This document shows, piece by piece, positions 1 to 64,000 of a stretch of 64,000 nucleotides of DNA. How positions within the stretch are numbered: position 1 is the first letter of the stretch; every line of letters starts with the position of its first letter. The DNA comes from Halorientalis sp. LT38 (GTDB lineage Archaea; Halobacteriota; Halobacteria; Halobacteriales; Haloarculaceae). A program made the translations under genes and the position numbers. Location of the stretch: assembly GCF_037031225.1 (NCBI RefSeq), contig NZ_JAYEZN010000001.1, positions 434,001-498,000 on the forward strand, written 5' to 3'. The notes under the pieces were generated by a model, which made no database searches, was not told the DNA's origin, and saw only the letters and a list, made by a program, of their open reading frames with translations.

Positions 1-250
1 CGAGATCCCCGCGCAGGTACCGGTGGCCGCGACCGGAGAGCCGATAGAGGGCGCGGGACTCGTCCTGATACTCGACCAGGCCGGCTTCCGAGAGGCGGAG
101 CAGGTGCTCGCGAACGGTCTGGCGCTTCCAGTCCGTGTTGACCGCGATGACGCCCGGAGTGAGGACGAGTTCTCGTTCGTCCCCGTTGCGGAGCAGGGCC
201 AGCACGTCGCGGTCGACCTGTGTCATCCACGAGGCCAGGGGCGGCTCCAT
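1..250 (-). CDS. PhiH1-repressor-like winged-helix regulator (partial, C-terminus off the left edge)
   Basis: The minus strand is open from an ATG at 250 to the window edge, giving 83 residues without a stop. The peptide begins MEPPLASWMTQVDRDVLALL and runs through a winged-helix layout: helix, the segment TPGVIAVNTDWKRQTVREHL as recognition helix, then LSEAGLVEYQ and a wing ending LSGRGHRYLRGDL. Haloarchaea carry many such short PhiH1-repressor-like DNA-binding proteins. An alternative start is the ATG at 226. A TATA-like element (attataac on the minus strand, about 272-281) sits about 25 bases upstream of the ATG at 250, which fits a leaderless message from that start. The target genes are unknown. 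Confidence 0.75.
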   Translation of the reverse strand, partial: MEPPLASWMTQVDRDVLALLRNGDERELVLTPGVIAVNTDWKRQTVREHLLRLSEAGLVEYQDESRALYRLSGRGHRYLRGDL

Positions 251-271
251 GGACCAACCGTTATGATTGGG

Positions 272-281
272 GAGTTATAAT
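272..281 (-). promoter_or_regulatory. TATA-like element for the PhiH1-like regulator
   Basis: An AT-rich octamer (attataac read on the minus strand) stands out in GC-rich surroundings about 25 bases before the ATG at 250, the usual spacing for a haloarchaeal leaderless promoter. Inferred from position and composition only. Confidence 0.45.
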
Positions 282-508
282 TCATTCTCATCCTACAGTC
301 TTTGCGTCCGATACGACTGGGACGATGCCGTGGTGGCAACAATTAAGTGTGTTACCAACAGGGCTGTTGATACAGAGGGATCCGTCGCCGGATGCCGATT
401 CCGGGCGGACCGCGAGCGGGCTCGATGGGCCAGCGGTGAAGTGGTGGGCAGGACGGATGCGTTCGGCCGGTCCGTCGACGCGCTGCGGGATGTGCCGAGT
501 GAGATCAC

Positions 509-838
509 ATGACTGAAACAGAACCGACGAACACGGCCGACGTAACGTACGCGGACCTGAGTGCGTTCCAGCGCGACGTGCTGTTCGTCCTGCGACAACT
601 GGAGCGAAGCGAGGAGGACAGCTACGGACTGGCGATCAAACGCCGACTCGAAGCCAGATACGGCGAGGAGGTGAACCACGGTCGACTCTACCCGAACCTC
701 GACGACCTCGTGGAACTGGGACTGGTCGAACGCGGAGAGATCGACAAGCGAACCAATCGGTACACGCTGACCGACGACGGCGAGTCGCTCCTGCGTTCGC
801 ACGCGGACACGCTCGACGAATTGCTCGATCGGAAGTAA
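509..838 (+). CDS. PadR-family transcriptional regulator
   Basis: The 109-residue protein has the PadR winged-helix pattern: helix 1 (FQRDVLFVLRQLE), the conserved stretch around YGLAIKRRLEARYGEEVNHGRLYPNLDDLVELGLVERGE (about residues 43-78), and a wing with RTNRYTLTDDG. PadR proteins bind DNA as dimers and usually repress transport or stress genes in response to small ligands. It is short, lacking the long C-terminal helix of larger PadR proteins, as is common for haloarchaeal members. It converges on the small membrane protein at 890-1216. A weak TATA-like aattaagt lies near 340, so the leader may be long. No ligand or target can be read from the sequence. Confidence 0.85.
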   Translation: MTETEPTNTADVTYADLSAFQRDVLFVLRQLERSEEDSYGLAIKRRLEARYGEEVNHGRLYPNLDDLVELGLVERGEIDKRTNRYTLTDDGESLLRSHADTLDELLDRK

Positions 839-889
839 CGCCTCGCGTTCGATCGGTTACGACTCGTTCTCCACCGACGTCCGCTCCCG

Positions 890-1216
890 TCAGTCGTCAG
901 CCGTCCGGCCCCCCGACGGGCAGTCGCGGTCGGGCACCGGTGAATCCGTGTACAGCGAGTAGGTCAGGATTGCGAATCCGATAGCGGTGAACACGCTCTG
1001 GAAGCTGGCACCGGTCCGGAGCGGGAGTCCGAACAACTGGTGGAGGACGCCGCCCAGAATCGCGCCGATCGTGACGAGGCCGATCCCGACGGTCAGGGCC
1101 CGCAGGGCGGGCGACCCCGTGCGCCGATACGCCCGCAGTGACAACAGCGTGAGGATGCCACCGAACAGCAGCGTCGCTGTCTTCGCGACGGTCAGGAGCG
1201 CCGCGTTCGCGTACAT
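890..1216 (-). CDS. Small three-helix membrane protein (haloarchaeal DUF7521-like)
   Basis: From the ATG at 1216 the protein has 108 residues and three hydrophobic segments (about residues 3-25, 37-58 and 68-88) followed by a polar acidic tail (DSPVPDRDCPSGGRTADD). The reading frame extends upstream to 1267, but the earlier segment (MWKRPSNYTRLRGALGH) is basic and polar, and starting at MYANAALL places the first membrane helix at the N-terminus. It resembles short haloarchaeal membrane proteins that accompany winged-helix regulators; here the neighbour is a PadR regulator on the opposite strand. The family name is from memory and is tentative. No enzymatic motif is visible. Confidence 0.7.
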   Translation of the reverse strand: MYANAALLTVAKTATLLFGGILTLLSLRAYRRTGSPALRALTVGIGLVTIGAILGGVLHQLFGLPLRTGASFQSVFTAIGFAILTYSLYTDSPVPDRDCPSGGRTADD

Positions 1217-1383
1217 GTGCCCCAGTGCGCCGCGAAGTCGCGTATAATTGCTGGGGCGTTTCCACACTTCGAGAACGGGGCTCCGCGAACGAATTCGGGG
1301 GTAGAGTTATGACGGGCGAAACCGAATTCGGGAACGAACGCGGATCGAAGTTATCGAAAGCGGTTACGAGGCCAGAAACAGTG

Positions 1384-2229
1384 ATGGATGCGCTGACACG
1401 TCGGAGTGTGCTCACGGGAATCGGTGGGACCGCTGTCGTCGGCGGACTCGGAGCGGCGGTCTACGGTGGCTCGACAGCCGGCGGTGAGGAGCGCCCGTCG
1501 GCGCTCGTGGCTGGCAGCCTGCTGCGCGTCGCGAAGCAGGTCCCGGGTGCGAGCGTCGAGGCACACGGGAGCGTGGCGGTCCGCCAGCTGATTCGCGACG
1601 GGCTCCGGGAACCGGACGCCGTCGCACTGGCGGATCCGCGGCTGTTCGCGGGCCTCGCCCCGGACGTCACCGCCTTCGCGACGAACGCGCTGGTGCTCGC
1701 CTACAACCCAGACTCGCCGCACGCGGCCGCGCTACGCGACGACTGGGCGGGGACCGTCCAGCAGTCGGGCGTCGAGATCGGGCGGACCGATCCGGCCGTC
1801 GACCCGCTCGGCTACCGGACGGTGATGGCCCTCGTATTGGCGGCCGAGGATGGGTTGCTCTCGGCCGACCGGGCGCTCGCGAACGCGCGGCAGTTCCCGG
1901 AGACCGAACTGGGCAACGTCCTCGAACGTGGCGATCTGGACGCCGCCTTCGTCTACCGGAACATGGCGGTCGAACGCGACCTCCCGACCGTCGGGCTCCC
2001 GGAGTCGATCGACTTCTCGACGCCGGCGGCGGCCGACAGCTACGCCCGGGCGACGTACGCCCTCGACGACCGCACGGTTCGCGGAAGGCCCATCCAGTAC
2101 GCGGCGACCGCGCTGACCGACGCTGGCGAGGCGTGGATCGACCGGCTCGTATCGGGCGGGACGCGATTGCGTGAGTCGGGGTTCGCGGTCCCCGAGACGT
2201 ATCCCCGGGCGATCGAATCGACCGAGTGA
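1384..2229 (+). CDS. Tat-exported molybdate/tungstate-binding-like protein (WtpA/ModA family)
   Basis: The 281-residue protein starts MDALTRRSVLTGIGG, a twin-arginine signal followed by a hydrophobic, Gly/Ala-rich stretch, so it is probably exported folded. The mature part follows the WtpA pattern: VAGSLLRV (residues 37-44), a GSVAVRQL segment, ADPRLF, TNALVLAYNPDS, GRTDPAVDPLGYRTVMAL, then LERGDLDAAFVYRNMAV and PIQYAATAL. These are the ligand-cleft segments of molybdate/tungstate-binding proteins of ABC importers. No lipobox is seen. No permease or ATPase gene is adjacent; the next gene is an HPP-family protein. A molybdenum-enzyme operon begins a few kilobases away. The frame is open from 1225, but the upstream part is not signal-like; 1384 gives the best Tat signal. 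Confidence 0.75.
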   Translation: MDALTRRSVLTGIGGTAVVGGLGAAVYGGSTAGGEERPSALVAGSLLRVAKQVPGASVEAHGSVAVRQLIRDGLREPDAVALADPRLFAGLAPDVTAFATNALVLAYNPDSPHAAALRDDWAGTVQQSGVEIGRTDPAVDPLGYRTVMALVLAAEDGLLSADRALANARQFPETELGNVLERGDLDAAFVYRNMAVERDLPTVGLPESIDFSTPAAADSYARATYALDDRTVRGRPIQYAATALTDAGEAWIDRLVSGGTRLRESGFAVPETYPRAIESTE

Positions 2230-2289
2230 CCGGTTCTGGCGTCTCGAATTCGACAGGCATAAACCCGCGAGCGGGCCAGGCAGCGACGG

Positions 2290-2811
2290 ATGCGAGGACT
2301 GTTGCCGGGCTGGGCGCGGTACGAGCCGTCCCGACCGCTGGTCGACGCTGCCTACGCGGGAGCCCTGCTCGTCGTGACCGGCGGTCTCACCTGGGCGACC
2401 GGCGAGGCGTTCGTCTTCCCCAGCCTCGGGCCGACGGCGTACCTCCTCGCGACGGTCCACACGGAGATTCAGACGGCCCGGCGAGTGATCGGTGGGCACC
2501 TCATCGGCATCGTCGCCGGATTGGTGGCGTACCACGCGCTCGCGAGCGGCGCCTCCATCGTCCCGGCGTCGCCCGCCTACTCCATCGAACAGCTCCGGCT
2601 GGTCGCGAGCGCCGTCCTCTCGGTCACCCTGACGACCGCCGGGATGCGAACGACCGGGACCGAACACGCCCCCGCCTGCGCGACGACGCTGATCGTCTCG
2701 CTCGGCCTCCTGTCCACGCTCGTGGAGGCGACCTTCGTCTTCGTATCGGTCTGTCTGCTCTACGCGGTCCACCTCGGTGGGAAACGCGCGCTGGGCGCCG
2801 TCGCGGGCTGA
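2290..2811 (+). CDS. HPP-family integral membrane protein
   Basis: The 173-residue protein has four to five hydrophobic helices and the family hallmarks: FPSLGPTAYLLAT near residues 44-56, the second-helix region AGLVAYHALA, and HAPACATTLIVSLGLLST near residues 122-140. Plant and cyanobacterial HPP proteins have been linked to nitrite transport, but the haloarchaeal role is not established. A TATA-like cataaacc at about 2258-2265 lies 25-30 bases before the ATG, suggesting its own leaderless promoter rather than readthrough from the solute-binding protein, which ends 60 bases upstream. It converges on the molybdoenzyme operon. Confidence 0.8.
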   Translation: MRGLLPGWARYEPSRPLVDAAYAGALLVVTGGLTWATGEAFVFPSLGPTAYLLATVHTEIQTARRVIGGHLIGIVAGLVAYHALASGASIVPASPAYSIEQLRLVASAVLSVTLTTAGMRTTGTEHAPACATTLIVSLGLLSTLVEATFVFVSVCLLYAVHLGGKRALGAVAG

Positions 2812-2833
2812 ACTCGGCGGCGACCTGGCCCCC

Positions 2834-3385
2834 TCACCACGCGTCGGCCGCGGTGGTGTCCTCCTCGTCGCGCTGGATGAGCGTCCCGCCGTACGGCCGG
2901 AAGTCGAGTTCGTAGACGCTCGCGACGTCCTCGAGGGCGTCCTCGCGGCGCGCGATGGTCTCGGTGTCGAACCCGAACTCCTCGACCGCCGCTTCGAGGG
3001 TCGCCTCGTCGATTACGTCGGAGGCGAACGCGTCGGCGATGCCGTCCCGGAGCACGTCCGCGTTGCGCCGGTACCGGAGTGCCTCCTCGAAGGCCTCGCG
3101 GGTCGACAGCGACGCCTCCTCGCCCCGGAGCGGGACGTCTTCGAGCGTGTCGACCGCGCGCCCGTCGTACTCCCCGGCCTTCTCGAGCACTTCGATCACC
3201 TGTTCCGTCGCCGAGAGCGCCTCCCAGGCGTCCCGGGCCGCGGGCGCGACCATCGCATCGACGACCTCCGTCCACGTCGTCGAGCGCTCGGCGTCCTCGA
3301 ACACCTCGGCGACGAACGCGCCGACGTGTTCGTCCGGGATCGACAGTGCGAGCGATTCGACGGTTCCGGTGTCAGTGTCAGTCAT
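2834..3385 (-). CDS. Conserved acidic protein at the end of the molybdoenzyme operon
   Basis: This 183-residue protein is soluble, acidic and predicted mostly helical; no signal peptide, membrane helix or metal-binding cysteine is visible (there are no Cys residues at all). It is the last gene of the operon, 15 bases after the HEAT-repeat protein. Regular helical segments such as TREAFEEALRYRRNADVLRDGIADAF and DEATLEAAVEEFGFDTETIARREDALEDV give a helical-bundle impression. I do not recognise the family. Position suggests an accessory role, for instance assembly of the enzyme or cofactor delivery, but this is inference from context only. Confidence 0.65.
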   Translation of the reverse strand: MTDTDTGTVESLALSIPDEHVGAFVAEVFEDAERSTTWTEVVDAMVAPAARDAWEALSATEQVIEVLEKAGEYDGRAVDTLEDVPLRGEEASLSTREAFEEALRYRRNADVLRDGIADAFASDVIDEATLEAAVEEFGFDTETIARREDALEDVASVYELDFRPYGGTLIQRDEEDTTAADAW

Positions 3386-3400
3386 AGGTAGTGGAATCGA

Positions 3401-4387
3401 TCAGTAGCCGGGACCGCCCGGTCCGTCGCCGGGGCGGGGCCTCTTCGAACCCCCGAACCCTTCGCGCGAGGGCGAGGGGCCGGGACCGCTCGGTTGATGA
3501 TTGCCCCGACCGCCGCCAGGCGCGTCCGGGTGGGACCCCGCGCCGCTGGGTGCGAGTTCCCCGCCAGGCACGTCGGGGCCGCAGTCCGAGACGTCGACCT
3601 CCTCCGGATCTTCGCCACGAGCGCGGGCCAGCGCGCGCTTCGCGGCCCGCTGGACGTCGTCGGAGCGATCGCCCAGCCCCTGTTCCTCGAGCGCCTCACG
3701 GGCCCGTCCGGTGCCGAGGTCGCCGAGGGAAACGGCGGCTTTCGCACGGACGAAGGCGTCCGGATCGCGGGCGAGCACGGCGGCCAGCAACCGCACAGCC
3801 TCGGCGACGTCGCCGGCTCCCTCCGCGTCGCCCCCTTCCAGGTCCTCGCCCGCCTCGTCGACGTAGTCCGGCAGGAACGTCGCCGCGTACTCCCGACTCG
3901 GTGAGTGGGGGTCGTTCTTCAGCCGGTCGACCAGCAGGTCCCAGGAGGCGGCCTCGCGCTTGCCCAGGGCGATCACCGCGTTGCGCCGAACCCAGCCGCT
4001 GTCGTCCTCGACGGCCGCGCGTAGCGGCCCGGCGACGTCCCCGTCGACACGCGAGAGCGCGACGACCGCTTCAGCGCGGACCCACTCGTCCGCGTCGTCC
4101 AGCGCGGTCACGACCGCCGACGCCGAGCCGCCGGCCGCACCCAGCGCCTCGACGGCGAACTGGCGCACGTCCGGATCGTCGTCACCGCGCGCGACTTCGA
4201 CCAACCGCTCTCGCGTCTCGGGGGCGAGTCCCGCTTCCGACGCGCGATCGACCAGCGCGAGGACCGCGTCCCGGCGGGTTCGCGGATCGTCGACCGAGAG
4301 CCGGTCGCGGATTCGCGTTTCGGTGAGTGGATCGGCGTCCTCCTCGGGCGCCCGACCGCGGGCGCTCTCCATCGCGAAGTCGGTCAT
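3401..4387 (-). CDS. HEAT-repeat protein of the molybdoenzyme operon
   Basis: The 328-residue protein contains several consecutive HEAT/PBS-lyase-type repeats (roughly residues 33-185 and 205-260), recognisable by units such as DDPDVRQFAVEALGAAG, ADEWVRAEAVVALSRV and DSGWVRRNAVIALGKRE. The last about 60 residues are Gly/Pro-rich and disordered (PGGGRGNHQPSGPGPSP). HEAT repeats form scaffolds for protein-protein contact and carry no enzymatic residues. Its ATG overlaps the stop of the heme-b subunit gene by 4 bases, so translation is probably coupled. A chaperone-like or docking role in assembling the respiratory complex is plausible. No export signal is seen, so it is probably cytoplasmic. 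Confidence 0.75.
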   Translation of the reverse strand: MTDFAMESARGRAPEEDADPLTETRIRDRLSVDDPRTRRDAVLALVDRASEAGLAPETRERLVEVARGDDDPDVRQFAVEALGAAGGSASAVVTALDDADEWVRAEAVVALSRVDGDVAGPLRAAVEDDSGWVRRNAVIALGKREAASWDLLVDRLKNDPHSPSREYAATFLPDYVDEAGEDLEGGDAEGAGDVAEAVRLLAAVLARDPDAFVRAKAAVSLGDLGTGRAREALEEQGLGDRSDDVQRAAKRALARARGEDPEEVDVSDCGPDVPGGELAPSGAGSHPDAPGGGRGNHQPSGPGPSPSREGFGGSKRPRPGDGPGGPGY

Positions 4388-5478
4388 CCGTCACCTCCGA
4401 GCTTCCGGTAGCTGTAGAGCCACGCGAGCACGGTGGCGACCACCAGCATCGCCAGGTAGCTCCCGGCGTGGCCGCCGAGCAGCCCCGCACCGCTGCCGCT
4501 GCTCGTCGTCTGGTTGGGGCCCGCGGTCTCCGTCGCGCCCCCGTCGCCGGGGCCCTGGTTCGCGGCGACGAGTTGCGACCCGTCCGCCGAGAGCTTCGTG
4601 AACTGCAGCGAGATGGACTTCTTCCCGTTGACCTCGTCGGCGCTGCCGTTCCAGACCCCCCACGCCAGATAGACCGGCGCCGAGCCGTTGAACGCGGCGT
4701 CGTACTGCCCGTCGGTGGTCCGCTCGCGGAGGAAGACCACCTGCCAGCCGTCGGCGGTCCGCTGGCCGTTCGCGTAGACGTTCTGGCGCTGGGCGTCGCT
4801 CAGCGAGCCGAACCCGCGGGCGTAGTAGTTCTGGCCGTACTCCTCGTAATCCTCACGGGAGAGGATGTTGCCGGCGGCGGTTCCCGGCCGGGTGCGGTTG
4901 TCGGGGTGCGGGTAGCTGTACATGTCCCCCGCCCCGTCGGCGGTGTGGTTGGAGTACTGCCAGCTGGCCCGCCAGTACCAGATGTTCACCGGTGTGCCGG
5001 TGCCGCCCATCGTCACCGGCGGTTGCTCGCCGGTCCGGAGCATGACCGCCGCGGCGTCGCTGTAGTTCTCCGGGCGGTCCAGTCCGAGGTCCCGGGTCGG
5101 GTCCTCCCAGGTCAGCCGGAAGCCGACGTGGGTGTCGTTGGTCGTCGCTTTCACCTCGACCTCGTCGACGCTCCCGCCGCCGAAGGGGACGGCCATGTTC
5201 TGTTCGCTCAGCGAGACCGTCCGACCCGGCGCGTCCTGCCAGGCGGCCGCGTCGACGCTCGTCGGGACGCTGTCGACCTGCGCGACGGGCTGGGCACCGC
5301 CCGTAAACGCCATCGCGATCCCGGCCTGTGCGGCGACGACGAGTCCGACCGCGAGCACGCCGACCGTCACCGCCACGCCCAGCGCGGCGACTGCAGGTGG
5401 GTAGTCGTCCAGTCGGTCGGCGACGCGAGCGGGCCCGGTCAGGATCGCCCGCAACCGGTCTCGACGCGAGCCGCTCAT
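4384..5478 (-). CDS. Heme-b binding gamma subunit, ethylbenzene-dehydrogenase type, membrane-anchored
   Basis: The 364-residue protein has an N-terminal membrane segment (about residues 28-55), a large extracytoplasmic domain and a C-terminal hydrophobic helix (about 335-356, HAGSYLAMLVVATVLAWLYSYRK) with positive residues after it, consistent with an anchor. The soluble domain matches the heme-binding gamma subunit of type II DMSO-reductase enzymes (EbdC/DdhC/SerC-like): DTHVGFRLTWEDPTRD near residue 115-130, then PPVTMGGTGTPVNIWYWRA, where Met157 is the candidate axial heme ligand. A Ser/Gly/Thr-rich linker precedes the anchor. It would pass electrons between the beta subunit and the membrane or an external carrier. 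Unlike the soluble bacterial gamma subunits it is tethered at one or both ends. It overlaps the neighbours by 4 bases on each side. Confidence 0.8.
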   Translation of the reverse strand: MSGSRRDRLRAILTGPARVADRLDDYPPAVAALGVAVTVGVLAVGLVVAAQAGIAMAFTGGAQPVAQVDSVPTSVDAAAWQDAPGRTVSLSEQNMAVPFGGGSVDEVEVKATTNDTHVGFRLTWEDPTRDLGLDRPENYSDAAAVMLRTGEQPPVTMGGTGTPVNIWYWRASWQYSNHTADGAGDMYSYPHPDNRTRPGTAAGNILSREDYEEYGQNYYARGFGSLSDAQRQNVYANGQRTADGWQVVFLRERTTDGQYDAAFNGSAPVYLAWGVWNGSADEVNGKKSISLQFTKLSADGSQLVAANQGPGDGGATETAGPNQTTSSGSGAGLLGGHAGSYLAMLVVATVLAWLYSYRKLGGDG

Positions 5479-6209
5479 CGCGCGCTCACCCCCGGTGGGG
5501 CGGTGAGTTCGCCGTCCACGGCCACGTCGCTCGGCGGATGCGCGGCGAGGTCCGCGGTGACGAGTTTCTCACCGAGATCGGCGGCCGCCAGGTAGACCTC
5601 GTCCTCGGTCGTCTCGCGGAGGTCGTGGGCCAGCGACGGCAGGAAGTCGCCGAGGTGGTGCTCCAGCAGGGTGGCCTCGATCCGTTCGAGGTCGCCCGCC
5701 CTGTCATCGGCGTCGGCCGCCAGCGACGCGGCGCGCTGGGCAGAGAGCAGTTGCATCAGCTCCAGTTCCAGCGCGAGGTGGTCGTGGCGCTCGGCGAAGT
5801 CGGGCGAGCGCTCCAGGTCGAACGCGTCGAGCAGGCCGGCGACCGTCGCGATCCGGCGCTGGGCCAGACTCACGTCGTCGCCGACCGTGTACTCGGCCTC
5901 GTAGGGGACGACGGCGTAGGAGCCGTCGCCGCCCGGGATGCCGAACAGGTCGTTGTAACTCGATTCGAGGTCGGCCACGTCCGTTCCTGCGAGCGCGTCG
6001 AGGAACTGGGACGCCTCGTCGCGACAGCCGAGCGTCTCGGCGGCTTCCAGCACGCCCTCGGCGGCGTCGGCGGCCGTCAGGTCCGCCACCGTCTCCTCGT
6101 CCGGATAGACGAAGACGGCCGCTAGCGCGCCGTAGAGTGCGCTCCGGGCCGCGTGGCGGTCCGGTTCGGGTCCGTCGTCGGGAAAGGTGTCGTCTGTCAT
6201 TCTGGTCAC
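5475..6209 (-). CDS. TorD/NarJ-type molybdoenzyme assembly chaperone
   Basis: The 244-residue all-helical, acidic protein has the TorD/DmsD/NarJ layout: an N-terminal helix RHAARSALYGALAAVFVYPDEETVADL, a central region with YNDLFGIPGGDGSYAVVPYEAEYT (about residues 105-130), the typical E-x-x-Y segment, and helices around HLALELELMQLLSAQ and HHLGDFLPSLAHDLRE. Such proteins bind the Tat signal of the catalytic subunit and hold it until the molybdopterin cofactor is inserted. It lies between the beta and gamma genes with overlapping or nearly overlapping ends, as in other type II DMSO-reductase operons. It is therefore probably dedicated to the alpha subunit at 7481-10645. Confidence 0.85.
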   Translation of the reverse strand: MTRMTDDTFPDDGPEPDRHAARSALYGALAAVFVYPDEETVADLTAADAAEGVLEAAETLGCRDEASQFLDALAGTDVADLESSYNDLFGIPGGDGSYAVVPYEAEYTVGDDVSLAQRRIATVAGLLDAFDLERSPDFAERHDHLALELELMQLLSAQRAASLAADADDRAGDLERIEATLLEHHLGDFLPSLAHDLRETTEDEVYLAAADLGEKLVTADLAAHPPSDVAVDGELTAPPGVSAR

Positions 6210-6210
6210 C

Positions 6211-7383
6211 CTATGGCTGGTTGGTCCACTGTTCGCCCTCGCGGATCTCGAGGGACTCCTCGATGGGGATGTCGACCACCTTCTCGCCGCTGGGGTCGTA
6301 CCCCTTCACGTGCGTTTCCTTGACGGTGTAGGTCTCGATGAGCCGGGTCGTCGCGCCGAACAACTGAAGGATGCCCAGCACCTCGTGGCTCGGGTTCCGG
6401 ACCCGCTGCTGAACGATCTCGATGCTCTCGCGGTAGGTGCTGCCCGGCCAGTCGTTGCGCTTCTCCTCGGTGTTGGGCGTGAACATCTGCGTCAGGAATT
6501 CCGGCGGGACGTGATAGGGCGGCATGTAGAACACCTGCGGCTGCGTCCCGAACTGGGGATAGAGCGGCAGCGCGATCTTCTCGTCGGACTTGACGAGGTA
6601 GTTGATCGGACTACGTCCGCCCGGCGCGTCCCCGCCCGGTGACGGGGCGTCCGGGCCGCGGTTGATGTTGCCGTGGAGCCGGGTCTTCCCGATACACGAG
6701 GAGACACAGCGGGGGACGTTGCCGTCCTCGATCCTCGGGTAACAGCCGATGGGTTTCTCCGTGACGCCCGTCTCCGCGTTGAACATGGGCTTGTGGTACG
6801 GACAGGCCTTGACGCAGCGGCGGTAGCCACGACAGCGCTCCTGGTCGATCAGGACGACGCCGTCGTCGCGCTTGTAGACCGCCTGGCGCGGACAGGCCGC
6901 GAGACAGGCCGGGTTCTTGCAGTGGTTGCAGAGGCGGGGCAGGTAGAACTGCCAGATGTCGTGGTACTCGCCTTGCTCGACGTCGCTCTCGACGACGTCG
7001 TTCTCCGGGTACTCGCCGTGGACGGAGTCGTCGCCCAGCGCCGGGTACTCCCAGTCTTCCTTCTGGGCGATGTAGCCCGCGACCTCCTCGTCGCGGTCGG
7101 CGGCCTCGAAGATGGTCTGGCCCGCCTCGAGGTCGTCCAGCAGGCGCATGTCCCAGCCCATCGGATAGCCGCCGTAGGGCTCCGTCTCGACGTTCATCCA
7201 CCACATGTACTCCTGACCCTTCCCCGAGGTCCAGGTGGACTTGCAGGCGAAGGAGCAGGTGTTGCAGTTGATACAGCGGTTCGTGTTGATGACCATGCCC
7301 CAGTGCCAGTCGCGGTCCTCCTCCCGGTGTTCGTAGGGATAGGAGTGCTCGCGGCCGAGCTGGGGGTTGTAGACGTCCGGCAT
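6211..7383 (-). CDS. Iron-sulfur beta subunit of a type II DMSO-reductase-family enzyme
   Basis: The 390-residue protein carries four Fe-S binding groups. C37, C40, C43 and C47 form the first CxxCxxCxxxC set; C152, C155, C160 and C164 the second; C184, C190 and C194 the third; and C214, C226 and C230 complete the pattern. In the third set the segment RCRGYRRCVKACPY has Tyr where the second Cys of a normal ferredoxin motif would be, as in NarH/DdhB/EbdB-type subunits where this site holds a [3Fe-4S] cluster. It moves electrons between the alpha subunit and the heme-b gamma subunit. Its ATG overlaps the stop of the 33-codon mini-ORF (TAATG). It has no Tat signal and would ride out with alpha. 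Confidence 0.88.
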   Translation of the reverse strand: MPDVYNPQLGREHSYPYEHREEDRDWHWGMVINTNRCINCNTCSFACKSTWTSGKGQEYMWWMNVETEPYGGYPMGWDMRLLDDLEAGQTIFEAADRDEEVAGYIAQKEDWEYPALGDDSVHGEYPENDVVESDVEQGEYHDIWQFYLPRLCNHCKNPACLAACPRQAVYKRDDGVVLIDQERCRGYRRCVKACPYHKPMFNAETGVTEKPIGCYPRIEDGNVPRCVSSCIGKTRLHGNINRGPDAPSPGGDAPGGRSPINYLVKSDEKIALPLYPQFGTQPQVFYMPPYHVPPEFLTQMFTPNTEEKRNDWPGSTYRESIEIVQQRVRNPSHEVLGILQLFGATTRLIETYTVKETHVKGYDPSGEKVVDIPIEESLEIREGEQWTNQP

Positions 7384-7484
7384 TAGCTATCGCCTCCCTG
7401 CAGTGAGCCACCGGTAGACTCGCTTCGCTCGACTACCGAGCCCGGCTTCGCGCTGCTCAGCCGGACACCGATGTAATCCGTCAT
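7383..7484 (-). CDS. 33-codon mini-ORF duplicating the C-terminus of the alpha subunit
   Basis: Between alpha and beta there is a small frame of 33 residues. Its ATG overlaps the alpha stop (ATGA) and its stop overlaps the beta start (TAATG), so it fills the gap exactly and could be translated by coupling. It starts MTDYIG and ends GGSLQGGDS, while alpha ends DYIGGSLQGGERR: the alpha tail is present twice, the second copy split by 18 residues (VRLSSAKPGSVVERSEST). Over the 11 shared codons the two copies differ at seven positions, all synonymous. The insert contains an imperfect inverted repeat (ggtag...ctacc, 7413-7437). It is either a small translated subunit or a relic of a duplicated gene end; no known family is recognised. 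Confidence 0.55.
   Translation of the reverse strand: MTDYIGVRLSSAKPGSVVERSESTGGSLQGGDS
7413..7437. repeat. Imperfect inverted repeat inside the mini-ORF
   Basis: A 25-bp segment has 5-bp perfect outer arms (ggtag and ctacc) around a core containing ctcg...ctcg, resembling the small GAGCGAAGCGAG-type palindromes often seen in haloarchaeal DNA. It lies within the stretch that separates the two halves of the duplicated alpha tail, which suggests insertion of a small palindromic unit. Confidence 0.45.
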
Positions 7485-10400
7485 CGGCGCTCACCCCCTT
7501 GGAGTGAGCCGCCGATGTAGTCCTGCATCAGATCGTCTTTGCGCGCGTCGCCCGGGCGCCAGTCGGCCTCCTCGTACTTCTCGACCTCGACGAGGTCGTC
7601 GCGGTTCGTGCCGGTCGGCGCCCAGACGGTCTCCTCGTAGCCGTGTTCCAGTTCGGCCCCCTTCCAGACGATGTCGTCCTCGACGTGCTCGGAGATGTTG
7701 GGGTCGCCGAACACCGCCTTGTGGACGAGGTCGTCGGTCTCCTGGGCCGGGTCGAGCCAGATGTTCGTGGTGACGTTGTACCCCTTCTCGCTGTCGGGGT
7801 TCGCCTCGTCGTCCGGGAAGTGCTGGGGCCACCAGCCGTGCCAGATGGTGAGTTGACCCATGTCGCCCGCCGACCGCGGGCGCATCCGTTCGCTCACCAT
7901 CGCGCGGACGACCAGGTCGCCCCGGAGCCCGCTGATGCGCACGTAGTCGCCGGTCTCCACGTCGATGTCCGCGGCGTCCTCGGGGTGGATCTCGACGAAC
8001 GCCTCGCCGAGCGGCGGCGTGTCGTTGGTCTCGCCCTCGCCCTCCGGAAACGAGAAGTCCTCGACCAGGCGTTCGGTCCCGCCCGGATCGGCGCTGGTCG
8101 ACCCGAAGTCCCTGGCCGACCAGATCAGGTTCCAGTCGGTCATCCCCCACGAGGAGTGGGTCCGGTACTTGGGATGGGGCGTGTTGTAGTAGAACTGGTA
8201 CTCCTGGTCGTGGTAGATCGGATTCTCCTGATCCTTGGCCGTCTCCCACTTCTCGTTTCGCCCGTAGGGCGTGCCTTCGGGGCTCTCGATGTGGTCCAGG
8301 TCGGCCCGACCGAGTTCGAGGAAGCGGTCCTCCTCCTTGTGGAACTCCATCCGGCCGGTCTTGGTGTAGAACGGCCGGTCCTCGTTGATCTGCGACCAGA
8401 AGGGAATCCGGGGATAGGTCTTCAGCTGGAGCCGTTCCGGGCCGTCCTCGATGTCCTCGACGTCGATGTCCCGGGTGGTCATGCCCGCGTCGAGGGTCTG
8501 CTGGATGTACTCGCGGACGTCCTCGTCGTCGTCGAGGAACTTGTCGAAGTACGACCGGTAGGAGTCGACGTTGCGCTCTTCTGGCGGGAGCTTCTCGTCG
8601 AGTTTCTCCGCGACCAGCGCGACGATCTCCCCGTCCTGCTTGGTGTCGTAGATGGGGTCCATGATCCCGTGGTCCATGTGCAGGAAGGGGTTCTCCGGCC
8701 CGACGGTGATGTCGGGGTACTCACACTCCAGCCAGGAGTGGACGGGGAGGACGATGTCGGCGTGGCGGGCCGAGTACGTCATGTGCATGTCCGAGACGAC
8801 GAACAGTTCGTTGCCCGTGTCCGGATGTTTGACGAAGTTCTCGACGACGTGTTGCTGGTGTTTGGTCTGGTTCAGCAGGTTGCAGTTCATCGTCCACAGG
8901 ACCGCCGGCCGGGACATGGTGTAGGAGTCGGCGTTCTCCGGCATCACCGGCTCGTCGGCGTCGCCCTGCGGAACGAGATCGAGGTCGCCGTCGAAGTCCC
9001 CGCGAATCTGGTGGGGATCCAGTTGCTCGCCGCCGAAGAAGGCGAAGGCGTACCCCGGATACATCCCGTGGGCCGCGTGCCCGTCCGGGTTGACGTAGGA
9101 CGGGTAGCCGTCCAGCAGTTCGATCTTGTACTGGCCGGAGTAGTTGTAGTAGCCGGCGCCGGGTTCGCCGATGTTGCCCAGCATCGACTGGACGAAGAAG
9201 ATCGTCCGCTGGAGCGAGTCGTTGCTGTGGAACCAGTGGTTGATCCCCTCGCCGGTGAACCACTGGGCTTTCTCCGCGGCCGCCAGGTCCCGGGCGGTCT
9301 GCCGGATGCCGTCGGCGGGAATCGTCGTGATCTCCTCGACCGTCTCGGGATCGTAGTTCGCCAGGATGTTCTCCTTCTGTCGGACGAAGTCGGTGTGGAC
9401 CGGGACCGCGCCGCCCTCGGCGAGGGTGATCTCGGTGTCGACCTCCAGCTGTGGCGTCGCCGGGGTCTCCTCGCCGACTTCCTCCCGCGTGATCGGGACG
9501 AGGTCGCCGTTCTGGGAGAGCGCGACGAAGTCACCCCAGTCGTTGGTCTCGTGTTGCTCGTCGAGGGTCTCGGCCGGCGGCGCGTGGTCTTCGAACACCT
9601 CGTGTGCGCGCAGGTACTTGCCGTCGTCCTGGCGGATCAGGAGCGGCAGCGTCGTGAACTGCCGCATGAACTCCTCGTCGTACAGCTTTTCGGTGATGAT
9701 GACGTTCGCGATGCCCAGCGCGAAGGCGGGGTCGCTCCCGGGCCGGATGGGGAGCCAGCGGTCGCACTTCTGGACCGTCGGCGAGTAGTCGGGGTAGACC
9801 CCCACCATCTCGCCGCCGCGCTCGCGGGTCTCCTGCAGCCAGTGGTTGTCCGCGAGTTTGTTGTGGATCAGGTTCTTCCCCTGCATGATCGTGAAGTCGG
9901 CCTTCCGCCAGGCCGACGCGTCGGCGTCGCTGGTCTGGTAGCCCGTCGTGATGACGTGGCCCGGCGGCAGGTCGGCGTACCAGTCGTACTCCGTCCACTC
10001 ACAGCCGCCGAAGATAGAGGCCAGCCGGCGCGCCGACCCGTGACGGGTGATCAGCCCGTCGGACTTGATCGCGTTGAAGACGTGGAAGCGCTTGTTGTCC
10101 TCCAGGTTCGCCATCTTCTCGGCGATCAGGTCGATCGCCTCGTCCCAGGAGACGCGCTCGAACTCGTCCTCGCCGCGACCCTCGGGATTCGGGTCCTCGG
10201 GGTCCCAGCCCTTCCGGACCATCGGGTACTTGATCCGGCTCGGCTCGAACGTCCGCCGGTGGAGGGTCAGCCCCTTCATGCAGCCGCGGGGGTTCCAGTG
10301 GCGGCTCACGTCCGCGTTCTCGTAGCCGCCCGGTCCACCAGGACCCGGGCTGCCCTCCTCCTCGTGGTAGATCTGTTCGGCCCGGATCGGCACCCCGTTT

Positions 10401-10645
10401 TTCATGTAGAAGTTCAGCGCACACGACTGCGTGCAGTTGGGGTGACAGACCGTCCAGTCCACGCTGTCGTACTGGTAGATGTCGTGGTACACCTGCTCCC
10501 AGTCACGGTTCGGGTAGGACCTGAGCGGGTTGTCCACGTCGGTCACCGGTTCGACGGTCTGGGTCGCCGACCAGGCGTCGCCCACGAGCGCCCCCACGGT
10601 GCCGGTCCCCGCCGCCGCGAGGAACTCACGCCGCGAGAGCGACAT
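7481..10645 (-). CDS. Molybdopterin catalytic alpha subunit, type II DMSO-reductase family
   Basis: The 1054-residue protein starts with a Tat signal (SRREFLAAAGTGTVGAL), so the active site faces outside the membrane. The FS0 [4Fe-4S] motif is C67-x3-C71-x3-C75 with C122 as fourth ligand, the (H/C)x3Cx3C spacing of type II enzymes. The stretch EYDWYADLPPGHVITTGYQTSDA (from residue 219) matches the NarG region that supplies an Asp ligand to molybdenum; D221 or D225 is the candidate here. The C-terminal MopB domain has VEIHPEDAADIDVETGDYVRI. The first gene of the operon, it is followed by beta, chaperone and heme-b gamma, the set found in nitrate, selenate and chlorate reductases and in dimethylsulfide and ethylbenzene dehydrogenases. 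The substrate cannot be decided from sequence. Confidence 0.88.
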   Translation of the reverse strand: MSLSRREFLAAAGTGTVGALVGDAWSATQTVEPVTDVDNPLRSYPNRDWEQVYHDIYQYDSVDWTVCHPNCTQSCALNFYMKNGVPIRAEQIYHEEEGSPGPGGPGGYENADVSRHWNPRGCMKGLTLHRRTFEPSRIKYPMVRKGWDPEDPNPEGRGEDEFERVSWDEAIDLIAEKMANLEDNKRFHVFNAIKSDGLITRHGSARRLASIFGGCEWTEYDWYADLPPGHVITTGYQTSDADASAWRKADFTIMQGKNLIHNKLADNHWLQETRERGGEMVGVYPDYSPTVQKCDRWLPIRPGSDPAFALGIANVIITEKLYDEEFMRQFTTLPLLIRQDDGKYLRAHEVFEDHAPPAETLDEQHETNDWGDFVALSQNGDLVPITREEVGEETPATPQLEVDTEITLAEGGAVPVHTDFVRQKENILANYDPETVEEITTIPADGIRQTARDLAAAEKAQWFTGEGINHWFHSNDSLQRTIFFVQSMLGNIGEPGAGYYNYSGQYKIELLDGYPSYVNPDGHAAHGMYPGYAFAFFGGEQLDPHQIRGDFDGDLDLVPQGDADEPVMPENADSYTMSRPAVLWTMNCNLLNQTKHQQHVVENFVKHPDTGNELFVVSDMHMTYSARHADIVLPVHSWLECEYPDITVGPENPFLHMDHGIMDPIYDTKQDGEIVALVAEKLDEKLPPEERNVDSYRSYFDKFLDDDEDVREYIQQTLDAGMTTRDIDVEDIEDGPERLQLKTYPRIPFWSQINEDRPFYTKTGRMEFHKEEDRFLELGRADLDHIESPEGTPYGRNEKWETAKDQENPIYHDQEYQFYYNTPHPKYRTHSSWGMTDWNLIWSARDFGSTSADPGGTERLVEDFSFPEGEGETNDTPPLGEAFVEIHPEDAADIDVETGDYVRISGLRGDLVVRAMVSERMRPRSAGDMGQLTIWHGWWPQHFPDDEANPDSEKGYNVTTNIWLDPAQETDDLVHKAVFGDPNISEHVEDDIVWKGAELEHGYEETVWAPTGTNRDDLVEVEKYEEADWRPGDARKDDLMQDYIGGSLQGGERR

Positions 10646-10754
10646 TGCTCACCTCCGCTTCCCCGACCGTCCGTTCACGATTCGCTACTGGCATACATCG
10701 GAGGATACGCGCGTCTCCACTTGACGTGGCGAGACTGTTCTCAGACGACTGGAA

Positions 10755-10772
10755 CGAACGGGAAAACGTTCG
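10755..10772. promoter_or_regulatory. Inverted repeat near the alpha promoter, possible regulator site
   Basis: Arms CGAACG and CGTTCG are separated by six bases. The right part also reads GGAA-AACG-TTCG (10761-10772), one mismatch from the CGAA-N4-TTCG pattern reported for NarO-controlled promoters in Haloferax volcanii. It lies 110-127 bases before the alpha ATG, close to a possible TATA element. Assignment as the binding site of the divergent NarO/DmsR-like regulator is inference. Confidence 0.4.
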
Positions 10773-10868
10773 GGACTGGTTTTAAGTGCCTCCACAAATG
10801 GTAGTTTAGGTGAGCTTAAAAATTGGACGGATAGCGACGCCTTCTCTCTATTATATACCAGATATCTT

Positions 10869-10889
10869 ACTCAAGGCCGACCCTTGAGT
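10869..10889. repeat. Perfect stem-loop in the divergent promoter region
   Basis: Arms actcaagg and ccttgagt flank a 5-base loop with no mismatches. It begins just after the tattatata element, so it could be an operator or a stem at the 5' end of a transcript. No function is known. Confidence 0.5.
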
Positions 10890-10915
10890 GTGAAATAGTC
10901 ACGGAGCGGATGAGT

Positions 10916-10927
10916 TCGGACGTCCGA
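10916..10927. repeat. Perfect 12-bp palindrome TCGGACGTCCGA
   Basis: A self-complementary 12-mer without spacer in the divergent intergenic region. It could bind a dimeric regulator; no TATA element is at the right distance to assign a promoter. Confidence 0.35.
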
Positions 10928-11227
10928 TCCGTGGGGTCCCCGCGTCGGGGATCGGCCCGGCGCGGGGTGAGAGACACCAGCACGTTCCGGCCACGGTGAC
11001 GGACGGTCGGTGCCCCCGTCCGGTGTGGCCGACGCCGCGTCGTACGTGGTCCGTTCGCGCGGCCCGAACCGACCGAACTGCCCGGCAACCGAAACCGCGT
11101 CTGTCTCGGTTGCGTTTCGACGAAGGGTCCGTCCGAGGAAGAGTGTGTGACCAAAACTCCGTGGGGTTTTTTGCGAGTCGCCGCCGGTCGATCGCTCGCC
11201 GTGACGACCCGCGCCGTCGGGCCGACC

Positions 11228-11246
11228 CGAACGTGTCCGGGGACAC
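11228..11246. promoter_or_regulatory. Inverted repeat upstream of the NarO/DmsR-like gene
   Basis: Two overlapping patterns are seen: CGAA-CGTG-TCCG (11228-11239), one mismatch from CGAA-N4-TTCG, and a perfect inverted repeat GTGTCC-gg-GGACAC (11233-11246). Both lie 30-50 bases before the regulator ATG, near the position expected for its TATA element, which is weak (gatact). Autoregulation would fit but is not shown. Confidence 0.35.
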
Positions 11247-11276
11247 CACGATACTGTGGGCGACCCTAGTACCCCC

Positions 11277-11912
11277 ATGAGCGACCCCGGGCTCCAGATC
11301 TCGATGGCGATCGACGCCCCGGCGGGCTGTCCGGCTGGAGAGGCATCGACGGCGACCGGCACCGCCGTCGAGTCGGTGACCTGGAACGCCGCGACCGACG
11401 GCCCCGTGACCGAGGAGTTCACCGCCGACGCCGATCTCGATCGGGACGGCGTCGAGCCCGTCTTCGAGACCGATGGCCGGACCCGCTACCGGTTCGAACG
11501 CGACTGGGACGAGGCCTGCGCCTGCGAGATGGTCGAACTCGAGGGCTGCCCCCTCGAAGAGGTCCGCGCCGAGGACGGCCGGCTCCACCTGCGTTTCTAC
11601 GCGCCCGACGTCGACCGGGTCCGCGAGATCGTGGCCGACCTCCGCGAGCGGTACGGCGGCGTCCGGCTGAAACACCTCAGCCAGTCCGGCGAGGTCGAAG
11701 AGCAGAATCTCGTCCTCGTCGACCGGAACCGGCTGACCGACCGCCAGCGGGAGGTACTGGAGACGGCCTACGAGATGGGCTATTTCGAACACCCGCGCGA
11801 GTCGAACGCCAGCGACGTGGCCGATACCCTCGACGTCTCGCTGTCGACGTTCACCGAACACCTCGCCATCGCCCAGTCGAAAGTGCTGGACGCGGTCGTC
11901 GAAACCGACTGA
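11277..11912 (+). CDS. NarO/DmsR-type HTH-10 regulator with cysteine sensor motif
   Basis: From the ATG at 11277 the protein has 211 residues. The C-terminus is an HTH-10 (bacterio-opsin activator) domain from about residue 153: LTDRQREVLETAYEMGYFEHPRESNASDVADTLDVS and following. The N-terminal part has only four cysteines, C18, C81, C83 and C91, giving CX62CXCX7C. This is the CXnCXCX7C pattern described for NarO of Haloferax volcanii and its paralog DmsR, which switch on nitrate or DMSO respiration genes when oxygen is low; the cysteines probably hold an oxygen-sensitive metal cluster. It is transcribed divergently from the molybdoenzyme operon, the expected place for its activator. An earlier in-frame start at 11256 would add seven residues. 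Confidence 0.85.
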   Translation: MSDPGLQISMAIDAPAGCPAGEASTATGTAVESVTWNAATDGPVTEEFTADADLDRDGVEPVFETDGRTRYRFERDWDEACACEMVELEGCPLEEVRAEDGRLHLRFYAPDVDRVREIVADLRERYGGVRLKHLSQSGEVEEQNLVLVDRNRLTDRQREVLETAYEMGYFEHPRESNASDVADTLDVSLSTFTEHLAIAQSKVLDAVVETD

Positions 11913-11931
11913 TCGAATCCGACGAGCCGGC

Positions 11932-13230
11932 TCAGGGTCGCACCGTCCGCAGCGCCCACGTCTCGGGCCCCTGTTTCTCGACCTCGAACGGCTGGAAGGC
12001 GAGTTCGGGATCTTCGACCGCCGCCAGTTCGCCGAGGAACTCCCGGACCGGCGTGGGATCGCGGTCGCTCAGGAGGTAGAACGGCTCACCTGGATCGACC
12101 GACGCGAACCCTTCCTCGACGGCGTCGTAGCGTTCCTCGGGCGCGAGGCCGCGGAGGTCGACCGCGTCGTCGGGCACCGTCATCCGTCCGACGTCGTCCA
12201 GACGATCCCGAACGCTGTCGGCCAGGGCAGCGAACGGGGCCGGCGCATCTCCGGGCGTCGCGGTCGTCTGCGCGTCGTCGGTAAAGGGGAGTTCGGCCAG
12301 GACCGGCGCGTCGAGGTCCGCGACGGTCGCCCCGTCGAACAGCGGGTGTTCGTCGCCGCACTCCGGACAGGTGTGGCTGGCCATGTTCAGGACCGTCCCG
12401 AGGACGGGGACGCCCTCGTCGGCGAACAGTTCGACGCTCCGGCGGGTGTCGGCCACGCTCGCCTGGAAGGGGGTCGTCACGAACAGGACGCCGTCGACGG
12501 GCGTCTCCTGGAGCACCGAGAGCACCACGTCGCCCGTCCCCGGCGGCAGATCGAGGACCAGCACGTCCCGGTCGCTCCAGGCCGTGTTCTCGGCCAGGTC
12601 GGTCAGGGCGTCGTGGGCCACCGACCCGCGCCAGGCCAGCGGCTGGCTGTCGTTCATCAGGCCGGTGCTCATCACCTCCAGTCCGTCCCGCTCTACGGGC
12701 ATCGGGCGGTCGTCCTCGTCGGCCCTGACTGGACCGTCCACGTCCAGCAGGGTCGGGACGTTCGGCCCGTAGAGGTCGGCGTCGAAGAGCCCCACGTCCC
12801 GATCGGCCGCCAGTGCGCAGGCCAACTGGACCGCAACTGTCGACTTCCCGACGCCACCTTTCGCGCTGGCCACCGCAATCACGAGGTCCACGTCGGCGAA
12901 GGCCTCGGTATCACCGTCCGCACCGGCTTCGCCGTGTTCTAATCCGCCCTCGTGGCCGTGGTGGTGGGTGTGGGGCTCCGGCGTCACTCGCTCGACTCGG
13001 ACCTCGTCGACGCCGTCGATGCCGCCGACGGCGCTGACGACGGCGTCGGCGACCCCCTGTCCCATCGAGGGGTCGACCGCCGTCGTATCCAGTTCGACCG
13101 TCACCCCGCCCGACTCGACGGTGACGTCGTGGACCAGTCCGACCTCGTACACGTCGGCCCCGAGCGACGGATTCCGGACCTGCTGTAACGCCGACTCGAC
13201 GGCCGATTCCAGTTCGTTCGTCGTGGACAT
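11932..13230 (-). CDS. Mrp/NBP35-family Fe-S carrier ATPase fused to a DUF2249 domain
   Basis: Domains in order: a MIP18/DUF59-like domain (about residues 5-82), a His-rich linker (HTHHHGHEGG, 87-96), the Mrp ParA-like ATPase with deviant P-loop KGGVGKST (124-131), DLPPGTGD (227-234) and the CxxC motif C288-C291, then a C-terminal DUF2249 domain (AVDLRGLAPEERYDAVEEGF, from about 356). Mrp proteins bind [4Fe-4S] clusters and pass them to apoproteins. DUF2249 proteins have been noted near nitrogen-oxide metabolism genes. It converges on the NarO/DmsR-like gene with 19 bases between them. A role in loading the many clusters of the neighbouring molybdoenzyme is plausible but inferred. Confidence 0.85.
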   Translation of the reverse strand: MSTTNELESAVESALQQVRNPSLGADVYEVGLVHDVTVESGGVTVELDTTAVDPSMGQGVADAVVSAVGGIDGVDEVRVERVTPEPHTHHHGHEGGLEHGEAGADGDTEAFADVDLVIAVASAKGGVGKSTVAVQLACALAADRDVGLFDADLYGPNVPTLLDVDGPVRADEDDRPMPVERDGLEVMSTGLMNDSQPLAWRGSVAHDALTDLAENTAWSDRDVLVLDLPPGTGDVVLSVLQETPVDGVLFVTTPFQASVADTRRSVELFADEGVPVLGTVLNMASHTCPECGDEHPLFDGATVADLDAPVLAELPFTDDAQTTATPGDAPAPFAALADSVRDRLDDVGRMTVPDDAVDLRGLAPEERYDAVEEGFASVDPGEPFYLLSDRDPTPVREFLGELAAVEDPELAFQPFEVEKQGPETWALRTVRP

Positions 13231-13435
13231 GCTGGTGTCTCCGACGCGAAGTCGCGTCTACGTCCCTGTCGGCGGCCCGTGCCGGTAGCTTCCCGCCCAA
13301 AGGATCGCGGGCTTTGAAGTCCGGCCGGGGATCGACGAACGGTCGACGGTGACGGTGTGGCCGGGTGCCCGGGGTAACCAGTCCCGAAGTATTGTGGTCG
13401 TCGTTTTAGCCGGCCAGTCACCCAACCCCGGTGTG

Positions 13436-13585
13436 ATGACCGACTTCGAGTTCGAGTGTCCACACTGTGGCGAGCGGTTCGTCGTCGACGACGGCGCCCT
13501 CGAACTGCTCATCGCCGACGGGTGCGTCGCGTGCGGCGATCAGGTGACGCGGGAAGCCGTCGTCGAGGCGGCGAAACAGGCGTGA
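13436..13585 (+). CDS. 49-residue zinc-ribbon protein
   Basis: A short frame with C8-x2-C11 and C30-x2-C33, a complete four-cysteine zinc ribbon (ECPHCGE and GCVACGD), with a helical tail. The ATG at 13436 is chosen because it places the first Cys pair at residue 8; the frame is open further upstream without protein-like composition. Similar tiny zinc ribbons are widespread in haloarchaea (DUF7560-like, name uncertain). Its stop overlaps the GTG start of the next gene, so the two are probably translated together. It is divergent from the Mrp-DUF2249 gene. Confidence 0.75.
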   Translation: MTDFEFECPHCGERFVVDDGALELLIADGCVACGDQVTREAVVEAAKQA

Positions 13586-13860
13586 CACGCGATCACCTCC
13601 GGGCGGCCAACCGGGCGCTGCTCGACGCCATCGAGACGCCGCCCGAGACCGGCATGGAGGGTGAACTTGACCGACTGGCCGAGCGACTGTGGTATCTGGC
13701 GGCGGAGAAGGAGCGACCGCCCGACCAGGGCCGGCTGGAGCGACTCCAGTACCGGCTCACCGTTCTCCGCGAGCGGGTCCACGGGCGGCGGAAGCGGCTC
13801 GTCACGCGGGCCGTCGAACACGTCTGCGCCTGTCGCGAGAAGGAAAAGACCGTGGTCTGA
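13582..13860 (+). CDS. Small helical basic protein coupled to the zinc ribbon
   Basis: The gene appears to start with GTG at 13582, overlapping the TGA of the zinc-ribbon gene (GTGA). The 92-residue product reads MTRDHLRAANRALLDAIE and continues as amphipathic helices rich in Arg and Glu (DRLAERLWYLAAEKERPPDQGRLERLQYRLTVLRERV), ending CACREKEKTVV. It looks like a helical-hairpin protein of a short haloarchaeal family that I do not recognise with certainty. Two Cys near the end (CAC) could bind metal. Overlap with the upstream gene supports the start and joint expression. Confidence 0.65.
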   Translation: MTRDHLRAANRALLDAIETPPETGMEGELDRLAERLWYLAAEKERPPDQGRLERLQYRLTVLRERVHGRRKRLVTRAVEHVCACREKEKTVV

Positions 13861-13883
13861 GCGGGCACTCGCCGTGTGGCCGT

Positions 13884-15443
13884 TCAGTTCGCGTCGCCGC
13901 GCAGTTCGAACTTCTGGACCTTGCCCGTGGTCGTCCGGGGTAGTTCCTCGACGAACTCGACTTCGCGGGGGTGTTTGTACTCGGCCAGGTACTCGAGGCA
14001 GTACTGCTTGATCTCCTCGGGCGTCACGTCGGCGTCGGGTTTGGGAACGACGAAGGCCTTCACCGTCTCGCCCCGGCGTTCGTCCGGGATCCCGACGACG
14101 GCGGCGTCGGCGACGGCCTCGTGCTCGAAGAGCAACTCCTCGATCTCGCGCGGGTAGACGTTGTACCCGCCGGTGACGATCATGTGTTTCTCGCGGTCGA
14201 TGACGTAGAAGAAGTTCTCCTCGTCCCAATAGCCGAGGTCCTCGGTGTGGAACCAGGTCTTCCCGTCGACCTCGGTGAAGGCCTCCTCGTTGGCCCCGGG
14301 GCGACCGTGGTACCCCTTCATCACGTTGGGGCCGGAGACGACGACCTCGCCGACGATCTCGTCCAGGTCGTACTCGTCCTCCTCGATGGGCCCCGACTCG
14401 ACGCGGGGCATCTCCTCGAAGTCCCCGTTCACGATCTTCGCGTCGACGCCGGGGATGGGCTGGCCGATCGAGCCCTTCCGGCGTGCGCCCGGCCGGTTGG
14501 CGTGGGTGATGGGGCTGGTCTCGGTGAGGCCGTACCCCTCGTTGAGCGGGACGCCGTAGATCTCCTCGAAGCGGTCGATGACCTCGATCGGGCAGCTACT
14601 GCCGCCGGAGTTGACGAAGCGGAGGCTCGAGAGGTCGTAGTCGCCGGCGTTGGGCTGGTTGATGACGTCGTTGTACATCGCCGGGACGCCGTGCATGATC
14701 GTCAGCCGCTCGTCCTCGATGAGCGAAAGCGCCTCCTGGGCGTCCCACTCCGGCAGCGGGTAGTACGTCGACCCGTTGTAGAGCCCGGCGTTCATCACGA
14801 CGGTCATGCCGTAGATGTGGAACAGCGGCAGGACGCCGAGCAGTTTGTCTTCGGGTCCCATCTTCTCTTCCATGATGTCGTCGGCGTGGCGGCTCATCCA
14901 CCCGAGGTTCCTGTGGGTCAGGAGCACGCCCTTCGGCGTACCGGTGGTGCCACTGGTGTAGGGCTGGGCGGCCACGTCGTCGTCGGCGCGCTCGACGGTC
15001 TCCATCGGCTCGTCGGCGAGGAAGGCGTCGAATTCGGTCGCGCCGTCGGCGTCACCGCCGACGCTGACGATCTGCTCGACGTCGGTGTCGTCCTGCACTT
15101 CGCGGACGAAGGGAACGAGGTCCGCGAGCGCGATCACGGCGGTGGCCTCGCTGTCTTCCAGCATGTGACTGATCTCGCGTGCCTTGTACTGGGGGTTCAT
15201 CGGTACGACGGCCCCGCCGGCCCGGAGGACGCCGTAGTAGGAGGTCACGAACTGCGGGAGGTTGGGCAGGTAGACCCCCACGCGGTCGCCCGGTTCGACG
15301 CCGGCGTCGGCGAGCGCCGCCGCGAGCTGGCCGGTGCGGTGCCAGAACGCCTCGTAGGGGACCTCCGTTTCCCGGAAGGAGATGGCAGGTTGCTCCGGGT
15401 ACGCTGCGACCGTCTCGGCCACGTCTGTGACGAGGTTCGTCAT
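13884..15443 (-). CDS. AMP-forming acyl-CoA ligase (long-chain fatty-acid-CoA ligase type)
   Basis: The 519-residue protein belongs to the adenylate-forming ligases. Motifs include the P-loop-like YTSGTTGTPKGVLLTH (about residues 165-180), GYGLTETSP (adenine binding), the hinge region YVIDREKHMIVTGGYNVYPREIEELL, and the C-terminal catalytic Lys in PRTTTGKVQKFELRG. It activates a carboxylic acid to its CoA thioester with ATP. It lies 131 bases downstream of livF on the same strand, so the substrate may be the acid brought in by the Liv-type importer. The ATG at 15443 is preferred to a GTG three bases earlier. Confidence 0.85.
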   Translation of the reverse strand: MTNLVTDVAETVAAYPEQPAISFRETEVPYEAFWHRTGQLAAALADAGVEPGDRVGVYLPNLPQFVTSYYGVLRAGGAVVPMNPQYKAREISHMLEDSEATAVIALADLVPFVREVQDDTDVEQIVSVGGDADGATEFDAFLADEPMETVERADDDVAAQPYTSGTTGTPKGVLLTHRNLGWMSRHADDIMEEKMGPEDKLLGVLPLFHIYGMTVVMNAGLYNGSTYYPLPEWDAQEALSLIEDERLTIMHGVPAMYNDVINQPNAGDYDLSSLRFVNSGGSSCPIEVIDRFEEIYGVPLNEGYGLTETSPITHANRPGARRKGSIGQPIPGVDAKIVNGDFEEMPRVESGPIEEDEYDLDEIVGEVVVSGPNVMKGYHGRPGANEEAFTEVDGKTWFHTEDLGYWDEENFFYVIDREKHMIVTGGYNVYPREIEELLFEHEAVADAAVVGIPDERRGETVKAFVVPKPDADVTPEEIKQYCLEYLAEYKHPREVEFVEELPRTTTGKVQKFELRGDAN

Positions 15444-15574
15444 CACTCACAAGCAACGACTGACGGAAGTAAAATAGTTGTCTTCTGTTCGACCAACGTT
15501 TCCGGAACGTCGGCCGGTCGCTTACATCGGTTCGAGGAAGTCCGAAAGAGCTAACAGCGGAAGCAGTGGGTCCG

Positions 15575-16318
15575 TTACCCGCCCAGGTACGACTCGCGGA
15601 TGTAGTCGTCGTCCCGGAGTTCGTCGGGCGAGCCCTCGCGGACGATCTCGCCGTTTTCCAGCAGGTGAATGCGGTCGGCGTGGTTCATCGCGAAGGTGAC
15701 GTTCTGCTCACAGAGCAGGATCGTCACGCCCTCCTCCTGGATGCGGTCGATGCCCTCGCTGATGTCTTCGAGGATCACCGGTGCGAGTCCCAGCGTCGGT
15801 TCGTCCAGCACGAGCACGTCCGGGTCGCTCATCAGCGCCCGCCCGATCGCGAGCATCTGCTGCTCCCCGCCGCTCATCGTCTGGGCGTGCTGGTCTTTGC
15901 GTTCCTCGAGGGTCGGGAACAGATCGTAGACGAACGCCAGTCGCTCGTCGTAGTCGCCCCGGACGTACGTGCCCAGGTCGAGATTGTCCTCGACGGACAT
16001 GAACCCGAAGAGGTCGCGCGACTCGGTGCAGTGGATCAGGCCGTCTTCGACCAGCGACTCGGGGGTCCGGTTCGCGACGGACTGGCCGCGGTACTCGACG
16101 GTCCCGTCGTAGTCGATGAACCCGGTGACCGTGTTCGCGAGCGTCGACTTCCCGGCACCGTTCGGGCCGATGACGGAGACGATCTCGCCCTCGCCGACCG
16201 TCAGATCGACGCTCCGGAGGGCCTGGACCTTGCCGTAGGAGACGTTCAGTCCGGAGATCGAGAGGACGTCCTCGCCCGAGGTCTCGGTCGTGTCAGACAC
16301 GGTAGCTTCGGAACTCAC
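15575..16318 (-). CDS. livF: LivF-type ABC transporter ATP-binding protein
   Basis: The 247-residue protein has Walker A GPNGAGKST (about residues 52-60), the LivF-typical signature MSGGEQQMLAIGRAL, Walker B VLVLDEPTLGLAPV and the switch His replaced as usual in the region CEQNVTFAM. It powers import with LivG and the LivHM permeases. The start overlaps the livG stop by 4 bases. The N-terminal 20 residues (MSSEATVSDTTETSGEDV) form an acidic extension common in haloarchaeal proteins. Confidence 0.9.
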   Translation of the reverse strand: MSSEATVSDTTETSGEDVLSISGLNVSYGKVQALRSVDLTVGEGEIVSVIGPNGAGKSTLANTVTGFIDYDGTVEYRGQSVANRTPESLVEDGLIHCTESRDLFGFMSVEDNLDLGTYVRGDYDERLAFVYDLFPTLEERKDQHAQTMSGGEQQMLAIGRALMSDPDVLVLDEPTLGLAPVILEDISEGIDRIQEEGVTILLCEQNVTFAMNHADRIHLLENGEIVREGSPDELRDDDYIRESYLGG

Positions 16319-17130
16319 AGGTCACCACCTCCGAGATACGCCTCCTGGACTTTCGGATTCTCCTTGATGGCCTCGGGTTCGCCCGCGGCGATCATCGATC
16401 CGAACTGGATGACGATGGCGCGGTCGATCAGCGAGAGGAGCCCCCGCATGTTGTGGTCGACCACGACGAGCGTCAGCCCCTCGTCGCGGAGTTCGAGCAG
16501 GAGGTCCGAGACGCTCTCGACTTCGGGGCCGGAGAGGCCCGCGAACGGTTCGTCGACCAGCAGGAGCTCGGGATCGGTCGCCAGCGCGCGCCCGAGTTCC
16601 AGCCGGAGCAACCCCGCGTGGGGCAACTCGTCCGGGAGCATGTCCTTCCGGTCGCCGAGGCCGACGCGCTCGCAGATCCGGGCCGCCTTTCGCTTGGTCT
16701 CGCCACTCAGTCCCTGCATGGAGAACATCTTGTTCGGCGTCAGCGCCAGCGAGACGTTCTGGAGAACCGTCCGATCCTCCAGGGGTCGGAACTCCTGGAA
16801 GGTGCGAGCCAGCCCCTTCTCGACCATGACGTGCGAGGCGCTGCCGGTGACGTCCTCTCCCTTGTAGTAGACCGTGCCCGAGGTCGGCGGGAAGCGGCCG
16901 GTGACGCAGTTGAACGTCGTGGACTTCCCGGCGCCGTTCGGGCCGATGAACCCGAGGATCTCCTGCTCCTCCACGGCGAAGGAGAGGTCGTCGACGGCGG
17001 TGAGGCCGCCGAACTTCTTCACGATGTGGTCGAGCACGAGGATCCCGTCGTCGGGACCCAGGTCCGTTCGATCGTCCGGTACCGCGCCGTCGTCCGCGTG
17101 TTGGCCTGTCTCAGCGCTCATCGTCGTCAC
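16315..17130 (-). CDS. livG: LivG-type ABC transporter ATP-binding protein
   Basis: The 271-residue ATPase has Walker A GPNGAGKST, a LivG-type signature region (LPHAGLLRLELGRALATDPELLLVDEPFAGLS, with an altered LSGGQ) and the switch His in VVVDHNMRGLLSL. It has an acidic N-terminal extension of about 30 residues. The ATG at 17130 overlaps the end of livM by 20 bases; a second ATG at 17121 would reduce the overlap. The LSGGQ-like loop reads LPHAG, which is unusual and may mean that LivF carries the main signature motif. Confidence 0.88.
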   Translation of the reverse strand: MTTMSAETGQHADDGAVPDDRTDLGPDDGILVLDHIVKKFGGLTAVDDLSFAVEEQEILGFIGPNGAGKSTTFNCVTGRFPPTSGTVYYKGEDVTGSASHVMVEKGLARTFQEFRPLEDRTVLQNVSLALTPNKMFSMQGLSGETKRKAARICERVGLGDRKDMLPDELPHAGLLRLELGRALATDPELLLVDEPFAGLSGPEVESVSDLLLELRDEGLTLVVVDHNMRGLLSLIDRAIVIQFGSMIAAGEPEAIKENPKVQEAYLGGGDL

Positions 17131-18289
17131 CTCCGAACATGGCCCGGAGATCGTCCGTGTAGTTCTCGTAGACCTGCTCGAGCGGCGTGTTCGCCTCGCT
17201 CTCCGCCCCGCCGTCGGTGGCGACCTCCGGACCGCCGCCCTCGCCGCCGAAGACGCGTTCCTTGAACATCCCCGTGAGCCCGAAGGCCCAGCGGATGAGA
17301 CCGCCCGGGAACGCGAACAGCAGGATCAGCGTGATGATCGCGAAGACGAGGAAGTCCATCTCGGAGATTGGCGTGTCGAGCAGCGGCACGACCAGGTCGA
17401 CGTTGAGCAACTGGTTCTGCAGCAGGATCAACAGGACGCCGCCGATGGCCGCGCCCACGATGGTCCCCATGCCGCCGAGGATGGCGGCGATGATGACTTC
17501 GACGTTGACGGTGATCGCGAGCAGCGTCGACGGACTGGCGTTCCCGCTCGGCGTGTGGACGATCATCGCGCCGGCGAGGCCACCGACGGCCGCGCTCAGC
17601 ACGAACGCCATGATCTTGAACTTCGCCGGGTTGAGGCCCGACGCCGAGACGGTGTCCTCGTCCTCGCGGATCGCCGTGAACACCGCGCCCGCGTCCGAGC
17701 GCGTGATCGTCCACAGCAGCGCGAGGACGAACACGAACAGCGCGAGGGCGATGTAGTAGAACATGTACTCGTCGCCGAACGTGGACAGACCGAGCAACGC
17801 GTCCACTTTCGCCGGCGAGATGCCCTGTTCCCCGTTGAAGATGTCGCTCCTGTAGATGAACAGCTGGACGAGGATCAGGGGCGCCACGAGGGTCACGAGC
17901 GAGAGGTACGGCCCCCGGAGCCGCAGCGCCGGGACGCCGATGATGATTCCGGCCACGGCGGCCAGCAGGACGCCGACCGGGATCGACAGCACGGGATCGA
18001 GCCCGTACCCGGCGTTCAACAGCGCCGACGTGTAGCCGCCGACGCCGAAGAAGAGGCCGTGACCGAAGCTGATCTGCCCGGTGTACCCGGAGACGACGTC
18101 CCAGCTCATCGCGTAGACGCCGAAGAAGTACGCGCCCGCGAAGGTCAGCGCCATCGTCGGTTCGAGCACCGCCGGGAGCCCGGCGAGCAGGACGAGTCCG
18201 ACCAGTCCGGCCCGGTGCCGGTTGGACATCGTACGCGGGTCGAGTCGCCCGAGAATCTGCCGTCGTCGACTGGTGTTTTTGTCACTCAT
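17111..18289 (-). CDS. livM: LivM-type branched-chain amino acid/organic acid ABC permease
   Basis: The 392-residue membrane protein has about nine hydrophobic helices, the LivM hallmark YAMSWDVVSGYTGQISFGHGLFFGVGGYTSALL (about residues 58-92) and a second conserved region around GGMGTIVGAAIGGVLLILLQNQLL. The C-terminal 60 residues are polar. It pairs with LivH to form the channel. It follows livH by only 4 bases. Confidence 0.9.
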   Translation of the reverse strand: MSDKNTSRRRQILGRLDPRTMSNRHRAGLVGLVLLAGLPAVLEPTMALTFAGAYFFGVYAMSWDVVSGYTGQISFGHGLFFGVGGYTSALLNAGYGLDPVLSIPVGVLLAAVAGIIIGVPALRLRGPYLSLVTLVAPLILVQLFIYRSDIFNGEQGISPAKVDALLGLSTFGDEYMFYYIALALFVFVLALLWTITRSDAGAVFTAIREDEDTVSASGLNPAKFKIMAFVLSAAVGGLAGAMIVHTPSGNASPSTLLAITVNVEVIIAAILGGMGTIVGAAIGGVLLILLQNQLLNVDLVVPLLDTPISEMDFLVFAIITLILLFAFPGGLIRWAFGLTGMFKERVFGGEGGGPEVATDGGAESEANTPLEQVYENYTDDLRAMFGGDDDER

Positions 18290-18293
18290 GATA

Positions 18294-19157
18294 TCACTCC
18301 GCGAGCTCCCGGCCGTAGAGGCCTTCGGGCTTCACGAGCAGGACGAGCACGAGCACGACCAGCGGGGCGATCCCGGTCAGGTCGGAGCTGACGAACTCGA
18401 CCACACCGACCTCGAGGAAGCCGATCAGGTAGGCCCCGAGGACGCTGCCCCGGATGGACCCGATCCCGCCGAGGACGACGATCGAGAACGATAGCACCAG
18501 CGGGTTCCGCCCGAGGTGGTAGTTCGCCGTCAGCTGTGACCCGAGCGCCATCCCCGCGACGCCCGCGAGCGCCCCGGCGATGATCCAGGTCGTGAGGTTG
18601 ATCCGGCTGCTCTTGATGCCCATCAGCGACGCCCCCTTGGCGGACATGCTCGTCGCCAGGATGGCCTTGCCCTGCTTCGTGTAATTGATGAACAGGAACA
18701 GGGTGATGATGAGCGCCCACGAGAGGACGAAAATCGCCGCTTGGTTCGCCTGGACGTTGGTCGCGCCCAGCGAGAAGTTCCCGGAGAAGAACTGCGGGAC
18801 TGCGACGGGTTGTGCGCCGAAGGTCTTGAGCACCACTTGCTCGATGGCCACCGACACAACCAGCGTCAGAATCATCACCATGATCGGTTCGTGCTCGAAC
18901 CGCCTGATGATGGTCAGGTACATCACCGCGCCGAACACTGCGGGGATTACGACCGCCGCGGCGACGGCACCGGGAATGCCCAGGCCCTGCGTCGCGGCGA
19001 AGTAGGCCCCGTAAGCACCGAGGACGATGCTGGCTCCGTGTGCGAGGTTCAGTACGCCACCGACTCCGAAGATGAGGGTGAAGCCGATGGCGACCAGTGC
19101 GTACAGTCCACTCCGTATCGTCGACTGAATGACGTACTGTAGGATCGTCTCTATCAT
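18294..19157 (-). CDS. livH: LivH-type ABC permease
   Basis: The 287-residue protein has about eight membrane helices and the LivH pattern: SGLYALVAIGFTLIFGVGGVLNLAHGASIVLGAYGAYF near the N-terminus and LVLSFSIVVLGGIGSIRGSVLGAYLIGFLEV near residue 220-250. With LivM it forms the transmembrane path of the importer. It lies 23 bases after the substrate-binding protein gene, in the same operon. Confidence 0.9.
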   Translation of the reverse strand: MIETILQYVIQSTIRSGLYALVAIGFTLIFGVGGVLNLAHGASIVLGAYGAYFAATQGLGIPGAVAAAVVIPAVFGAVMYLTIIRRFEHEPIMVMILTLVVSVAIEQVVLKTFGAQPVAVPQFFSGNFSLGATNVQANQAAIFVLSWALIITLFLFINYTKQGKAILATSMSAKGASLMGIKSSRINLTTWIIAGALAGVAGMALGSQLTANYHLGRNPLVLSFSIVVLGGIGSIRGSVLGAYLIGFLEVGVVEFVSSDLTGIAPLVVLVLVLLVKPEGLYGRELAE

Positions 19158-19180
19158 AGTTTGAAAGAAAGTCTCCGCGC

Positions 19181-20590
19181 TCAGATCCAGGGCGGCGTCT
19201 GGTAGTCGGCGGTCGCCAGATTATCGGGGAAGATGACCTCCTGCGTCCCGCCTGCCTGCGGGTTCTGCGGGTCCTCGGGCTGCCACTGCATGAAGACCGG
19301 CCAGACCTTGTCCTCGGCGTAGACGACGTCGTGCGTGTAGTCGCTGTCCTGTCCGTAGTACTCGATCGTTCCGGCGGTGCCGGTGTAGGAACTCTCTTCG
19401 AGGCCGGTGACGACCGGGTCCGCGCCGAGGTCGCCCTGCTCCTCGACGACGGTCGCGAACTGGTTCACCGCGTCGTAGGCGATGTAACCGGTGTAGACCG
19501 GATAGCTGTCGTACTCAGCCATGAAGTTCTCCGCGAACGGGACGGTCGCGTCGCCCCGGTCGACCTCGTCGGGCGTCGTCACCTCGGACTGGGGCGTCGC
19601 GGAGTTCTGGGTCACGCCGTACGCGCTGGCCCCCTTGACCAGGTCGTAGTAGGCGGGGAGCTGCATCGGGACGTGGATTCCGCCGAACTCGAAGGGCCGC
19701 TGCTGCTGGGCCCACTGGGTGATCGCAGCCGACCCGGTGTGGGCCATCGCGACGAACGCGGCGTCCGCGCCGGAGTCCTCCACGTCGTTGTAGACCGGGT
19801 TGAAGTCGCTCGTCCCGGAGGAGTACCGCCGGTTCATGACGACGTCTACGCCGGTGTCTTCGAGCCGCTCGTTCAGGACCGCCGAGACCGGCTCGGTCCA
19901 GGTGAAGTCCTCGACCAGCACGGCGACCGTTTCCCAGCCCAGGTCGCTGGCCTTCGCGTCCATGAAGTCGACCAGGTTCACGCCCAGGTGGTGGGCGTTG
20001 ATCGGGCCGGTCCGGAAGTGGTACTTGTACTGCTCGTAGTTCTCGTTGACCTGCGCACTGGCGTCGGGGGTCGCCGCCCCGGCGGTCATGTGCGGCGTCT
20101 GTGCCTCCGCGATGTCCTCGAGGATGGCTAGCAGGACCTCGCTCGTGAACACGCCCGTGGTCAGGTCGACGTCTTCCTCCCTGATGAACTCCCCGTAGCG
20201 TTCGCGGCCGGTCTGGGGGTCCTCGGCCGTGTCTTTGACCATGACGTTGAGTTCGGTCCCGTCGAGACCGCCGTCGTCGTTGATCTGCTTGGCCGCCAGT
20301 TTCGCTCCGTTCGCGATCGAGCCGCCGATCGGGTCCTCCGAGGGGTGCGGTGCGAGGACGCCGATCCTGATCTCGTCGCGGTCCGCGAGCGGAACCGCCG
20401 CCTCCTCACCGCCACCGCCGAGACAGCCGGCCAGGCCCGTCGCGGCCGCACCGATCCCCGCTGCCTTGATAAATGGACGACGGCCGAACCGCCGTTTATT
20501 TCCAACGTTTTCCGACTTCCCGTTCTTATTTCCGTTGCTACTAGACGACCAGTCCCTGTTACCATCGTTAACCATGGTGTCTGTCTGCAC
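19181..20590 (-). CDS. Substrate-binding lipoprotein of the Liv-type importer
   Basis: The 469-residue protein has a long polar N-terminus, a twin-arginine-like segment (KRRFGRRPFIKAAG, residues 32-45), a hydrophobic stretch and a lipobox LAGC with Cys at 56, so it is probably a Tat-exported lipoprotein. The mature part is a periplasmic-binding type I fold: EIRIGVLAPHPSEDPIGGSIANGAKLAAKQIN, DTAEDPQTGRERYGEFIREEDVDLTTGVFTSEV and a C-terminal lobe with VYTGYIAYDAVNQF. Such proteins bind branched-chain amino acids, amides, urea or aromatic acids; the nearby CoA ligase and PaaG-like enzyme favour an organic acid here. The ATG at 20575 is an alternative start. A TATA-like tttaaaaa at 20656-20663 lies about 65 bases upstream. 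Confidence 0.87.
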   Translation of the reverse strand: MQTDTMVNDGNRDWSSSSNGNKNGKSENVGNKRRFGRRPFIKAAGIGAAATGLAGCLGGGGEEAAVPLADRDEIRIGVLAPHPSEDPIGGSIANGAKLAAKQINDDGGLDGTELNVMVKDTAEDPQTGRERYGEFIREEDVDLTTGVFTSEVLLAILEDIAEAQTPHMTAGAATPDASAQVNENYEQYKYHFRTGPINAHHLGVNLVDFMDAKASDLGWETVAVLVEDFTWTEPVSAVLNERLEDTGVDVVMNRRYSSGTSDFNPVYNDVEDSGADAAFVAMAHTGSAAITQWAQQQRPFEFGGIHVPMQLPAYYDLVKGASAYGVTQNSATPQSEVTTPDEVDRGDATVPFAENFMAEYDSYPVYTGYIAYDAVNQFATVVEEQGDLGADPVVTGLEESSYTGTAGTIEYYGQDSDYTHDVVYAEDKVWPVFMQWQPEDPQNPQAGGTQEVIFPDNLATADYQTPPWI

Positions 20591-20655
20591 GTTGTAACCG
20601 AGGTTAATAAATGTTCATGGCGTTCTATCGAAATCGATTATCGGGCGGGATAGGG

Positions 20656-20663
20656 TTTAAAAA
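20656..20663 (-). promoter_or_regulatory. TATA-like element of the liv operon
   Basis: An AT octamer (ttttttaa-like on the minus strand) about 65 bases before the ATG at 20590. It implies a leader of about 40 bases for the transporter message. Inferred from composition and position. Confidence 0.45.
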
Positions 20664-20690
20664 GCGACGTATCAACGGCACTTGAAGTAC

Positions 20691-20728
20691 CCCCAAAATT
20701 GGGGGGGTCGGCCCGAAACTATCGGGCC
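20691..20728. repeat. Two adjacent stem-loops between the PaaG-like gene and the liv operon
   Basis: ccccaaaattgggg (20691-20704) is self-complementary, followed directly by a perfect stem ggcccga/tcgggcc with a 5-base loop (20710-20728). They lie downstream of the PaaG-like gene and upstream of the liv promoter, so they may end the former transcript or serve as an operator for the latter. Confidence 0.45.
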
Positions 20729-20801
20729 AGCGCGCGTCGCGCGACAGACCACCCTCGACCCGAACCGGCCACCACTACCGCCGGCTGGATTGTGGTAGGT
20801 G

Positions 20802-21596
20802 TTACCGTCCCTCGAACTCCGGTTCGCGGCTCTCCATGAACGCCGTCGCGCCCTCCTCGTGGTCGTGGGTCTCGAACACCTGCGCCTGCCCGGCGGCCTC
20901 GTTGGCCATCGCCTGGTCGAGGTCGCTGTTGAGCCCCTGGCGGATGAGCCGTTTCGAGGTCTTCAGCGCGACGGTCGGGCCGGTGGCGATCCGGTCGACG
21001 TACTCGGTGGCCCGCTCCTCGAACTCGTCGTCGGGGTAGACCTGCGTGAACAGGCCCTCGTCGTGGGCGTCCTCGGCGTCGAGCATCTCACCGGTCAGGA
21101 CGAGTTCCTGGGCCTTGTTCTGGCCGACGATCCGGGGGAGGAAGTAGGAGGTCCCGGTGTCGACCGCGAGACCGACCTGGCGGAACCCGAAGCTGATCCG
21201 ACTCCGCTCGCTCGCGATCTGGACGTCGCAGGCGATCGCCAGGTTCGCGCCGGCGCCGAAGGCGGCGCCGTCGATCTTCGCGATCACCGGCAGTTCGAAC
21301 TCGTGGACGCGTTGCAGCGCCGTCGAGGTCCGGTTGATACTCTGCACTTTCTCGTGGGGCGCGACCTCGCCCTGGAGCCCCTCGAGCATCGAGTTGATGT
21401 CACCGCCGGCGCAGAACGCACCGCCCGCCCCCTCGAGGACGACGCAGCGGACCGACTCGTCGCCCTCGATCTCGTCGAGCGCGTCGACGATCCCGTCCTT
21501 GATGGGACTCGTCAGCGCGTTCCGGGAGTCCGGTTCGTTGAGGGTTATCGTGGCGATGCCGTCGTCGACCGATAGAAGGACTGATTCGTCCGCCAT
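20802..21596 (-). CDS. Enoyl-CoA hydratase/isomerase family protein, PaaG-like
   Basis: From the ATG at 21596 the crotonase-fold protein has 264 residues. The oxyanion-hole segments are AGGAFCAGGDINSM and IDGAAFGAGANLAIACD. Where classical hydratases have two catalytic Glu, this protein has Asn (GAGANL) and no Glu in FRQVGLAVDTG; instead it has an Asp at the position used by the phenylacetate-pathway isomerase PaaG (its segment LIPDCGG aligns with LAVDTGT). The ending EEGATAFMESREPEFEGR also resembles PaaG. An isomerase or ring-opening role is therefore more likely than plain hydration. It is on the same strand as the liv operon downstream. The frame extends to 21626 but 21596 fits the family length. 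Confidence 0.82.
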   Translation of the reverse strand: MADESVLLSVDDGIATITLNEPDSRNALTSPIKDGIVDALDEIEGDESVRCVVLEGAGGAFCAGGDINSMLEGLQGEVAPHEKVQSINRTSTALQRVHEFELPVIAKIDGAAFGAGANLAIACDVQIASERSRISFGFRQVGLAVDTGTSYFLPRIVGQNKAQELVLTGEMLDAEDAHDEGLFTQVYPDDEFEERATEYVDRIATGPTVALKTSKRLIRQGLNSDLDQAMANEAAGQAQVFETHDHEEGATAFMESREPEFEGR

Positions 21597-21726
21597 GCTA
21601 CGACACACGTCGGGCCACCCGTTCAAAAATATTCCCCATCCGCTACCACTGCTTTTCGAATGGCCGTTGAGATTTACAATGTAATTCGCGAGCGGGGCCG
21701 AACCGGGGCGCAGCGAGCGGTTCTCG

Positions 21727-22491
21727 TCAACGGCTCGTCCAGCCGCCGTCGACGGAGAGCACCGACCCGGTGACGTAGGAGGCGGCGTCGCTGGCGAGGA
21801 ACACGGCCGGGCCGGCGATCTCCTCGGGTTCGGCGAACCGGGAGAGCGGGGTCCGGTCCAGTAGCGACTGGCGGAGTCCCTCGTTCTCCATGGCTTCCTC
21901 GGTGAGGTCGGTCGCGACGTAGCCGGGTGCGATGGCGTTCACCCGGACGTCGGGAGCCCAGTCGATGGCCATGCTCTTGGTCAGCCCGACCAGCCCGTGC
22001 TTCGAGGCGACGTAGGGGTGCTGTCGCGGCAGGCCCACCAGCCCGCCGACGCTGGCGACGTTGATCAGACTCCCGCCATCGGAGAGATGTGGCGCGCTCG
22101 CCTGCGCGCACGCGAAGGCGCCCCGGAGGTTCACGTCCACCGTGAAGTCGAAGCCCTCCTCGACCGCCACGTCCTCGGGCCGTCCAAGCGCGGCCTCGGA
22201 GTTGACGCCCGCGTTGTTGACGACCACGTCGACGCCGCCGAAGGCCTCGACGGCCTCGTCGATCAGCGCCGACACGCTGTCGGTGTCGGTCACGTCGACC
22301 GTCGCCGGATGCGCTTCGCCGCCGGCCTCCCTGATGGTCTCGGCGACGGCTTCGACGTCAGCAGCCGTCCGAGAGGCCGGGACCACCGCCGCACCGGCCC
22401 CGGCCAGGCCCTCGGCGATCGCCCGTCCGATGCCGCGGCTCCCGCCAGTGACGACCGCGACGCGCCCAGAGAGGTCGAATTCGTCCTGCAT
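21727..22491 (-). CDS. Short-chain dehydrogenase/reductase (FabG-like)
   Basis: From the ATG at 22491 the 254-residue protein has the classical SDR layout: TGGSRGIG cofactor loop (residues 15-22), DVTD, NNAG, the catalytic Ser in INVASVGG, the YxxxK pair in PYVASKHGLVGLTKS, and a C-terminal SDGAASYVTGSVLSVDGGW-type segment. The Arg after the glycine-rich strand (PASRTAADV) suggests NADP preference. It probably reduces a 3-oxoacyl compound or oxidises a 3-hydroxyacyl-CoA. It precedes the PaaG-like gene by 130 bases on the same strand. The frame is open to 22614, but the extra residues are Arg-rich and not typical. Confidence 0.87.
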   Translation of the reverse strand: MQDEFDLSGRVAVVTGGSRGIGRAIAEGLAGAGAAVVPASRTAADVEAVAETIREAGGEAHPATVDVTDTDSVSALIDEAVEAFGGVDVVVNNAGVNSEAALGRPEDVAVEEGFDFTVDVNLRGAFACAQASAPHLSDGGSLINVASVGGLVGLPRQHPYVASKHGLVGLTKSMAIDWAPDVRVNAIAPGYVATDLTEEAMENEGLRQSLLDRTPLSRFAEPEEIAGPAVFLASDAASYVTGSVLSVDGGWTSR

Positions 22492-22673
22492 ACCCTGGCG
22501 TTGCCACACCGGCCGAATAAGCGTTTGCGTCACGAATCCCGCGGCGTGGACGGCCCTCGAAGCCCGTCTCGGCAAAGCGCCGCGGCCCAGTCGTCCGAAA
22601 CCGACTCGTATCACGATTCGAGCACATACTCGAAGAACAACGCTTATTCACGTGATAGGGGACGTACGACGCG

Positions 22674-23282
22674 ATGCCCTCGAACACGAACCGCCGACGG
22701 TTCATCCAGCTCGCCGGCGCGGCAGCGGCCCTCTCGGTCGCCGGCTGTAACGCCCTCGAGTCGGACGGGACGCCGACGGACGGCGAGGACACGACGGACG
22801 ACGGCTCGACGTCCGGCAGCAACACCGTGACGCTGCAGGTGCAACTCGGCCAGGAGGCACAACTTCAGCTCCAGCAGCAACAGCGCCAGCTCCAGTCACA
22901 GATCCAGAGCGGGGAACTGAGTCGGGCGGAAGCACAGAGCGAACTCCAGGACCTGGCGGCCGAGCAGTACGGCCAGGTCATCGACTCCTTCGAATCGAAG
23001 ATCGAAGGCGAGGACGTCACCGTCGAGGACTCCCTGCCCGCGTTCGGGGTGCTCCTCGTCTCGGGCGACGCCGACGCCGTGCTCGACACGCTCGAACTCG
23101 AGGAAGTCGGGTCGATCCGAGCCGAAAGCGAGTTCGAGTCCCTGCAGAGCCGGGCCGAGCAGACCGACGGACAGACCCCCGCACCCACGGCGGAGCCCGA
23201 CGGGACCGCGACGACCGAACCCACCGGGACGGCGGATGACGAAGTCCAGACAGAGACGTCCACCGACACGGCCACCGAGTAA
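22674..23282 (+). CDS. Gln-rich Tat lipoprotein of unknown function
   Basis: The 202-residue protein begins with a Tat signal (NRRRFIQLAGAAAALSVAGC) with the lipobox Cys at residue 25. A Thr/Asp/Ser linker leads to a strongly Gln-rich coiled-coil-like segment (about residues 58-80: LGQEAQLQLQ then QQQRQLQSQIQ), a small folded domain with VTVEDSLPAFGVLLVSGDADAVLDTLELEEVGSI, and a Thr/Glu-rich disordered tail. No family is recognised. The linker and tail are typical of haloarchaeal surface lipoproteins. It is divergent from the SDR gene and 65 bases upstream of the photolyase. Confidence 0.75.
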   Translation: MPSNTNRRRFIQLAGAAAALSVAGCNALESDGTPTDGEDTTDDGSTSGSNTVTLQVQLGQEAQLQLQQQQRQLQSQIQSGELSRAEAQSELQDLAAEQYGQVIDSFESKIEGEDVTVEDSLPAFGVLLVSGDADAVLDTLELEEVGSIRAESEFESLQSRAEQTDGQTPAPTAEPDGTATTEPTGTADDEVQTETSTDTATE

Positions 23283-23347
23283 CCACGCACGCCGTTGCCT
23301 CACTGGTTTGGCGGGGCCTTTTCGAGGCCGGCCGTCCTTGCGGACCT

Positions 23348-24772
23348 ATGCGCATCCACTGGCACCGGCGGGACCTGCGCGGGGCCGACAATCGCGGGCT
23401 CCGCGCCGCCGCCGCGGCCGCTGCCGAGGACGAGACCGGCGGCGTTCGCCCGGTGTTCGTCTTCGATCCCGACGTGCTGACCCACGCCGGACCGCCGCGG
23501 GTCGCGTTCATGCTCGACGCCCTGTCCTCTCTCAGGACGTGGTACCGCGAGCGCGGGAGCGACCTGCTCGTCCGCCACGGTGATCCCCGGGAGGTGATTC
23601 CGGCCCTGGCCGACGAGTTCGACGCCGACGGCGTGATCTGGAACGCCGACTACTCCGGGCTGTCGGCCGAACGGGACGCCGCAGTCCGGCGGGCCCTCGC
23701 CGACGACGGCGTCGCCCGGCAGTCCGTTCACGACGCCGTGTTCCACGAACCCGGGTCGATCACGACCAACGACGGGGACCCCTACAAGGTGTTCACCTAC
23801 TTCTCGAAGAAGTGGCACGATCGGCCGAAGTCCGAGCCCTACGAGGCCCCGCAGGCAGCGGAACTGGTCGAATTCCGCGACGACGAACCGCTCCCGTCGC
23901 TGGCGGATCTGGGGTTCGACCCGCCGGAGGCCGACGTGCCGCCAGCGAGTCCGGAAGCCGCGCGGGACCGCCTCACGGAGTTCTGCGACGAGGACGTCTA
24001 CCGCTACGGCGAGCGTCGGGACTACCCCGCCGACGAGTGTACGTCCCGGCTCTCTGCCCACCTCAAGTGGGGCACCATCGGGATCCGGGAGGTCTACGAG
24101 GAGACAGAGGCGGCGAAGTTCGCCGTCCAGGACGGGAGCCCGGAGGCCGAATCGGTCCGGGAGTTCCAGGATCAACTGGCCTGGCGGGAGTTCTACACGC
24201 AGGTGCTGTTCTACAATCCCGGGGCGGTGACCGAGAACTACAAATCCTACGAGCGACCGATCGAGTGGCGTGACGATCCGGAGGCCCTGCAGGCCTGGAA
24301 GGACGGCGAGACGGGGTATCCCATCGTCGACGCCGGGATGCGCCAGCTCCGGGAAGAGGCGTACATGCACAATCGCGTCCGGATGCTCGTCGCCGCCTTC
24401 CTGACGAAGGACCTCCTGCTCGACTGGCGCGAGGGGTACGCCTGGTTCCGGGAGAAACTGGTCGACCACGACACGGGAAACGACAACGGCGGCTGGCAGT
24501 GGGCGGCCTCCACGGGGACCGACGCCCAGCCGTACTTCCGGATCTTCAACCCGACGACGCAGGGGGAACGCTACGATCCAGAGGCCGAGTACATCCAGCA
24601 TTACGTCCCCGAACTCCGGGACGTCGACCCAGCCGTGATCCACGACTGGCCGGACCTCTCGCCCGCCGAGCGCGAGCGAGCGGCCCCGGCGTACCCCGAC
24701 CCCATCGTCGACCACGGCGAGCGACGCGAACGGGCCATCGAGATGTTCGAGCGAGCGCGCGGCGACGCCTAG
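23348..24772 (+). CDS. phr: Class I CPD-type DNA photolyase
   Basis: The 474-residue protein has the N-terminal photolyase domain (MRIHWHRRDLRGADNRGL onward) and the FAD-binding domain with the hallmark HNRVRMLVAAFLTKDLLLDWREG (about residues 336-360) and GGWQWAASTGTDAQPYFRIFNP (about 382-403). It repairs UV-induced cyclobutane pyrimidine dimers with light. The WKDGETGYPIVDAGMRQL segment includes residues contacting the lesion. It is followed by superoxide dismutase on the same strand, an arrangement also described in Halobacterium. Confidence 0.92.
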   Translation: MRIHWHRRDLRGADNRGLRAAAAAAAEDETGGVRPVFVFDPDVLTHAGPPRVAFMLDALSSLRTWYRERGSDLLVRHGDPREVIPALADEFDADGVIWNADYSGLSAERDAAVRRALADDGVARQSVHDAVFHEPGSITTNDGDPYKVFTYFSKKWHDRPKSEPYEAPQAAELVEFRDDEPLPSLADLGFDPPEADVPPASPEAARDRLTEFCDEDVYRYGERRDYPADECTSRLSAHLKWGTIGIREVYEETEAAKFAVQDGSPEAESVREFQDQLAWREFYTQVLFYNPGAVTENYKSYERPIEWRDDPEALQAWKDGETGYPIVDAGMRQLREEAYMHNRVRMLVAAFLTKDLLLDWREGYAWFREKLVDHDTGNDNGGWQWAASTGTDAQPYFRIFNPTTQGERYDPEAEYIQHYVPELRDVDPAVIHDWPDLSPAERERAAPAYPDPIVDHGERRERAIEMFERARGDA

Positions 24773-24914
24773 CCACTCGGGGCGTCAGCCGCTGCGCAAC
24801 TCTGTGCGACGAGGACGGCGCCACCTAGCCACAAACGGTTACGAAAACTCGGGTTCTTGCACGATACCCACCGCCTTCTAAACCTTTAACAGGAGCCCAG
24901 CCGACTACCGAACT

Positions 24915-24921
24915 GGAGGAG
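24915..24921 (+). promoter_or_regulatory. Ribosome binding site of superoxide dismutase
   Basis: GGAGGAG lies 6 bases before the ATG at 24928. A strong Shine-Dalgarno is unusual here, where most promoters look leaderless. A TATA-like ctaaaccttt (about 24878-24887) lies upstream, implying a short leader carrying this site. Confidence 0.65.
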
Positions 24922-24927
24922 ATTACT

Positions 24928-25533
24928 ATGCCCGAGAGATCTAACCCCGAACTGCCACCGCTACCGTACGACTACGACGCGCTCGAGCCCTCGATCAGCG
25001 AGCAGGTGCTCGAATGGCATCACGACACCCACCACCAGGGCTACGTGAACGGCCTCGAGAGCGCCGAGGAGACCCTCGCCGAGAACCGCGAGAGCGGTGA
25101 CTTCGGCAGCTCCGGCGGTGCCATCCGCAACGTCACCCACAACGGCTGTGGCCACTATCTCCACACGCTGTTCTGGGAGAACATGGACGAAAACGGCGGC
25201 GGCGAGCCGTCCGGCGACCTCGCCGACCGAATCGAAGAAGACTTCGGCTCCTACGAGGGCTGGAAGGGCGAGTTCGAGGCCGCTGCCGGCGCCGCCGGTG
25301 GCTGGGCCCTGCTGGTCTACGACCCGGTCGCCGACCAGTTGCGCAACCTCGTCGTCGACAAGCACGACCAGGGTGCGCTCTGGGGGAGCCATCCGATCCT
25401 GGCGCTGGACGTCTGGGAGCACTCCTACTACTACGACTACGGTCCCGACCGCGGCAGCTTCATCGACGGCTTCTTCGACGTCGTCGACTGGGACAACGTC
25501 GCACAGCAGTACGAGAAGGCCATCTCGCAGTAG
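24928..25533 (+). CDS. sod: Superoxide dismutase (Mn/Fe family)
   Basis: The 201-residue protein has all four metal ligands of the family: His in the N-terminal HHDTHHQGYV region, His in NGCGHYLHTLFWENM, and Asp and His in LDVWEHSYYYDYG. It converts superoxide to oxygen and hydrogen peroxide in the cytoplasm. Haloarchaeal enzymes of this type usually use manganese. It is preceded by its own TATA-like element and a strong ribosome binding site. Confidence 0.95.
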   Translation: MPERSNPELPPLPYDYDALEPSISEQVLEWHHDTHHQGYVNGLESAEETLAENRESGDFGSSGGAIRNVTHNGCGHYLHTLFWENMDENGGGEPSGDLADRIEEDFGSYEGWKGEFEAAAGAAGGWALLVYDPVADQLRNLVVDKHDQGALWGSHPILALDVWEHSYYYDYGPDRGSFIDGFFDVVDWDNVAQQYEKAISQ

Positions 25534-25680
25534 CGCCGTAGTCGAAACCGACTCGTTTTTTCACCGACCGTCGCGCCCCCGAGCGGCCGCGCTGCCGTGT
25601 AAAGGAGGGACGGCGACGACCACGCCGTGCGTCGCCACTGTATCGGATCGAGCCCGAAAAAGCGGTTCCCGAGTGCGAGG

Positions 25681-27444
25681 TCAGAACAGACCCGGGAAGA
25701 GAACGTAGCTGAACAGCATGGTCAGGATGCCGACCATGAACGCGTAGTAGGCCAACGGGATGAGGTTCAGCCGCATCACCCGGCCCTCCTGGCCGACGAG
25801 GCCGACCGTCGCCACGGCGGCGACGACGTTGTGGACGGCCACGAGGTTCCCGATGGCGCCACCGACGGCCTGTGCGCCGACGATGATCTGGGTCGGGAGG
25901 CCCAGTTGCTGAGCGGCCTCGAACTGGAAGCCGCTGAAGGTGATGTTCGAGACGGTGTTCGAGCCAGCCATCGCGGCACCGAGCGCGCCGATGAGCGACG
26001 CGACGAACGGGTAGGCCGGGCCGAGCAGGTCGGCCGTGGCCGTCGCGAGCACGACGATCATGCTCCCCGCCTCGGGTGCGCCGGGTGAGAGCCCGGAGTT
26101 GAGCATGACCTGCACCATCGCGATGACGAAGACCAGTGCGATAAAGGGCGCGACGATCTTCCGGAAGGTCTCGGCCCAAGCGGCCTTGACCTGATTCCCG
26201 GACATCCCGAAGATGGGGATGGCGAGGATGGCGCTGATCATCAGCCAGAAGCCGGGCACACTCACCCAGCCGATGGTGTTGCCGAGCGACGTGCCGAGGA
26301 TCTCCTGCCAGCCGACGACGATGCCCAGGGTCACGTTGCCCAGATCCACGCCGAAGGCCGGGTTCGAGATCGCGCTACTGATCTGCGGGATCGCGCGCGT
26401 GACGACCAGCAGTACGACGAGCAGGACGTACGGCGACCACGCTTTCAGCAGCGACATCTCGGATCGGGCGCTCCTGCCGCCGTCGGTGACGGCCGAGTTG
26501 CCGGAGACGCCGCGCTGCCCGGGTTCGATGGTCCCGACCCAGTGGTCGGGCCACTCCTCGCGTGGCGGGAAGTCCCACTCCGAATCCGGGACCAGGTAGC
26601 CCATGCGGAGGGCGGTGACGGTGATCGCGCCGCCGACCATCGAACCGATGAGACTCGGGAACTCGGCGGTGATGAACCAGGCCGAGAGCCAGTAGGGCAC
26701 TGCGAAGGCGATCCCCGCGAACAGACAGAGGGGCGCGACTTCCCAGGCCGGTTTCAGCGAGCGGTCCTCACCGCCGAAGAAGTAGACGACCATCCCGACG
26801 GCGAACAGCGGCATCACGAAGCCGACCAGGGAGTGGTAGGTCGCCGCCCACGCCGCGACCTGGTTGGAGTACTCGGTCACCGTGTAGCCGCCGGCCCCGA
26901 TGGCCTCGCCGAAGCCCGCGGAGGAGAGCGGGTCCCGGATCCCGACGACGATCGGCGTCCCGACCGCGCCGTAGGTGACGGCGATGATGTGCCCGATGAT
27001 GGCGGCCACGACCGCGGCCAGGGCCGGGAAGCCGAGGCCGAGCATCAGCGGTGCGACGACGGCCGCGGGCGTCCCGAACCCGGCCGCACCCTCGATGAAC
27101 GTCGCGAGGAAGAAGCCGATCAGGACGATCTGGACGCGGCGGTCGTCGCTCACCGTCGCGAACCCCCGGTTGATGCGTTCGAACGCGCCCGCCTCCATCA
27201 GCGTGTACAGGAGCAAGAGCGCGCCGAAGACGATCCAGAGGATCTCGATCGCAGTCATGGCGCCGACGATCGACGCCGCCGCCAGCCAGTCCGGCGGCAT
27301 GTTCCAGACGAAGAAGCCGACGATCAACGCTGATATCCAGGCGATCGGCATCGCTCGCGTCGCCGGCCAGAGGAACCCGACCAGCAACACGCCGGCGATC
27401 ACCAGCGGAAGTGCCGCGATCAGCGTCTCTACGGTGGTTACCAT
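25681..27444 (-). CDS. lctP: L-lactate permease (LctP/LutP family)
   Basis: The 587-residue membrane protein has about 13-14 hydrophobic helices and family landmarks: FLATFIEGAAGFGTPAAVVAPLMLGLGFPALAA (about residues 113-145), YGAVGTPIVVGI, and near the C-terminus LIGALGAAMAGSNTVSNITFSGFQFEAAQ. It imports lactate (and related 2-hydroxy acids) with protons or another cation. It is divergent from the large FAD/Fe-S lactate dehydrogenase-like gene, which supports the substrate. A TATA-like tttatatt (minus strand, about 27540-27548) implies a leader of about 70 bases. Confidence 0.9.
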   Translation of the reverse strand: MVTTVETLIAALPLVIAGVLLVGFLWPATRAMPIAWISALIVGFFVWNMPPDWLAAASIVGAMTAIEILWIVFGALLLLYTLMEAGAFERINRGFATVSDDRRVQIVLIGFFLATFIEGAAGFGTPAAVVAPLMLGLGFPALAAVVAAIIGHIIAVTYGAVGTPIVVGIRDPLSSAGFGEAIGAGGYTVTEYSNQVAAWAATYHSLVGFVMPLFAVGMVVYFFGGEDRSLKPAWEVAPLCLFAGIAFAVPYWLSAWFITAEFPSLIGSMVGGAITVTALRMGYLVPDSEWDFPPREEWPDHWVGTIEPGQRGVSGNSAVTDGGRSARSEMSLLKAWSPYVLLVVLLVVTRAIPQISSAISNPAFGVDLGNVTLGIVVGWQEILGTSLGNTIGWVSVPGFWLMISAILAIPIFGMSGNQVKAAWAETFRKIVAPFIALVFVIAMVQVMLNSGLSPGAPEAGSMIVVLATATADLLGPAYPFVASLIGALGAAMAGSNTVSNITFSGFQFEAAQQLGLPTQIIVGAQAVGGAIGNLVAVHNVVAAVATVGLVGQEGRVMRLNLIPLAYYAFMVGILTMLFSYVLFPGLF

Positions 27445-27808
27445 GCGCTACCACCTCGTCGTCTCGGCGGTTCGTCCGTCCCGAAACCCGTGTGTAGGTG
27501 TGACAGTCCCATAGCCCACCAAACCCATGAAACCTATCGAATATAAAGTATGGTGATCATATTATATACGATTCAACGAACCGACGGTTTCGGCGGGAAT
27601 GCGGCCCCATCGGCGGCTGTCGAAATCACGGCGAAGGTTTGTCACCAGCCATACTATTTATTTTCTTACACGGTTGCCCGGTGCGGCCGGGCTGAGCGAT
27701 GCGGTTCGGTCTCAGCCGGAGGCGACGCGACAGTTCAGATTATTGATCTTGAAAAACTGATCTTTGCAGACAATAGCGTTTATTGGCGGTCGGCTCCGAC
27801 CCGAGCCT
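27445..27808. other. 364-bp divergent promoter region of the lactate genes
   Basis: No gene is seen. The region is AT-rich by local standards, with several TATA-like islands: ttatatt (minus, about 27540-27548), catattatatac (about 27559-27570), ctatttatttt (about 27654-27664) and gtttatt (27778-27784, 25-30 bases before the dehydrogenase ATG). More than one promoter, or binding sites for regulators, may be present. Confidence 0.55.
27778..27784 (+). promoter_or_regulatory. TATA-like element of the FAD/Fe-S dehydrogenase
   Basis: gtttatt centred about 28 bases before the ATG at 27809 fits a leaderless haloarchaeal promoter and supports that start over the in-frame ATG at 27764. Confidence 0.5.
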
Positions 27809-30800
27809 ATGGGTACGAATCACCAGAATCCGATAGAACGCCCGGCCGATCCGCCGGGGGATCCGTCGGACCTCGCCAGGGAGCCAGACGTGGCCGAGGA
27901 CGAGTACGTCGAGCTGGCCGAAGCGCTCGACGAGGCCCTGTCTGGCGACGTTCGCTTCGACGAGTACGCACAGGTTCTGTACGCGACCGACGGGAGCATC
28001 TATCAGGCCCGTCCCGCCGGCGTCGTCTACCCGCGCGACATCGCCGACGTCCGTGCCGCGGTCCAGACGGCAGTCGAGCACGAGGTCCCGATCCTTCCCC
28101 GCGGTGCCGGGTCCTCGCTCGCCGGCCAGACGGTCGGACCGGGCTGTGTCGTCCTCGACATGTCCCGGCACATGGACGGACTGCTCGAGGTGGACCCCGA
28201 CGAGCAGTGGGCGCGCATCCAGCCCGGCATCGTCCAGGACGACCTCGAAGACGAACTCACCGAACACGGCCTGAAGTTCGCGCCAGACCCGGCCTCCTCC
28301 GGGCGCGCGACGGTCGGCGGCGGGATCGGGAACAACTCGACCGGCGCCCACTCCGTCCGGTACGGCATCACCGACGCCTACACCGAGGAGGTCAAGGCGG
28401 TCCTGCCCGACGGATCGATGCTCCACGCACGCGAGATCGTTCTCGACAGCGAGGAGTACGAACAGATCGTCTCCCGCGACGACCGCGAAGCCGAGATCTA
28501 TCGTACCGTGCGGGCGGCCGTCGAGGACAACCAGGAGGAGATCGACTCCCGCTATCCCGAACTCAAGCGCCGCGTCTCCGGGTACAACCTCGACCGGCTG
28601 ATCTACGAGAACGAGGACGGCCAGGAGGTCATCAACCTCGCGAAACTCTACGTCGGCAGCGAAGGGACCCTCGGCGTCATCGTCGAGGCCAAGGTCGGCC
28701 TCGTCACCGTTCCCGAGGAGACCGCCCTCGCCCTCTACTGCTTCGAGGACCTCGTCGACGCGATGTCGGCCGTCCCCGAGGCGCTCGAATTCGAGGTCAG
28801 CGCCGTCGAGTTGATGGACGACGAGGTGTTCCGCCTCGCCGCCGAGTCCGACGGCTACAGCGAGTACGTCGAACCGATCCCCGAGGGGACGGCGGCGGCG
28901 CTCATGCTCGAGTTCGACTCCGAACTCGTCGACGACTTCGAAGGCGCCATCGCCGAGACCAACGACTACTTCGTCGACAACGGGGACGCCTTCGACGTCA
29001 TCGAGGCCTACACGGACGAGGACCAGGCCGACATCTGGAAGCTCCGGAAGGCGGCGATCCCGCTGCTGATGAGCCTGCAGGGCGACCCCAAGCCCTACCC
29101 GTTCATCGAGGACGCGACCGTCCCGCCGGAGGAACTGGCCGAGTACGTCGTCGAGTTCGAGGAGGTGCTTGAGGACCACGACACCTCCGCGGCCTACTTC
29201 GCCCACGCCGGGAGCGGGACGCTCCACATCCGGCCCATCCTCAACCTGAAGACCGAGAACGACATCGAGAAGATGCACTCCATCACCGAGGACGTGACGG
29301 ACCTCGTCCTCGACCACCACGGCGCCTTCTCCGGCGAACACGGCGACGGGATGGCCCGGACGGAGTTCAACCCGAAGATGTACGGAGAGGACCTCTGGAC
29401 GGCCTTCAAGGAGGTCAAGACCGCCTTCGACCCCGACTGGTACATGCACCCGGGCAACGTCGTCTACCGGAAAAGTCCCTCGGACCCCGGCCCGGACAGC
29501 GACCGGGGCGTCGGTGCGGACATGCGCGAGAACCTCCGCTACGGCGCGCAGTACCAGTCGCTGGAACCGCAGACGAAACTCGACTTCGACGACGAGGGCG
29601 GGTTCTCCCACCTCGTCGAACTCTGTAACGGCTGTGGCACCTGTCGCGAGACCGGCTCCGACGTGATGTGTCCCACCTTCCGGGCCTCCCGCGAGGAGAT
29701 CCAGGCCACCCGCGGCCGCGCGAACATGTTGCGAGCCGCGATCAGCGGCGAACTCCCCGAGGAAGAGATATACAGCGACCGCTTCCAGTCGGAGGTGCTC
29801 GACCTCTGTGTCGGCTGCAAGGGCTGTAAGTCCGACTGCCCGACCGGCGTCGACCTGGCGAAGCTCAAAGCCGAGGTCAAACACGACTACCACCAGGAGA
29901 AGGGCACGAGCATCCGCTCGCGGCTGTTCGGCAACATCGACACCGTGTCGGCCATCGGGAGCAAGCTCGCACCCCTCTCGAACGCCGCGCAGAACCTCCC
30001 CGGCTCGGGTCTGGTCGCCGAGAAGGTCATGGGCATCGCGCCCGAGCGCGACCTGCCGAAGTTCAGCGGTGAGACGCTCGAAGACTGGTTCGCCGCACGG
30101 GGCGGCGCACAGGTGCCCATGGACGAGGCCGAGGACACCGTGCTGCTCTTCCCGGACACGTTCACCAACTACAGCTACACCGAACCCGGGAAGGCCGCCA
30201 TCGAGGTGCTGGAGGCCGCGGACGTCCACGTCCAGGTGCTCGACAGCGACGAGATCGCACCGAGCGGTCGCGCGGCCTTCTCGATGGGCCTGCTCGACGA
30301 GGCCCACGACCGGGCGCGGACCAACCTGGAGGCGCTCGGGCCGATGGTCGAGGACGGCTGGTCCGTCCTGTTCATCGAGCCCTCGGACGCCGTCATGTTC
30401 CAGGACGAGTACCTGGACCTGCTCGACGACGACCGCGTCGAGGACCTGGCGGTCTCGGCCTACGGCGTCTCCGAGTACCTGCACACCTTCGCCGTCTACG
30501 ACCGGATGACCTTCGACGGAGCGAGCGACCACCTCGTCTACCACGGCCACTGTAACCAGAAGGCGCTGAACCGCGACTTCCACGCCGCGGCCGCGCTCCG
30601 CGAGGCCGGCTACGAGGTCGACCACCTCGATTCCTCGTGCTGTGGCATGGCCGGCTCCTTCGGCTACGAGGCCGAACACTACGAGCTCTCGAAGGCCATC
30701 GGCGAGATCCTCTACGACCAGATCGAGTCGAGCGACGGCGACACCGTCGTCGCGCCCGGTGCGTCCTGCCGCTCGCAGCTCTCGGACGAGGACTTCGAGG

Positions 30801-30850
30801 GCGAGCACCCGCCCCACCCCGTCGAGAAGGTCCGCGACGCGCTGGCCTGA
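27809..30850 (+). CDS. FAD-linked oxidase fused to Fe-S and CCG domains (D-lactate dehydrogenase type)
   Basis: The 1013-residue protein joins three parts: an FAD-binding PCMH domain (about residues 50-260, with PRGAGSSLAGQTVGPGCVVLDMSRHM), an FAD-oxidase C-terminal domain (about 270-530, ending HGDGMARTEFNPKMYG), and a GlpC-like part with two [4Fe-4S] motifs (CNGCGTCRETGSDVMCPTF and CVGCKGCKSDCPTG) and cysteine-rich CCG segments (HGHCNQKAL, DSSCCGMAGSFGYE). It oxidises a 2-hydroxy acid, most likely D-lactate, and passes electrons to the quinone pool. The divergent lactate permease supports this. The start at 27809 is chosen over 27764 by the TATA spacing. Glycolate remains an alternative substrate. 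Confidence 0.88.
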   Translation: MGTNHQNPIERPADPPGDPSDLAREPDVAEDEYVELAEALDEALSGDVRFDEYAQVLYATDGSIYQARPAGVVYPRDIADVRAAVQTAVEHEVPILPRGAGSSLAGQTVGPGCVVLDMSRHMDGLLEVDPDEQWARIQPGIVQDDLEDELTEHGLKFAPDPASSGRATVGGGIGNNSTGAHSVRYGITDAYTEEVKAVLPDGSMLHAREIVLDSEEYEQIVSRDDREAEIYRTVRAAVEDNQEEIDSRYPELKRRVSGYNLDRLIYENEDGQEVINLAKLYVGSEGTLGVIVEAKVGLVTVPEETALALYCFEDLVDAMSAVPEALEFEVSAVELMDDEVFRLAAESDGYSEYVEPIPEGTAAALMLEFDSELVDDFEGAIAETNDYFVDNGDAFDVIEAYTDEDQADIWKLRKAAIPLLMSLQGDPKPYPFIEDATVPPEELAEYVVEFEEVLEDHDTSAAYFAHAGSGTLHIRPILNLKTENDIEKMHSITEDVTDLVLDHHGAFSGEHGDGMARTEFNPKMYGEDLWTAFKEVKTAFDPDWYMHPGNVVYRKSPSDPGPDSDRGVGADMRENLRYGAQYQSLEPQTKLDFDDEGGFSHLVELCNGCGTCRETGSDVMCPTFRASREEIQATRGRANMLRAAISGELPEEEIYSDRFQSEVLDLCVGCKGCKSDCPTGVDLAKLKAEVKHDYHQEKGTSIRSRLFGNIDTVSAIGSKLAPLSNAAQNLPGSGLVAEKVMGIAPERDLPKFSGETLEDWFAARGGAQVPMDEAEDTVLLFPDTFTNYSYTEPGKAAIEVLEAADVHVQVLDSDEIAPSGRAAFSMGLLDEAHDRARTNLEALGPMVEDGWSVLFIEPSDAVMFQDEYLDLLDDDRVEDLAVSAYGVSEYLHTFAVYDRMTFDGASDHLVYHGHCNQKALNRDFHAAAALREAGYEVDHLDSSCCGMAGSFGYEAEHYELSKAIGEILYDQIESSDGDTVVAPGASCRSQLSDEDFEGEHPPHPVEKVRDALA

Positions 30851-30867
30851 GGGCGCTTTTTCGCCAC

Positions 30868-30890
30868 TGACGCCCCGCCGCGGGGCGTCA
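30868..30890. terminator. Stem-loop after the lactate dehydrogenase-like gene
   Basis: Perfect 9-base arms (tgacgcccc and ggggcgtca) with a 5-base loop lie 18 bases past the stop. A short T run (ctttttc) precedes rather than follows it. It may end the transcript or serve as a boundary before the next promoter. Confidence 0.5.
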
Positions 30891-30923
30891 AACCTTTGAG
30901 CCTCCCCGGATCGAAGCTTTCCT

Positions 30924-32396
30924 ATGGAACTCCTGGGCGCCCAGGACTACTGGTACGTCCGGTTCCTGCTCCAGCGGGGCCTCGCCATTATCTACCTCGC
31001 TGCCTTCCTCGTCGCGGCCCGCCAGTTCCGGCCGCTGGCGGGCGAGGACGGCCTGCTCCCGATCGAGGAGTACGTCGAACACGCCACGTTCCGGGAGCGG
31101 CCGAGCATGTTCTACGTCGTTCCCTCGGATCGGGTGATCGGCGTCGCGGCGTGGGCCGGCGTCGGCCTCGCACTGTTGGCCCTGTTCGGCGTCCCCTACC
31201 TCCTTCCCGAGCCCTGGCCGATCGTCGCCTCGGTGGGCCTCTGGGCGGCGATGTGGGCGCTCTACCAGTCGTTCGTCAACGCCGGCCGGATATTCTACGG
31301 CTTCGGCTGGGAGTCGATGCTGCTCGAGACCGGCTTTCTCGCGATCTTCCTCGGCGCGGGATCGACGGGACCGCCGGTGCTCGTGATCTGGCTCGTCAAG
31401 TGGGTCCTCTTTCGCAACATGTTCGGCGCGGGGCTCATCAAGATCCGCGGCGACGACTGCTGGCGCGACCTGACCTGTCTCGATCATCACTACGAGACCC
31501 AGCCGATGCCCAACCCGCTGAGTCGGTTCGCCCACCACCTCCCCGACCGGTTCCACCGGGTCGAAGTGCTCGGGAACCACGTCGTCGAACTCGCGGTCCC
31601 CTTCCTCTACTTCGCACCCCAGCCCTACGCCGCGGTCGGCGGCGTCGCCACCATCGGCTTCCAGCTCTGGCTCATGCTGACCGGGAACTTCTCCTGGCTG
31701 AACGCCCTGACGATCGTCCAGGGGGTCGCGACGTTCAGCGACGGGGTGCTGACGAGACTGCTCCCGCTTCCCGAATCCGCGCCCGCGCCGACGCCGCTGC
31801 CGCTCTCGGTCGCGGCGGCCGGGCTCACCCTGCTCGTCCTCGCCATGAGCGTCCGGCCGGTCGTGAACGTGCTTTCCACCTCACAGGTGATGAACACGTC
31901 CTTCGACCCGCTCCACCTGGTCAACACCTACGGCGCCTTCGGCTCGATCACGAAGAACCGCTACCAATTGATCGTTGAAGGCACACGAGCCAGCGACCCC
32001 ACCGAAGACGACTGGCAGCCCTACGAGTTCTACGGCCAGCCGGTCCGGACCGACGAGCGCCCGCCCCAGTGGGCGCCCTATCACCTCAGGCTGGACTGGC
32101 AGCTGTGGTTCGCGGCGATGCGACCGCGCCCCGGCCCGCGCCAGCGGTGGTTCACGGCCTTCCTGGCGGGACTCCTCGAAAACGATCCGGGCACGCTCTC
32201 GCTGATTCGGTGCAACCCGTTCCCGGATGCGCCCCCGGAACGGATCAGAGTGCGGCGATTCCGGTACGAGTTCACGACACCGGGGGAGCGCGCCGAGACC
32301 GGCGACTGGTGGACCAGGGAACTCGTCGGGACCTACGTCCAGCCCGTCTCGCGGTCGGATCTACGAGGCGGCATCGGTCGCCGGCGGATGCGGTGA
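30924..32396 (+). CDS. Lipase maturation factor family membrane protein
   Basis: The 490-residue protein has about eight hydrophobic helices in the first 320 residues and a polar C-terminal domain. It matches the LMF family by RFLLQRGLAIIYLAAFLVAARQF, KWVLFRNMFGAGLIKIRGDDCWRDLTCLDHHYETQPMPNPLSRF (about 165-208) and, near the end, PPQWAPYHLRLDWQLWFAA. In animals LMF1 helps lipases fold; the prokaryotic role is unknown. The convergent neighbour is a DCC thiol-disulfide protein; this pairing recurs near such membrane proteins. The protein sits in the cytoplasmic membrane. Confidence 0.85.
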   Translation: MELLGAQDYWYVRFLLQRGLAIIYLAAFLVAARQFRPLAGEDGLLPIEEYVEHATFRERPSMFYVVPSDRVIGVAAWAGVGLALLALFGVPYLLPEPWPIVASVGLWAAMWALYQSFVNAGRIFYGFGWESMLLETGFLAIFLGAGSTGPPVLVIWLVKWVLFRNMFGAGLIKIRGDDCWRDLTCLDHHYETQPMPNPLSRFAHHLPDRFHRVEVLGNHVVELAVPFLYFAPQPYAAVGGVATIGFQLWLMLTGNFSWLNALTIVQGVATFSDGVLTRLLPLPESAPAPTPLPLSVAAAGLTLLVLAMSVRPVVNVLSTSQVMNTSFDPLHLVNTYGAFGSITKNRYQLIVEGTRASDPTEDDWQPYEFYGQPVRTDERPPQWAPYHLRLDWQLWFAAMRPRPGPRQRWFTAFLAGLLENDPGTLSLIRCNPFPDAPPERIRVRRFRYEFTTPGERAETGDWWTRELVGTYVQPVSRSDLRGGIGRRRMR

Positions 32397-32414
32397 GCCG
32401 CCGGGAACGGCGGT

Positions 32415-32783
32415 TCAGACGACCCGCCGGACCGCGGAGACGGCCCGACTGACGAGCGGCCGGTTGTTCGCGATCCGGCGGTACCCCCACTCCCGGGCGG
32501 ACTCGTACGGGCCGACCCCGTCGAGTCGCTCGACGACGGGGCGGGCCGGTCGGCCCACGTCCGAGCGGACGAGCGCCTGCTCGATGGACGCCCCACAGGA
32601 GTAGACCCGGTCGTCGGTGACGAGGTGCGAGCACTCCTCGTAGTCGGCGGGGAGGCGCTCGCGGAGGTCGTCGTCCAGTTCGGAGAAGCCCACGATTTCG
32701 AGGTCCGACCGCGCGGCGACGAACTCCGCACTGTCGGTGCAGAACCCGCAGTCGTCGTCGTAGACGAGCGTCGCGTCGGCCAT
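32415..32783 (-). CDS. DCC-family thiol-disulfide oxidoreductase-like protein
   Basis: From the ATG at 32783 the 122-residue protein begins MADATLVYDDDCGFC with the family-defining DxxCxxC (C12, C15) in a thioredoxin-like fold. The DCC family is thought to act on thiols, but substrates are unknown. Two more Cys occur (EECSHL and YSCGAS). It converges on the lipase maturation factor gene with 18 bases between stops, so they are neighbours but not an operon. The frame extends three codons upstream to 32792. Confidence 0.82.
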   Translation of the reverse strand: MADATLVYDDDCGFCTDSAEFVAARSDLEIVGFSELDDDLRERLPADYEECSHLVTDDRVYSCGASIEQALVRSDVGRPARPVVERLDGVGPYESAREWGYRRIANNRPLVSRAVSAVRRVV

Positions 32784-32880
32784 ATTTCTCATTTGGCCCT
32801 CCAGCCACTAACGTTACCGCCCTCGACTGGCGGGGGCGGCGACCGTCACGCACATCTGGGACCGGAGTGGAGATTCGGTC

Positions 32881-33075
32881 ATGGAGCGGTTCGCGCCCGT
32901 CACCATCGAGCGGTTCGTCCGGGCCGTCGTCGCCGGCGGTCTGGCCCTCGTCGCGGGACTGTGGCTGACCGCCCTGTTCGCGCGCGGGACGACCGTCTGG
33001 CTCCTCGGCCTGGTGCTGGTGCTTTGCGGCCTGCTCGGTCTCGGCTGGGGTATCCGGAGCGAACTCGACACCTGA
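32881..33075 (+). CDS. 64-residue two-helix membrane protein
   Basis: The short protein has two hydrophobic helices (about residues 12-32 and 37-57) with a short charged loop and tails (MERFAPVTIERF at the start and IRSELDT at the end). No family is recognised with certainty; small haloarchaeal membrane proteins of this size and shape are common. It lies before the two-gene unit at 33132-34237 on the same strand. Confidence 0.6.
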   Translation: MERFAPVTIERFVRAVVAGGLALVAGLWLTALFARGTTVWLLGLVLVLCGLLGLGWGIRSELDT

Positions 33076-33131
33076 GCGCGGCCCCGGATCGAGACGGGAG
33101 GGTTTTGCCTGCGCGGGAGCAACCGGGAGCC

Positions 33132-33440
33132 ATGCCCGTGCCGAAATCCGAATTCGAAGATCTGCGGCCGCTCACGTTCCGCGATCCCGAGGAAGTGCTC
33201 GACCCCGACGAAATGTACACAGTCTACGAGATCGCCCGCCTCTTCCAGGGGCTCGACCCGGGGCAGGACCTCGACCCGACCACCGAGAACATCCTGCTCG
33301 ACTGGACGATCCCGTGGGTGCTCGACAACGCCGAGTCGTTCGTCTTCGCCGAACCCGCCGACGACGCCGAACCCGGCCACTACGGCCTCGCGACCGGCGA
33401 CGCTGGCGGCGACGAGTCCGGATCCACGGCCGACGAATGA
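33132..33440 (+). CDS. Small acidic conserved haloarchaeal protein (DUF5827-like)
   Basis: The 102-residue protein has a conserved-looking core (LRPLTFRDPEEVLDPDEMYTVYEIARLFQGLDPGQDLDP) and a disordered acidic tail. Its stop overlaps the ATG of the following P-loop ATPase (ATGA), suggesting translational coupling. The domain name is from memory and tentative. No catalytic motif is visible. The start at 33132 is supported by the family-like beginning MPVPKSEFEDLRPL. Confidence 0.65.
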   Translation: MPVPKSEFEDLRPLTFRDPEEVLDPDEMYTVYEIARLFQGLDPGQDLDPTTENILLDWTIPWVLDNAESFVFAEPADDAEPGHYGLATGDAGGDESGSTADE

Positions 33441-34237
33441 CGCTGCTCGTCGCGGGGTCGGACCGCGTCGACGCCGGCAAGACCACCTTCACCGTCGGCC
33501 TCCTCGACCGCCTCGACGCCGTCGGGTTCAAGCCGCGCGCCGGCAACGACCGCTGGTTCGACCACGACGACCACCGCCACGCCGTCGAGCAGGGCCGCCT
33601 GTTCGGCAAAGACGCGCGCCGACTGGTGGGAGCCGCACCGGAACCGCTCGACCCCGAGGACGTGAACCCGATCCACCGGCTCTGGCGTCCGTCACCGGGC
33701 CCCGGCGCGGGGCTGCTCGGCAAGACCGACCGCGAGTTCGTCGTCGATCGCGTCGCCGAGACCTACGTCGTCAACGACACCGTCGAGCTTCCCCCGGAGG
33801 TCCGCGAGCACCTCCCGGTCGAAGAAGCCGTCCGGGTCTCGTCGCTCGCCGAACTGAACGAGGTCATGGCGAACCTGCATCTCGTCGCCCTGGACGGCAT
33901 CGGCCGTCGGATCGCCGAGCGGGAGCCTGCGGTTGTCGAGTCGTACAGTGACGTGGCCCTCCCGCTCCGCGAGTTCGAGCCAGACGCCGTGGCCGTCGTG
34001 GAACCGACTCGGGTGCGGGTCTACGATGGCCAACGATACGCCAAGGCCTGCGCCGTCGCCAGCGGTGGCCACGAGGAAGGCCAGCTCGAACAGCGGGTTC
34101 CGGCGGTCGTCGACCTGCTCGACCCCATCGCGTCCGTGTCGCTACCGGCACTCTCGAGCGAAGATCGGAAGGATCCCGCTGCGGTCGCGAGGGCGTACGA
34201 TCAGGCCTACGACGAACTGCTCGCGGCAGTGGCGTGA
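33437..34237 (+). CDS. P-loop ATPase/GTPase of unknown function
   Basis: The 266-residue protein begins MTLLVAGSDRVDAGKTTFTVGLL; the segment GSDRVDAGKTT is a Walker A loop at the very N-terminus, confirming the ATG at 33437. A conserved-looking C-terminal part includes VRVYDGQRYAKACAVASGG. It resembles predicted archaeal ATPases of the SIMIBI class, but the partner or substrate is unknown. The 4-base overlap with the preceding small protein suggests they act together. Confidence 0.75.
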   Translation: MTLLVAGSDRVDAGKTTFTVGLLDRLDAVGFKPRAGNDRWFDHDDHRHAVEQGRLFGKDARRLVGAAPEPLDPEDVNPIHRLWRPSPGPGAGLLGKTDREFVVDRVAETYVVNDTVELPPEVREHLPVEEAVRVSSLAELNEVMANLHLVALDGIGRRIAEREPAVVESYSDVALPLREFEPDAVAVVEPTRVRVYDGQRYAKACAVASGGHEEGQLEQRVPAVVDLLDPIASVSLPALSSEDRKDPAAVARAYDQAYDELLAAVA

Positions 34238-34255
34238 GGAGCGGTTCGCTCCAAC

Positions 34256-34834
34256 CTATCCCATCCGGGCGGCCTGCCCCGCGAGTTCGACGTCCTGGTA
34301 GGGGTTCGCGTCGACGCTGGGGCCGTGTCCCGTGTGCATGACGCCGAGGTCCTCGTCGATGACCGACAGGAGCCGGTCGATGCTGTCGATCAGCACCTCG
34401 CGATTCCCCTCCGCGAGATCCGTCCGGCCGAAGCCGCCGTTCGCGAAGACCAGATCGCCGGCGAACAGCGTGCTCGCGGATCGCGAGTAGAAGCAGAGGT
34501 GGTCCTCCTTGTGGCCGGGCGTGTGGACGGCCGTGTACTCGTGGTCGCCCAGTCTGACCGTCTCTTCGTCGGCGATGGCGTGGTCGACGCCCTGCTGGTC
34601 GGGGTCGAAGCCCCAGACATCGACGTCGAACTCGGTGACGACGTCCGGCAGGTTGCCGACGTGATCGGGGTGGGTGTGGGTCAATATCAGGGCGTCGAGG
34701 TCGTCGACGCGCTCGCGGGCGGCACCGACGACGTCGAACTCGTTGCCGGCGTCGACCAGAACGGTGCGGTCGCCCTCGACGAGGAAGACGTTGCTCGTGA
34801 ACGCGCGGACCCCGCGCGCGAGGTTGGTGATCAT
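34256..34834 (-). CDS. MBL-fold metallo-hydrolase (glyoxalase II-like)
   Basis: The 192-residue protein carries the metal-binding signature HTHPDH (H53, H55, D57, H58), a later His in HTPGHKEDHLCFY, the bridging Asp in LFAGDLVFANGGFGRTDL and a final His in MHTGHGPS. This set binds two zinc or similar ions. Such enzymes hydrolyse thioesters, lactones or phosphodiesters; size and motifs are closest to glyoxalase II-like proteins, but the substrate is not determined. It converges on the ATPase gene. Confidence 0.85.
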   Translation of the reverse strand: MITNLARGVRAFTSNVFLVEGDRTVLVDAGNEFDVVGAARERVDDLDALILTHTHPDHVGNLPDVVTEFDVDVWGFDPDQQGVDHAIADEETVRLGDHEYTAVHTPGHKEDHLCFYSRSASTLFAGDLVFANGGFGRTDLAEGNREVLIDSIDRLLSVIDEDLGVMHTGHGPSVDANPYQDVELAGQAARMG

Positions 34835-34995
34835 GCCATCGGCTACAGCGACCGGCGGCTTTTGCGTGTCGCTTCCGGCCGGCCCTCGGTCGGACGGTGT
34901 GCAAGGCCGCGAACGGCGGCCCTGACCGGTATCGGGGTCGGCCGTCGACCCACAGGGCTATGTATGAGGAATGGTAAAAGCGTACAGGAGCGCAG

Positions 34996-35580
34996 ATGAC
35001 TGATTCAGCAGCACCTGTCGTACTCATCGTCGAGGACGAGCCGGACGTCGCCGAGACGTACAACCTCTGGCTCGCGGACGATTACGAGGTGCGGATCGCC
35101 GCGGACGGCGACGAGGGCCTCGAGCGCCTCGACGATGCGGTAGACGTGGTTCTGCTCGACCGGATGATGCCCGGGCTGTCGGGCGACGAGGTGCTGGAAC
35201 GGATTCGGGAGCGGGAGTTGGACTGTCGGGTGGCGATGGTGACCGCCGTCGAACCCGACTTCGACATTCTGGAGATGGGGTTCGATGCCTATCTCAGCAA
35301 ACCGATCAGGAGCGAGGAACTCTTAGAGACCGTCGAGACGCTCCTGGAACGGTCGACCTACGACCGCTTGCTCCAGCGATACTACGCACTGGTCGAAAAG
35401 CAGGCCACGCTCGAGACGGCAAAGAGCGGCGCGGAACTCGCAGCGAGCGACGAATACGAACAGTTACAGAACCGCATCGCCGATCTTCAGGAGCAACTCT
35501 CCAAGACGATGGGCGGCGTCGAGGACGACGCCGACTTCGTCGCCGCGATCCAGCGGATCGGCGGGAGTGAGGATCCGTAG
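34996..35580 (+). CDS. HalX-domain response regulator
   Basis: The 194-residue protein has a receiver domain (residues 7-115) with acidic pocket E13/D14, phospho-acceptor D55 (VLLDRMMPG), T83 and K102 (LSKPI), followed by a HalX domain (about 125-190) with long helices (YYALVEKQATLETAKSGAEL and YEQLQNRIADLQEQLSKTM). HalX is a haloarchaeal output domain of unknown function with no DNA-binding motif. A likely partner is the next gene, which starts 5 bases after its stop. No histidine kinase is adjacent. Confidence 0.87.
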   Translation: MTDSAAPVVLIVEDEPDVAETYNLWLADDYEVRIAADGDEGLERLDDAVDVVLLDRMMPGLSGDEVLERIRERELDCRVAMVTAVEPDFDILEMGFDAYLSKPIRSEELLETVETLLERSTYDRLLQRYYALVEKQATLETAKSGAELAASDEYEQLQNRIADLQEQLSKTMGGVEDDADFVAAIQRIGGSEDP

Positions 35581-35585
35581 CAACA

Positions 35586-36254
35586 ATGTACGACTTATCA
35601 GGCGTTCTGGATACTGACGCAGTGTCTGCGGTTCGTCCGGGGACCAGCCTCCTCGTCGCCGGGCCCGCGATGACAGGCAAGGAGAACATCGCGATGCAGA
35701 TCCTCGCCGACGGCTCACGGAACGGGGACGGCGCGCTGATCGTCTCGACCGGCGACAGCGCCGAGACCGTCGTGGAAGACTATCGCGACCGCGTCTCTGG
35801 CGTCTCGAACCTGCAACTCGGCGTCGTCGACTGCCGCGCCGAGAGCTCCGGCAGCGGCTTCGCCGACGGCGAGACCCCGCCCGGACTGTACGTCCACAAG
35901 GTCTCCTCGCCCGGCGACCTCACGGGCATCGGGATCGGGATCACGAAGTGCCTCGAATCGCTGCACAAGGCGGGCGCCGAACGGGGCCGCATGGCGCTCG
36001 TCTCCCTGTCGACGATGCTCACCTACACCAACCGGGAGACGGTGTTCAAGTTCTGTCACGTCCTCTCCTCGCGGCTCGACGCCGCGGACTACGTCGGCGT
36101 GTTCACCATCGACACCGGCGCCCACGACGATCAGACCATCCAGGTCATCAAACAGGCCTTCGACGGGATGATCGAGGTCCGCGAGGCCGACGACGGCCGC
36201 GAAGTCCGCGTCATGGGACTGGGCGACGGGCCCACCCCGTGGCAGGCCCTCTAG
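35586..36254 (+). CDS. KaiC/RecA-like protein with altered Walker A (haloarchaeal DUF7504-like)
   Basis: The 222-residue protein has a RecA-like fold: the loop G26PAMTGKE33 matches Walker A but has Glu where Ser/Thr normally coordinates magnesium, then ALIVSTGDSAETVVEDY, VDCR and GRMALVSLSTMLTYT. ATP hydrolysis may therefore be weak or absent. It sits 5 bases after the HalX response regulator in an apparent operon, suggesting a signalling pair analogous to KaiC-like regulators. Its 3' end overlaps the convergent cupin gene by 4 bases. Confidence 0.72.
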   Translation: MYDLSGVLDTDAVSAVRPGTSLLVAGPAMTGKENIAMQILADGSRNGDGALIVSTGDSAETVVEDYRDRVSGVSNLQLGVVDCRAESSGSGFADGETPPGLYVHKVSSPGDLTGIGIGITKCLESLHKAGAERGRMALVSLSTMLTYTNRETVFKFCHVLSSRLDAADYVGVFTIDTGAHDDQTIQVIKQAFDGMIEVREADDGREVRVMGLGDGPTPWQAL

Positions 36255-36589
36255 ATCGGCGCACCGACCAGCACCAATCGCGCCAGGGCGTCGCTCTCGT
36301 TTCTGATCTGCCGTCGCTGGCCGGCGTCGATCCGGACCGCCTCGTTCTCGCCCAGTGTGATCGTCTCGTCGTCGAACTCGACGACCACTTCGCCGTCGAC
36401 CACGCAGTAGATCTCCTCCTGGCCGTCCTCGCTGTGATCGTGTGGCTTGCCCTTCGCACCCGGTTCGAGCTGCATCACGGTCAGTCCCAGTTCCTCGGTG
36501 TCCAGCGCTTCCTTCAGGAACCACATCCCGCCGTACTCGCCGTCGATGACCGAGTCCACGTCGTCCGTCGAAGCCGTCTGGTAACCCAT
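36251..36589 (-). CDS. Cupin-domain protein
   Basis: The 112-residue protein is a single cupin: motif 1 around GAKGKPHDHSEDGQEEIYCVVDGEVVVEF supplies His ligands (HDH) and a Glu, and motif 2 is weaker (ENEAVRIDAGQRRQIRNESDAL). Such proteins bind a metal and a small ligand or act as isomerases. No specific substrate can be read. It is convergent with the KaiC-like gene and divergent from thyX. Confidence 0.8.
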   Translation of the reverse strand: MGYQTASTDDVDSVIDGEYGGMWFLKEALDTEELGLTVMQLEPGAKGKPHDHSEDGQEEIYCVVDGEVVVEFDDETITLGENEAVRIDAGQRRQIRNESDALARLVLVGAPI

Positions 36590-36641
36590 ACCGGGCGTTC
36601 GGGGGCGATCGATTTCAATGCCCCGCCGGTGGCCGAGCGGG

Positions 36642-36674
36642 TGAATTTATCACCCTCCGCTTCGGCGTGAGGGT
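36642..36674 (+). promoter_or_regulatory. thyX promoter with a hairpin next to the start codon
   Basis: gaatttatc (36642-36650) lies about 29 bases before the thyX ATG at 36675 and fits a leaderless promoter. Between them is an inverted repeat, accctc (36652-36657) and gagggt (36669-36674), ending at the base before the ATG. If the message is leaderless the repeat is not transcribed and would be an operator candidate. Confidence 0.45.
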
Positions 36675-37418
36675 ATGGAAGTCCGTCTGCTGGAAGCCAC
36701 AGACGACCCCGAGCGCCTCGCCTGCAAAGCAGCGCGAAACGACTACATGGAGGAGTTCGTGGGAGATCTCTCCTTTGCCGAAATCATGGAGACCGTCGAC
36801 GGGGAGACCACTGAGGAGAAGATGGAGACCCTGATCGGCCACCTCCTCGATCACGGCCATTACGGGCCCTTCGAACATCCCCAGGCCACGTTCGCGGTGA
36901 AGGGGATCAGCCGCTCGTGTATGGCCCAGATCACCCGGCACAGGCACGTATCATTCGATATCCAGTCGATGCGCTACGTCTCCTTCGACGACGTCGACCC
37001 CGCCGACGTCCGGGCCGGTGAGATGGTCGTCACGCCGCCCTCGGCCACCGACCCCGACTGGGTGGGCCGCAACCAGAACACCGGTCCGGTCGGCGAGGAG
37101 ACCGCGCGCAAGCGCGAGGAGGTGTTCCGGGAGGCCGTCGGGGACGCCGTCGAGTCCTACCAGGAACTCCTCGACCTGGGGATGCCGCCGGAGGACGCCC
37201 GGTTCGTCCTGCCCATCGGGACCGAAGTGAACATGGTCATGTCGATGAACGTCCGGATGCTGATGCACGTGGCCGACATGCGGGCCGCCGCGGACGCCCA
37301 GTGGGAGATCAGGGAGTTGACCGAGGAGATCCTCGATCTGGCGGCCGAGTGGTGCCCGATCACCTTCGAGTACTACGAGGAGCACATGAAGAATCGGAAG
37401 AACCGGCTGGCGCCCTGA
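36675..37418 (+). CDS. thyX: Flavin-dependent thymidylate synthase
   Basis: The 247-residue protein has the ThyX signature RHRX7S: R88, H89, R90 and S98 within RHRHVSFDIQSMRY. It methylates dUMP to dTMP using FAD, NADPH and methylenetetrahydrofolate. Other conserved segments include HPQATFAVKGISRSCMAQ and the C-terminal MNVRMLMHVADMRAAADAQWEIR. The length is normal for the family. Confidence 0.95.
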   Translation: MEVRLLEATDDPERLACKAARNDYMEEFVGDLSFAEIMETVDGETTEEKMETLIGHLLDHGHYGPFEHPQATFAVKGISRSCMAQITRHRHVSFDIQSMRYVSFDDVDPADVRAGEMVVTPPSATDPDWVGRNQNTGPVGEETARKREEVFREAVGDAVESYQELLDLGMPPEDARFVLPIGTEVNMVMSMNVRMLMHVADMRAAADAQWEIRELTEEILDLAAEWCPITFEYYEEHMKNRKNRLAP

Positions 37419-37556
37419 CAGCGACCGGTGGTCGTTTAGGGGCGGAAGGCGCGACCTAACCGACCGACTGCGGGCCGGTCGTACCCTGTCAGACCCTCGC
37501 AGTTCGGGGCCAGACACAGTGTTTTTATGCGGTCCGAGGGATCTTTGTTCCACCGT

Positions 37557-38777
37557 ATGTCTCGTCCGCTCTCGCTGGCGTTCGTCTGTGTCCTCCTCGT
37601 CGGGACGGTCCTCGGACAGGGTGTCGCCGCCGGATCGGTGGCAGCCGGGGACCCCGCCGACGATCCCGCGTCGGTCGCGCAGGCGGACCGCGATCGGGCG
37701 TTCGCGACGCTCCAGGAGTTCGACCGGACCCGGTTCGTCTTCACCGTCTACGAGAACGGGTCCGCACGCTGGACCGAGCGACACTTTCAGGGGCTGGCGA
37801 ACGACACGGAACGCGAGTCGTTCCGCGAGTACGCGGACCGGTTCCGAACCACCGAGACGGACGCGTGGACGGACTTTCAGGTGCGGGCGTCCGAGCTGAC
37901 AGCGGCGGGGGCGGACGCGACCGGTCGGAACATGACGGCCCGGAACTTCAACCGGACGGCGGGACTGAACAGCGTCGGTAACGGCGTCGTCGAGATGTCG
38001 TTCCTGTGGTCGAACTTCGCCGAGACCAGCGGCGACGAGGTCGTCGTGGGCGATATCTTCGAGGGCGGCGGCCCGTACATCAACGAGGACCAGGAACTCA
38101 GCGTGGTCGCCGGGCCCTCGCTGTCGGTCGTCGAGTCCGACTCGACCGACCCGGACCAGACAGCAACCCTCGACGGGCGCGACTCGCTGATCTGGTTCGG
38201 CCCGGAGTCGTTCCCCAGCGGACTGACGGCCGCGTTTGCGACCGGCGGCGACCCCGCGGACGGGCAAGCGGGCGGGGACGGAACGGGGACGACCGAGACG
38301 GACGGCGGTCCCCAGCAGGCGTCGACCGAGGGGATTGGCTTGCTGCCGCTCGTCCTGTTTGGAATCGTGATCGTCGCCATCGGGGCCGGGGCGGGCATCG
38401 CCTGGCGGACCGGAATGTTCGGGTCGACGAGTCAGCGGGACGACGACCCCGGAGCGGGCGGCGAGTCCGGCGTCGCTGCCGGCGCGGGGACGGTCGGCGA
38501 CGCGGAGAGCGACTCGGGTGAGGGCGCAGCCGTGGCGGAAGAGGAGTTGCTGAGCGACGAAGACCGCGTCATCTCGCTGCTGGAGGAGAACGGCGGGCGG
38601 ATGAAACAGGCGACCATCGTCGACGAGACCGGCTGGTCGAAGTCGAAGGTGAGTATGCTCCTGTCGGACATGGCCGAGGCCGAGGACATCAGCAAACTCC
38701 GGGTCGGTCGTGAGAACATCATCAGCCTGAAAGGCCACGAGCCGGACGCGGCCGGGTCGCCGTTCGACGACGAGTAA
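37557..38777 (+). CDS. Membrane-spanning protein with extracytoplasmic domain and cytoplasmic winged-helix domain
   Basis: From the ATG at 37557 the 406-residue protein has a signal peptide (about residues 1-25), an external domain with several NxT/S sites and the strand-like FVFTVYENGSARWTERHF, a Gly/Thr-rich linker, one membrane helix (about residues 258-280, LLPLVLFGIVIVAIGAGAGIAW) and a C-terminal winged helix (about 330-398, DEDRVISLLEENGGRMKQATIVDETGWSKSKVSMLLSDM). This is a haloarchaeal architecture in which an outside sensor is joined directly to a DNA-binding domain (DUF7345/DUF7343-like). A TATA-like gtttttatgc at about 37520-37530 is 27-35 bases before 37557, supporting this start over the ATG at 37527. 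Confidence 0.78.
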   Translation: MSRPLSLAFVCVLLVGTVLGQGVAAGSVAAGDPADDPASVAQADRDRAFATLQEFDRTRFVFTVYENGSARWTERHFQGLANDTERESFREYADRFRTTETDAWTDFQVRASELTAAGADATGRNMTARNFNRTAGLNSVGNGVVEMSFLWSNFAETSGDEVVVGDIFEGGGPYINEDQELSVVAGPSLSVVESDSTDPDQTATLDGRDSLIWFGPESFPSGLTAAFATGGDPADGQAGGDGTGTTETDGGPQQASTEGIGLLPLVLFGIVIVAIGAGAGIAWRTGMFGSTSQRDDDPGAGGESGVAAGAGTVGDAESDSGEGAAVAEEELLSDEDRVISLLEENGGRMKQATIVDETGWSKSKVSMLLSDMAEAEDISKLRVGRENIISLKGHEPDAAGSPFDDE

Positions 38778-38825
38778 CGCCGCACCGTACTCGCGGCCGT
38801 TCGTCGACGCGTCGGGCGGATCCCG

Positions 38826-39467
38826 CTAGCCTTCGTACTCGTACTCGCCGTCGTCGTCGGAGTCGTACTGGACGCGCACTTCCAGGTCCGGCAACGTGAT
38901 CTGGTCCGTGGCGAGGTAGGTCGCGTGGATCTCGGCGTTGTCCATCACGATGCCGGGGTTATCGGTCTCGTCGATGGTGACGGTCTTGCCCTCGATCGGA
39001 TCGCCGGGGGCCTCGATCAGGAAGGTCTCGTCAAGGTCCTCCGAGTCGCTGGCGCTCATTCGGAGGCCGTTGAACGTGCTGTCGGTCGCGTTCAGCCCCG
39101 GCGACTGGATGAAGATCTGATCGGTCTCGACGGTGCCACCGGACTCGATCGTGATCCGCATGTTGCCGTCCATCTGGTCGAACGTCACGTCGTCGAAGTC
39201 GATTCGCTTGACCAGTCGCATCCCCTCGATGCGGTTGGCCTGCAGTTCCATGACCGTCTGGGGCTGGTCCGACCCGGACTCCTCGACCACGTCGGGGTAG
39301 AGCACGAGGTCGTCGCCCTCGATCCTGTCCGCCTCGATGGTGAAGCCGCCGATGCCCGCGACGGGGACCGCGAGGGCTGTGCCGGTACTCAGAAAGAGCA
39401 ATCCGATGACCGCGATCACACCGAGCGAAACGCCGGTACTCTTCGCCAGTAACGTTTTGTCGTACAT
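38826..39467 (-). CDS. Exported protein with one N-terminal helix, DUF6230-like
   Basis: From the ATG at 39467 the 213-residue protein has one hydrophobic helix (about residues 8-32, STGVSLGVIAVIGLLFLSTG) and then an acidic, beta-rich domain with repeated short strands (FTIEADRIEGDDLVLYP, VMELQANRIEGMRLV, LEVRVQYDSDDDGEYEYEG). The pattern resembles the DUF6230 family best known from actinobacteria; this match is from memory and uncertain. No catalytic motif is visible. The frame extends upstream to 39512 but the extra residues are basic and not signal-like. Confidence 0.6.
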   Translation of the reverse strand: MYDKTLLAKSTGVSLGVIAVIGLLFLSTGTALAVPVAGIGGFTIEADRIEGDDLVLYPDVVEESGSDQPQTVMELQANRIEGMRLVKRIDFDDVTFDQMDGNMRITIESGGTVETDQIFIQSPGLNATDSTFNGLRMSASDSEDLDETFLIEAPGDPIEGKTVTIDETDNPGIVMDNAEIHATYLATDQITLPDLEVRVQYDSDDDGEYEYEG

Positions 39468-39981
39468 GGTGTTCCCTTTCGTGGTTGGCTCACCGGCGAC
39501 GCGCCGTCGCACTCGCCACCGTCCCGCCGGGCACCGCAGGTCCCGACGGTGACGGTCCGCCCCCAGGAACGAACGATCCCTCTACCGGTCGACTCGCCGT
39601 CGACCGTCCCGCGTCACAACCACCTGTAGCCGTACGAGAGATCCCGGGGAGAGTATTTTCGCGGACAACCGGCCGAACAGTAGGCGGGTAGCGACCCGAC
39701 GGTCGGCCCTCACCCATCGATCGCCTACACCCCGTTACCGCCAGCGTACCCGTTCCTGGCGATTGGTCGCGGGTCGAGGCCCCGAACCGGAGACAGCCCG
39801 CAGCCGTGTGGTACGTGACCGGATGACGTTGTGTGCGGTGGCGGAGGAATCCGGCAAGCGGCGGGCCGTCTGTCGATTGGTAGGCCGGGCCACGGTGGTC
39901 CCAAAGCGGAACTGTTAAACACATCTCGCGGTTACGAGGGAATAGACGCGCCGAGGGCGTCACAGACGCCCGGAGCGTGGC
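39468..39981. other. 514-bp intergenic stretch upstream of tRNA-Glu
   Basis: No protein gene is supported; the frames present are Arg/Pro-rich shadows. A perfect 8-bp inverted repeat, cggtcgac and gtcgaccg around a 5-base loop, lies at 39586-39606. An AT-rich ctgttaaac at about 39910-39918 may be the tRNA promoter. Nothing else recognisable is seen. Confidence 0.5.
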
Positions 39982-40056
39982 GCTCCGATGGTGTAGTCCG
40001 GCCAATCATATTGCCCTCTCACGGCAATGACCAGGGTTCAAATCCCTGTCGGAGCA
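39982..40056 (+). tRNA. tRNA-Glu (anticodon CTC)
   Basis: The 75-base gene folds as a full cloverleaf: acceptor GCTCCGA with TCGGAGC and discriminator A, D-arm GTG/CAT, anticodon stem TTGCC/GGCAA with loop CTCTCAC (anticodon CTC at 40018-40020), and T-arm CAGGG/CCCTG with loop TTCAAAT. CCA is not encoded. The 3' half is the parent of the two downstream copies described separately. Confidence 0.93.
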
Positions 40057-40290
40057 TTGCAGCGAGCGTCACACTGTGACGCGAGCGAAACGCGCACGTC
40101 AGGGATTTGAATCACGCGAGACGAACGGAGTGAGTCTCGCCATCGGGTTCAAATCCCTGTCGGAGCATTTTGCTGCGAACAATTCGTGAGTAGCAAATGC
40201 GACTCAGCGGGATTTGAAGTAGAGAAATCGCAACCTGCGAGCGGTAGCGAGCAGGTCCGGTTTCGCGTGGTTCAAATCCCTGTCGGAGCA
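40057..40290 (+). repeat. Two-unit palindromic array derived from the tRNA-Glu 3' end
   Basis: After the tRNA come two units of about 111 and 123 bases (40057-40167 and 40168-40290). Each ends with an exact copy of the tRNA 3' end (23 bases at 40145-40167, 22 bases at 40269-40290). Each also contains, earlier, the reverse complement of the T-arm (cagggatttgaa at 40100-40111; cgggatttgaa at 40208-40218), and between them a hairpin (gcgagac/gtctcgc, 40116-40140; cctgc/gcagg, 40234-40255). A first hairpin opens each unit (gcgtcac/gtgacgc, 40066-40082; tttgct/agcaaa, about 40169-40197). The hairpins differ in sequence but the order is the same. They resemble stacked attachment sites or a small tRNA-derived mobile repeat; no integrase gene is nearby. 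Confidence 0.7.
40066..40082 (+). terminator. Hairpin after tRNA-Glu
   Basis: gcgtcac and gtgacgc pair perfectly around a 3-base loop, 9 bases after the tRNA. The core matches the perfect 12-bp-arm hairpin at 58127-58152. It may end the tRNA transcript or be part of the array unit. Confidence 0.45.
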
Positions 40291-40465
40291 CTTCTGTCGG
40301 TCACTGAGTGGCCCCAGATTCGACTCTCGACCCCTCGATAACCAGTTGCCTGATTATCACGTTCGCGGGGGCTTCATACACGTGTTATCACATGTGATCT
40401 TCGACCGGTCCGGGAGAATCTCTTTTGTAATCGCACGACTGCAGCGGGGCGGATCGTTCCCGAAA

Positions 40466-40501
40466 ACTCTACGGTGGATTTATACTTTTGAAACGTAGAG
40501 T
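40466..40501. promoter_or_regulatory. Inverted repeat flanking the TATA box of the large CARDB gene
   Basis: ACTCTACG (40466-40473) and CGTAGAGT (40494-40501) are perfect complements 20 bases apart, and the TATA-like tttatactttt (about 40479-40488) lies between them. The start codon is at 40511, so the arrangement surrounds a leaderless promoter. A dimeric regulator binding both arms could block or loop the promoter. Confidence 0.55.
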
Positions 40502-40510
40502 AACACAGAT

Positions 40511-43500
40511 ATGAGAGAGAGGGGAGTCGAGTTTCGGGGGGATCCACGCGGGATATCGAACCTCGTCGGGGTCGTTTTGCTGATCGGCATGGCGATCACG
40601 GGGGCGGTGCTGGTCGCGGTTATCGGCGCGTCCGCACTGAACGAGACCGAACAGGAGAGTCGAATGCAGGTGGCCGAGCAGTCGATGCAGGAGGTATCGT
40701 CGCAGTTTCACGAGTTGAAGGTCACCGGCGAAGGGGGACGGGCGTCGCTGACGCTCCCGGACGACACCAGCGGAGACATCTCGGTGGTGAACACGACGAC
40801 CGTGACGCTCCTCGCGAACGGGAACGAGAGCTGTTCGAGCGGCCCCGTCCCGATGGGGACGGTCCTGTACGACAATCCCGAGGAGGGGATCGTGGGGTAC
40901 GAGGCAGGGGGGATCTGGCGCCAGACCGACGACGGAAGCACGTGGATGGTCTCCTCGCCCGACGTGGAGTACCGGAACGGACGACTGGCGCTCCAGATCT
41001 CGGACATGCAGGGCTTCGTGTCCGGTAACGGAAAGGTCTCGGCGGCGGTCGACGAGCGAGAATCCGCCTGGGAGAGCGACAACATCAGCCGGGCGCTGTC
41101 CGTCAACCGCACGGCCGAAGAGTTGCGTAACGGCGTCGGGCCGGTTAGGGAGACCTGCGAGCCCAGCAACGTCGAGAACGTCACGGTCAGCATCCGGGGC
41201 AGTCAGTTCGCACGCGCGTGGTACAATTTCGCCACGCAGAACTTCGACGACCGACTGGTGACGGTAGAGCAGCGCTCGGTGATCGAGGCCGGCGACCCGA
41301 TCAACATCACGTACCTGCTCGGCGAGCATCGCGATCCCGAGTACCAGATCACCGACGTCGACGCGCCCGCCTCGACCCGCGAGGGGACCGACATGACGAT
41401 GGACGTGACCGTCGAGAACGTCGGTGATTTCAACGGGACCGCGCCGATCACGCTGTACAACGAGACCGGGGGAATCGCGCCCGTGGAACTCGCTACTACG
41501 AGCCAGCGTATCGTCGCTGGCACTAGCGAGACGGTGACGCTCACCGTGGAGGCGGCGGACTTGAACTCGGGCAGCGCGGGCGCGGCGAACTACACGACGA
41601 GAGTGGAGACACCCGACGACAACGTGCCGGTCGAGTTCGTCGTCGGGAGCGGCTCGCCTGCGGATCTGGGCATCCAATCGCTGAGTTCCCCGGCCGACGC
41701 GGAACTGGGGGACGACCGGGACCTGAGCGTGACCGTCGAAAACACGGGTGGAACGCCGGCCGGCGAAACCGTGCGGTTCTACTACGCGGACGAGTTCAAG
41801 GACGAAGCATACGTGTGGCTCGACGACGGTGACACGGAAACCCTCAGCTTCGACGTCCCGACGACCCGGGAGGGGGACATCCCGCTGAAGGTGAACTTCT
41901 CGAGCCCCAGCGAACCCGATCACGAGCGAACCACGACCATCACGATCGGCGACCTCCCGGACTTCGAACTCGAGAGCGCTACCGGACCGTTCCGGGTCAC
42001 GCAGAACACCCCCTACGAGATCGACGCGACCGTCGAGAACGAAGGGTCGACGGAGGGGACGCGTCCAGTCGAGATCGAAGTCCGGAACGCCTCGAATCCG
42101 GGCGATACGGTCTACACCGACATCCGACCGCTGACCCTCACCCCACACGAGACCCGGACGATCACGTTCCGCAACGACAGCGGCATCGCAGCGCCGGGTC
42201 TCTACGAGTACGTCGTCGAAACCGACGGTGACACGGAGACCGGGACGTTCAGGGTCGGATCGATCGCCGAACCGTTCTTCGTGACGACGCAGGCCACGAC
42301 CGACCGCTCGGTCGTCCAGGAGGATGGCAGCTTCAATATCACAGGCGCGGTCCAGAACGCGGGCGGCACGAACGGGACCCAAGAGGTGACGGTGTCGTTC
42401 GAGGGCAGCGAGATCGGCTCCGAATCGATCACGCTCACGCCCGGTGAAGCCGCAAACGTCGGACCGTTCAGGAAGTCGCTCGCCGGCTCGGCGCCGGGGA
42501 CGTACGAGTACACGATCGAGAGCGAAAACACCTCGGTGTCCGGACAGATCCTGGTGGTCGAGGAGTTCGACGGCGACTTCGACAGCGGCGACTCCACGAT
42601 CGCGATCAACCAGAGCATCACGGCCCGGCTGACCGTCCTGGGAACCGAACTGAGCGGGATCGCGGAGGCGGAGCACTGTGAAACGAGGGGCAACTGGTGG
42701 GACGGATATTACGAGGTCTGTGAACCGGGGGAAATCATCCGCGCCCCGGTCGAGATGGCAATCTACACCGACAATGCGACCGCGCCGGACACCTACCACC
42801 GCGTCTGGGGCGACAAGGACCTGAACACGCCGCAGACGCGGCGCGATCAGATCGACGGCGGGGACTACCTGAGCAAGGAGATCACGGTGACGGCGACCGA
42901 GGACTCCCCCACGAACGTCTCCGTCTTCGCCGAGTCGTTCACGTGCGATCACTTCGACGGGACGGGCCTCACCCGCCAGGTCGACGGATACGGCGAACTC
43001 GAGGGGATGAAGTGCGACGATCCGGACCCTGACTCACGGATCGACATCAACCAGGACGAGAACCCATCGAACCTCGTCATCCGCGAGGACGGTGAGACGG
43101 TCCCCGCGTTCGGGCAGGCCGGTGCAGAGCAGCGCGACGTCCGGGAGATCCTGGGCGACCGCATCACCGACGAGGGCGTCCTGCAACTCGAGGACGACCA
43201 GCTCGCACTGTTCTACGAGCTCTCGCAGGAGAACGCCGATCCCGACGACGCGATGGGCACGAACGACGACCCGGACTACAACGACGCAGTCGTGCTGTTC
43301 GAAGTCGTCGCCGAGAACCACACCCCCAGCGTCCCGGGCCTATCGGACGTCGTGATCAACGACACGACCGGGCCGGCCACGGTGAATCCCCCTTACGACG
43401 ACTCCTTCGAGGTCGAGGTCTGGAACCGCGGCGGTGACGAGGTCGACGACGCGGTGAACCTTGCGGTCGACGGCTCCGAGCGGGCCAGCGTCGACGTCTC

Positions 43501-44401
43501 CCTCGACGGCAGGGAGAGCAAGTGGGTCGAAGTCGACGTTCCGAGCGGCCTCAGTTCGGGGAACCACGAGATCGAGTTCAGCGTCGACAGCGACGAGAAC
43601 GAGACCGCCACGCGCAACCTCTACGTCGGCGAGGCCACCGGGCCGTACTTCCTGCCGAACGTCGAGTACTACGACGAAATCGTCCGCCCCGGCGAGTTGG
43701 CCGAAGTCAGAGCGCACGTGACCAACGTCGGCGACAACCAGAGCACGCAGGACGTGACCGCGAACGTCGTCGGGGTTTCGGGCGATCTCGACATCGGCGA
43801 CGTCGTCGATCCGGACCAGGAGTGGTCGGACCTCACGCTCGGCTCTGGATCGGACGACATCCACTCCTTCGCCTTCGAGTCCAGCGCCGAGGGGCAGATG
43901 ACCATCGAGGTGGCCACCGAGAACGCGTCCACGCGGGTCAACGTAACCGTCATGGACCCACGGCTCGAGATCGAGCGCGCGATCGTCGGCGACCAGACCT
44001 ACCGCGAGGGCGATACGATCGTCAGCTCGAACCTCGAGTCGCTGACCGCGGACGTGTCGAACCCCGCGGCGATCAGCCGGTCCGGGAACGTGGAGCTGTA
44101 CATGCGCGAGAGCGACAGCGGGGCGTCGTTCACGCACATCGACACCTCCAGCGACGTGACCCTGAACGGTAATCGAACGCTCGTGAAACTGGATCTCACC
44201 GGGGCCAATCCCCCGCTCGGACCGGACGTCAACAGCCAGACGGGGCTCTACGACTACGAACTCAGGACGGACCCGGACGGCGTGTCGGGCACCGACGACG
44301 TCCAGTCGGGCGAGATCCAGATCATCACCCCGGAGGACTCGACCACCTCGACGGACCCTGACTACATCACGGTCGACATGAACCAGATAGAACTCAGCTG
44401 A
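40511..44401 (+). CDS. Giant surface protein with pilin-like N-terminus and CARDB-type repeats
   Basis: The 1296-residue protein begins MRERGVEFRGDPRGISNLVGVVLLIGMAITGAVLVAVIGASAL in two parts: a short basic head and a hydrophobic segment like those of haloarchaeal pilin-like proteins, followed by EQESRMQVAEQSM. The rest is a series of CARDB-like beta domains, each with a phrase such as VTVENVGDFNGTAPITLYN, VTVENTGGTPAGETV, TVENEGSTEGTRPV, AVQNAGGTNGTQEV, EVWNRGGDEVDDAV and HVTNVGDNQSTQDV. Cysteines (EHCETRGNWW...YEVCEPGE and FTCDHFDG...MKCDD) sit in an insert of about residues 718-840. NxT/S sites are numerous. It is likely anchored by its N-terminal helix and exposed as an adhesin or pilus-associated protein. 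Confidence 0.75.
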   Translation: MRERGVEFRGDPRGISNLVGVVLLIGMAITGAVLVAVIGASALNETEQESRMQVAEQSMQEVSSQFHELKVTGEGGRASLTLPDDTSGDISVVNTTTVTLLANGNESCSSGPVPMGTVLYDNPEEGIVGYEAGGIWRQTDDGSTWMVSSPDVEYRNGRLALQISDMQGFVSGNGKVSAAVDERESAWESDNISRALSVNRTAEELRNGVGPVRETCEPSNVENVTVSIRGSQFARAWYNFATQNFDDRLVTVEQRSVIEAGDPINITYLLGEHRDPEYQITDVDAPASTREGTDMTMDVTVENVGDFNGTAPITLYNETGGIAPVELATTSQRIVAGTSETVTLTVEAADLNSGSAGAANYTTRVETPDDNVPVEFVVGSGSPADLGIQSLSSPADAELGDDRDLSVTVENTGGTPAGETVRFYYADEFKDEAYVWLDDGDTETLSFDVPTTREGDIPLKVNFSSPSEPDHERTTTITIGDLPDFELESATGPFRVTQNTPYEIDATVENEGSTEGTRPVEIEVRNASNPGDTVYTDIRPLTLTPHETRTITFRNDSGIAAPGLYEYVVETDGDTETGTFRVGSIAEPFFVTTQATTDRSVVQEDGSFNITGAVQNAGGTNGTQEVTVSFEGSEIGSESITLTPGEAANVGPFRKSLAGSAPGTYEYTIESENTSVSGQILVVEEFDGDFDSGDSTIAINQSITARLTVLGTELSGIAEAEHCETRGNWWDGYYEVCEPGEIIRAPVEMAIYTDNATAPDTYHRVWGDKDLNTPQTRRDQIDGGDYLSKEITVTATEDSPTNVSVFAESFTCDHFDGTGLTRQVDGYGELEGMKCDDPDPDSRIDINQDENPSNLVIREDGETVPAFGQAGAEQRDVREILGDRITDEGVLQLEDDQLALFYELSQENADPDDAMGTNDDPDYNDAVVLFEVVAENHTPSVPGLSDVVINDTTGPATVNPPYDDSFEVEVWNRGGDEVDDAVNLAVDGSERASVDVSLDGRESKWVEVDVPSGLSSGNHEIEFSVDSDENETATRNLYVGEATGPYFLPNVEYYDEIVRPGELAEVRAHVTNVGDNQSTQDVTANVVGVSGDLDIGDVVDPDQEWSDLTLGSGSDDIHSFAFESSAEGQMTIEVATENASTRVNVTVMDPRLEIERAIVGDQTYREGDTIVSSNLESLTADVSNPAAISRSGNVELYMRESDSGASFTHIDTSSDVTLNGNRTLVKLDLTGANPPLGPDVNSQTGLYDYELRTDPDGVSGTDDVQSGEIQIITPEDSTTSTDPDYITVDMNQIELS

Positions 44402-44442
44402 GCCTGGGCGGCCCCTGACCAGTCCGGGGACCCGCTTCGACT

Positions 44443-44465
44443 CCGTCCGGCTTTTCGTCGGACGG
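44443..44465. terminator. Stem-loop between convergent genes of the pilus region
   Basis: ccgtccg and cggacgg pair perfectly around a 9-base loop that contains cttttcg. It lies between the end of the CARDB gene and the end of the last pilin-like gene, a place where a bidirectional terminator is expected. Confidence 0.5.
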
Positions 44466-44665
44466 TGACCACTTCGGACAGCGACACCGCTGCGTCACTA
44501 GGGGACGTATAGATCGCGAGTGGCTCCGACCTGCTTCCCCTCCTGATGGCCGCCGTTCGACGGGCCCGAGATCGTCGCGCGACGACAGACGGAGGGGACA
44601 TCGACAGGCGGACTCGGACGCAGCCGTGCGTTCGATCGAGTCCCTCGCGAGTACCGAGCGCCGAC

Positions 44666-45430
44666 TCAGAGCAGCGTCCGGAGTTCGATCGTCGTCCGTC
44701 GGACGTACCCGCGTTCGAGACCGCCGCCGTCCCCTTCACAGGAGTACTCACCGCCGCCCTCGTCGGTCCAGCCCTCGCGCTCGAAGTATCGGCTCCAGGA
44801 GTCGGGGACCGCCGTGTCCGAGACGTCGACGGTCACCGTCTCGACGTTCGACGGGTTCCCTTCCGGGAGGTGAAGGCCGGTGTTGCTCGAATCGCGTTCG
44901 CCGAACAGTTCGAGGTTCCCCCCGGTGGAGACGCTGATGTCGCCGTCGAGTCGCGGTACCGAGACGAGTGCGGCAGCGTCGGAACAGTCGAAAACGGGCG
45001 GGTGCGTCATGACGAACCCCTGTCGCTCGTCCCGGATGACCGCGCCGCCCTCGTAGACGAGGCGAGTATCCCCCGACGACGGCTGGTACACCAGCGCGTT
45101 GACGTCGATCGTATCGGACTCGGGGGACCGCGAGGCGAACTCCACCGTGAACGTCATCGAGGAGTCGACGAGATCGATCTGACCCCCGTCGACGCCGATC
45201 TCGACAGACCGGCCCGGGACGTTCTTCCGGTGGATGTCCTCCATCGTCTCGGCGACCCCGCGCATCGACCGCTCACCGCTGTTCACCTGCTCGTTCTCCC
45301 GCAGGTCGCCCAGCGCACCGACGCCGCCGATGTAGACGATGGTAACGCCCGAGATGATGATCCCGAACGTCAGCACGAAGGCGACGACGTCGGAGACGGC
45401 CCGGTCGGAGATCGTGCGTGGTTCTGTCAT
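44666..45430 (-). CDS. Pilin-like protein, haloarchaeal DUF7289-like
   Basis: The 254-residue protein begins with a short charged head (MTEPRTISDRAVSD) and a single hydrophobic helix (VVAFVLTFGIIISGVTIVYIGG), then a beta-rich external domain. The stretch ENEQVNSGERSMRGVAETMEDIHRKNVPGR after the helix resembles the N-terminus of the giant CARDB protein. It is the last gene of the pilus operon. No catalytic motif is seen. The family name is tentative. Confidence 0.72.
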   Translation of the reverse strand: MTEPRTISDRAVSDVVAFVLTFGIIISGVTIVYIGGVGALGDLRENEQVNSGERSMRGVAETMEDIHRKNVPGRSVEIGVDGGQIDLVDSSMTFTVEFASRSPESDTIDVNALVYQPSSGDTRLVYEGGAVIRDERQGFVMTHPPVFDCSDAAALVSVPRLDGDISVSTGGNLELFGERDSSNTGLHLPEGNPSNVETVTVDVSDTAVPDSWSRYFEREGWTDEGGGEYSCEGDGGGLERGYVRRTTIELRTLL

Positions 45431-45432
45431 GG

Positions 45433-45897
45433 TTATCGGTCGGTTGGTTCGATGGTGAGACAGTCCGCGTCCGGGTCGTAGACGACGCGGAGCGGGCCGC
45501 TCGTGAGTTCGCGCTCGCAGATATCTGACTCTGCCCGGAACTCGACGGGAACGGTGACGTCCGTCACCGACATGTTCACGAACAGCGCCGCCCGGTCACC
45601 CGACCGATCGACGAGTTCGACGTCGTAGCTGTGGCCGGCGATGTGGTTGGGAATCGACGCGGCCGAGGCGACTTCGCCGCCCCTGCTTCGCGTGGCGAGC
45701 CGATCGACGCTCTTCAGTTCGTTCGTGACGCTCTCGGCGACGTTCTGGAGTCCCTGACTGGCGACGCGTTGCTGCTGTCGTTCGAGCATCCCGCCGGCGC
45801 CAACTAGCAGGCCCGTGATGAGCAGTGCCGTGATTCCGAGCGTCAGCGTGTGCGTGATCGCCACCGACGCGCCGCGGGTGTCGTTTCGGAATCCCAT
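45433..45897 (-). CDS. Pilin-like protein, haloarchaeal DUF7266-like
   Basis: The 154-residue protein begins MGFRNDTRGASVAITHTL, with a prepilin-peptidase-like site (RG before a hydrophobic segment) and one helix (LTLGITALLITGLLVGAGG), then a small external domain with two Cys (ICERELTS and DADCLTIE) that could form a disulfide. It lies 2 bases before the next gene in the same operon. Confidence 0.7.
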   Translation of the reverse strand: MGFRNDTRGASVAITHTLTLGITALLITGLLVGAGGMLERQQQRVASQGLQNVAESVTNELKSVDRLATRSRGGEVASAASIPNHIAGHSYDVELVDRSGDRAALFVNMSVTDVTVPVEFRAESDICERELTSGPLRVVYDPDADCLTIEPTDR

Positions 45898-45900
45898 GAT

Positions 45901-46872
45901 TCACCTCACCCCCGACTCGTTCAGCAGGATCGTTCGGTCGTACGTGACCTCCTGTCGCTGGTAGTAGATCTCGATGGCGGGGCTGACGACCGTGTTCAGC
46001 GTCTCCGGCTGCGAGCCGATGCCCGCCGACGGATCGCCGTCCGTCGAGATCGTATACGTGCCGGTCAGCGCCGTGCCACCGCCGGAGACCGTATTCTCGA
46101 ACCCGATGTCGTACTGCGGATCGACGCCCTCGGCGAAGACGACCGATTCGCTGCCACCGACCGTGAGCCGGCCGCTGTCCTGTAGCTCCAGGTCGAAACT
46201 CGGGTCGAACACGCCGACGCGCGAGGTTCCACCCGGCGATTCCTCGTGGACGACGACGGACCCGTTGGGCTGCGTGTCCATGCGCAGCCGCCACGTCTCA
46301 GCGCCGTTGTCCACGACGATGCTCGTCTCCGGAGAGGCACCTGTCCCCGGATTCTCGACGGTGAGCTGGAAATCCGTGACCGCGTCCGCGTCCTCGACGA
46401 TCGTCGGGTTCGCTTCGCAACTGCCCCCCGTCTCGAGCGTGAACCGGGGGTACGGTGTGGACCTGTCGCAGGCCCCCTGATTCGTGCTCTGAGTCTGCCA
46501 GATGGTCGTTCCGTTGATCGATTCCGCGCCGTCGAAGGTGACGTTCGTGTAGACGATGCCGTTGTCGAAGGTCAGGTTCGTGTGGTGACGGCTGTAAAGC
46601 GAAATGTTCCGACGGAGCGCCGGGGCGAAGTCGCCGGAACCGTCCCGGGTGTCCATCCTGACCTCCCGGGCCAGCGCGTTGAGGTCCGACTCGATCATGC
46701 CGATCGTTCGCTCCGCGTCGGCGAGCGCGTCGTCGTTGTCGCGCGCCCCGATGCTATCGTCGAACATCATCCCGTTGACCATGACGACGACGCCGACGAT
46801 CACGAGCGCGATGGCGACGCTGCCGACCAGGAGCAACTGCCCGCGGTCGTCGGCGTCGATCGGGGTCACCAT
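45901..46872 (-). CDS. Pilin-like protein, large pseudopilin of the pilus operon
   Basis: From the ATG at 46872 the 323-residue protein begins MVTPIDADDRGQLLLVGSVAIALVIVGVVVM, a prepilin-type signal with a G-Q processing site, followed by a large beta-rich extracytoplasmic domain with several NxT/S sites and two Cys (GACDRSTP and GSCEANPT). The start overlaps the previous gene by 7 bases. The frame extends upstream to 46980, but that part is Arg-rich and lies in the preceding gene. Confidence 0.7.
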   Translation of the reverse strand: MVTPIDADDRGQLLLVGSVAIALVIVGVVVMVNGMMFDDSIGARDNDDALADAERTIGMIESDLNALAREVRMDTRDGSGDFAPALRRNISLYSRHHTNLTFDNGIVYTNVTFDGAESINGTTIWQTQSTNQGACDRSTPYPRFTLETGGSCEANPTIVEDADAVTDFQLTVENPGTGASPETSIVVDNGAETWRLRMDTQPNGSVVVHEESPGGTSRVGVFDPSFDLELQDSGRLTVGGSESVVFAEGVDPQYDIGFENTVSGGGTALTGTYTISTDGDPSAGIGSQPETLNTVVSPAIEIYYQRQEVTYDRTILLNESGVR

Positions 46873-47495
46873 ACGACCAGCCGCACCTCCACGACGTTGT
46901 ACAGCGGCGAACTCTCGTTGACGTCGTCCATGAAGTACGCTGACCCGGCGCCTTCGACCGTCGAGCCGGTCGACCCACACTTCCGCGGCGGGCTCTGCGT
47001 CCGGTCGAGGATCCGGGTCCGGTCGTCGTCGTAGACGGTCAGCGTCCGGGTCGCCACCGCCGCCGAATCGGTCGGCGCGATGACGCCGCTGGTCGGATCG
47101 CTGTCGCCCGACGTGATCGAGATGGTCTCCCGGGAGCCGTCGGGCGTCAGATACGTGAAGTAGACGTCATAGTTGCGGCCCTGCCGGTCGAACGTCTGGT
47201 TCAGCATCCGCTCGAAGGTGGTCGACCCCGCGTCGACCTCGGCCCCGGAAAATACGGTCTCGGTCCCGTAAGTGCACCTGACGACGCGACCGAGCGTCCC
47301 GTTCTGCGCGGCCAGATCGAGCATATCCTCGGCGCGTTGCTCCATGTCGGCCGACTGCTGGGTCGTGTCGCTCGTCCAGGGGCCGAAGTCGACCACCTGG
47401 AGGCCGTACAGCAGCGCGCTCACGACGAGGATGGCACCGATGACCCCCTCGAGCGTGTACGCCTGGCCCCGTCCGTCCGTCGTGTCCCCGTTCAT
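46866..47495 (-). CDS. Pilin-like protein, haloarchaeal DUF7288-like
   Basis: The 209-residue protein begins MNGDTTDGRGQAYTLEGVIGAILVVSALLYGLQVV, with a GRG-Q site and a hydrophobic helix typical of pilin-like proteins. The external part has strands such as YDVYFTYLTPDGSRETISI and two Cys. It is part of the pilus operon and overlaps the next gene by 7 bases. No enzymatic motif is visible; the family name is tentative. Confidence 0.7.
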   Translation of the reverse strand: MNGDTTDGRGQAYTLEGVIGAILVVSALLYGLQVVDFGPWTSDTTQQSADMEQRAEDMLDLAAQNGTLGRVVRCTYGTETVFSGAEVDAGSTTFERMLNQTFDRQGRNYDVYFTYLTPDGSRETISITSGDSDPTSGVIAPTDSAAVATRTLTVYDDDRTRILDRTQSPPRKCGSTGSTVEGAGSAYFMDDVNESSPLYNVVEVRLVVW

Positions 47496-47513
47496 ACTTT
47501 CGTCTCTCCAGTA

Positions 47514-48035
47514 TCACCAGACCCGGACCACCAGCCAGCAGGTCGGATTACAGTGGTGGGCGCCGTCCGCGTCGAAGCGAACGACCCGCGTCGACGTCGC
47601 GACCGACTGGCCCAGGTTCGGTTCCGATCCGTAGGAGTGGCGGCCCTCGTCGTCGTCGATGGGCGTCGGCGGCCCGGTGGCGTTCAGTTCCGAACTGTTG
47701 ACGAGCACGACGTTCACGAACGGGCGGCCGACGCTGGCCGACACGGAGTTCAGGCCCGTCCGCTCGCGGAACTGGTTCCACCCCGCGTCGGAGCGCAGTT
47801 CGTCGTGGATGCCACCGGTGCCGTTGTAGTCGAGCGTCTGCTCGCTCCCGTCGACGGCGTAGGCGTCCACGAGGTAGGTGGCCGCGCGATCGGCCTGTGA
47901 CTGCTCGACACCGCCGACTCCCATCCCCGTGGAGCCGAACACCCCCGGCACGTAGCCGAAGATGAAGAGCACGGTGAGAAGCAGGATGCTCACCCCCGCG
48001 AGATAGTCATGCGTCGTTTGCCCCCGCCCGTTCAT
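47514..48035 (-). CDS. Pilin-like protein, haloarchaeal DUF7287-like
   Basis: The 173-residue protein begins MNGRGQTTHDYLAGVSILLLTVLFIFGYVPGVF: a short head with a G-Q processing site and a hydrophobic helix. The external domain carries NxT/S sites (NSSELNAT) and a CNPTC pair near the end. Its start codon lies in the second copy of a 24-bp tandem duplication; the first copy forms a 5-codon leader ORF. It is the first pilin-like gene after the membrane platform gene. Confidence 0.72.
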   Translation of the reverse strand: MNGRGQTTHDYLAGVSILLLTVLFIFGYVPGVFGSTGMGVGGVEQSQADRAATYLVDAYAVDGSEQTLDYNGTGGIHDELRSDAGWNQFRERTGLNSVSASVGRPFVNVVLVNSSELNATGPPTPIDDDEGRHSYGSEPNLGQSVATSTRVVRFDADGAHHCNPTCWLVVRVW

Positions 48036-48065
48036 GCGTTCTTACCCCCACACGTTCATGCGTTC
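48018..48065 (-). repeat. 24-bp tandem duplication covering the start codon of the first pilin-like gene
   Basis: On the minus strand the unit GAACGCATGAACG plus 11 further bases occurs twice head-to-tail (48065-48042 and 48041-48018) with 21 of 24 positions identical. The downstream copy holds the real start (MNGRGQ). A third GAACGC occurs just upstream (48081-48076). Confidence 0.7.
48042..48059 (-). other. 5-codon leader ORF (MNVWG-stop) before the pilin-like gene
   Basis: The upstream copy of the tandem unit contains ATG AAC GTG TGG GGG TAA. Its stop is 6 bases before the real ATG at 48035. One base difference (T for C) creates the stop. It could act as a translational leader or be a harmless duplication. 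Confidence 0.45.
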
Positions 48066-48090
48066 GTGGCCGCCTGCGTTCGTATCTTGC

Positions 48091-50124
48091 TTACCCCACT
48101 GCCATCCAGGTGACCAGCGCGATGGTCGGCAGTATGACGGCGAACTTCACCCCCGAGATCAGGTCGACTTCGCGGATGTACCCCGCGATGAACGACGACA
48201 GGACCGCCTGCAGCGTCACCGCGTGGAAGAACAGCACGGACAGCAGGCCGGTGTCGACGTTCGAGCCGAACTGGCCGCCGCCGGCCGCCGCCGAACTTCC
48301 CCCACCGCTGCCGACCTGATTCGCCAGGCCGGACATGACGTCCAGGAACTGCGTCTTCAGCAGCGCCATCACGCCCAGCAGCGTCAGGTAGGTCATGATG
48401 ATGATGACCACCTGCATCCGAGTTCGGGACTTCCGATCGCGGTCGATGTCGTCCTGATTCTCCGAGGCCTGTGCCGCCGTCGTCAGCACGTCCTCGATCT
48501 GACTCGATGCTTCTTGTGCTTTACTGATAAGTTTGACTGTTCGCGCCAGCCGTGGGATGTGGTACTTGTTGTTGAACTCCCGCAGCGCGTCCTTGAGGTT
48601 GGTCCCGTAGTTGACCTTCGCGTACATCGTCTCGAACTCGTCTGCGAGTTTCCCCGAGGAGGTCTCGGAGACGACGCTCATCGATTCGAGCAGCGTCATC
48701 CCGGTGTCGTTGGCGCTCGAGAGCTTCCGGAGGTTCTCCGAGAGGTGGCCGACGACGCCCCGGCGTGCGCGGACGTTCCACTCGTAGAAGATCATCAGCG
48801 GGACGAAGTTGATGTACAGCGGGACGTAGAACCAGAAGAACGTGCTCCCGACCGGGTTGGCGACGAACCCCTCGGTCGAGAGCGGCGCGACGCCGTAGAG
48901 CACTCCCAGCACCAGCGCGATGATCGAGAAGGGCACCGTCAGCGCCAGCACGACCGTCGGGTTGTCCCGGAAGAAGATGTGTGGCTTCCGGACGATCTCG
49001 CTCAGCTCGTAGGAGCGCTCCCGGCCCTTGATCTTCTCGAAGACGCCGTAGTCACCGGTGTACTTCTCGACGAGGCCGAGGTTCAGCACGTCGAGCCCTT
49101 CGCGCACGACCACGTCTTCCCGGCCACCCTCCGGCCGGAGGTAGCCGTCGCCGATCTCGTCCTGGGTGACCGTCGAGACCAGCACCAGGAAGCCGACCCC
49201 CGTCAGCGGAATCAGCCCGTAAACGGTTCCCAGAAGCAGGAACTGCTGGGAGTCACCCATCATCGACATGATGACGAGGATGATGATGAGCAGCAGTGGG
49301 AACAGCGAGAGGGTCATGTACATCTCGCCGAACAGCTCCATCGTCTCGAGGACCTGCTCCTGTTCCTGCTTTGCCGTCCGCATGTGTTTCTCCTTCTGGT
49401 CCTCTAGAAATCCGGTCATGTCACCCCCGGAGTCGACGATCGAGAGCATGTCCGTCAGGAACTGCGCGAGTTCGTCGCTGGGCGTCTGGAGCGCCTGGTT
49501 GCGGATCGCCGTCCGGTAGTCCGTGTCGAAGTACTCGGTCTCGAGGACGATCGACTGGAACTCCTTGGAGACCTCGCCGTAGGTGTCGTCGGCCCGGGCC
49601 ATCGCCTGCAGGATCTCCAGTTGGTTCAGGCCCCCGACCGACAGCGCGTACATGAAGGAGATAGAGTCCGATAGGAGGACGTTGATCTCGCGTTTGCGCG
49701 CGCCCGCCCGGAAGTACGGGATCGACACCATCGATCCGAAGCCGATGCCGAAGCCGATCAGGCCGAAGACGATGCCGGTGACGAACACCAGGAACGGGAT
49801 CTTGAGTTGCAGCAGGATCGGCGGGATCTGGCTCTCGGAGAGGCCGAGCAACACCGGCGCTTCCGAGAGGAATAGCGCGAAGATCAGATAGCCCAGTAGC
49901 GAGCCGACGATCCACAGCGTCAGGCCGGCGAGGGCGCCGACGCCCAGCGCCCGGGAGAGGAACAACTCGACGTTCTGTGGCATCCGCGCCTGGGCGAGTT
50001 TGTTCCCGACGCCGTTGACGAAGTCGCCCTCGTCGTCGAACAGGGACTCGTAGAGTGGGTAGAACGTGTCGCCGAGCGTGCTGGTGCTCCCGACCGTGTT
50101 CCCCTCGCGCGTGTCGAGACTCAT
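48091..50124 (-). CDS. pilC: Type IV pilus/type II secretion membrane platform protein (PilC/TadC family)
   Basis: The 677-residue protein contains two T2SSF domains separated by membrane helices: the first around SDSISFMYALSVGGLNQLEILQAMARADDTYGEVSKEFQSIVLE (about residues 153-196) and the second around HLSENLRKLSSANDTGMTLLESMSVVSETSSGKLADEFETM (about 460-500). About nine hydrophobic helices are present. It forms the inner-membrane base on which pilin-like subunits are assembled, driven by the ATPase encoded one base upstream. Haloarchaeal genomes carry several pilB-pilC pairs; which paralog this is cannot be told. Confidence 0.85.
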   Translation of the reverse strand: MSLDTREGNTVGSTSTLGDTFYPLYESLFDDEGDFVNGVGNKLAQARMPQNVELFLSRALGVGALAGLTLWIVGSLLGYLIFALFLSEAPVLLGLSESQIPPILLQLKIPFLVFVTGIVFGLIGFGIGFGSMVSIPYFRAGARKREINVLLSDSISFMYALSVGGLNQLEILQAMARADDTYGEVSKEFQSIVLETEYFDTDYRTAIRNQALQTPSDELAQFLTDMLSIVDSGGDMTGFLEDQKEKHMRTAKQEQEQVLETMELFGEMYMTLSLFPLLLIIILVIMSMMGDSQQFLLLGTVYGLIPLTGVGFLVLVSTVTQDEIGDGYLRPEGGREDVVVREGLDVLNLGLVEKYTGDYGVFEKIKGRERSYELSEIVRKPHIFFRDNPTVVLALTVPFSIIALVLGVLYGVAPLSTEGFVANPVGSTFFWFYVPLYINFVPLMIFYEWNVRARRGVVGHLSENLRKLSSANDTGMTLLESMSVVSETSSGKLADEFETMYAKVNYGTNLKDALREFNNKYHIPRLARTVKLISKAQEASSQIEDVLTTAAQASENQDDIDRDRKSRTRMQVVIIIMTYLTLLGVMALLKTQFLDVMSGLANQVGSGGGSSAAAGGGQFGSNVDTGLLSVLFFHAVTLQAVLSSFIAGYIREVDLISGVKFAVILPTIALVTWMAVG

Positions 50125-50125
50125 G

Positions 50126-52672
50126 TCAGTCCCCTTCCTCTGCTTCCGCGCCGGCTTTGGTCACGAACTGCCCGAAGTCGATCTCCGCATCGTCCTCCTC
50201 CTCGTCCTCGTCGGGGACGATGTCCTCGTCGGGTTCGATGCCCGACAGCGCCTTCACGATCTGGGGCGTCTCCATGCTCTTGTAGCGGTCGAACAGGGGT
50301 TTGGCGTTGTCGAGGATCTCGTTCGTGTCCTCGAGCATCGGATCCGACGCCTCCGGCCGCGGGACCATCTCCTCCTTTTTGGGGTCGATGTTGATCTTGA
50401 CCGACTCCATCTCGCGGAGGTCCTCGAGGCTCTGTTCGAGCCCGTCGTGGGCGATCAGCGTCAGGATCGTGTCCGGATCGTTGATGAAGGCCTGGATCGT
50501 CGCCGCCACCTGCTGGTAGGTGTTGATGTTGTTGTTGATGAGGTAGGCCAGGACGACCTTCCGCTTGAACAGCTCCTCGTCGAGTTTCTCCTGGTCCCAC
50601 CCGCGGTCGAACTTGATCTCCTCCAGGGTGTTGGACTGGCCCATCTGGATGAACGTGTCCGTCTCGGCCTGCCACTGGTAGACGTCCCTGACGTTGATCT
50701 CGTCGTTCTCCGCGGAGTACTCGTTGATCTCGGTCAGCGTCTTGTTCCGGCGGACCTTCCGCCCGCCCGTCCGGGTCTGGGTCTGGATCGAGACCAGGTC
50801 CAGCGCGGTAAAGAGCGTCTTCGAGACGTTGATCGGCTCGGTCGTGAACCGCTTGATGACCTCGCCCACCGAGTCGGCGTGGAACGTGGTGTAGGTGGTG
50901 TGACCCGTCGACATGACCTGGAAGAGGGTCCGACCTTCCTCGCCACGGATCTCACCCATCACGATGTAGTCGGGACGCTGACGCAGTGCGGCCTCCAGCA
51001 GGTCGAACTCGTCCACGTCGCCCGTGTCGTCCTCGCCGAAGGAGGGCCGGGTGACGCTCGCGACCCAGTTCCGCTGGGGGAGTTCGACCTCGCGCGTGTC
51101 CTCGATGGAGACGATCTTCGCGCTCGAGGGGATGAAGAGTGATACTGCGTTCAGGCTGGTCGTCTTCCCGGACGCCGTACCGCCCGCGAAGATGAGGCTC
51201 TTGTTGTTCTCGATGCAGAGCCAGAGGAAGGCCATCTCGTCGAGGCTGAAGGTGTTCCAGTTGATGAGGTCGATCGGGGTGAAGGGGACGTCCTTGAACT
51301 GACGGATGGTGTAGTTGGTCCCGTGATCTGAGACTTCCCGGCCCAGGGTGAGCTGGGCACGGGAGCCGTCCGGCAACGTGGCGTCGACCTGAGGCTGGCG
51401 TTTGGAGATGCCCTTCCCCGACCGCTGGGCGAGCTTGACCACGAAGTCGTCGAGTTCGCTCTCGCCGTGTTCGATGTTCGAGATGATCTGCTCGTAGTCG
51501 GTGTGGTAAACGAACACCCGCGAGTTGTACCCGTCACAGGAGATGTCCTCCACGTTGATGTCGTGTTTGACTGGGTCGATCCGCGCGTACCCGATGAAGT
51601 TGCGTTTCAGGACGTACAGCAGCTTCTCGACCTGGTACTCGCTGAGCGTGTCCGGGTCCTCTTCGAGGATGGCCGGTTCGGGGCGGGCCGGGATGCCCGT
51701 GAGATCGCCCTCCGGTGTGTCGGGCAACTCGACGTCCATGCCCATCATCTGCTTGAACTTGCCCATCGTCCCGACGTCCGGCTGGACCGACACCCCCTTC
51801 TCCAGCAGATCGTACCGTTCGAGCAGGCGCTGGGACTCGCGCTGGATGACCTCCGCGCGGTCCTCCTCGCTGCCCTCGACGACGACGTCGTCCTCCGAGT
51901 ACTTGATCGCCGTCCGGAGCTTGCCGGCGAGGAAGTCCTGTAGTTCCCGCTCGATCGGGTTGAGATGGGGCTCGATGACGTAGTATTTCTTCTCGTTTTC
52001 CTTCTTCGAGTGGAAGATGACGACGCAGGCGTAGGGTTTGTTGACCCAGTAGCGTTCGAGTTCCTCGAAGTGACTCTTCTTGGAGAGCGGCACGGATTTC
52101 TCGAGGTCGTAGCGGTTGACGACCGTCGTCTTGCCGTCGGCCGTAGAGAAGAAGTGGTCCTCGTCGAGGTCCTCGTTGACGCTGACGGTCCGGTCTTCGA
52201 CGACCTCGTTCAGTTCCGAGGCCAGCCCCTCGCCGAAACTCAGCACGCCCGCCATCTCCTCGGGATCGAAGCCGAGCGCGTCGCTCGCGTCGAACTCCTT
52301 TTTCTCGCCGTCGCTCGTCGTCGGCGGCGTCCCGTCGGTGTAGTAGTACTCCTGCTTGTAGTGTTCCCACTTGTAGTGGTCCTTGACGACGGGTATCCGT
52401 TCGGGGTTGAGGAACTGCTCGAACGGTTCGTGAATCCCCTTGGCGCTGCTCGCGCCCTGGATCAGCCGGTCCTCCATCTTCCGGGGATCGAACCCGAGGA
52501 ACTCCGTCCGGTCGAACGGCCCGCCGGTGTGGAACTCGCGCCGGAAGTCCTCCCAGGTGTACTCTCCGACGGAGGCCCGCTCGACCCGGGCGAGTACCTC
52601 CTCCGCATCCGCGCTCTCATCGGCACCGTCGACGCCGTCGGCGTCGCCCCCCTCTATGTCATCGGTTGCCAT
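50126..52672 (-). CDS. pilB: Type IV pilus/type II secretion ATPase (PilB family)
   Basis: The 848-residue protein has a long acidic N-terminal part (about residues 1-330) and a C-terminal secretion ATPase domain: Walker A FAGGTASGKTTSLNAVSLF (about 492-510), the Asp box SIEDTREVELPQRNW, Walker B-like PDYIVMGEIRGEEG (about 566-580) and the His box STGHTTYTTFHADS. The C-terminal acidic tail (DEDEEEDDAEID) is typical of haloarchaea. It powers assembly of the pilin-like proteins through the platform protein. A TATA-like cataaactttttt (minus, about 52698-52710) lies 26-38 bases before the start. Confidence 0.9.
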   Translation of the reverse strand: MATDDIEGGDADGVDGADESADAEEVLARVERASVGEYTWEDFRREFHTGGPFDRTEFLGFDPRKMEDRLIQGASSAKGIHEPFEQFLNPERIPVVKDHYKWEHYKQEYYYTDGTPPTTSDGEKKEFDASDALGFDPEEMAGVLSFGEGLASELNEVVEDRTVSVNEDLDEDHFFSTADGKTTVVNRYDLEKSVPLSKKSHFEELERYWVNKPYACVVIFHSKKENEKKYYVIEPHLNPIERELQDFLAGKLRTAIKYSEDDVVVEGSEEDRAEVIQRESQRLLERYDLLEKGVSVQPDVGTMGKFKQMMGMDVELPDTPEGDLTGIPARPEPAILEEDPDTLSEYQVEKLLYVLKRNFIGYARIDPVKHDINVEDISCDGYNSRVFVYHTDYEQIISNIEHGESELDDFVVKLAQRSGKGISKRQPQVDATLPDGSRAQLTLGREVSDHGTNYTIRQFKDVPFTPIDLINWNTFSLDEMAFLWLCIENNKSLIFAGGTASGKTTSLNAVSLFIPSSAKIVSIEDTREVELPQRNWVASVTRPSFGEDDTGDVDEFDLLEAALRQRPDYIVMGEIRGEEGRTLFQVMSTGHTTYTTFHADSVGEVIKRFTTEPINVSKTLFTALDLVSIQTQTRTGGRKVRRNKTLTEINEYSAENDEINVRDVYQWQAETDTFIQMGQSNTLEEIKFDRGWDQEKLDEELFKRKVVLAYLINNNINTYQQVAATIQAFINDPDTILTLIAHDGLEQSLEDLREMESVKINIDPKKEEMVPRPEASDPMLEDTNEILDNAKPLFDRYKSMETPQIVKALSGIEPDEDIVPDEDEEEDDAEIDFGQFVTKAGAEAEEGD

Positions 52673-52697
52673 TGCGTCTCACTGTGCTGTTAGGAGG

Positions 52698-52710
52698 GAA
52701 AAAAGTTTAT
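52698..52710 (-). promoter_or_regulatory. TATA-like element of the pilus operon
   Basis: An AT-rich run (cataaactttttt on the minus strand) about 30 bases before the ATPase start, in an otherwise GC-rich stretch, is the likely promoter of the whole seven-gene operon. The remaining intergenic sequence to 52887 holds nothing else I recognise. Confidence 0.5.
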
Positions 52711-52887
52711 GTCGACATTACCAGCCGTAAGCCGTCGTTAGGATCGCCCTAACTGGCCCGATAGCGCCTGTAAGGCTACCTGCGCCTTTCTTCCGTTCGG
52801 CCGGTCGGGATTCCGGATTCGGGGTGTGGCGCGCCCGACGGCGAATTCGACTCGAACGTCGGTGAGAACCCCACCCCAGCGGCGCGT

Positions 52888-54033
52888 CTAGCTGATGAAC
52901 GACTCGATGCGGTTCATCGCCGTCTTCAGGTCCTCTAGGCCCGTTGCGTACGACACCCGGAGGTGGCCCTCGCCGCCTGCGCCGAAGACGTCGCCCGGGA
53001 CGACCGCGACGCGCTCCTCCTGGAGCAGGTTCTCGGCGAACGCCTCGCTGTCCCCGGTCGGACACTTCGGGAAGGCGTAGAACGCGCCCGCGGCCTCGAA
53101 GCAGTCGATGCCCATCTCGGCGAACCGGGAGAGGACGAAGTTCCGACGGCGGTCGTACTGCTCGCGCATGTCGGCGACGTCGTCGTCGCAGTTCGCGAGG
53201 GCGTCGAGAGCCGCGTGCTGGGCGGTCGTCGGCGCCGACAGCATCGTGTACTGGTGGACGCGGTTCATGCCCGCGATGGCCTCGGCCGGGCCCATCGCGT
53301 AGCCCAGTCGCAGTCCCGTCATCGCGTATGCCTTCGAGAACCCGTTGAACACGACCGTGCGCTCGCGCATCTCCGGCAGCGTCGCGATCGAGGTGTGCTC
53401 GTGCTCGTAGGTCAGCGCCGCGTAGATCTCGTCGGCCAGCACGAGCAGGTCGTTCTCGCGACAGAACGCCGCCACGTCCGCGAGTTCCTCGCCGGTCATC
53501 GTCGCCCCGGTCGGATTGTTGGGGTAACAGTATATCAGCGCGTCCGCCTCGTCCGCACCGGCGTCTTCCAGGACCTCGCGGGTGAGTTTGAACTCGTCCT
53601 CGGCCCGGGTCGGCACCGGCAGCGGCTCCCCGCCGGCGAAGAGCACGCCGGGGACGTACGAGACGTAGCTCGGCTGGGCGACCGCGACGGTGTCACCGGG
53701 GTCGACCAGCGCGCGCAGGGCCAGGTCGATCCCCTCGCTCGCGCCGGTAGTGACGATGATCTCCTCGTCGGGGTCGTAGTCCAGGCCGTAGGCGTCGTGC
53801 TGGTGACGGGCGATGGCCTCCCGGAGTTCCTTCTTCCCGCGGTTCGCGGTGTAGGAGGTCTCGCCTCGTTCCAGCGAGGCGATGGCGGCGTCGCGCGCGC
53901 TCCAGGGGGCCGAGAAGTCCGGTTCGCCGACGCCCAGCGAGATGATGTCGTCCATCTCCTCGGCGAGTTCGAAAAACCGCCGGATGCCCGAGGGCGGCAC
54001 GCCGTCGACGCGGTCTGAGACCTCCATGGTCAC
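52888..54033 (-). CDS. PLP-dependent aminotransferase, class I/II (AspC-like)
   Basis: The 381-residue protein has the fold-type I pattern: GVGEPDFSAPW near residue 34, TTGASEGIDLALRAL, YCYPNNPTGA with the Asn/Pro cofactor contacts, DEIYAAL, and the PLP Lys in NGFSKAYAMTGLRLGYAMGP (about residue 233). Family members move amino groups between aspartate, aromatic or branched-chain amino acids and keto acids; the specific substrate is not determined. The ATG overlaps the stop of the Lrp-type regulator by 4 bases, suggesting it is under that regulator. Confidence 0.88.
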   Translation of the reverse strand: MTMEVSDRVDGVPPSGIRRFFELAEEMDDIISLGVGEPDFSAPWSARDAAIASLERGETSYTANRGKKELREAIARHQHDAYGLDYDPDEEIIVTTGASEGIDLALRALVDPGDTVAVAQPSYVSYVPGVLFAGGEPLPVPTRAEDEFKLTREVLEDAGADEADALIYCYPNNPTGATMTGEELADVAAFCRENDLLVLADEIYAALTYEHEHTSIATLPEMRERTVVFNGFSKAYAMTGLRLGYAMGPAEAIAGMNRVHQYTMLSAPTTAQHAALDALANCDDDVADMREQYDRRRNFVLSRFAEMGIDCFEAAGAFYAFPKCPTGDSEAFAENLLQEERVAVVPGDVFGAGGEGHLRVSYATGLEDLKTAMNRIESFIS

Positions 54034-54518
54034 GGTGAGATCGAGAGGCGGTCGTCGTCGTCGCCGTCGCCGAAGACGATGCCCCGTTCCTTGTAGGACT
54101 CCATGACGTAGTGGGTCACCGTCTGGGTGATCTCGGGGACGGGCGCGACCTTCTCGCTGATGAACCGCGAGACCTCGCTCATGGAGTCGCCCTCGACCTC
54201 CATGTCGAAGTCGTAGTCGCCGCTCACCAGCCGCAGGCCCTCGACTTCCGGGAACTTCGCCAGCCGCTCCGCGATGTCGGCGTAACTGGTCTCGCGGTCC
54301 AGGGTGACGTTGAGTTCGACCAGCGCGCGGACGCGTTCCTCGTCGAGTTCGCCGTAGTCCAGCACGGCCTGGTACCCCGCGACGACGCCGTCGTCCTCTA
54401 GCTCCGCGATGACTCGCTCGACCTCCTCGGGGTCGAGGTCGGTCTGGCGCGCCATGTCCGCCGCGGAGTAGCGCGCGTTCTCCCGGAGCAAGGCCAGTAT
54501 CTCGGCGCGACTGCTCAT
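54030..54518 (-). CDS. Lrp/AsnC-family transcriptional regulator
   Basis: From the ATG at 54518 the 162-residue protein has an N-terminal winged helix (SSRAEILALLRENARYSAADMARQTDLDPEEVERVIAELEDDGVVAGYQAVLDYGEL) and a C-terminal RAM ligand domain with VEGLRLVSGDYDFDMEVEG. Such regulators bind amino acids and control amino acid metabolism. The overlapping aminotransferase gene downstream is the likely target. The frame extends to 54869 but the extra residues are not protein-like for this family. Confidence 0.88.
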   Translation of the reverse strand: MSSRAEILALLRENARYSAADMARQTDLDPEEVERVIAELEDDGVVAGYQAVLDYGELDEERVRALVELNVTLDRETSYADIAERLAKFPEVEGLRLVSGDYDFDMEVEGDSMSEVSRFISEKVAPVPEITQTVTHYVMESYKERGIVFGDGDDDDRLSISP

Positions 54519-54659
54519 ACCTATCACCGTTCGAGGGCGGACTAAAGACTTGCTATACGGCGGGTCGGCTCGGGGCTCGACGGGCGGCACCGCCCTCAAC
54601 TCGCCGTGGAAAGCCGTTGCTAGCTTTAAGTCGAGATCGAATCTAGACACACCCGTCCA

Positions 54660-54968
54660 ATGGAGAGCGACTCGCAAGCGGGGGCCGGCTGGGAGTTCGT
54701 CGCCGAACACGAATCGGTCGCGACCATCATCGACACGCTGCTCGACCTCGATCCGGGGACGTCCTACACCCGCTCGGAACTGGCCGCGGAGACGGGGATC
54801 GCGCTCAAGACCCTCCACCTCATGGACGACGTGGACGGCGTCGTCGAGCTGGGACTGCTGGAGCGCCACGACCCGGAGGGCGAGGAGGTCTACTACACCG
54901 TCAACGCCGACAGCGACGTGCTGGGCGCGGCCCGCGAGTTCGACCGCGCGGTCGCCCAGCAGCGTTAA
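54660..54968 (+). CDS. Small winged-helix regulator
   Basis: The 102-residue protein has a winged-helix pattern: VATIIDTLLDLDPGTSYTRSELAAETGIALKTLHLMDDVDGVVELGLLERHDPEGEEVYYTVNADSD. The recognition helix is around ALKTLHLMDDV. It is divergent from the Lrp gene and convergent with the acyl-CoA synthetase, overlapping its end by 4 bases. A TATA-like ctttaag at about 54623-54630 lies about 33 bases before the ATG. Ligand and target are unknown. Confidence 0.75.
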   Translation: MESDSQAGAGWEFVAEHESVATIIDTLLDLDPGTSYTRSELAAETGIALKTLHLMDDVDGVVELGLLERHDPEGEEVYYTVNADSDVLGAAREFDRAVAQQR

Positions 54969-56623
54969 TCCGTCTCGCGATCGCGAAGGTCCGTCCGCCG
55001 GATCTTCCCGGTCGTCGTCTGTGGCAGTTCCGCGACGAACTCGATCTCACGGGGATACTCGTATTCGGCCAGCCGATCGCGGACCAGGTCGCGGATCTCC
55101 CCGCGCAGTCGATCCGACTCCTCGACCCCGGCGCCCGGCTCGACGAACGCCTTGATGATCTCGCCCCGCGTGTCGTCGGGGACGCCGACGACGCCCGCCT
55201 GGGCCACGTCGTCGTGTTCGAGGATCGCCTCCTCGACCTCCATCGGCCCGACGCGGTAACCCGCCGTGATGATCACGTCGTCCTTGCGCGATTTGAACCA
55301 GATGTACCCCTCGGCGTCGCGCTCGGCCAGATCGCCCGTCAGGAACCACTCGCCCACCTGCTTTCCGGCCGTCTTCTCCGGCAGCCCCAGGTACTCGTCG
55401 AAGAAGACGGACCGATCGTGGGGCCGAACCGCGATCTCGCCGGTCTCGCCCCGGTCGAGGCGTTCGACCTCGTCGGCCGCGGCGGCCTCGGGGTCGAGGA
55501 TCGCCACGTCGTAGCCCGGGAGCGGCTTGCCCATGCTCCCCGGCTTCGTCTCGAACCAGCCGGAGGAGTTGGCGACGACGAGGTTGAGTTCGGTCTGGCC
55601 GTAGTACTCGTTGACCGGCACGCCGTCGAGTTCACCGTCGGCCCACTCGAGGATCTCTGGCGTCAGCGGCTCGCCCGCCGCCGCGATGGTCTCGAGGGAG
55701 AGGTCGTATCGCTCGGCCGGTTCCTCGACGTCCATCAGGAGCCGCAGCGCCGTCGGCGGCATGAACGACTGGGTCACGTCGAACCGCTCCAGCAGTTCGA
55801 AGGCGGCCTCGGGGTCGAACTTCTCTCGCGGGTGGGCGACCATCGTCCCGCCGTGGTGCCAGGTGGCGAACAGGGTCCCGCCGAGCGCCGAACCCCAGGC
55901 CCAGTCCGAGGGGGTCCAGACCGTCGCGTCCGGCCCCAGCCCGCGGTCGAAGTAGTTGTACGAGGCGGCCGCGCGACCCAGCCAGAGCGCGTGGGAGTGG
56001 AGCACCCCCTTCGGCGGCCCGGTCGAGCCGCTCGTGTAGAGGATCGCGCTCTCCGTGTCCGGCGTGGCGTCGTAGGAGTCGACCGACGTTCCAGGGTCGG
56101 CCAGCACGTCGGCGAACCCGAGTGCGTCGCCCGCGGGGGCTTCCGTCTCGATCTCGATCACGTGTTCCAGGCCGGGACAGTCCGCGGCGGCCTCGTCGAC
56201 TTCGTCGCGGACTGCGGGATCGACGACGACCGCTGTCGCGTCGGCGTCGTTCAATCTGTACTGCAGCGCGTCGGGCCCGTAGAGGATCGAGAGGGGGACC
56301 GACAGCGCCCCGAGTTTCCAGTTCGCCAGGTGCGTGATCGGGTTCTGAGGCTTCTGTGGGACGACGACCCCCACGCGGTCGGCGGGGCCGACCCCCAGGT
56401 CCGCCAGCCCCGCAGCCAGCCGATCCGAGCGCTCGTCCAGGTCGCGGTACGAATACGACTCGCGCGGGCCGTCGCGCGGGAGATACTCGAGCGCCGTGCG
56501 GTCGGTGTCCGCGTGTTTCCGCAGGAAGTCGAGGGCCGGGTTGAACGACTCGGGCAGGTCCCACGCGAACGCCGCGCGGGCGGCCTTGTGAGTGTCGTAG
56601 TCCGGCATCACCGTCCAGGGCAT
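54965..56623 (-). CDS. AMP-forming acyl-CoA synthetase (medium-chain/acetyl-CoA synthetase-like)
   Basis: The 552-residue protein has the adenylate-forming motifs: LYTSGSTGPPKGVLHSH (about residues 191-207), VNEYYGQTELNLVVANSSGW, the hinge WFKSRKDDVIITAGYRVGPMEVEEAILEH, and the catalytic Lys in PQTTTGKIRRTDLRD. Its N-terminal domain and the TPSDWAWGSALGGTLF segment resemble acyl-CoA synthetases of the MACS type. It converts a short- or medium-chain acid to its CoA ester. It is the second of three adenylate-forming ligases in the window. The ATG at 56623 is used; an in-frame ATG six codons on (56605) would also work. Confidence 0.87.
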   Translation of the reverse strand: MPWTVMPDYDTHKAARAAFAWDLPESFNPALDFLRKHADTDRTALEYLPRDGPRESYSYRDLDERSDRLAAGLADLGVGPADRVGVVVPQKPQNPITHLANWKLGALSVPLSILYGPDALQYRLNDADATAVVVDPAVRDEVDEAAADCPGLEHVIEIETEAPAGDALGFADVLADPGTSVDSYDATPDTESAILYTSGSTGPPKGVLHSHALWLGRAAASYNYFDRGLGPDATVWTPSDWAWGSALGGTLFATWHHGGTMVAHPREKFDPEAAFELLERFDVTQSFMPPTALRLLMDVEEPAERYDLSLETIAAAGEPLTPEILEWADGELDGVPVNEYYGQTELNLVVANSSGWFETKPGSMGKPLPGYDVAILDPEAAAADEVERLDRGETGEIAVRPHDRSVFFDEYLGLPEKTAGKQVGEWFLTGDLAERDAEGYIWFKSRKDDVIITAGYRVGPMEVEEAILEHDDVAQAGVVGVPDDTRGEIIKAFVEPGAGVEESDRLRGEIRDLVRDRLAEYEYPREIEFVAELPQTTTGKIRRTDLRDRETD

Positions 56624-56690
56624 GTCCGAACCGTCACCGCGGTGCCGGTTTCCCCTTTCGGTTGCTGCAAAGGCGGCCGTCGTCGCCGCG

Positions 56691-57404
56691 CTACCCGGAC
56701 CCCGGGATGATCGCGTCGACGGGTCGGATGGCAGTGGCCTTCACGTCGACGCCGGGACTGTAGTGGACCAGGGGGTCGCCTGCCGGGTCGTCGAACCCGT
56801 TGACCGCGAACAGGTCGTTCTCCCTGATTTCCAGTTCAGCCGTCTGCAACGGCCACGGCGGGTGTGAGACGGGGCCGACGTAGACGCGACCCGCGTCGGT
56901 GGCAACGTAGAACCGGTAGCGCTCCGCGAGGAAGCCCTCGAGCGATGCGGGTTCCGGTTCCGACGCAGGCCCGATCGGTCGGTAGGTCCCGTCGAAGCCG
57001 GCCGGCGGGGCTCCCGAGTGAATCCGCGCGCTCCGGAGCCGGAACCCGTCGTCGGTCTCCGTGAGCGACTGCTGCGCGCGGTAGTAGGGCAACCTGAACA
57101 GGCGCCGGGCCAGGGCGACGCCCAGCCGATCGTCGGCGTCGAGGTTGAAGAAGTAGATCCCGGGCCCGTCCGGCCCCTCGACGTAGGTCCGGAGGTTCAA
57201 CTCGGGGAAGGTTCTGCCGAACGGAACGCCGCGGGGCCGGATCGACGCCATTCGGAAGCCGACGACGCCGAGATAGGCGTCGCCGTCGTACGTGTCCGCC
57301 GACAGGCCGGCGGGGAGTTGCGCCTCGACCACGGACGGTTCGACGGCCCAGTGGGCGAAGAGCACGTCCTCCCAGCGCATCCGCAGCAACGACGGCGCGT
57401 TCAT
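56691..57404 (-). CDS. DUF2071 (YqjF-like) protein
   Basis: The 237-residue protein has the family pattern: MRWEDVLFAHWAVEPSVVEAQLPAGLSADTYDGDAYLGVVGFRM (about residues 9-52), then ELNLRTYVEGPDGPGIYFFNLDADD and a C-terminal part with VYVGPVSHPPWPLQTAEL. DUF2071 proteins have no assigned biochemical role; the acetoacetate-decarboxylase-like fold suggests ligand or substrate binding. It is divergent from the redoxin gene, 92 bases away. Confidence 0.85.
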   Translation of the reverse strand: MNAPSLLRMRWEDVLFAHWAVEPSVVEAQLPAGLSADTYDGDAYLGVVGFRMASIRPRGVPFGRTFPELNLRTYVEGPDGPGIYFFNLDADDRLGVALARRLFRLPYYRAQQSLTETDDGFRLRSARIHSGAPPAGFDGTYRPIGPASEPEPASLEGFLAERYRFYVATDAGRVYVGPVSHPPWPLQTAELEIRENDLFAVNGFDDPAGDPLVHYSPGVDVKATAIRPVDAIIPGSG

Positions 57405-57496
57405 ATTCGAGAGAAGGGACGCCGGGGATTTCGATTTATCGCCGCTCGTCGACGACTGGACCCTTTTTGTCGTCTACGGTCCAATCACCGCACGCC

Positions 57497-58063
57497 ATGG
57501 TCGCACTCGATTCCGAAGACGACGCCATCCAGCGCGGCGAACCCGCACCCGACTTCGAACTCCCGGCCGCGAGCGGCGGCACCCGCTCGCTGTCGGATTT
57601 CGCCGACAGGGACGCGCTGCTGGTCGTGTTCACCTGCAATCACTGCCCCTACGCGCAGGCGAAGTTCGAGGAACTGAACCACATCGCCGGCGAGTACGAC
57701 ACGGTCGGCGTCGTCGGGATCAACCCCAACGACGCCGCGGAGTACCCCGACGATTCCTTCGAGCGAATGCAGGAACTCGTCGAGGACGGGACGATCAAGT
57801 ACGACGCCTACCTGCGCGACGAGGACCAGTCGGTCGCCCGCGAGTACGGCGCCGTCTGCACCCCCGATCCGTTCCTCTTCGCCAACGACGGCGGCGAGTT
57901 CGACCTCGTCTACCACGGCCGCATCGACGACGCCCTGAACCCCGACGAGAAGGCGAAAAAGCGGGAGATGCGCGACATCATCGACCGGCTGCTGGCCGGC
58001 GAGTTGATCGACGACGAGTTCAGACCCTCCCGGGGCTGTTCGATCAAGTGGACGGACGAGTGA
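57497..58063 (+). CDS. Thioredoxin-like redoxin (AhpC/TSA family)
   Basis: From the ATG at 57497 the 188-residue protein has a thioredoxin fold: GEPAPDFELPAASGGTRSLSDF, LLVVFTCNHCPYAQAKFEELNHIAGEY with the pair CNHC, and GAVCTPDPFLFAND with a cis-Pro region. A further Cys (RGCSIKW) is near the end. Such proteins reduce disulfides or peroxides. The frame opens upstream to 57467 but the family-like start is at MVALDSED. The gene is followed by a strong stem-loop. Confidence 0.85.
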   Translation: MVALDSEDDAIQRGEPAPDFELPAASGGTRSLSDFADRDALLVVFTCNHCPYAQAKFEELNHIAGEYDTVGVVGINPNDAAEYPDDSFERMQELVEDGTIKYDAYLRDEDQSVAREYGAVCTPDPFLFANDGGEFDLVYHGRIDDALNPDEKAKKREMRDIIDRLLAGELIDDEFRPSRGCSIKWTDE

Positions 58064-58126
58064 GACCGACGCAGTCGGTGTACTGGACGTGAGACGAAGC
58101 GCGGCCGCAACGAATTCGATCGGTCG

Positions 58127-58152
58127 CGGGTGTGACGCGAGCGTCACACCCG
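58127..58152. terminator. Perfect hairpin between the redoxin and the small membrane protein
   Basis: cgggtgtgacgc and gcgtcacacccg are exact complements (12 bases) with a 2-base spacer, lying between two convergent genes. The core gcgtcac/gtgacgc also occurs in the hairpin after tRNA-Glu. A bidirectional terminator is the simplest explanation, although no T-tract follows. Confidence 0.55.
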
Positions 58153-58165
58153 GTCGGTGCCGCCG

Positions 58166-58465
58166 TCATTCGGTCGCCGGGGCGGTACCGGTCACGGCGG
58201 GCCCGTCCCCCGGGACTGCGACGAGCCGGTAGACGCCGTAGAGCCCCCAGACCAGCAGTCCGAGGACGACCAGCGTCGCGCGTAGCTTCGGCGGGACGGT
58301 CGGCGCCGCGATCAGTTCGCCGGCCTCGGTCGTCACCGCGACCGGGCTCGGGTGGCCGACGAACGTCTCGACCAGCCCGAGCACGACCGTGCCGAGCGCG
58401 ATCAGCGCCGCACCGACGTACATCGCCGCTCTGTCCATCGCGGACGTGGTGGGTGTGTCTGTCAT
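58166..58465 (-). CDS. Small two-helix membrane protein next to DoxX
   Basis: The 99-residue protein has two hydrophobic helices (about residues 11-31 and 62-82) separated by a polar segment (HPSPVAVTTEAGELIAAPTVPPKLR). It lies 15 bases after the DoxX gene on the same strand, so it is probably co-transcribed. No family is recognised. It may associate with the DoxX protein. Confidence 0.65.
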   Translation of the reverse strand: MTDTPTTSAMDRAAMYVGAALIALGTVVLGLVETFVGHPSPVAVTTEAGELIAAPTVPPKLRATLVVLGLLVWGLYGVYRLVAVPGDGPAVTGTAPATE

Positions 58466-58480
58466 GGTCTCTCGCCTCCG

Positions 58481-59020
58481 TTAGCCGAGCAGGTACTTCA
58501 GCCGCGGGTGGTTCTGGACCAGCTCCCACTGTTCGACGTACCGGTCCAGGCCGGCGATCCGGCCAGCGCCGAGGACCAGCACCGTCCCGAACAGGAGCAG
58601 GCCCATGAGGTCGCCGTTGACGAACCCGTGGGCGAAGCCGGCGTTCCCCAGGTAGAAGAACGCCATCAGGACGGCGCCCCAGAAGGCCGCGAACCTGACC
58701 AGCAGGCCCAGCATGAGCGCCAGGCCGATCATGGTCTCGCCGAAGGGGATCATGAAGTTCACGAACCACGGGGCGTTGTTCCCGAACCAGACGGTGACGG
58801 GGGCGATGACGGTGCCCTGTGTCGCGCCGGTCAGCCAGCCCGTCGCCGTGAACGGGTCGGCGCCAGTCCAGAGGTTCGCGTACTTGGTGATCCCCGCGTG
58901 GAAGAACCACCAGCCGGTCACGAGTCGCAACAGTGCGACCCAGTAGCCGGCCCACGACCCCGAGAGGTCGAGCGACACGGCGTCGCCGAGTGCGTTCCGG
59001 GTGTCGACGGTTGTTGCCAT
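58481..59020 (-). CDS. DoxX-family membrane protein
   Basis: From the ATG at 59020 the 179-residue protein has four to five membrane helices and the DoxX/DoxD pattern: LLRLVTGWWFFHAGITKYANLW (about residues 27-48), a middle GETMIGLALMLGLLVRFAAFWGAVLMAFFYLGN, and a C-terminal ILGAGRIAGLDRYVEQW-like segment. DoxD of Acidianus is part of thiosulfate:quinone oxidoreductase; the role of other DoxX proteins varies. The start is chosen because the frame upstream (to 59074) is basic and polar. Confidence 0.82.
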   Translation of the reverse strand: MATTVDTRNALGDAVSLDLSGSWAGYWVALLRLVTGWWFFHAGITKYANLWTGADPFTATGWLTGATQGTVIAPVTVWFGNNAPWFVNFMIPFGETMIGLALMLGLLVRFAAFWGAVLMAFFYLGNAGFAHGFVNGDLMGLLLFGTVLVLGAGRIAGLDRYVEQWELVQNHPRLKYLLG

Positions 59021-59243
59021 TGTTTTTGCACCTCTACACGTGTATCTCGGTCGTATCGGCACATCAACTGCCACGCACGTTTTCAGGTCCTGGGAACTCC
59101 TCGAGACGTGACTGTAGCCTCCTCGCGATAGCCGTTCCTTTCCCGAACCCGTTCGGGGAACCGCCGAGTCCAGCGAGGACGCGAGGGCGGTTCCCGCGGC
59201 CGCCGACCAAAGCGTTTAGTCGCCGCCCCGACCAGTCCCGGGA

Positions 59244-60191
59244 GTGAAACGATCGCTGGGGCTGCTCTCGCTGGTCGCCGCCGTGGGTTGCGGCGTGGCC
59301 GCCGGCGTGGTCGGGGAACTGGGGCTGGGGAGCGTCGAGGGGCTCGCAGTGGCGCTCGTCGCAGTGAAGGTCCTGTCGGCACTGGCGGTCGCGCTGGCGG
59401 GCCTCGGGTTCTACCTGCTTTTCGCTGGCTGGGTCGCGACCGTCGGGGCGAGCAAGCGCCGCCACCACGACGTGCGCGGCGTGCTCAGGCTGGCCTTCGG
59501 CGTCGGGACGGTGGTGGCGGTCCTCGGCGTCGTCACCGAGCAGTGGGTCGGCCTGCTCTTCTCGCTGGGGATCGTCGGGTTCGCGGTCACCTTCGCGCTC
59601 CAGCAGCCCCTCTTTTCGCTGCTGGGCTGGATGTACATCATGCTCAAACGGCCCTACCAGGTCGGCGACCGGGTCGCCATCGAGGGGTCGAAAGGCGACG
59701 TGGTCGAGGTCTCCTTCCTCGTGACGACGCTGTGGGAGATCAACGGCGAACTGGTCTCCTCGAATCAGCCCTCCGGCCGGATCATCACCATGCCCAACAG
59801 CGTGGTGCTGTCCTCGCACGTCAAGAACTTCACCCGGGAGGAGTTCCCCTACGTCTGGAACGAACTGACCATCCAGGTCGCCTACGAGACGGACCTCGAA
59901 TTCGCCCGGGAGACCATGGCCGGCGTCGCCGACGACCTCCTCGGCGACCAGATGGCCGCCCGGATCAACACGTACCGGGAGCGACTCGACGAGACGCCCG
60001 TGGAACTGGAAGTGCAGGACCGACCATCGGTCAACCTCGTCCAGCAGGAGTCCTGGGTGGAGTTACGGCTGCGCTACCTCGTCGATCCCCGGAAGGGCCA
60101 GCGGACGAAGAATCGGCTCTACGAACGGATCCTCGCCGAGTTCAACGAGCATCCCGACCGGATCGCCTTCCCGGTGAGCCGGAATCGGTAG
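59244..60191 (+). CDS. MscS-family mechanosensitive channel
   Basis: The gene starts with GTG. The 315-residue protein has three to four N-terminal helices, the pore-lining helix and beta domain of MscS (LLFSLGIVGFAVTFALQQPLFSLLGWMYIMLKRPYQVGDRVAIEGSKGDVVEV, about residues 104-156), and a cytoplasmic domain with GRIITMPNSVVLSSHVKNFT. The Gly/Ala-rich pore pattern of E. coli MscS is not exact. It releases solutes when membrane tension rises, useful when salinity drops suddenly. Confidence 0.82.
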   Translation: MKRSLGLLSLVAAVGCGVAAGVVGELGLGSVEGLAVALVAVKVLSALAVALAGLGFYLLFAGWVATVGASKRRHHDVRGVLRLAFGVGTVVAVLGVVTEQWVGLLFSLGIVGFAVTFALQQPLFSLLGWMYIMLKRPYQVGDRVAIEGSKGDVVEVSFLVTTLWEINGELVSSNQPSGRIITMPNSVVLSSHVKNFTREEFPYVWNELTIQVAYETDLEFARETMAGVADDLLGDQMAARINTYRERLDETPVELEVQDRPSVNLVQQESWVELRLRYLVDPRKGQRTKNRLYERILAEFNEHPDRIAFPVSRNR

Positions 60192-60257
60192 CCACACTCG
60201 CCCGGGCACGACGGGGAAGACCGGCGTTTTTTGCGCGCGCCGGGAGTACGGCCACCG

Positions 60258-60929
60258 ATGGCTGCAGAGATCCTCCCGGCCGCGAACGCAGCGTTCGCCA
60301 GCGCGATCGGTCCGGACCCCGACGACGTGATCGAGGCGATGGACGAGCGGGCCGACACCGATGGGTTCCCGACCGTCGGGCCGGCCGTCGGCGGCTGGCT
60401 CCAGTGGCTCGCCCGGACGATCGAGGCCCGCCGGGTCTTCGAGTTCGGGTCGGGCTTTGGCTACTCGGCGTACTGGTTCGCGCGGGCGCTCCCCGACGAC
60501 GGCGAGATCGTCCTCACGGAGGTCGACGAGGGCGAACTCGATCTGGCGCGCGAGTACATGAAACGGGGTGGCTTCGACGACCTGGCGCGGTACGAACTCG
60601 GCGACGCGATCGAAACGGTGGCGGAGTACGACGGCCCCTTCGACGCCGTCCTCATCGACAACGAGAAGGCTCGCTACCGTGAGGCCTTCGAGGCCGTTCG
60701 GTCGAAGGTCCCCGAGGGCGGCCTCGTGATCGCGGACAACGCGATGACCGCGGGACCGATGGACTTCGACGCGCTCTCGGCGCTCGTCGAGGGGGAGGAT
60801 CCCGGCGAGGTGGACGAACACACCGCGGGGGTCGCGGACTATCTGGATCGCGTGGGGAGCGACCCGGACTTCGAGACCGTGCTGTTGCCGCTCGGGGAGG
60901 GGGTCGCCCTGAGCCACCGCGTCGCGTGA
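60258..60929 (+). CDS. O-methyltransferase family protein (SAM-dependent)
   Basis: From the ATG at 60258 the 223-residue protein has the catechol-O-methyltransferase-like Rossmann motifs: VFEFGSGFGYSAYWFARAL (motif I), VLTEVDEGELDLAREY, FDAVLIDNEKARYREAFEAV and GGLVIADNAM. It transfers a methyl group from S-adenosylmethionine to an unknown acceptor. Its stop overlaps the open frame leading into the cheC gene, but cheC itself starts 78 bases later. The frame upstream to 60231 uses a TTG. Confidence 0.82.
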   Translation: MAAEILPAANAAFASAIGPDPDDVIEAMDERADTDGFPTVGPAVGGWLQWLARTIEARRVFEFGSGFGYSAYWFARALPDDGEIVLTEVDEGELDLAREYMKRGGFDDLARYELGDAIETVAEYDGPFDAVLIDNEKARYREAFEAVRSKVPEGGLVIADNAMTAGPMDFDALSALVEGEDPGEVDEHTAGVADYLDRVGSDPDFETVLLPLGEGVALSHRVA

Positions 60930-61006
60930 ACGTTACAGCATTTGATACTGGCTGGGCATCAGTTATATACGGCCCACCGGAAGGTTCCGGTACTCCGGGG
61001 CCCTAC

Positions 61007-61612
61007 ATGAGCGAGTTGATGATCGACATTCGGAAGCTGAGTATTTTCAACAAGATGGCCAAAGAGGGTGGGAACACGGTCGCGGACCACATGAGCCAGA
61101 TGACCGGGATGAACACGCAGATGGAGATCACGAAGATCAACTTCATCGACATCCCGGACATCATGACACACGTCGGGGACGACGAACAGATCGGCATCTA
61201 CATCGAGATGCTGGAACCGCCCCACGGGCACGTCCTCTTTCTGTTCAACGCCGACAGCGCCAAGCGCCTGGCCGCCGGGATGCTCGGCGAGATGGGCGGG
61301 ACCGACCCCGAGGCGAATGGGTTCACCGAGATGGAGAAGAGCGCGATCCAGGAGATCGGCAACATCATGACCAGCGGGTTCATCGACGGCTGGGCGAACG
61401 TCCTCGAGACGACCATCGACATGTCGACGCCCAACTTCACCTTCGGGCCCGGCAGCGGCACCGTCGACGAGATCATCGGCGACCGCGACACCGACATGGC
61501 GCTCATGTTCGACTCCCACGTCCACGCCCAGGACGAGGACATCGACGTCACGGTGTACACCTTCCCCGAACTCGAGGAGCTCGTGGGACTGATGCAGCGA
61601 CTCGAAGTATAA
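61007..61612 (+). CDS. cheC: CheC-family chemotaxis phosphatase
   Basis: From the ATG at 61007 the 201-residue protein has two CheC ExxN motifs, AKEGGNTVADHMSQM (E20, N23) and IQEIGNIMTSGFIDGWAN (about residues 112-130), in the pseudo-symmetric CheC/FliY fold. CheC removes phosphate from CheY in archaella-driven chemotaxis. No other che genes are nearby. The frame is open to 60926, but the ATG at 61007 gives the usual CheC length. A TATA-like agttatatac (about 60961-60970) lies about 42 bases before the ATG. Confidence 0.85.
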   Translation: MSELMIDIRKLSIFNKMAKEGGNTVADHMSQMTGMNTQMEITKINFIDIPDIMTHVGDDEQIGIYIEMLEPPHGHVLFLFNADSAKRLAAGMLGEMGGTDPEANGFTEMEKSAIQEIGNIMTSGFIDGWANVLETTIDMSTPNFTFGPGSGTVDEIIGDRDTDMALMFDSHVHAQDEDIDVTVYTFPELEELVGLMQRLEV

Positions 61613-61679
61613 CTTGCTTGACCGCGGCACGTCACATCCGAGGGGAACTATCATATGAGGTGCGCCGTTGGTATTGGGT

Positions 61680-63338
61680 ATGCCAGGCGGTACTGACCAG
61701 ACCCTGCGACCGTTCCTGTGGCGCGCGGAGAACATGTACGCCGACACGGAGATCGTCTCCCGTACTCACGACGGCATCGAACGCTACACTTACGAGGAGT
61801 ACGGTGAGCGAACCGCCCAACTCGCCCACGCCCTCACCGGCGCCGGTATCGACGAGGGCGACCGGGTCGCCACGTTCTGCTGGAACCACCACCGCCACTT
61901 CGAGACCTACTTCGCGGTCCCGACGGTGGGCGCGCAACTGCACACGATCAACCCGCTGCTGCCCGACGAACACATCCAGTTCATCGTCGAGAACGCGAGC
62001 GATAAGGTAATCTTCGTCGACCCGTCGCTGGCGGAGAAACTCGCCGGCGCGTACGACCCCGACTCCTTCGAGAGCGTCGACCAGTTCGTGATCATGGGCG
62101 ACGCCGTCCCCGACCTGCCCTACGACGCGGTCGACTACGAGTCGTTCATCGACGGGGAGGAGACCGACTACGACTGGCCGGTCGTCGGCGAGGACCAGCC
62201 GGCCGGGATGTGTTACACCTCGGGCACCACGGGCAAGCCCAAGGGCGTCGAGTACACCCAGAAGATGCTCTGGAGCCACACGATGGCGACCATGACGCCC
62301 CAGGGCCTGGGCATCGAAGACGACGACGTGGTGATGCCGGTCGTTCCGATGTTCCACGTCAACGCCTGGGGAATGCCGTTCTCGACGACCGCCGCGGGCG
62401 CGAAACACGTCTACCCTGGCCCATCGCCCGAACCCGCCGACATCGCCCAGTTGATCGAAGAGGAGGGCGTCACCATCACCGCGGGCGTCCCGACCGTGTG
62501 GCTCGGCCTCCAGGAGTACATGCAGGCCGGCAACGAGGTCGACCTCTCGGAACTCGAGACCGTGATCATCGGCGGCTCCGCCGCCCCGAAGGCCATGATC
62601 GAGTGGTTCGACCAGTACGACGTCTCGGTCACCCACGCGTGGGGCATGACGGAGATGTCGCCCATCGGCTCGGTCGCCCACCTCAAGTCCGGGCTGGCCG
62701 AGGACCTCTCCTACGACGAGCAACTCGACCGCCGCGCCAAGCAGGGCCTGATCGTCCCCGGCCTCGAGTTCAAGGTCATCGACGACGACGGGAACGAGGT
62801 CCCCTGGAACGGCGAGGACTTCGGCGAACTGTACGTCCGCGGCCCCTGGGTCACCCAGGAGTACTTCAAGAGACCCGAGGCCAACGAGACCGACTTCGAG
62901 GGCAACTGGCTGAAGACCGGTGACGTGGTCACCGTCGACGAGGACGGCTACCTCCAGATCGTCGACCGCGCGAAGGACGTGATCAAGTCGGGCGGGGAGT
63001 GGATCTCCTCGGTCGAACTCGAGAACGCCATCATGGCCCACGACGACGTGGCCGAGGCCGCCGTGGTCGGCGTCCCCCACGAGCGCTGGCAGGAGCGACC
63101 CGTCGCCTTCATCGTCCCGACGGAGGGCACAGATCCGGACGTCCTCGCCGACGAGTTGCGCGAGATGATCTCCGCGGACTACCCCAAGTGGTGGCTCCCG
63201 GACGACTTCATCCAGATCGACGAAGTGCCAAAGACCGCCACCGGGAAGTTCTCGAAGAAGGACCTCCGCGAGGAGTACGCCGACGAGAACCTGGTCGAGG
63301 GCCAGGTGCCCGAGGACGCCGCGCCCGAGAGCGAATAG
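61680..63338 (+). CDS. AMP-forming fatty-acid-CoA ligase
   Basis: The 552-residue protein (ATG at 61680) has CYTSGTTGKPKGVEYTQ (about residues 178-194), HAWGMTEMSPIG, the hinge IVDRAKDVIKSGGEWISSVELENAI, and the catalytic Lys in PKTATGKFSKKDLREEY. It resembles AlkK/DitJ-like medium- to long-chain acyl-CoA ligases. It is the third adenylate-forming ligase of the window and stands alone between cheC and the histidine kinase. A TTG at 61668 could add four residues. Confidence 0.87.
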   Translation: MPGGTDQTLRPFLWRAENMYADTEIVSRTHDGIERYTYEEYGERTAQLAHALTGAGIDEGDRVATFCWNHHRHFETYFAVPTVGAQLHTINPLLPDEHIQFIVENASDKVIFVDPSLAEKLAGAYDPDSFESVDQFVIMGDAVPDLPYDAVDYESFIDGEETDYDWPVVGEDQPAGMCYTSGTTGKPKGVEYTQKMLWSHTMATMTPQGLGIEDDDVVMPVVPMFHVNAWGMPFSTTAAGAKHVYPGPSPEPADIAQLIEEEGVTITAGVPTVWLGLQEYMQAGNEVDLSELETVIIGGSAAPKAMIEWFDQYDVSVTHAWGMTEMSPIGSVAHLKSGLAEDLSYDEQLDRRAKQGLIVPGLEFKVIDDDGNEVPWNGEDFGELYVRGPWVTQEYFKRPEANETDFEGNWLKTGDVVTVDEDGYLQIVDRAKDVIKSGGEWISSVELENAIMAHDDVAEAAVVGVPHERWQERPVAFIVPTEGTDPDVLADELREMISADYPKWWLPDDFIQIDEVPKTATGKFSKKDLREEYADENLVEGQVPEDAAPESE

Positions 63339-63473
63339 ACCGGGCGCCCGCATCGCGACGGTTTTCACCGATCGGTATTTTTCGGAGCCGGTTGCAGGGT
63401 GTCGACGACGGGTGCGGTTTGTGTGGCCATCGCGCGAACTGGAACTGACACGGGTGAGACTCTCCCGCGCTGT

Positions 63474-64000
63474 TCACTCCGCCTTCGGGAGTTGCACGAC
63501 GAACACCGATCCCTCGGGCTCGTTGTCTTCGACCCACACCGACCCGGAATAGCTCGTGACGAGCGAGTCGACGAGATACAGACCGATCCCGGTTCCCGCG
63601 CTGTTGAGGTTCCGTTCACCCTTTCCGAAAATGGCCTCCTTCTGGTCGTCGGCGACGCCGGGGCCGTTGTCGGCGATCCGTACTGTCACCGTCTCGTCGT
63701 CCTCGGTCACCGAGACGGTTACCTCTGCCATCGGCTTGTCGTTGTGCTGAATGGCGTTTTTCAGCAAGTTCCGAAACACGGAGGCGATCATCTCGTTTGC
63801 CTGCACCCTGACTGCGGGAATTGGCGTCTCACAGGTGATAGCCGCCTCGGAGTACGACGACCGGATTTCGGAGACTTCTTTCTCGAGACGCCGCTGCAGG
63901 TCGATCAGTTGCTCGTCCAGCGTCACCGAGCGCATCACGTCGGCGATCTCCCGTGCCGTGTCCGTGAGTTCGACGGCGTGGTCGGCACTGGTAGCGATCT
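63474..64000 (-). CDS. Sensor histidine kinase, C-terminal part (gene continues past the right edge)
   Basis: The frame is open to the window edge; the visible part is at least 175 residues. It contains the HATPase domain: NEMIASVFRNLLKNAIQHND (N box), VRIADNGPGVADDQKEAIFGKGERNLNSAGTGIGLYLVDSL (G1, F and G2 boxes) and a C-terminal GSVFVVQLPKAE. Upstream, ADHAVELTDTAREIADVM matches the helix after the phospho-acceptor His of haloarchaeal kinases; the His region itself is outside the window. It would phosphorylate a response regulator not present here. Confidence 0.85.
   Translation of the reverse strand, partial: IATSADHAVELTDTAREIADVMRSVTLDEQLIDLQRRLEKEVSEIRSSYSEAAITCETPIPAVRVQANEMIASVFRNLLKNAIQHNDKPMAEVTVSVTEDDETVTVRIADNGPGVADDQKEAIFGKGERNLNSAGTGIGLYLVDSLVTSYSGSVWVEDNEPEGSVFVVQLPKAE

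Follow-up and report, generated by a model that had tools for sequence, protein, structure and literature searches.

The regulator gene and the operon it faces

The window, by which we mean the whole 64,000-nucleotide stretch of Halorientalis sp. LT38 analysed here, contains a regulator gene on the plus strand (11277-11912; REG hereafter) whose 211-residue product combines a DmsR_N domain (Pfam, 142.4 bits against a cut-off of 27, match from residue 5) with a C-terminal HTH_10 domain (72.1 bits, residues 153-204). Translation of this interval gives Cys18, Cys81, Cys83 and Cys91 as the sole cysteines, in the arrangement CX62CXCX7C. A preliminary description of this DNA had proposed both the regulator type and a four-cysteine pattern without further cysteines; the translation and the two Pfam domain matches bear this out. 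The ATG at 11277 is preferred as the start over a longer GTG frame from 11256, because counting from it places the start of the DmsR_N match at residue 5 and because ATACTG, a possible TATA box (11251-11256, plus strand), lies 26 nt before this ATG in sequence that is kept in two relatives of the same genus. From this spacing we infer a leaderless start. A comparison of REG with solved structures gave no sequence match, and the sole fold match below E 0.001 for its model (3 sequences, pLDDT 73.5), Thermoplasma Ta1207, was set aside as a fold relative, its TM of 0.45 being too weak to use.

Across 631 bp, REG diverges from a minus-strand operon that starts at 10645. Its genes are alpha, a molybdopterin subunit of 1054 residues (7481-10645); beta, an Fe-S subunit (6211-7383); a TorD/NarJ-like chaperone (5475-6209); gamma, an EB_dh-type haem b subunit with hydrophobic stretches at both ends as read from its sequence (4384-5478); a HEAT-repeat protein of an accessory type also present in nar operons (3401-4387); and orf183, an accessory protein without a Pfam match (2834-3385). 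These six genes are tightly packed, some of them overlapping. The N-terminus of alpha is Tat-like, with a TIGR01409 score of 14.7 bits, just under the cut-off of 16.7. On the other side, convergent with REG, lies an accessory gene for an Mrp/ApbC-type P-loop NTPase with DUF2249 (11932-13230, minus strand). The accessory set formed by the EB_dh-like gamma, TorD chaperone, HEAT protein and P-loop NTPase is that of annotated haloarchaeal nar operons (Haloferax larsenii, Halarchaeum); unlike in these, no Rieske or cytochrome b gene was found among the window operon genes examined. The genome (3.58 Mb) carries four DmsR_N genes in all and a separate canonical nar/nirK region.

In the genome G167 of the same genus (locus L143), REG, orf183 and the Mrp gene are kept and the genes from alpha to HEAT are missing; orf183 is also retained in other alpha operons. 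A further observation concerns a short leader frame upstream of alpha. In 30 of the 32 loci with distinct upstream sequence (41 alpha loci in all), this frame opens with a conserved ATG 32-53 nt ahead of alpha and keeps a constant phase relative to it, with lengths that vary by whole codons; in 27 loci its closing TGA overlaps the alpha start. The frame is absent before alpha in the window and in G058, another genome of the genus.

Affinity and distribution of the molybdoenzyme

Compared with proteins of solved structure, alpha matched NxrA of Kuenenia first (426.9 bits), followed by PcrA (244), NarG (at most 173) and EbdA (152); beta matched NxrB (292.1 bits; PcrB 190) and gamma matched NxrC (91.7 bits; EbdC 49). 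The nitrite oxidoreductase (NXR) of Kuenenia stuttgartiensis (7b04) is thus the nearest solved relative of all three subunits. The canonical NarG of the same genome, used as a control, reversed the order, with perchlorate reductase PcrA first (759 bits) and NxrA at 162.6 bits. Alpha is 33% identical to this NarG. With the NCBIfam type II alpha model, alpha stays below the cut-off of 984.75 at 436.4 bits and the genome's own NarG exceeds it at 1326.7; alpha is likewise below the EbdA equivalog cut-off (170.8 versus 2000), and the narG equivalog model was uninformative, as NarG itself falls short of it (571 versus 1084). Judged by the scores of the structure-database matches, alpha, beta and gamma are a type II molybdoenzyme of the NXR lineage. 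The earlier assignment to an Ebd/Ddh/Ser-like type rather than a nar type therefore has to be given up, since all three subunits are nearest to NXR and the accessory set is the one found in nar operons. An Ebd-like or hydrocarbon dehydrogenase, prompted by adjacent acyl-CoA synthetase and Liv transporter genes, was considered and rejected as first choice in view of the much higher NXR scores; as clues, these neighbours lose weight in that they have close relatives in same-genus loci only and are present in the enzyme-less G167.

Residues described for NXR and NAR in parts of PMC8387239 and PMC12300631 were mapped through the alignment of alpha with NxrA. On this mapping, the Mo-ligand Asp225 and the substrate residue Asn70 are as in NXR, Kuenenia included, and also as in NAR; Cys67 is as in NXR; and Asn262 and Glu466, the equivalents of Kuenenia Asn312 and Glu527, match NXR rather than NAR. 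In contrast to Kuenenia NXR, alpha has Cys71 in place of the FS0 ligand Asp71, so that the 3Cys/1Asp ligation is not found, and the NAR-like His824 in place of Lys917, and gamma has hydrophobic ends. The motif CHPNCTQSC in alpha suggests an FS0 cluster with four cysteine ligands. Gamma, when aligned with NxrC, has counterparts of its two haem ligands, Met155 and Lys305. Homology of a haloarchaeal enzyme to NXR has already been noticed, given that Halobacteriota proteins are placed within the wider NXR-A clade in the relevant part of PMC12758564. Our literature search, which covered part of the matching papers, found no treatment of the NXR-like operon or its regulation. Phage records gave partial matches to alpha only.

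Relatives of alpha at 76-94% identity were found in 18 of 194 genomes of the class, including the window's own, the next matches being at most 38% identical; Natrinema, Natrialba, Haloarcula, Halomicroarcula, Halosimplex, Halorussus, Halobaculum and Halostella are among the carrier genera. A NirK match (E <1e-30) is present in all 18 carriers, albeit fragmentary in some (e.g., G163), and in 101 of the 188 genomes of the class sample. Canonical NarG (79-100% identity) occurs in nine carriers; in the other nine, comprising seven Natrinema (G004, G025, G034, G090, G142, G143 and G163) and two Halobaculum genomes (G087 and G145), a NarG query (E <1e-40) hits the NXR-like alpha only. Among the latter is Natrinema altunense AJ2 (G004), for which the portion of PMC5333441 consulted describes anaerobic growth on nitrate, reduction of nitrate and nitrite, and formation of N2, although a NarG may have been missed there because the assembly comprises 3.77 of about 4.4 Mb. 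Considering that NirK accompanies the enzyme in all 18 carriers and that nine of them, the nitrate-respiring N. altunense included, show no canonical NarG match, nitrate reduction appears to be its likeliest role. As to Natrinema gene structure, alpha is split over two frames, through either a broken gene or a sequencing error, at G034:C88:153712-156965 and G090:C1:2392308-2395462, and G025 and G090 carry an additional longer, more distant alpha-like frame.

The DmsR_N family and the promoter elements

Of the 188 genomes in the class sample, 165 have a DmsR_N match, which makes this a large family. A total of 157 candidates (score >45, frames <460 aa) was reduced to 129 with a score of at least 70 and, after removal of duplicates, to 126; the homolog loci were hand-picked from the best-scoring matches listed, and the following counts apply to that sample. 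Cysteine occupies the four REG positions in 123, 125, 120 and 73 of the 126 homologs, respectively. The first three are near-universal, the complete CXnCXCX7C set is found in 68, and the fourth cysteine is replaced chiefly by Thr (23) or Ser (10). Because cysteine recurs at these positions across the sample, the pattern in REG is more than a chance arrangement. The preliminary description had taken it as the mark of a NarO/DmsR clade; the motif is family-wide, however, and in both closest orthologs of REG (G058 and G167) the fourth cysteine is Ser.

A maximum likelihood tree with ultrafast supports was built from 123 sequences, three of the 126 being left out; the Halosimplex aquaticum regulator lies outside the tree, missed through the frame-length filter. 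REG groups with its G058 and G167 orthologs (support 99) and then with two more proteins of the same genus (99). One of the latter two faces a gene for a CtaD-like terminal oxidase (L149, labelled 'cbb3_b', 664.3 bits against a cut-off of 670.75). Their sister group (support 86), itself a clade supported at 97, consists of L150, which adjoins cysK, and of regulators from Halosimplex salinum and H. pelagicum. These Halosimplex regulators have a nar operon on one side and the alpha operon on the other; H. pelagicum has two regulators, and only the one farther from alpha belongs to the sister clade. Regulators linked to nar, such as the window genome's own, that of Haloferax larsenii and those of L226, L227 and L230, are scattered over several clades on a weakly supported backbone, and dms-linked ones (Halomicrobium mukohataei and Halorubrum sp. 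CBA1229) lie far from REG, yet keep CXCX7C. The tree thus gives no support to the supposed clade, nor to a placement of REG in a tight NarO clade. Other family members adjoin nosZ, nirK and, often, a pyridoxamine-phosphate-oxidase-like gene. The last of these stands, along with a small HTH gene, beside a large clade (part of L160-L202) that has few reference respiratory genes within 9 kb.

Promoter comparisons were made with the denitrification promoters of H. mediterranei, for which the part of PMC10062603 consulted describes the semipalindrome CGAAYATDKTYG; its mutation matters for nor and nos and does not lower nar promoter activity. Upstream of alpha, on the minus strand, CGAACGTTTTCC (10761-10772) is a semipalindrome of this type with one mismatch to CGAA-N4-TTCG, and together with its flank it forms the inverted repeat CGAACG-N6-CGTTCG (10755-10772). 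Among the 32 distinct alpha promoters, the site is exact in 12 and present with one mismatch at the same place, 107-129 nt before the alpha start, in nine, the window among them; it is absent in 11, all from Natrinema or Natrialba. Among shuffled alpha upstreams, which keep base composition only, 0.2% contain an exact site and 5.4% a site with at most one mismatch; the compared loci are related, and their counts are not independent. A second inverted element, GTTCCAGTCGTCTGAGAAC (10737-10755, minus strand), is shared, at a constant position and with up to two mismatches, by 21 of the 32 alpha promoters and, within the same tolerance, by none of the 14 nar promoters tested. With gene starts taken from the longest frames, four of these nar promoters carry an exact CGAA-N4-TTCG (L226, L227, L230 and L251), and that of the window genome itself shows no site within two mismatches.

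A plus-strand semipalindrome, CGAACGTGTCCG (11228-11239), is situated just upstream of the ATACTG box and the ATG of REG; it is identical in G058 and reads CGAACATATCCG in G167. Exact sites also precede relatives of REG in G196, in H. salinum and at the farther gene of H. pelagicum (Halosimplex loci L058 and L074), and no site within one mismatch precedes the homologs from the genus in G109 and G194. For the 126 DmsR_N genes, the upstream 150 nt contain an exact site in 11, compared with 0/126 in the inside-gene control and 0.1% of composition-preserving shuffles; with one mismatch or better the figures are 31, 12 and 3.9%, respectively. Across the entire window, CGAA-N4-TTCG occurs 46 times where 43 are expected, so there is no overall enrichment. 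The window genome has 19 matches to CGAAYRTNTTCG; three fall within the nar/nirK region at 3.100-3.116 Mb and another two at 3.143-3.145 Mb. Between REG and alpha, an inverted repeat (GCAACCGAA...TCGGTTGC, 11085-11113) and a T-rich block (CCAAAACTCCGTGGGGTTTTTTG, 11151-11173) are kept in three intergenic regions of the genus; an Rfam search and bacterial-type promoter and terminator scans of the REG-alpha region found nothing.

In five of the 31 distinct loci with enough upstream sequence, namely the window (G000), G058 and three Halosimplex species, a DmsR_N gene diverges from alpha at a distance of no more than 1.1 kb; L062, with 544 bp upstream only, was left out of this count. The divergence from a molybdoenzyme operon described earlier is therefore confirmed and recurs in two genera. 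At the remaining 26 loci there is no DmsR_N gene within 1.1 kb, and the Halobaculum genomes G087 and G145 possess the operon and the promoter element and have no DmsR_N match at E 0.001. Consequently, the element may be readable by another factor in Halobaculum, and the idea of CGAA-N4-TTCG as a REG-specific site is not supported. Given the pairing at five of 31 loci, the Halobaculum case and the enzyme-less G167, REG is most likely a local switch of the alpha operon in the window genus, and other lineages most likely drive the same type of promoter through a remote or different factor. The earlier idea of REG as the operon's switch is still plausible, but the 26 loci without such a gene nearby weigh against it. 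In six Natrinema loci (L055, L056, L067, L071, L072 and L075), an HTH_10-type protein lacking CXCX7C was noted downstream of the alpha operon, near position 21.6-22.4 kb of the locus.

A redox-switch reading and its alternatives

We consider it somewhat more probable than the reverse (a little under 60%) that REG is a redox switch of the NarO type, which controls an NXR-type nitrate reductase operon together with its own gene. Its N-terminal cysteines, mainly Cys18, Cys81 and Cys83 and here also Cys91, would hold a redox- or oxygen-labile centre, probably an Fe-S cluster. In the low-oxygen state of this centre, REG is expected to act at sites of the CGAA-N4-TTCG type, the candidates being 10761-10772 upstream of the alpha promoter and 11228-11239 upstream of its own, and it would presumably switch on, rather than repress, both the divergent operon from alpha to orf183 and itself. 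The product would be a probably exported molybdoenzyme that in vivo most likely serves as a respiratory nitrate reductase, feeding NirK-dependent denitrification. NarO of Haloferax volcanii reportedly has the pattern CXnCXCX7C (Hattori 2016). It is also reported to need all four cysteines, and the Ser at the fourth position of the two closest REG orthologs counts against this reading. With NarO, REG shares the domain type, the cysteine pattern, divergence from a type II molybdoenzyme operon and denitrification-type sites; it differs in that its target enzyme is NXR-like instead of canonical NarGH, and the protein in the NarO position of Haloferax larsenii is 44% identical to REG and belongs to a different clade. 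DmsR, which reportedly responds to DMSO, has the CXCX7C stretch in common with REG, and that of Halomicrobium mukohataei also has DmsR_N plus HTH_10, but the dms-linked proteins are distant by profile (36.9 against 142.4 bits for Pfam DmsR_N). Moreover, they are co-directional with dms genes, whereas REG diverges from a non-dms operon and thus lacks the co-direction with dmsEABCD that marks a DmsR in the strict sense. The label 'oxygen-responsive' that the preliminary description gave to both regulators accordingly fits NarO, DmsR being reported as DMSO-responsive.

Another possibility is that a more general anaerobic regulator reads CGAA-N4-TTCG and that REG mainly controls itself or the maturation genes orf183 and Mrp, a reading that is unlikely on balance but has a real chance of being right. 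The Halobaculum promoters, the 26 of 31 loci without an adjacent DmsR_N gene and the retention of REG, Mrp and orf183 without the enzyme in G167 would all follow from it, as would the presence of the motif in H. mediterranei, where, in the part of PMC10062603 consulted, the authors found no NarO homolog (two DmsR/NarO-like candidates are named for this species in PMC11218638). What such a regulator does not account for is the divergent pairing in two genera, with regulators that include sister clades, and the frequency of the site upstream of DmsR_N genes, far above controls. It is also conceivable, though rather doubtful, that REG senses a substrate (nitrate, nitrite, NO or another oxyanion) in place of oxygen, as DmsR would with DMSO. 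This would agree with the reported DMSO response and with the variable fourth cysteine, which suggests diversified sensing, and the same portion of PMC10062603 states that electron acceptors are required for full promoter activity; on the other hand, the dms-linked regulators are only distantly related to REG, and the cysteine core reported for NarO is retained.

A different question is the direction in which the enzyme runs. Since alpha, beta and gamma are all nearest to NXR, Asn262 and Glu466 resemble NXR and not NAR, and Kuenenia NXR is bidirectional according to part of PMC8387239, the operon might be an archaeal nitrite-oxidation system. We regard this as very improbable, as 21 of 32 alpha promoters have a site of the denitrification type and 18 of 18 carriers have NirK, both of which point to reduction, nitrate-respiring N. 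altunense (per the portion of PMC5333441 consulted) has no canonical NarG match, and FS0 appears to be of the four-Cys type, with a NAR-like His824. The evidence as a whole suggests that some haloarchaea respire nitrate via an unexpected NXR-like enzyme under a NarO-type switch.

More broadly, haloarchaea may have taken on an NXR-lineage enzyme, perhaps bidirectional, as a respiratory nitrate reductase and brought it under a cysteine redox switch; it would replace NarG in Natrinema and Halobaculum and be an additional nitrate reductase in the window genome. We put this forward tentatively, as a possibility well short of an even chance. The finding gains interest because the enzyme reads as NXR-type under denitrification-type control, which would tie the one characterised haloarchaeal family of anaerobic switches to a second, little-noticed type of nitrate/nitrite enzyme. 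It predicts that the NXR-type enzyme allows nitrate respiration in Natrinema and Halobaculum species without NarG, and the closest REG orthologs, which lack the fourth cysteine, are a ready-made case on which the four-Cys claim can be tested. Were the enzyme truly bidirectional, the same operon could oxidise nitrite in micro-oxic brine; we know of no archaeon that oxidises nitrite, and none was found in our search of part of the matching papers. A second haloarchaeal NXR-like alpha was also noted, at L179 (11065-14655, plus strand; 1196 aa) and at L217/L248; that of L179 matches NxrA over nearly its full length with 716 bits, and this second type, too, diverges from the gene of a DmsR_N regulator, from which a P-loop NTPase gene separates it.

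Follow-up and report, generated by a model that had tools for sequence, protein, structure and literature searches.

Stacked copies of a putative target-matched micro-mobile element behind tRNA genes of Halobacteria

What process could leave two exact copies of the 3' end of a tRNA gene directly behind that gene, each of them preceded by an inverted copy of part of its T-arm? The question is raised by a locus of the haloarchaeon Halorientalis sp. LT38, found in a window (the whole stretch of DNA that was analyzed) of 64,000 nucleotides. The host gene, a tRNA-Glu(CTC) at 39982-40056 (ARAGORN; Rfam RF00005, 59 bits), is followed by two units, and gene and array are all on the plus strand. In both units hairpin A comes first, the inverted T-arm second and hairpin B third, and nucleotides (nt) 52-73 of the tRNA, copied exactly, come last. 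The duplicated segment is the 22-nt tail GGTTCAAATCCCTGTCGGAGCA (40035-40056), with boundaries taken from the own-match statistics of 103 units, and contains G52-G53, the T-loop, the 3' strand of the T-stem, the 3' strand of the acceptor and the discriminator. The body of the first unit, of 89 nt (40057-40145), contains hairpin A (40060-40088 by folding, an extended GCGTCAC-ACT-GTGACGC stem), the inverted T-arm CAGGGATTTGAA (40100-40111), which is the reverse complement of nt 54-65 of its own tRNA, and hairpin B, TCACGC-GAGAC-GAACGGAGTGA-GTCTC-GCCATCG (40112-40145). The first tail copy comes next (40146-40167). The second body, of 101 nt (40168-40268), repeats the design with a hairpin A formed by TTTGCTGC and GTAGCAAA (40169-40197 by folding), the inverted T-arm GGGATTTGAA (40209-40218) and a hairpin B formed by GTAGAGAAATCGC and GGTTTCGCGT that carries a tandem GA internal loop (40219-40268), and ends in the second tail copy (40269-40290).

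The tail copies are spaced by 111 and 123 nt, one interval per unit. A preliminary description of this DNA had reported two units with exact tail copies at these spacings and inverted T-arms, and hairpins unlike between the units; all of this was borne out, at the positions given above, and both hairpin pairs differ in sequence. The pattern GGGATTTGAA-N35..65-TTCAAATCCC is found twice in the window and was absent from each of 100 dinucleotide shuffles, so that the array cannot be attributed to chance. Folding, which had been proposed as a check, gave results far better than those of shuffled sequences, both as RNA (40057-40292, z = -8.6) and as DNA (39982-40292, z = -7.9). Beside the array, at 40511-44401 of the window, there is a gene for a 1296-aa protein whose domains are DUF7289 and CARDB and whose N-terminus is weakly of the archaeal type IV pilin kind, followed on the opposite strand by a DUF7289 paralogue (44666-45430).

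Using the array as query, the same design was found behind many other tRNA genes of the same genome and of the genus, each with its own tail. Among the Halobacteria, at least 183 of 242 genomes had one or more exact matches to the pattern, and the reversed-pattern control gave none. The pattern is strict and this number is therefore a minimum; one genome (G004) has units by BLAST and none by pattern. In the same phylum outside the Halobacteria, 2 of 312 genomes had the pattern, with a single match apiece. When about 85,000 named genomes were scanned, the matches listed came mostly from Halobacteria (Haloferax, Halorubrum, Natrialba, Haloarcula, Halobacterium and others). Of the haloarchaeal matches listed, only two were not directly 3' of a tRNA gene, one being beside a tRNA-like remnant and the other at the edge of its stretch. 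The units are always located on the tRNA strand, directly downstream of the gene.

For an unbiased census, all the tRNA genes found in three genomes of three families were inspected, regardless of pattern match, and a copy of the own tail was counted when at least 16 of 20 positions agreed within 640 nt downstream. Own-tail copies followed 17 of 41, 31 of 46 and 22 of 41 tRNA genes respectively. The tails of other tRNAs matched in 2 of 760, 1 of 964 and 2 of 688 tests (5/2412, 0.2%), and reversed DNA of the three genomes gave no tail match. By eye, and including interrupted and decayed copies, about 24 of the 43 tRNA genes of the LT38 genome have units, and a second Halorientalis species has them at 24 of 42. 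Nearly all isotypes are affected, with up to five or six copies per array. The search of haloarchaeal genomes suggested in the preliminary description was positive in most of the Halobacteria genomes scanned, and so was the check that it proposed for units matched to the 3' ends of different tRNA genes. Of the two contrary outcomes that it had named neither was seen: the inverted segments proved to be conserved, and lone integrase scars do not describe the units.

Over 103 units, the match to the own tRNA starts at nt 52, is hardly seen at nt 51 and earlier, and ends at the discriminator; CCA follows only 1 of 110 tail copies. The bodies are placed exactly between nt 73, either of the tRNA or of the preceding copy, and the nt 52-73 duplicate. 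They measure 45-287 nt (median 104), with no gene inside, and the tail copies are nearly all 80-180 nt apart, with only two gaps larger than 1 kb. The inverted segment corresponds to the own nt 54-64 in reverse complement, and the own-match signal stops at nt 65. Behind tRNAs with G57 in place of A57 it carries the matching base in 22 of 22 units, and at other variant positions it follows the own tRNA in 6 of 7 (nt 59) and 10 of 16 cases (nt 62); permutation gave p < 0.0005 for the own match over nt 57 to 64.

The hairpins have variable sequence and maintained pairing. Two sub-families were out of register in the alignment (A1) and co-variation was gauged by swapping arms between units: the longest complementary run averaged 4.75 with the own arm and 3.64 with swapped arms. 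One hairpin B family keeps constant ends, TCACG ... CATCGGG, with a stem altered on both sides (GAGAC/GTCTC, AAACGC/GCGTTT, AAATCC/GGATTT and CAGACC/GGTCTG). The hairpin B of the first unit belongs to a family with members also behind Ala, Gly, Arg, Ser and Asp tRNA genes. Terminal inverted repeats were not in excess (3.45 nt for own ends, 3.44 nt for swapped ends), and none reached 8 nt.

Several related structures were seen on the way. A second, smaller type of unit, which measures about 50 nt (hairpin - GAC/CGT - hairpin - TCC), interrupts tail copies between TTCAAAT and CCC behind Asp, Gly and Lys tRNA genes, and in some arrays it bears the acceptor strand, and not the T-arm, in inverted form. 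The tail-copy variant TTCACAATCC, with an extra T-loop base, recurs behind different tRNA genes (Thr, Arg and Phe units). In the LT38 genome the genes for tRNA-Ala(CGC), Arg(CCG) and Pro(GGG) have no units and are followed by another palindromic element that they share (CCTTTTTCTTCGTCGGG ... CTCGAAAAACGTGGGCGAAAAA ...). Behind tRNA-Cys there is a solitary hairpin A, with neither inverted T-arm nor tail copy, which may be what is left of a unit or may belong to the trailer natively. The module GARCGNAGYGAG, a triloop hairpin with tandem GA pairs, is present at 125 places of this genome, about twice its reversed control. Some of them are not near tRNA genes, in keeping with a building block of haloarchaeal hairpins in general.

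How do the arrays grow? Plain duplication of units was rejected, with near-identical neighbours in only 2 of 97 adjacent pairs. In 84 of the 97 pairs the neighbouring bodies were no more alike than random ones, and in 41 of those both tails were exact. In arrays of two or more copies the one proximal to the tRNA was better preserved than the distal one (27 vs 5 arrays, p = 1e-4). This fits independent insertions that would recur beside the tRNA and shift the older units outward. Bodies also appear to travel: up to 94% identity over both hairpins was found behind Lys(UUU), Arg(CCG) and Arg(UCU) genes of a single genome, each with the local tail. When units of the censused genomes that share a hairpin B behind different tRNA genes were compared in a swap test, the inverted segment matched its own tRNA at 84 differing positions and that of the sibling at 12 (p = 2e-14); at nt 57, 59 and 62 the figures were 45 and 0. 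In a larger set, siblings with both hairpins in common were 7.5% different in hairpin B and 49% different in the inverted flank (nt 61-65). Own matching in spite of shared hairpins indicates that the inverted segment is remade for each target, during insertion or soon after, and the route may be copying, hairpin-templated correction or selection. Some of the resemblance between hairpins B may have arisen by convergence, if few structures are in use, and the movement of tail plus body could be, in part, gene conversion between pre-existing units.

Turnover within the genus is fast. Over 38 isoacceptors of two Halorientalis species, units were present in both species at 12, in only one at 14 and in neither at 12, and only 5 of the 12 doubly occupied isoacceptors had recognisably orthologous bodies. 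A mobile element agrees with these figures better than a conserved function does. Among very close strains no clean pair of empty and filled sites was found. At Leu-CAG the two Halorientalis species differ by an inverted T-arm, a hairpin B and a tail copy, with hairpin A kept in both, a difference that could equally be a deletion.

We have also asked which of the two strands is the folding one. Among the 2x2 internal loops seen when the units were folded with Watson-Crick pairs, 142 were GA/GA and none was TC/TC. Single-base mismatches were similarly biased (GG 28 vs CC 2, TT 29 vs AA 4, GT 48 vs AC 22), and the segment formed by inverted T, hairpin B and T was more stable in sense than in antisense in 74 of 88 non-tied cases. 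The loop and mismatch biases indicate that the strand carrying the tRNA is the one adapted to folding, either as RNA or as single-stranded DNA. This argues against a site acting only as duplex DNA, and also against a purely mutational origin, in which template switching during replication at a quasi-palindromic T-arm gives both the direct and the inverted copies, slippage and the correction of palindromes account for the remainder, and no mobile element is involved. Such an origin accounts for the local source of the sequences, the own matching of both copies and the compensating stem changes, and the T-arm of this tRNA-Glu, GGGTTCAAATCCC, is nearly palindromic by itself. However, it leaves unexplained not only the strong strand asymmetry but also the bodies common to different tRNA genes and species, the unrelated bodies of neighbouring units and the restriction to one class, and we consider it the least probable of the explanations weighed here.

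The adaptation of the sense strand has a different meaning if pre-tRNA transcripts include the units as 3' trailers, with the inverted T-arm and the T-arm copy serving the processing or regulation of the tRNA as a switch or decoy, and with pairing and own-tail identity maintained by selection on the RNA. This functional RNA is the main rival to a mobile element. The constant location of the units on the tRNA strand, directly downstream, speaks for it, and small RNAs derived from pre-tRNA 3' trailers have been reported in Haloferax volcanii (PMC3544259, citing Heyer et al. 2012). Against it stand the fast turnover between the two Halorientalis species, the many essential tRNA genes with no units and the decay of distal copies. 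Neither does a known RNA family cover the units: in Rfam only the tRNA itself was above threshold. We regard a trailer function as possible but unlikely.

The duplication of a tRNA 3' end is also the familiar signature of integrases, and stacked attachment sites had been offered as one reading of the array. The orthologous tRNA-Glu(CTC) of Halorientalis marina provides a direct comparison. There, an island of about 73 kb (G002:C1, about 1672850-1745560) has a tyrosine integrase (PF00589) gene that begins 194 nt behind the tRNA, and its att is 42 nt long. The unit is found past the distal att, indicating that it is chromosomal and separate from the island. Integrase scars were rejected on these grounds, and the reading as stacked attachment sites of ordinary integrative elements was left without support. 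Nor was any integrase or cargo seen between the tail repeats in relatives, and gene cassettes were discarded, given the spacings of nearly always 80-180 nt. Carriage by viruses or plasmids was also rejected, pattern and BLAST searches being nearly empty: phage records had no pattern match, the single viral contig matched was AT-rich and unrelated, and the first search of plasmid records gave two matches, both on very large replicons. The 987-kb plasmid of Natrinema thermotolerans has a unit behind a tRNA-Glu-like gene that carries an insert and a mismatched acceptor 5' end.

There is a broader version of this idea, in which the units are stacked att sites of integrase-borne elements (at the T-loop sublocation) or sites of an integron-like system with folded single strands. 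Some tyrosine integrases make their crossover within the block from the T-loop to the 3' end, imperfect strand-specific hairpins resemble folded integron sites, and each of the 12 genomes tested had tyrosine recombinases, whether or not it matched the pattern. One rearrangement also speaks for it: at tRNA-Ser(UGA), the hairpin B between the inverted T-arm and the T-arm copy is inverted in Haloferax denitrificans relative to H. prahovense, as if by recombination between the two inverted sites. But a conservative integrase would leave the donor tail in the tRNA and give rise to chimeric tRNAs whenever the element moved to another tRNA, and no donor tail carried into a target was seen: sibling bodies behind different tRNAs have the local tail each, and foreign tails remained at the 5 of 2412 tests of the census. 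Together with the H. marina island, the spacings too short for cassettes and the near absence from viruses and plasmids, this makes the idea improbable.

We have searched for the enzyme that moves the units among Y1 (IS200) transposases, Cas1 and tyrosine recombinases and found none that could be assigned. The Y1 transposase (PF01797) was present in 9 of the 12 genomes tested and had no match in the LT38 genome; Cas1 (PF01867) was found neither there nor in a second unit-bearing genome (G008). IS605 and Cas1 were rejected as necessary partners, both being absent from the LT38 genome. More than 20 tRNA genes are clustered within 4 kb at G006:C1:2240734-2244715, in what is probably a provirus.

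Overall, we favor, with a probability of roughly 0.6, that the array behind tRNA-Glu(CTC) consists of two stacked copies of a non-autonomous micro-mobile element with a body of about 80-180 nt, widespread in Halobacteria, that duplicates nt 52-73 and has a target-matched inverted segment. Sequence comparison shows duplication of the own tail, strand-specific folding and matching to the target, and points to mobility. The small non-autonomous tRNA-derived repeat of the preliminary description is well supported in this sense, being class-wide, matched to the own tRNA and with bodies common to different tRNA genes. In the mechanism that we propose, a folded single-stranded copy of the element (RNA or ssDNA) would be inserted at the tRNA-proximal T-arm, its inverted segment pairing with nt 54-64. 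The target strands would be cut some 20-22 nt apart, at nt 52/53 and just past nt 73, so that fill-in of the staggered cuts would duplicate the tail and leave the tRNA intact. The inverted segment would be matched to the target by copying at insertion, or by hairpin-templated correction soon after, and the enzyme would be supplied in trans. More tentatively, the units may represent mobile elements of a new class, which would move as folded single strands, perhaps of RNA, and would be led to tRNA genes by an internal guide complementary to the T-arm that is rewritten from each target. An element of this type would re-learn its address at every jump.

We found no earlier description of such units in Rfam or in the open-access literature searched, and no family described in that literature fits them. 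Yet these arrays follow roughly one tRNA gene in two in a well-studied archaeal class, Haloferax species included. They account for many partial tRNA copies in haloarchaeal genomes that would otherwise be taken for integration scars. Should the units be mobile, they would imply an unfamiliar machinery, which recognises an exact site in tRNA genes, duplicates 22 nt and rewrites a segment to match the target; such a machinery would be of interest for placing insertions behind tRNA genes. Should they act as RNA instead, they would be a large unrecognised layer of tRNA 3' biology.

Among the closest parallels are the haloarchaeal palindrome-associated elements (PATEs), which are related to IS605-type transposons and make no target duplication (PMC3119063). 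They are also short and non-coding, with palindromes near their ends, and the units share with them near-terminal palindromes on one strand (hairpins A and B, adapted in the sense strand); strand-specific hairpins would suit a route through ssDNA. Unlike PATEs, every unit has the 22-nt duplication of nt 52-73, the units are only found behind tRNA genes, their inverted segment is matched to the target and the LT38 genome is devoid of Y1 transposase. MITEs and other small mobile repeats are likewise short and non-autonomous and duplicate their target, although 22 nt is far above what is typical, and the units have no terminal inverted repeats and a single target site within tRNA genes. The integrative elements and islands that occupy tRNA genes, with SNJ2- and HF2-type tyrosine integrases, also duplicate the tRNA 3' end and leave the tRNA intact. 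However, they have integrase, cargo and longer att sequences (42 nt in H. marina; 43 nt in Haloquadratum, PMC3119063), all of which the units lack. CRISPR arrays and casposons resemble them in the duplication of a repeat at each insertion and in growth at one end, and casposons are found at tRNA genes. In the units, though, the inserts are one structured family instead of spacers, there are no terminal inverted repeats and the LT38 genome has no Cas1. Integron attC arrays are polar as well, with imperfect, strand-specific folded hairpins between direct repeats, but the units contain no cassettes, no integron integrase was found nearby and their repeat is the tail of a tRNA. Finally, the folding of the sense strand would be compatible with a tRNA-derived retroposon of the SINE-like type.
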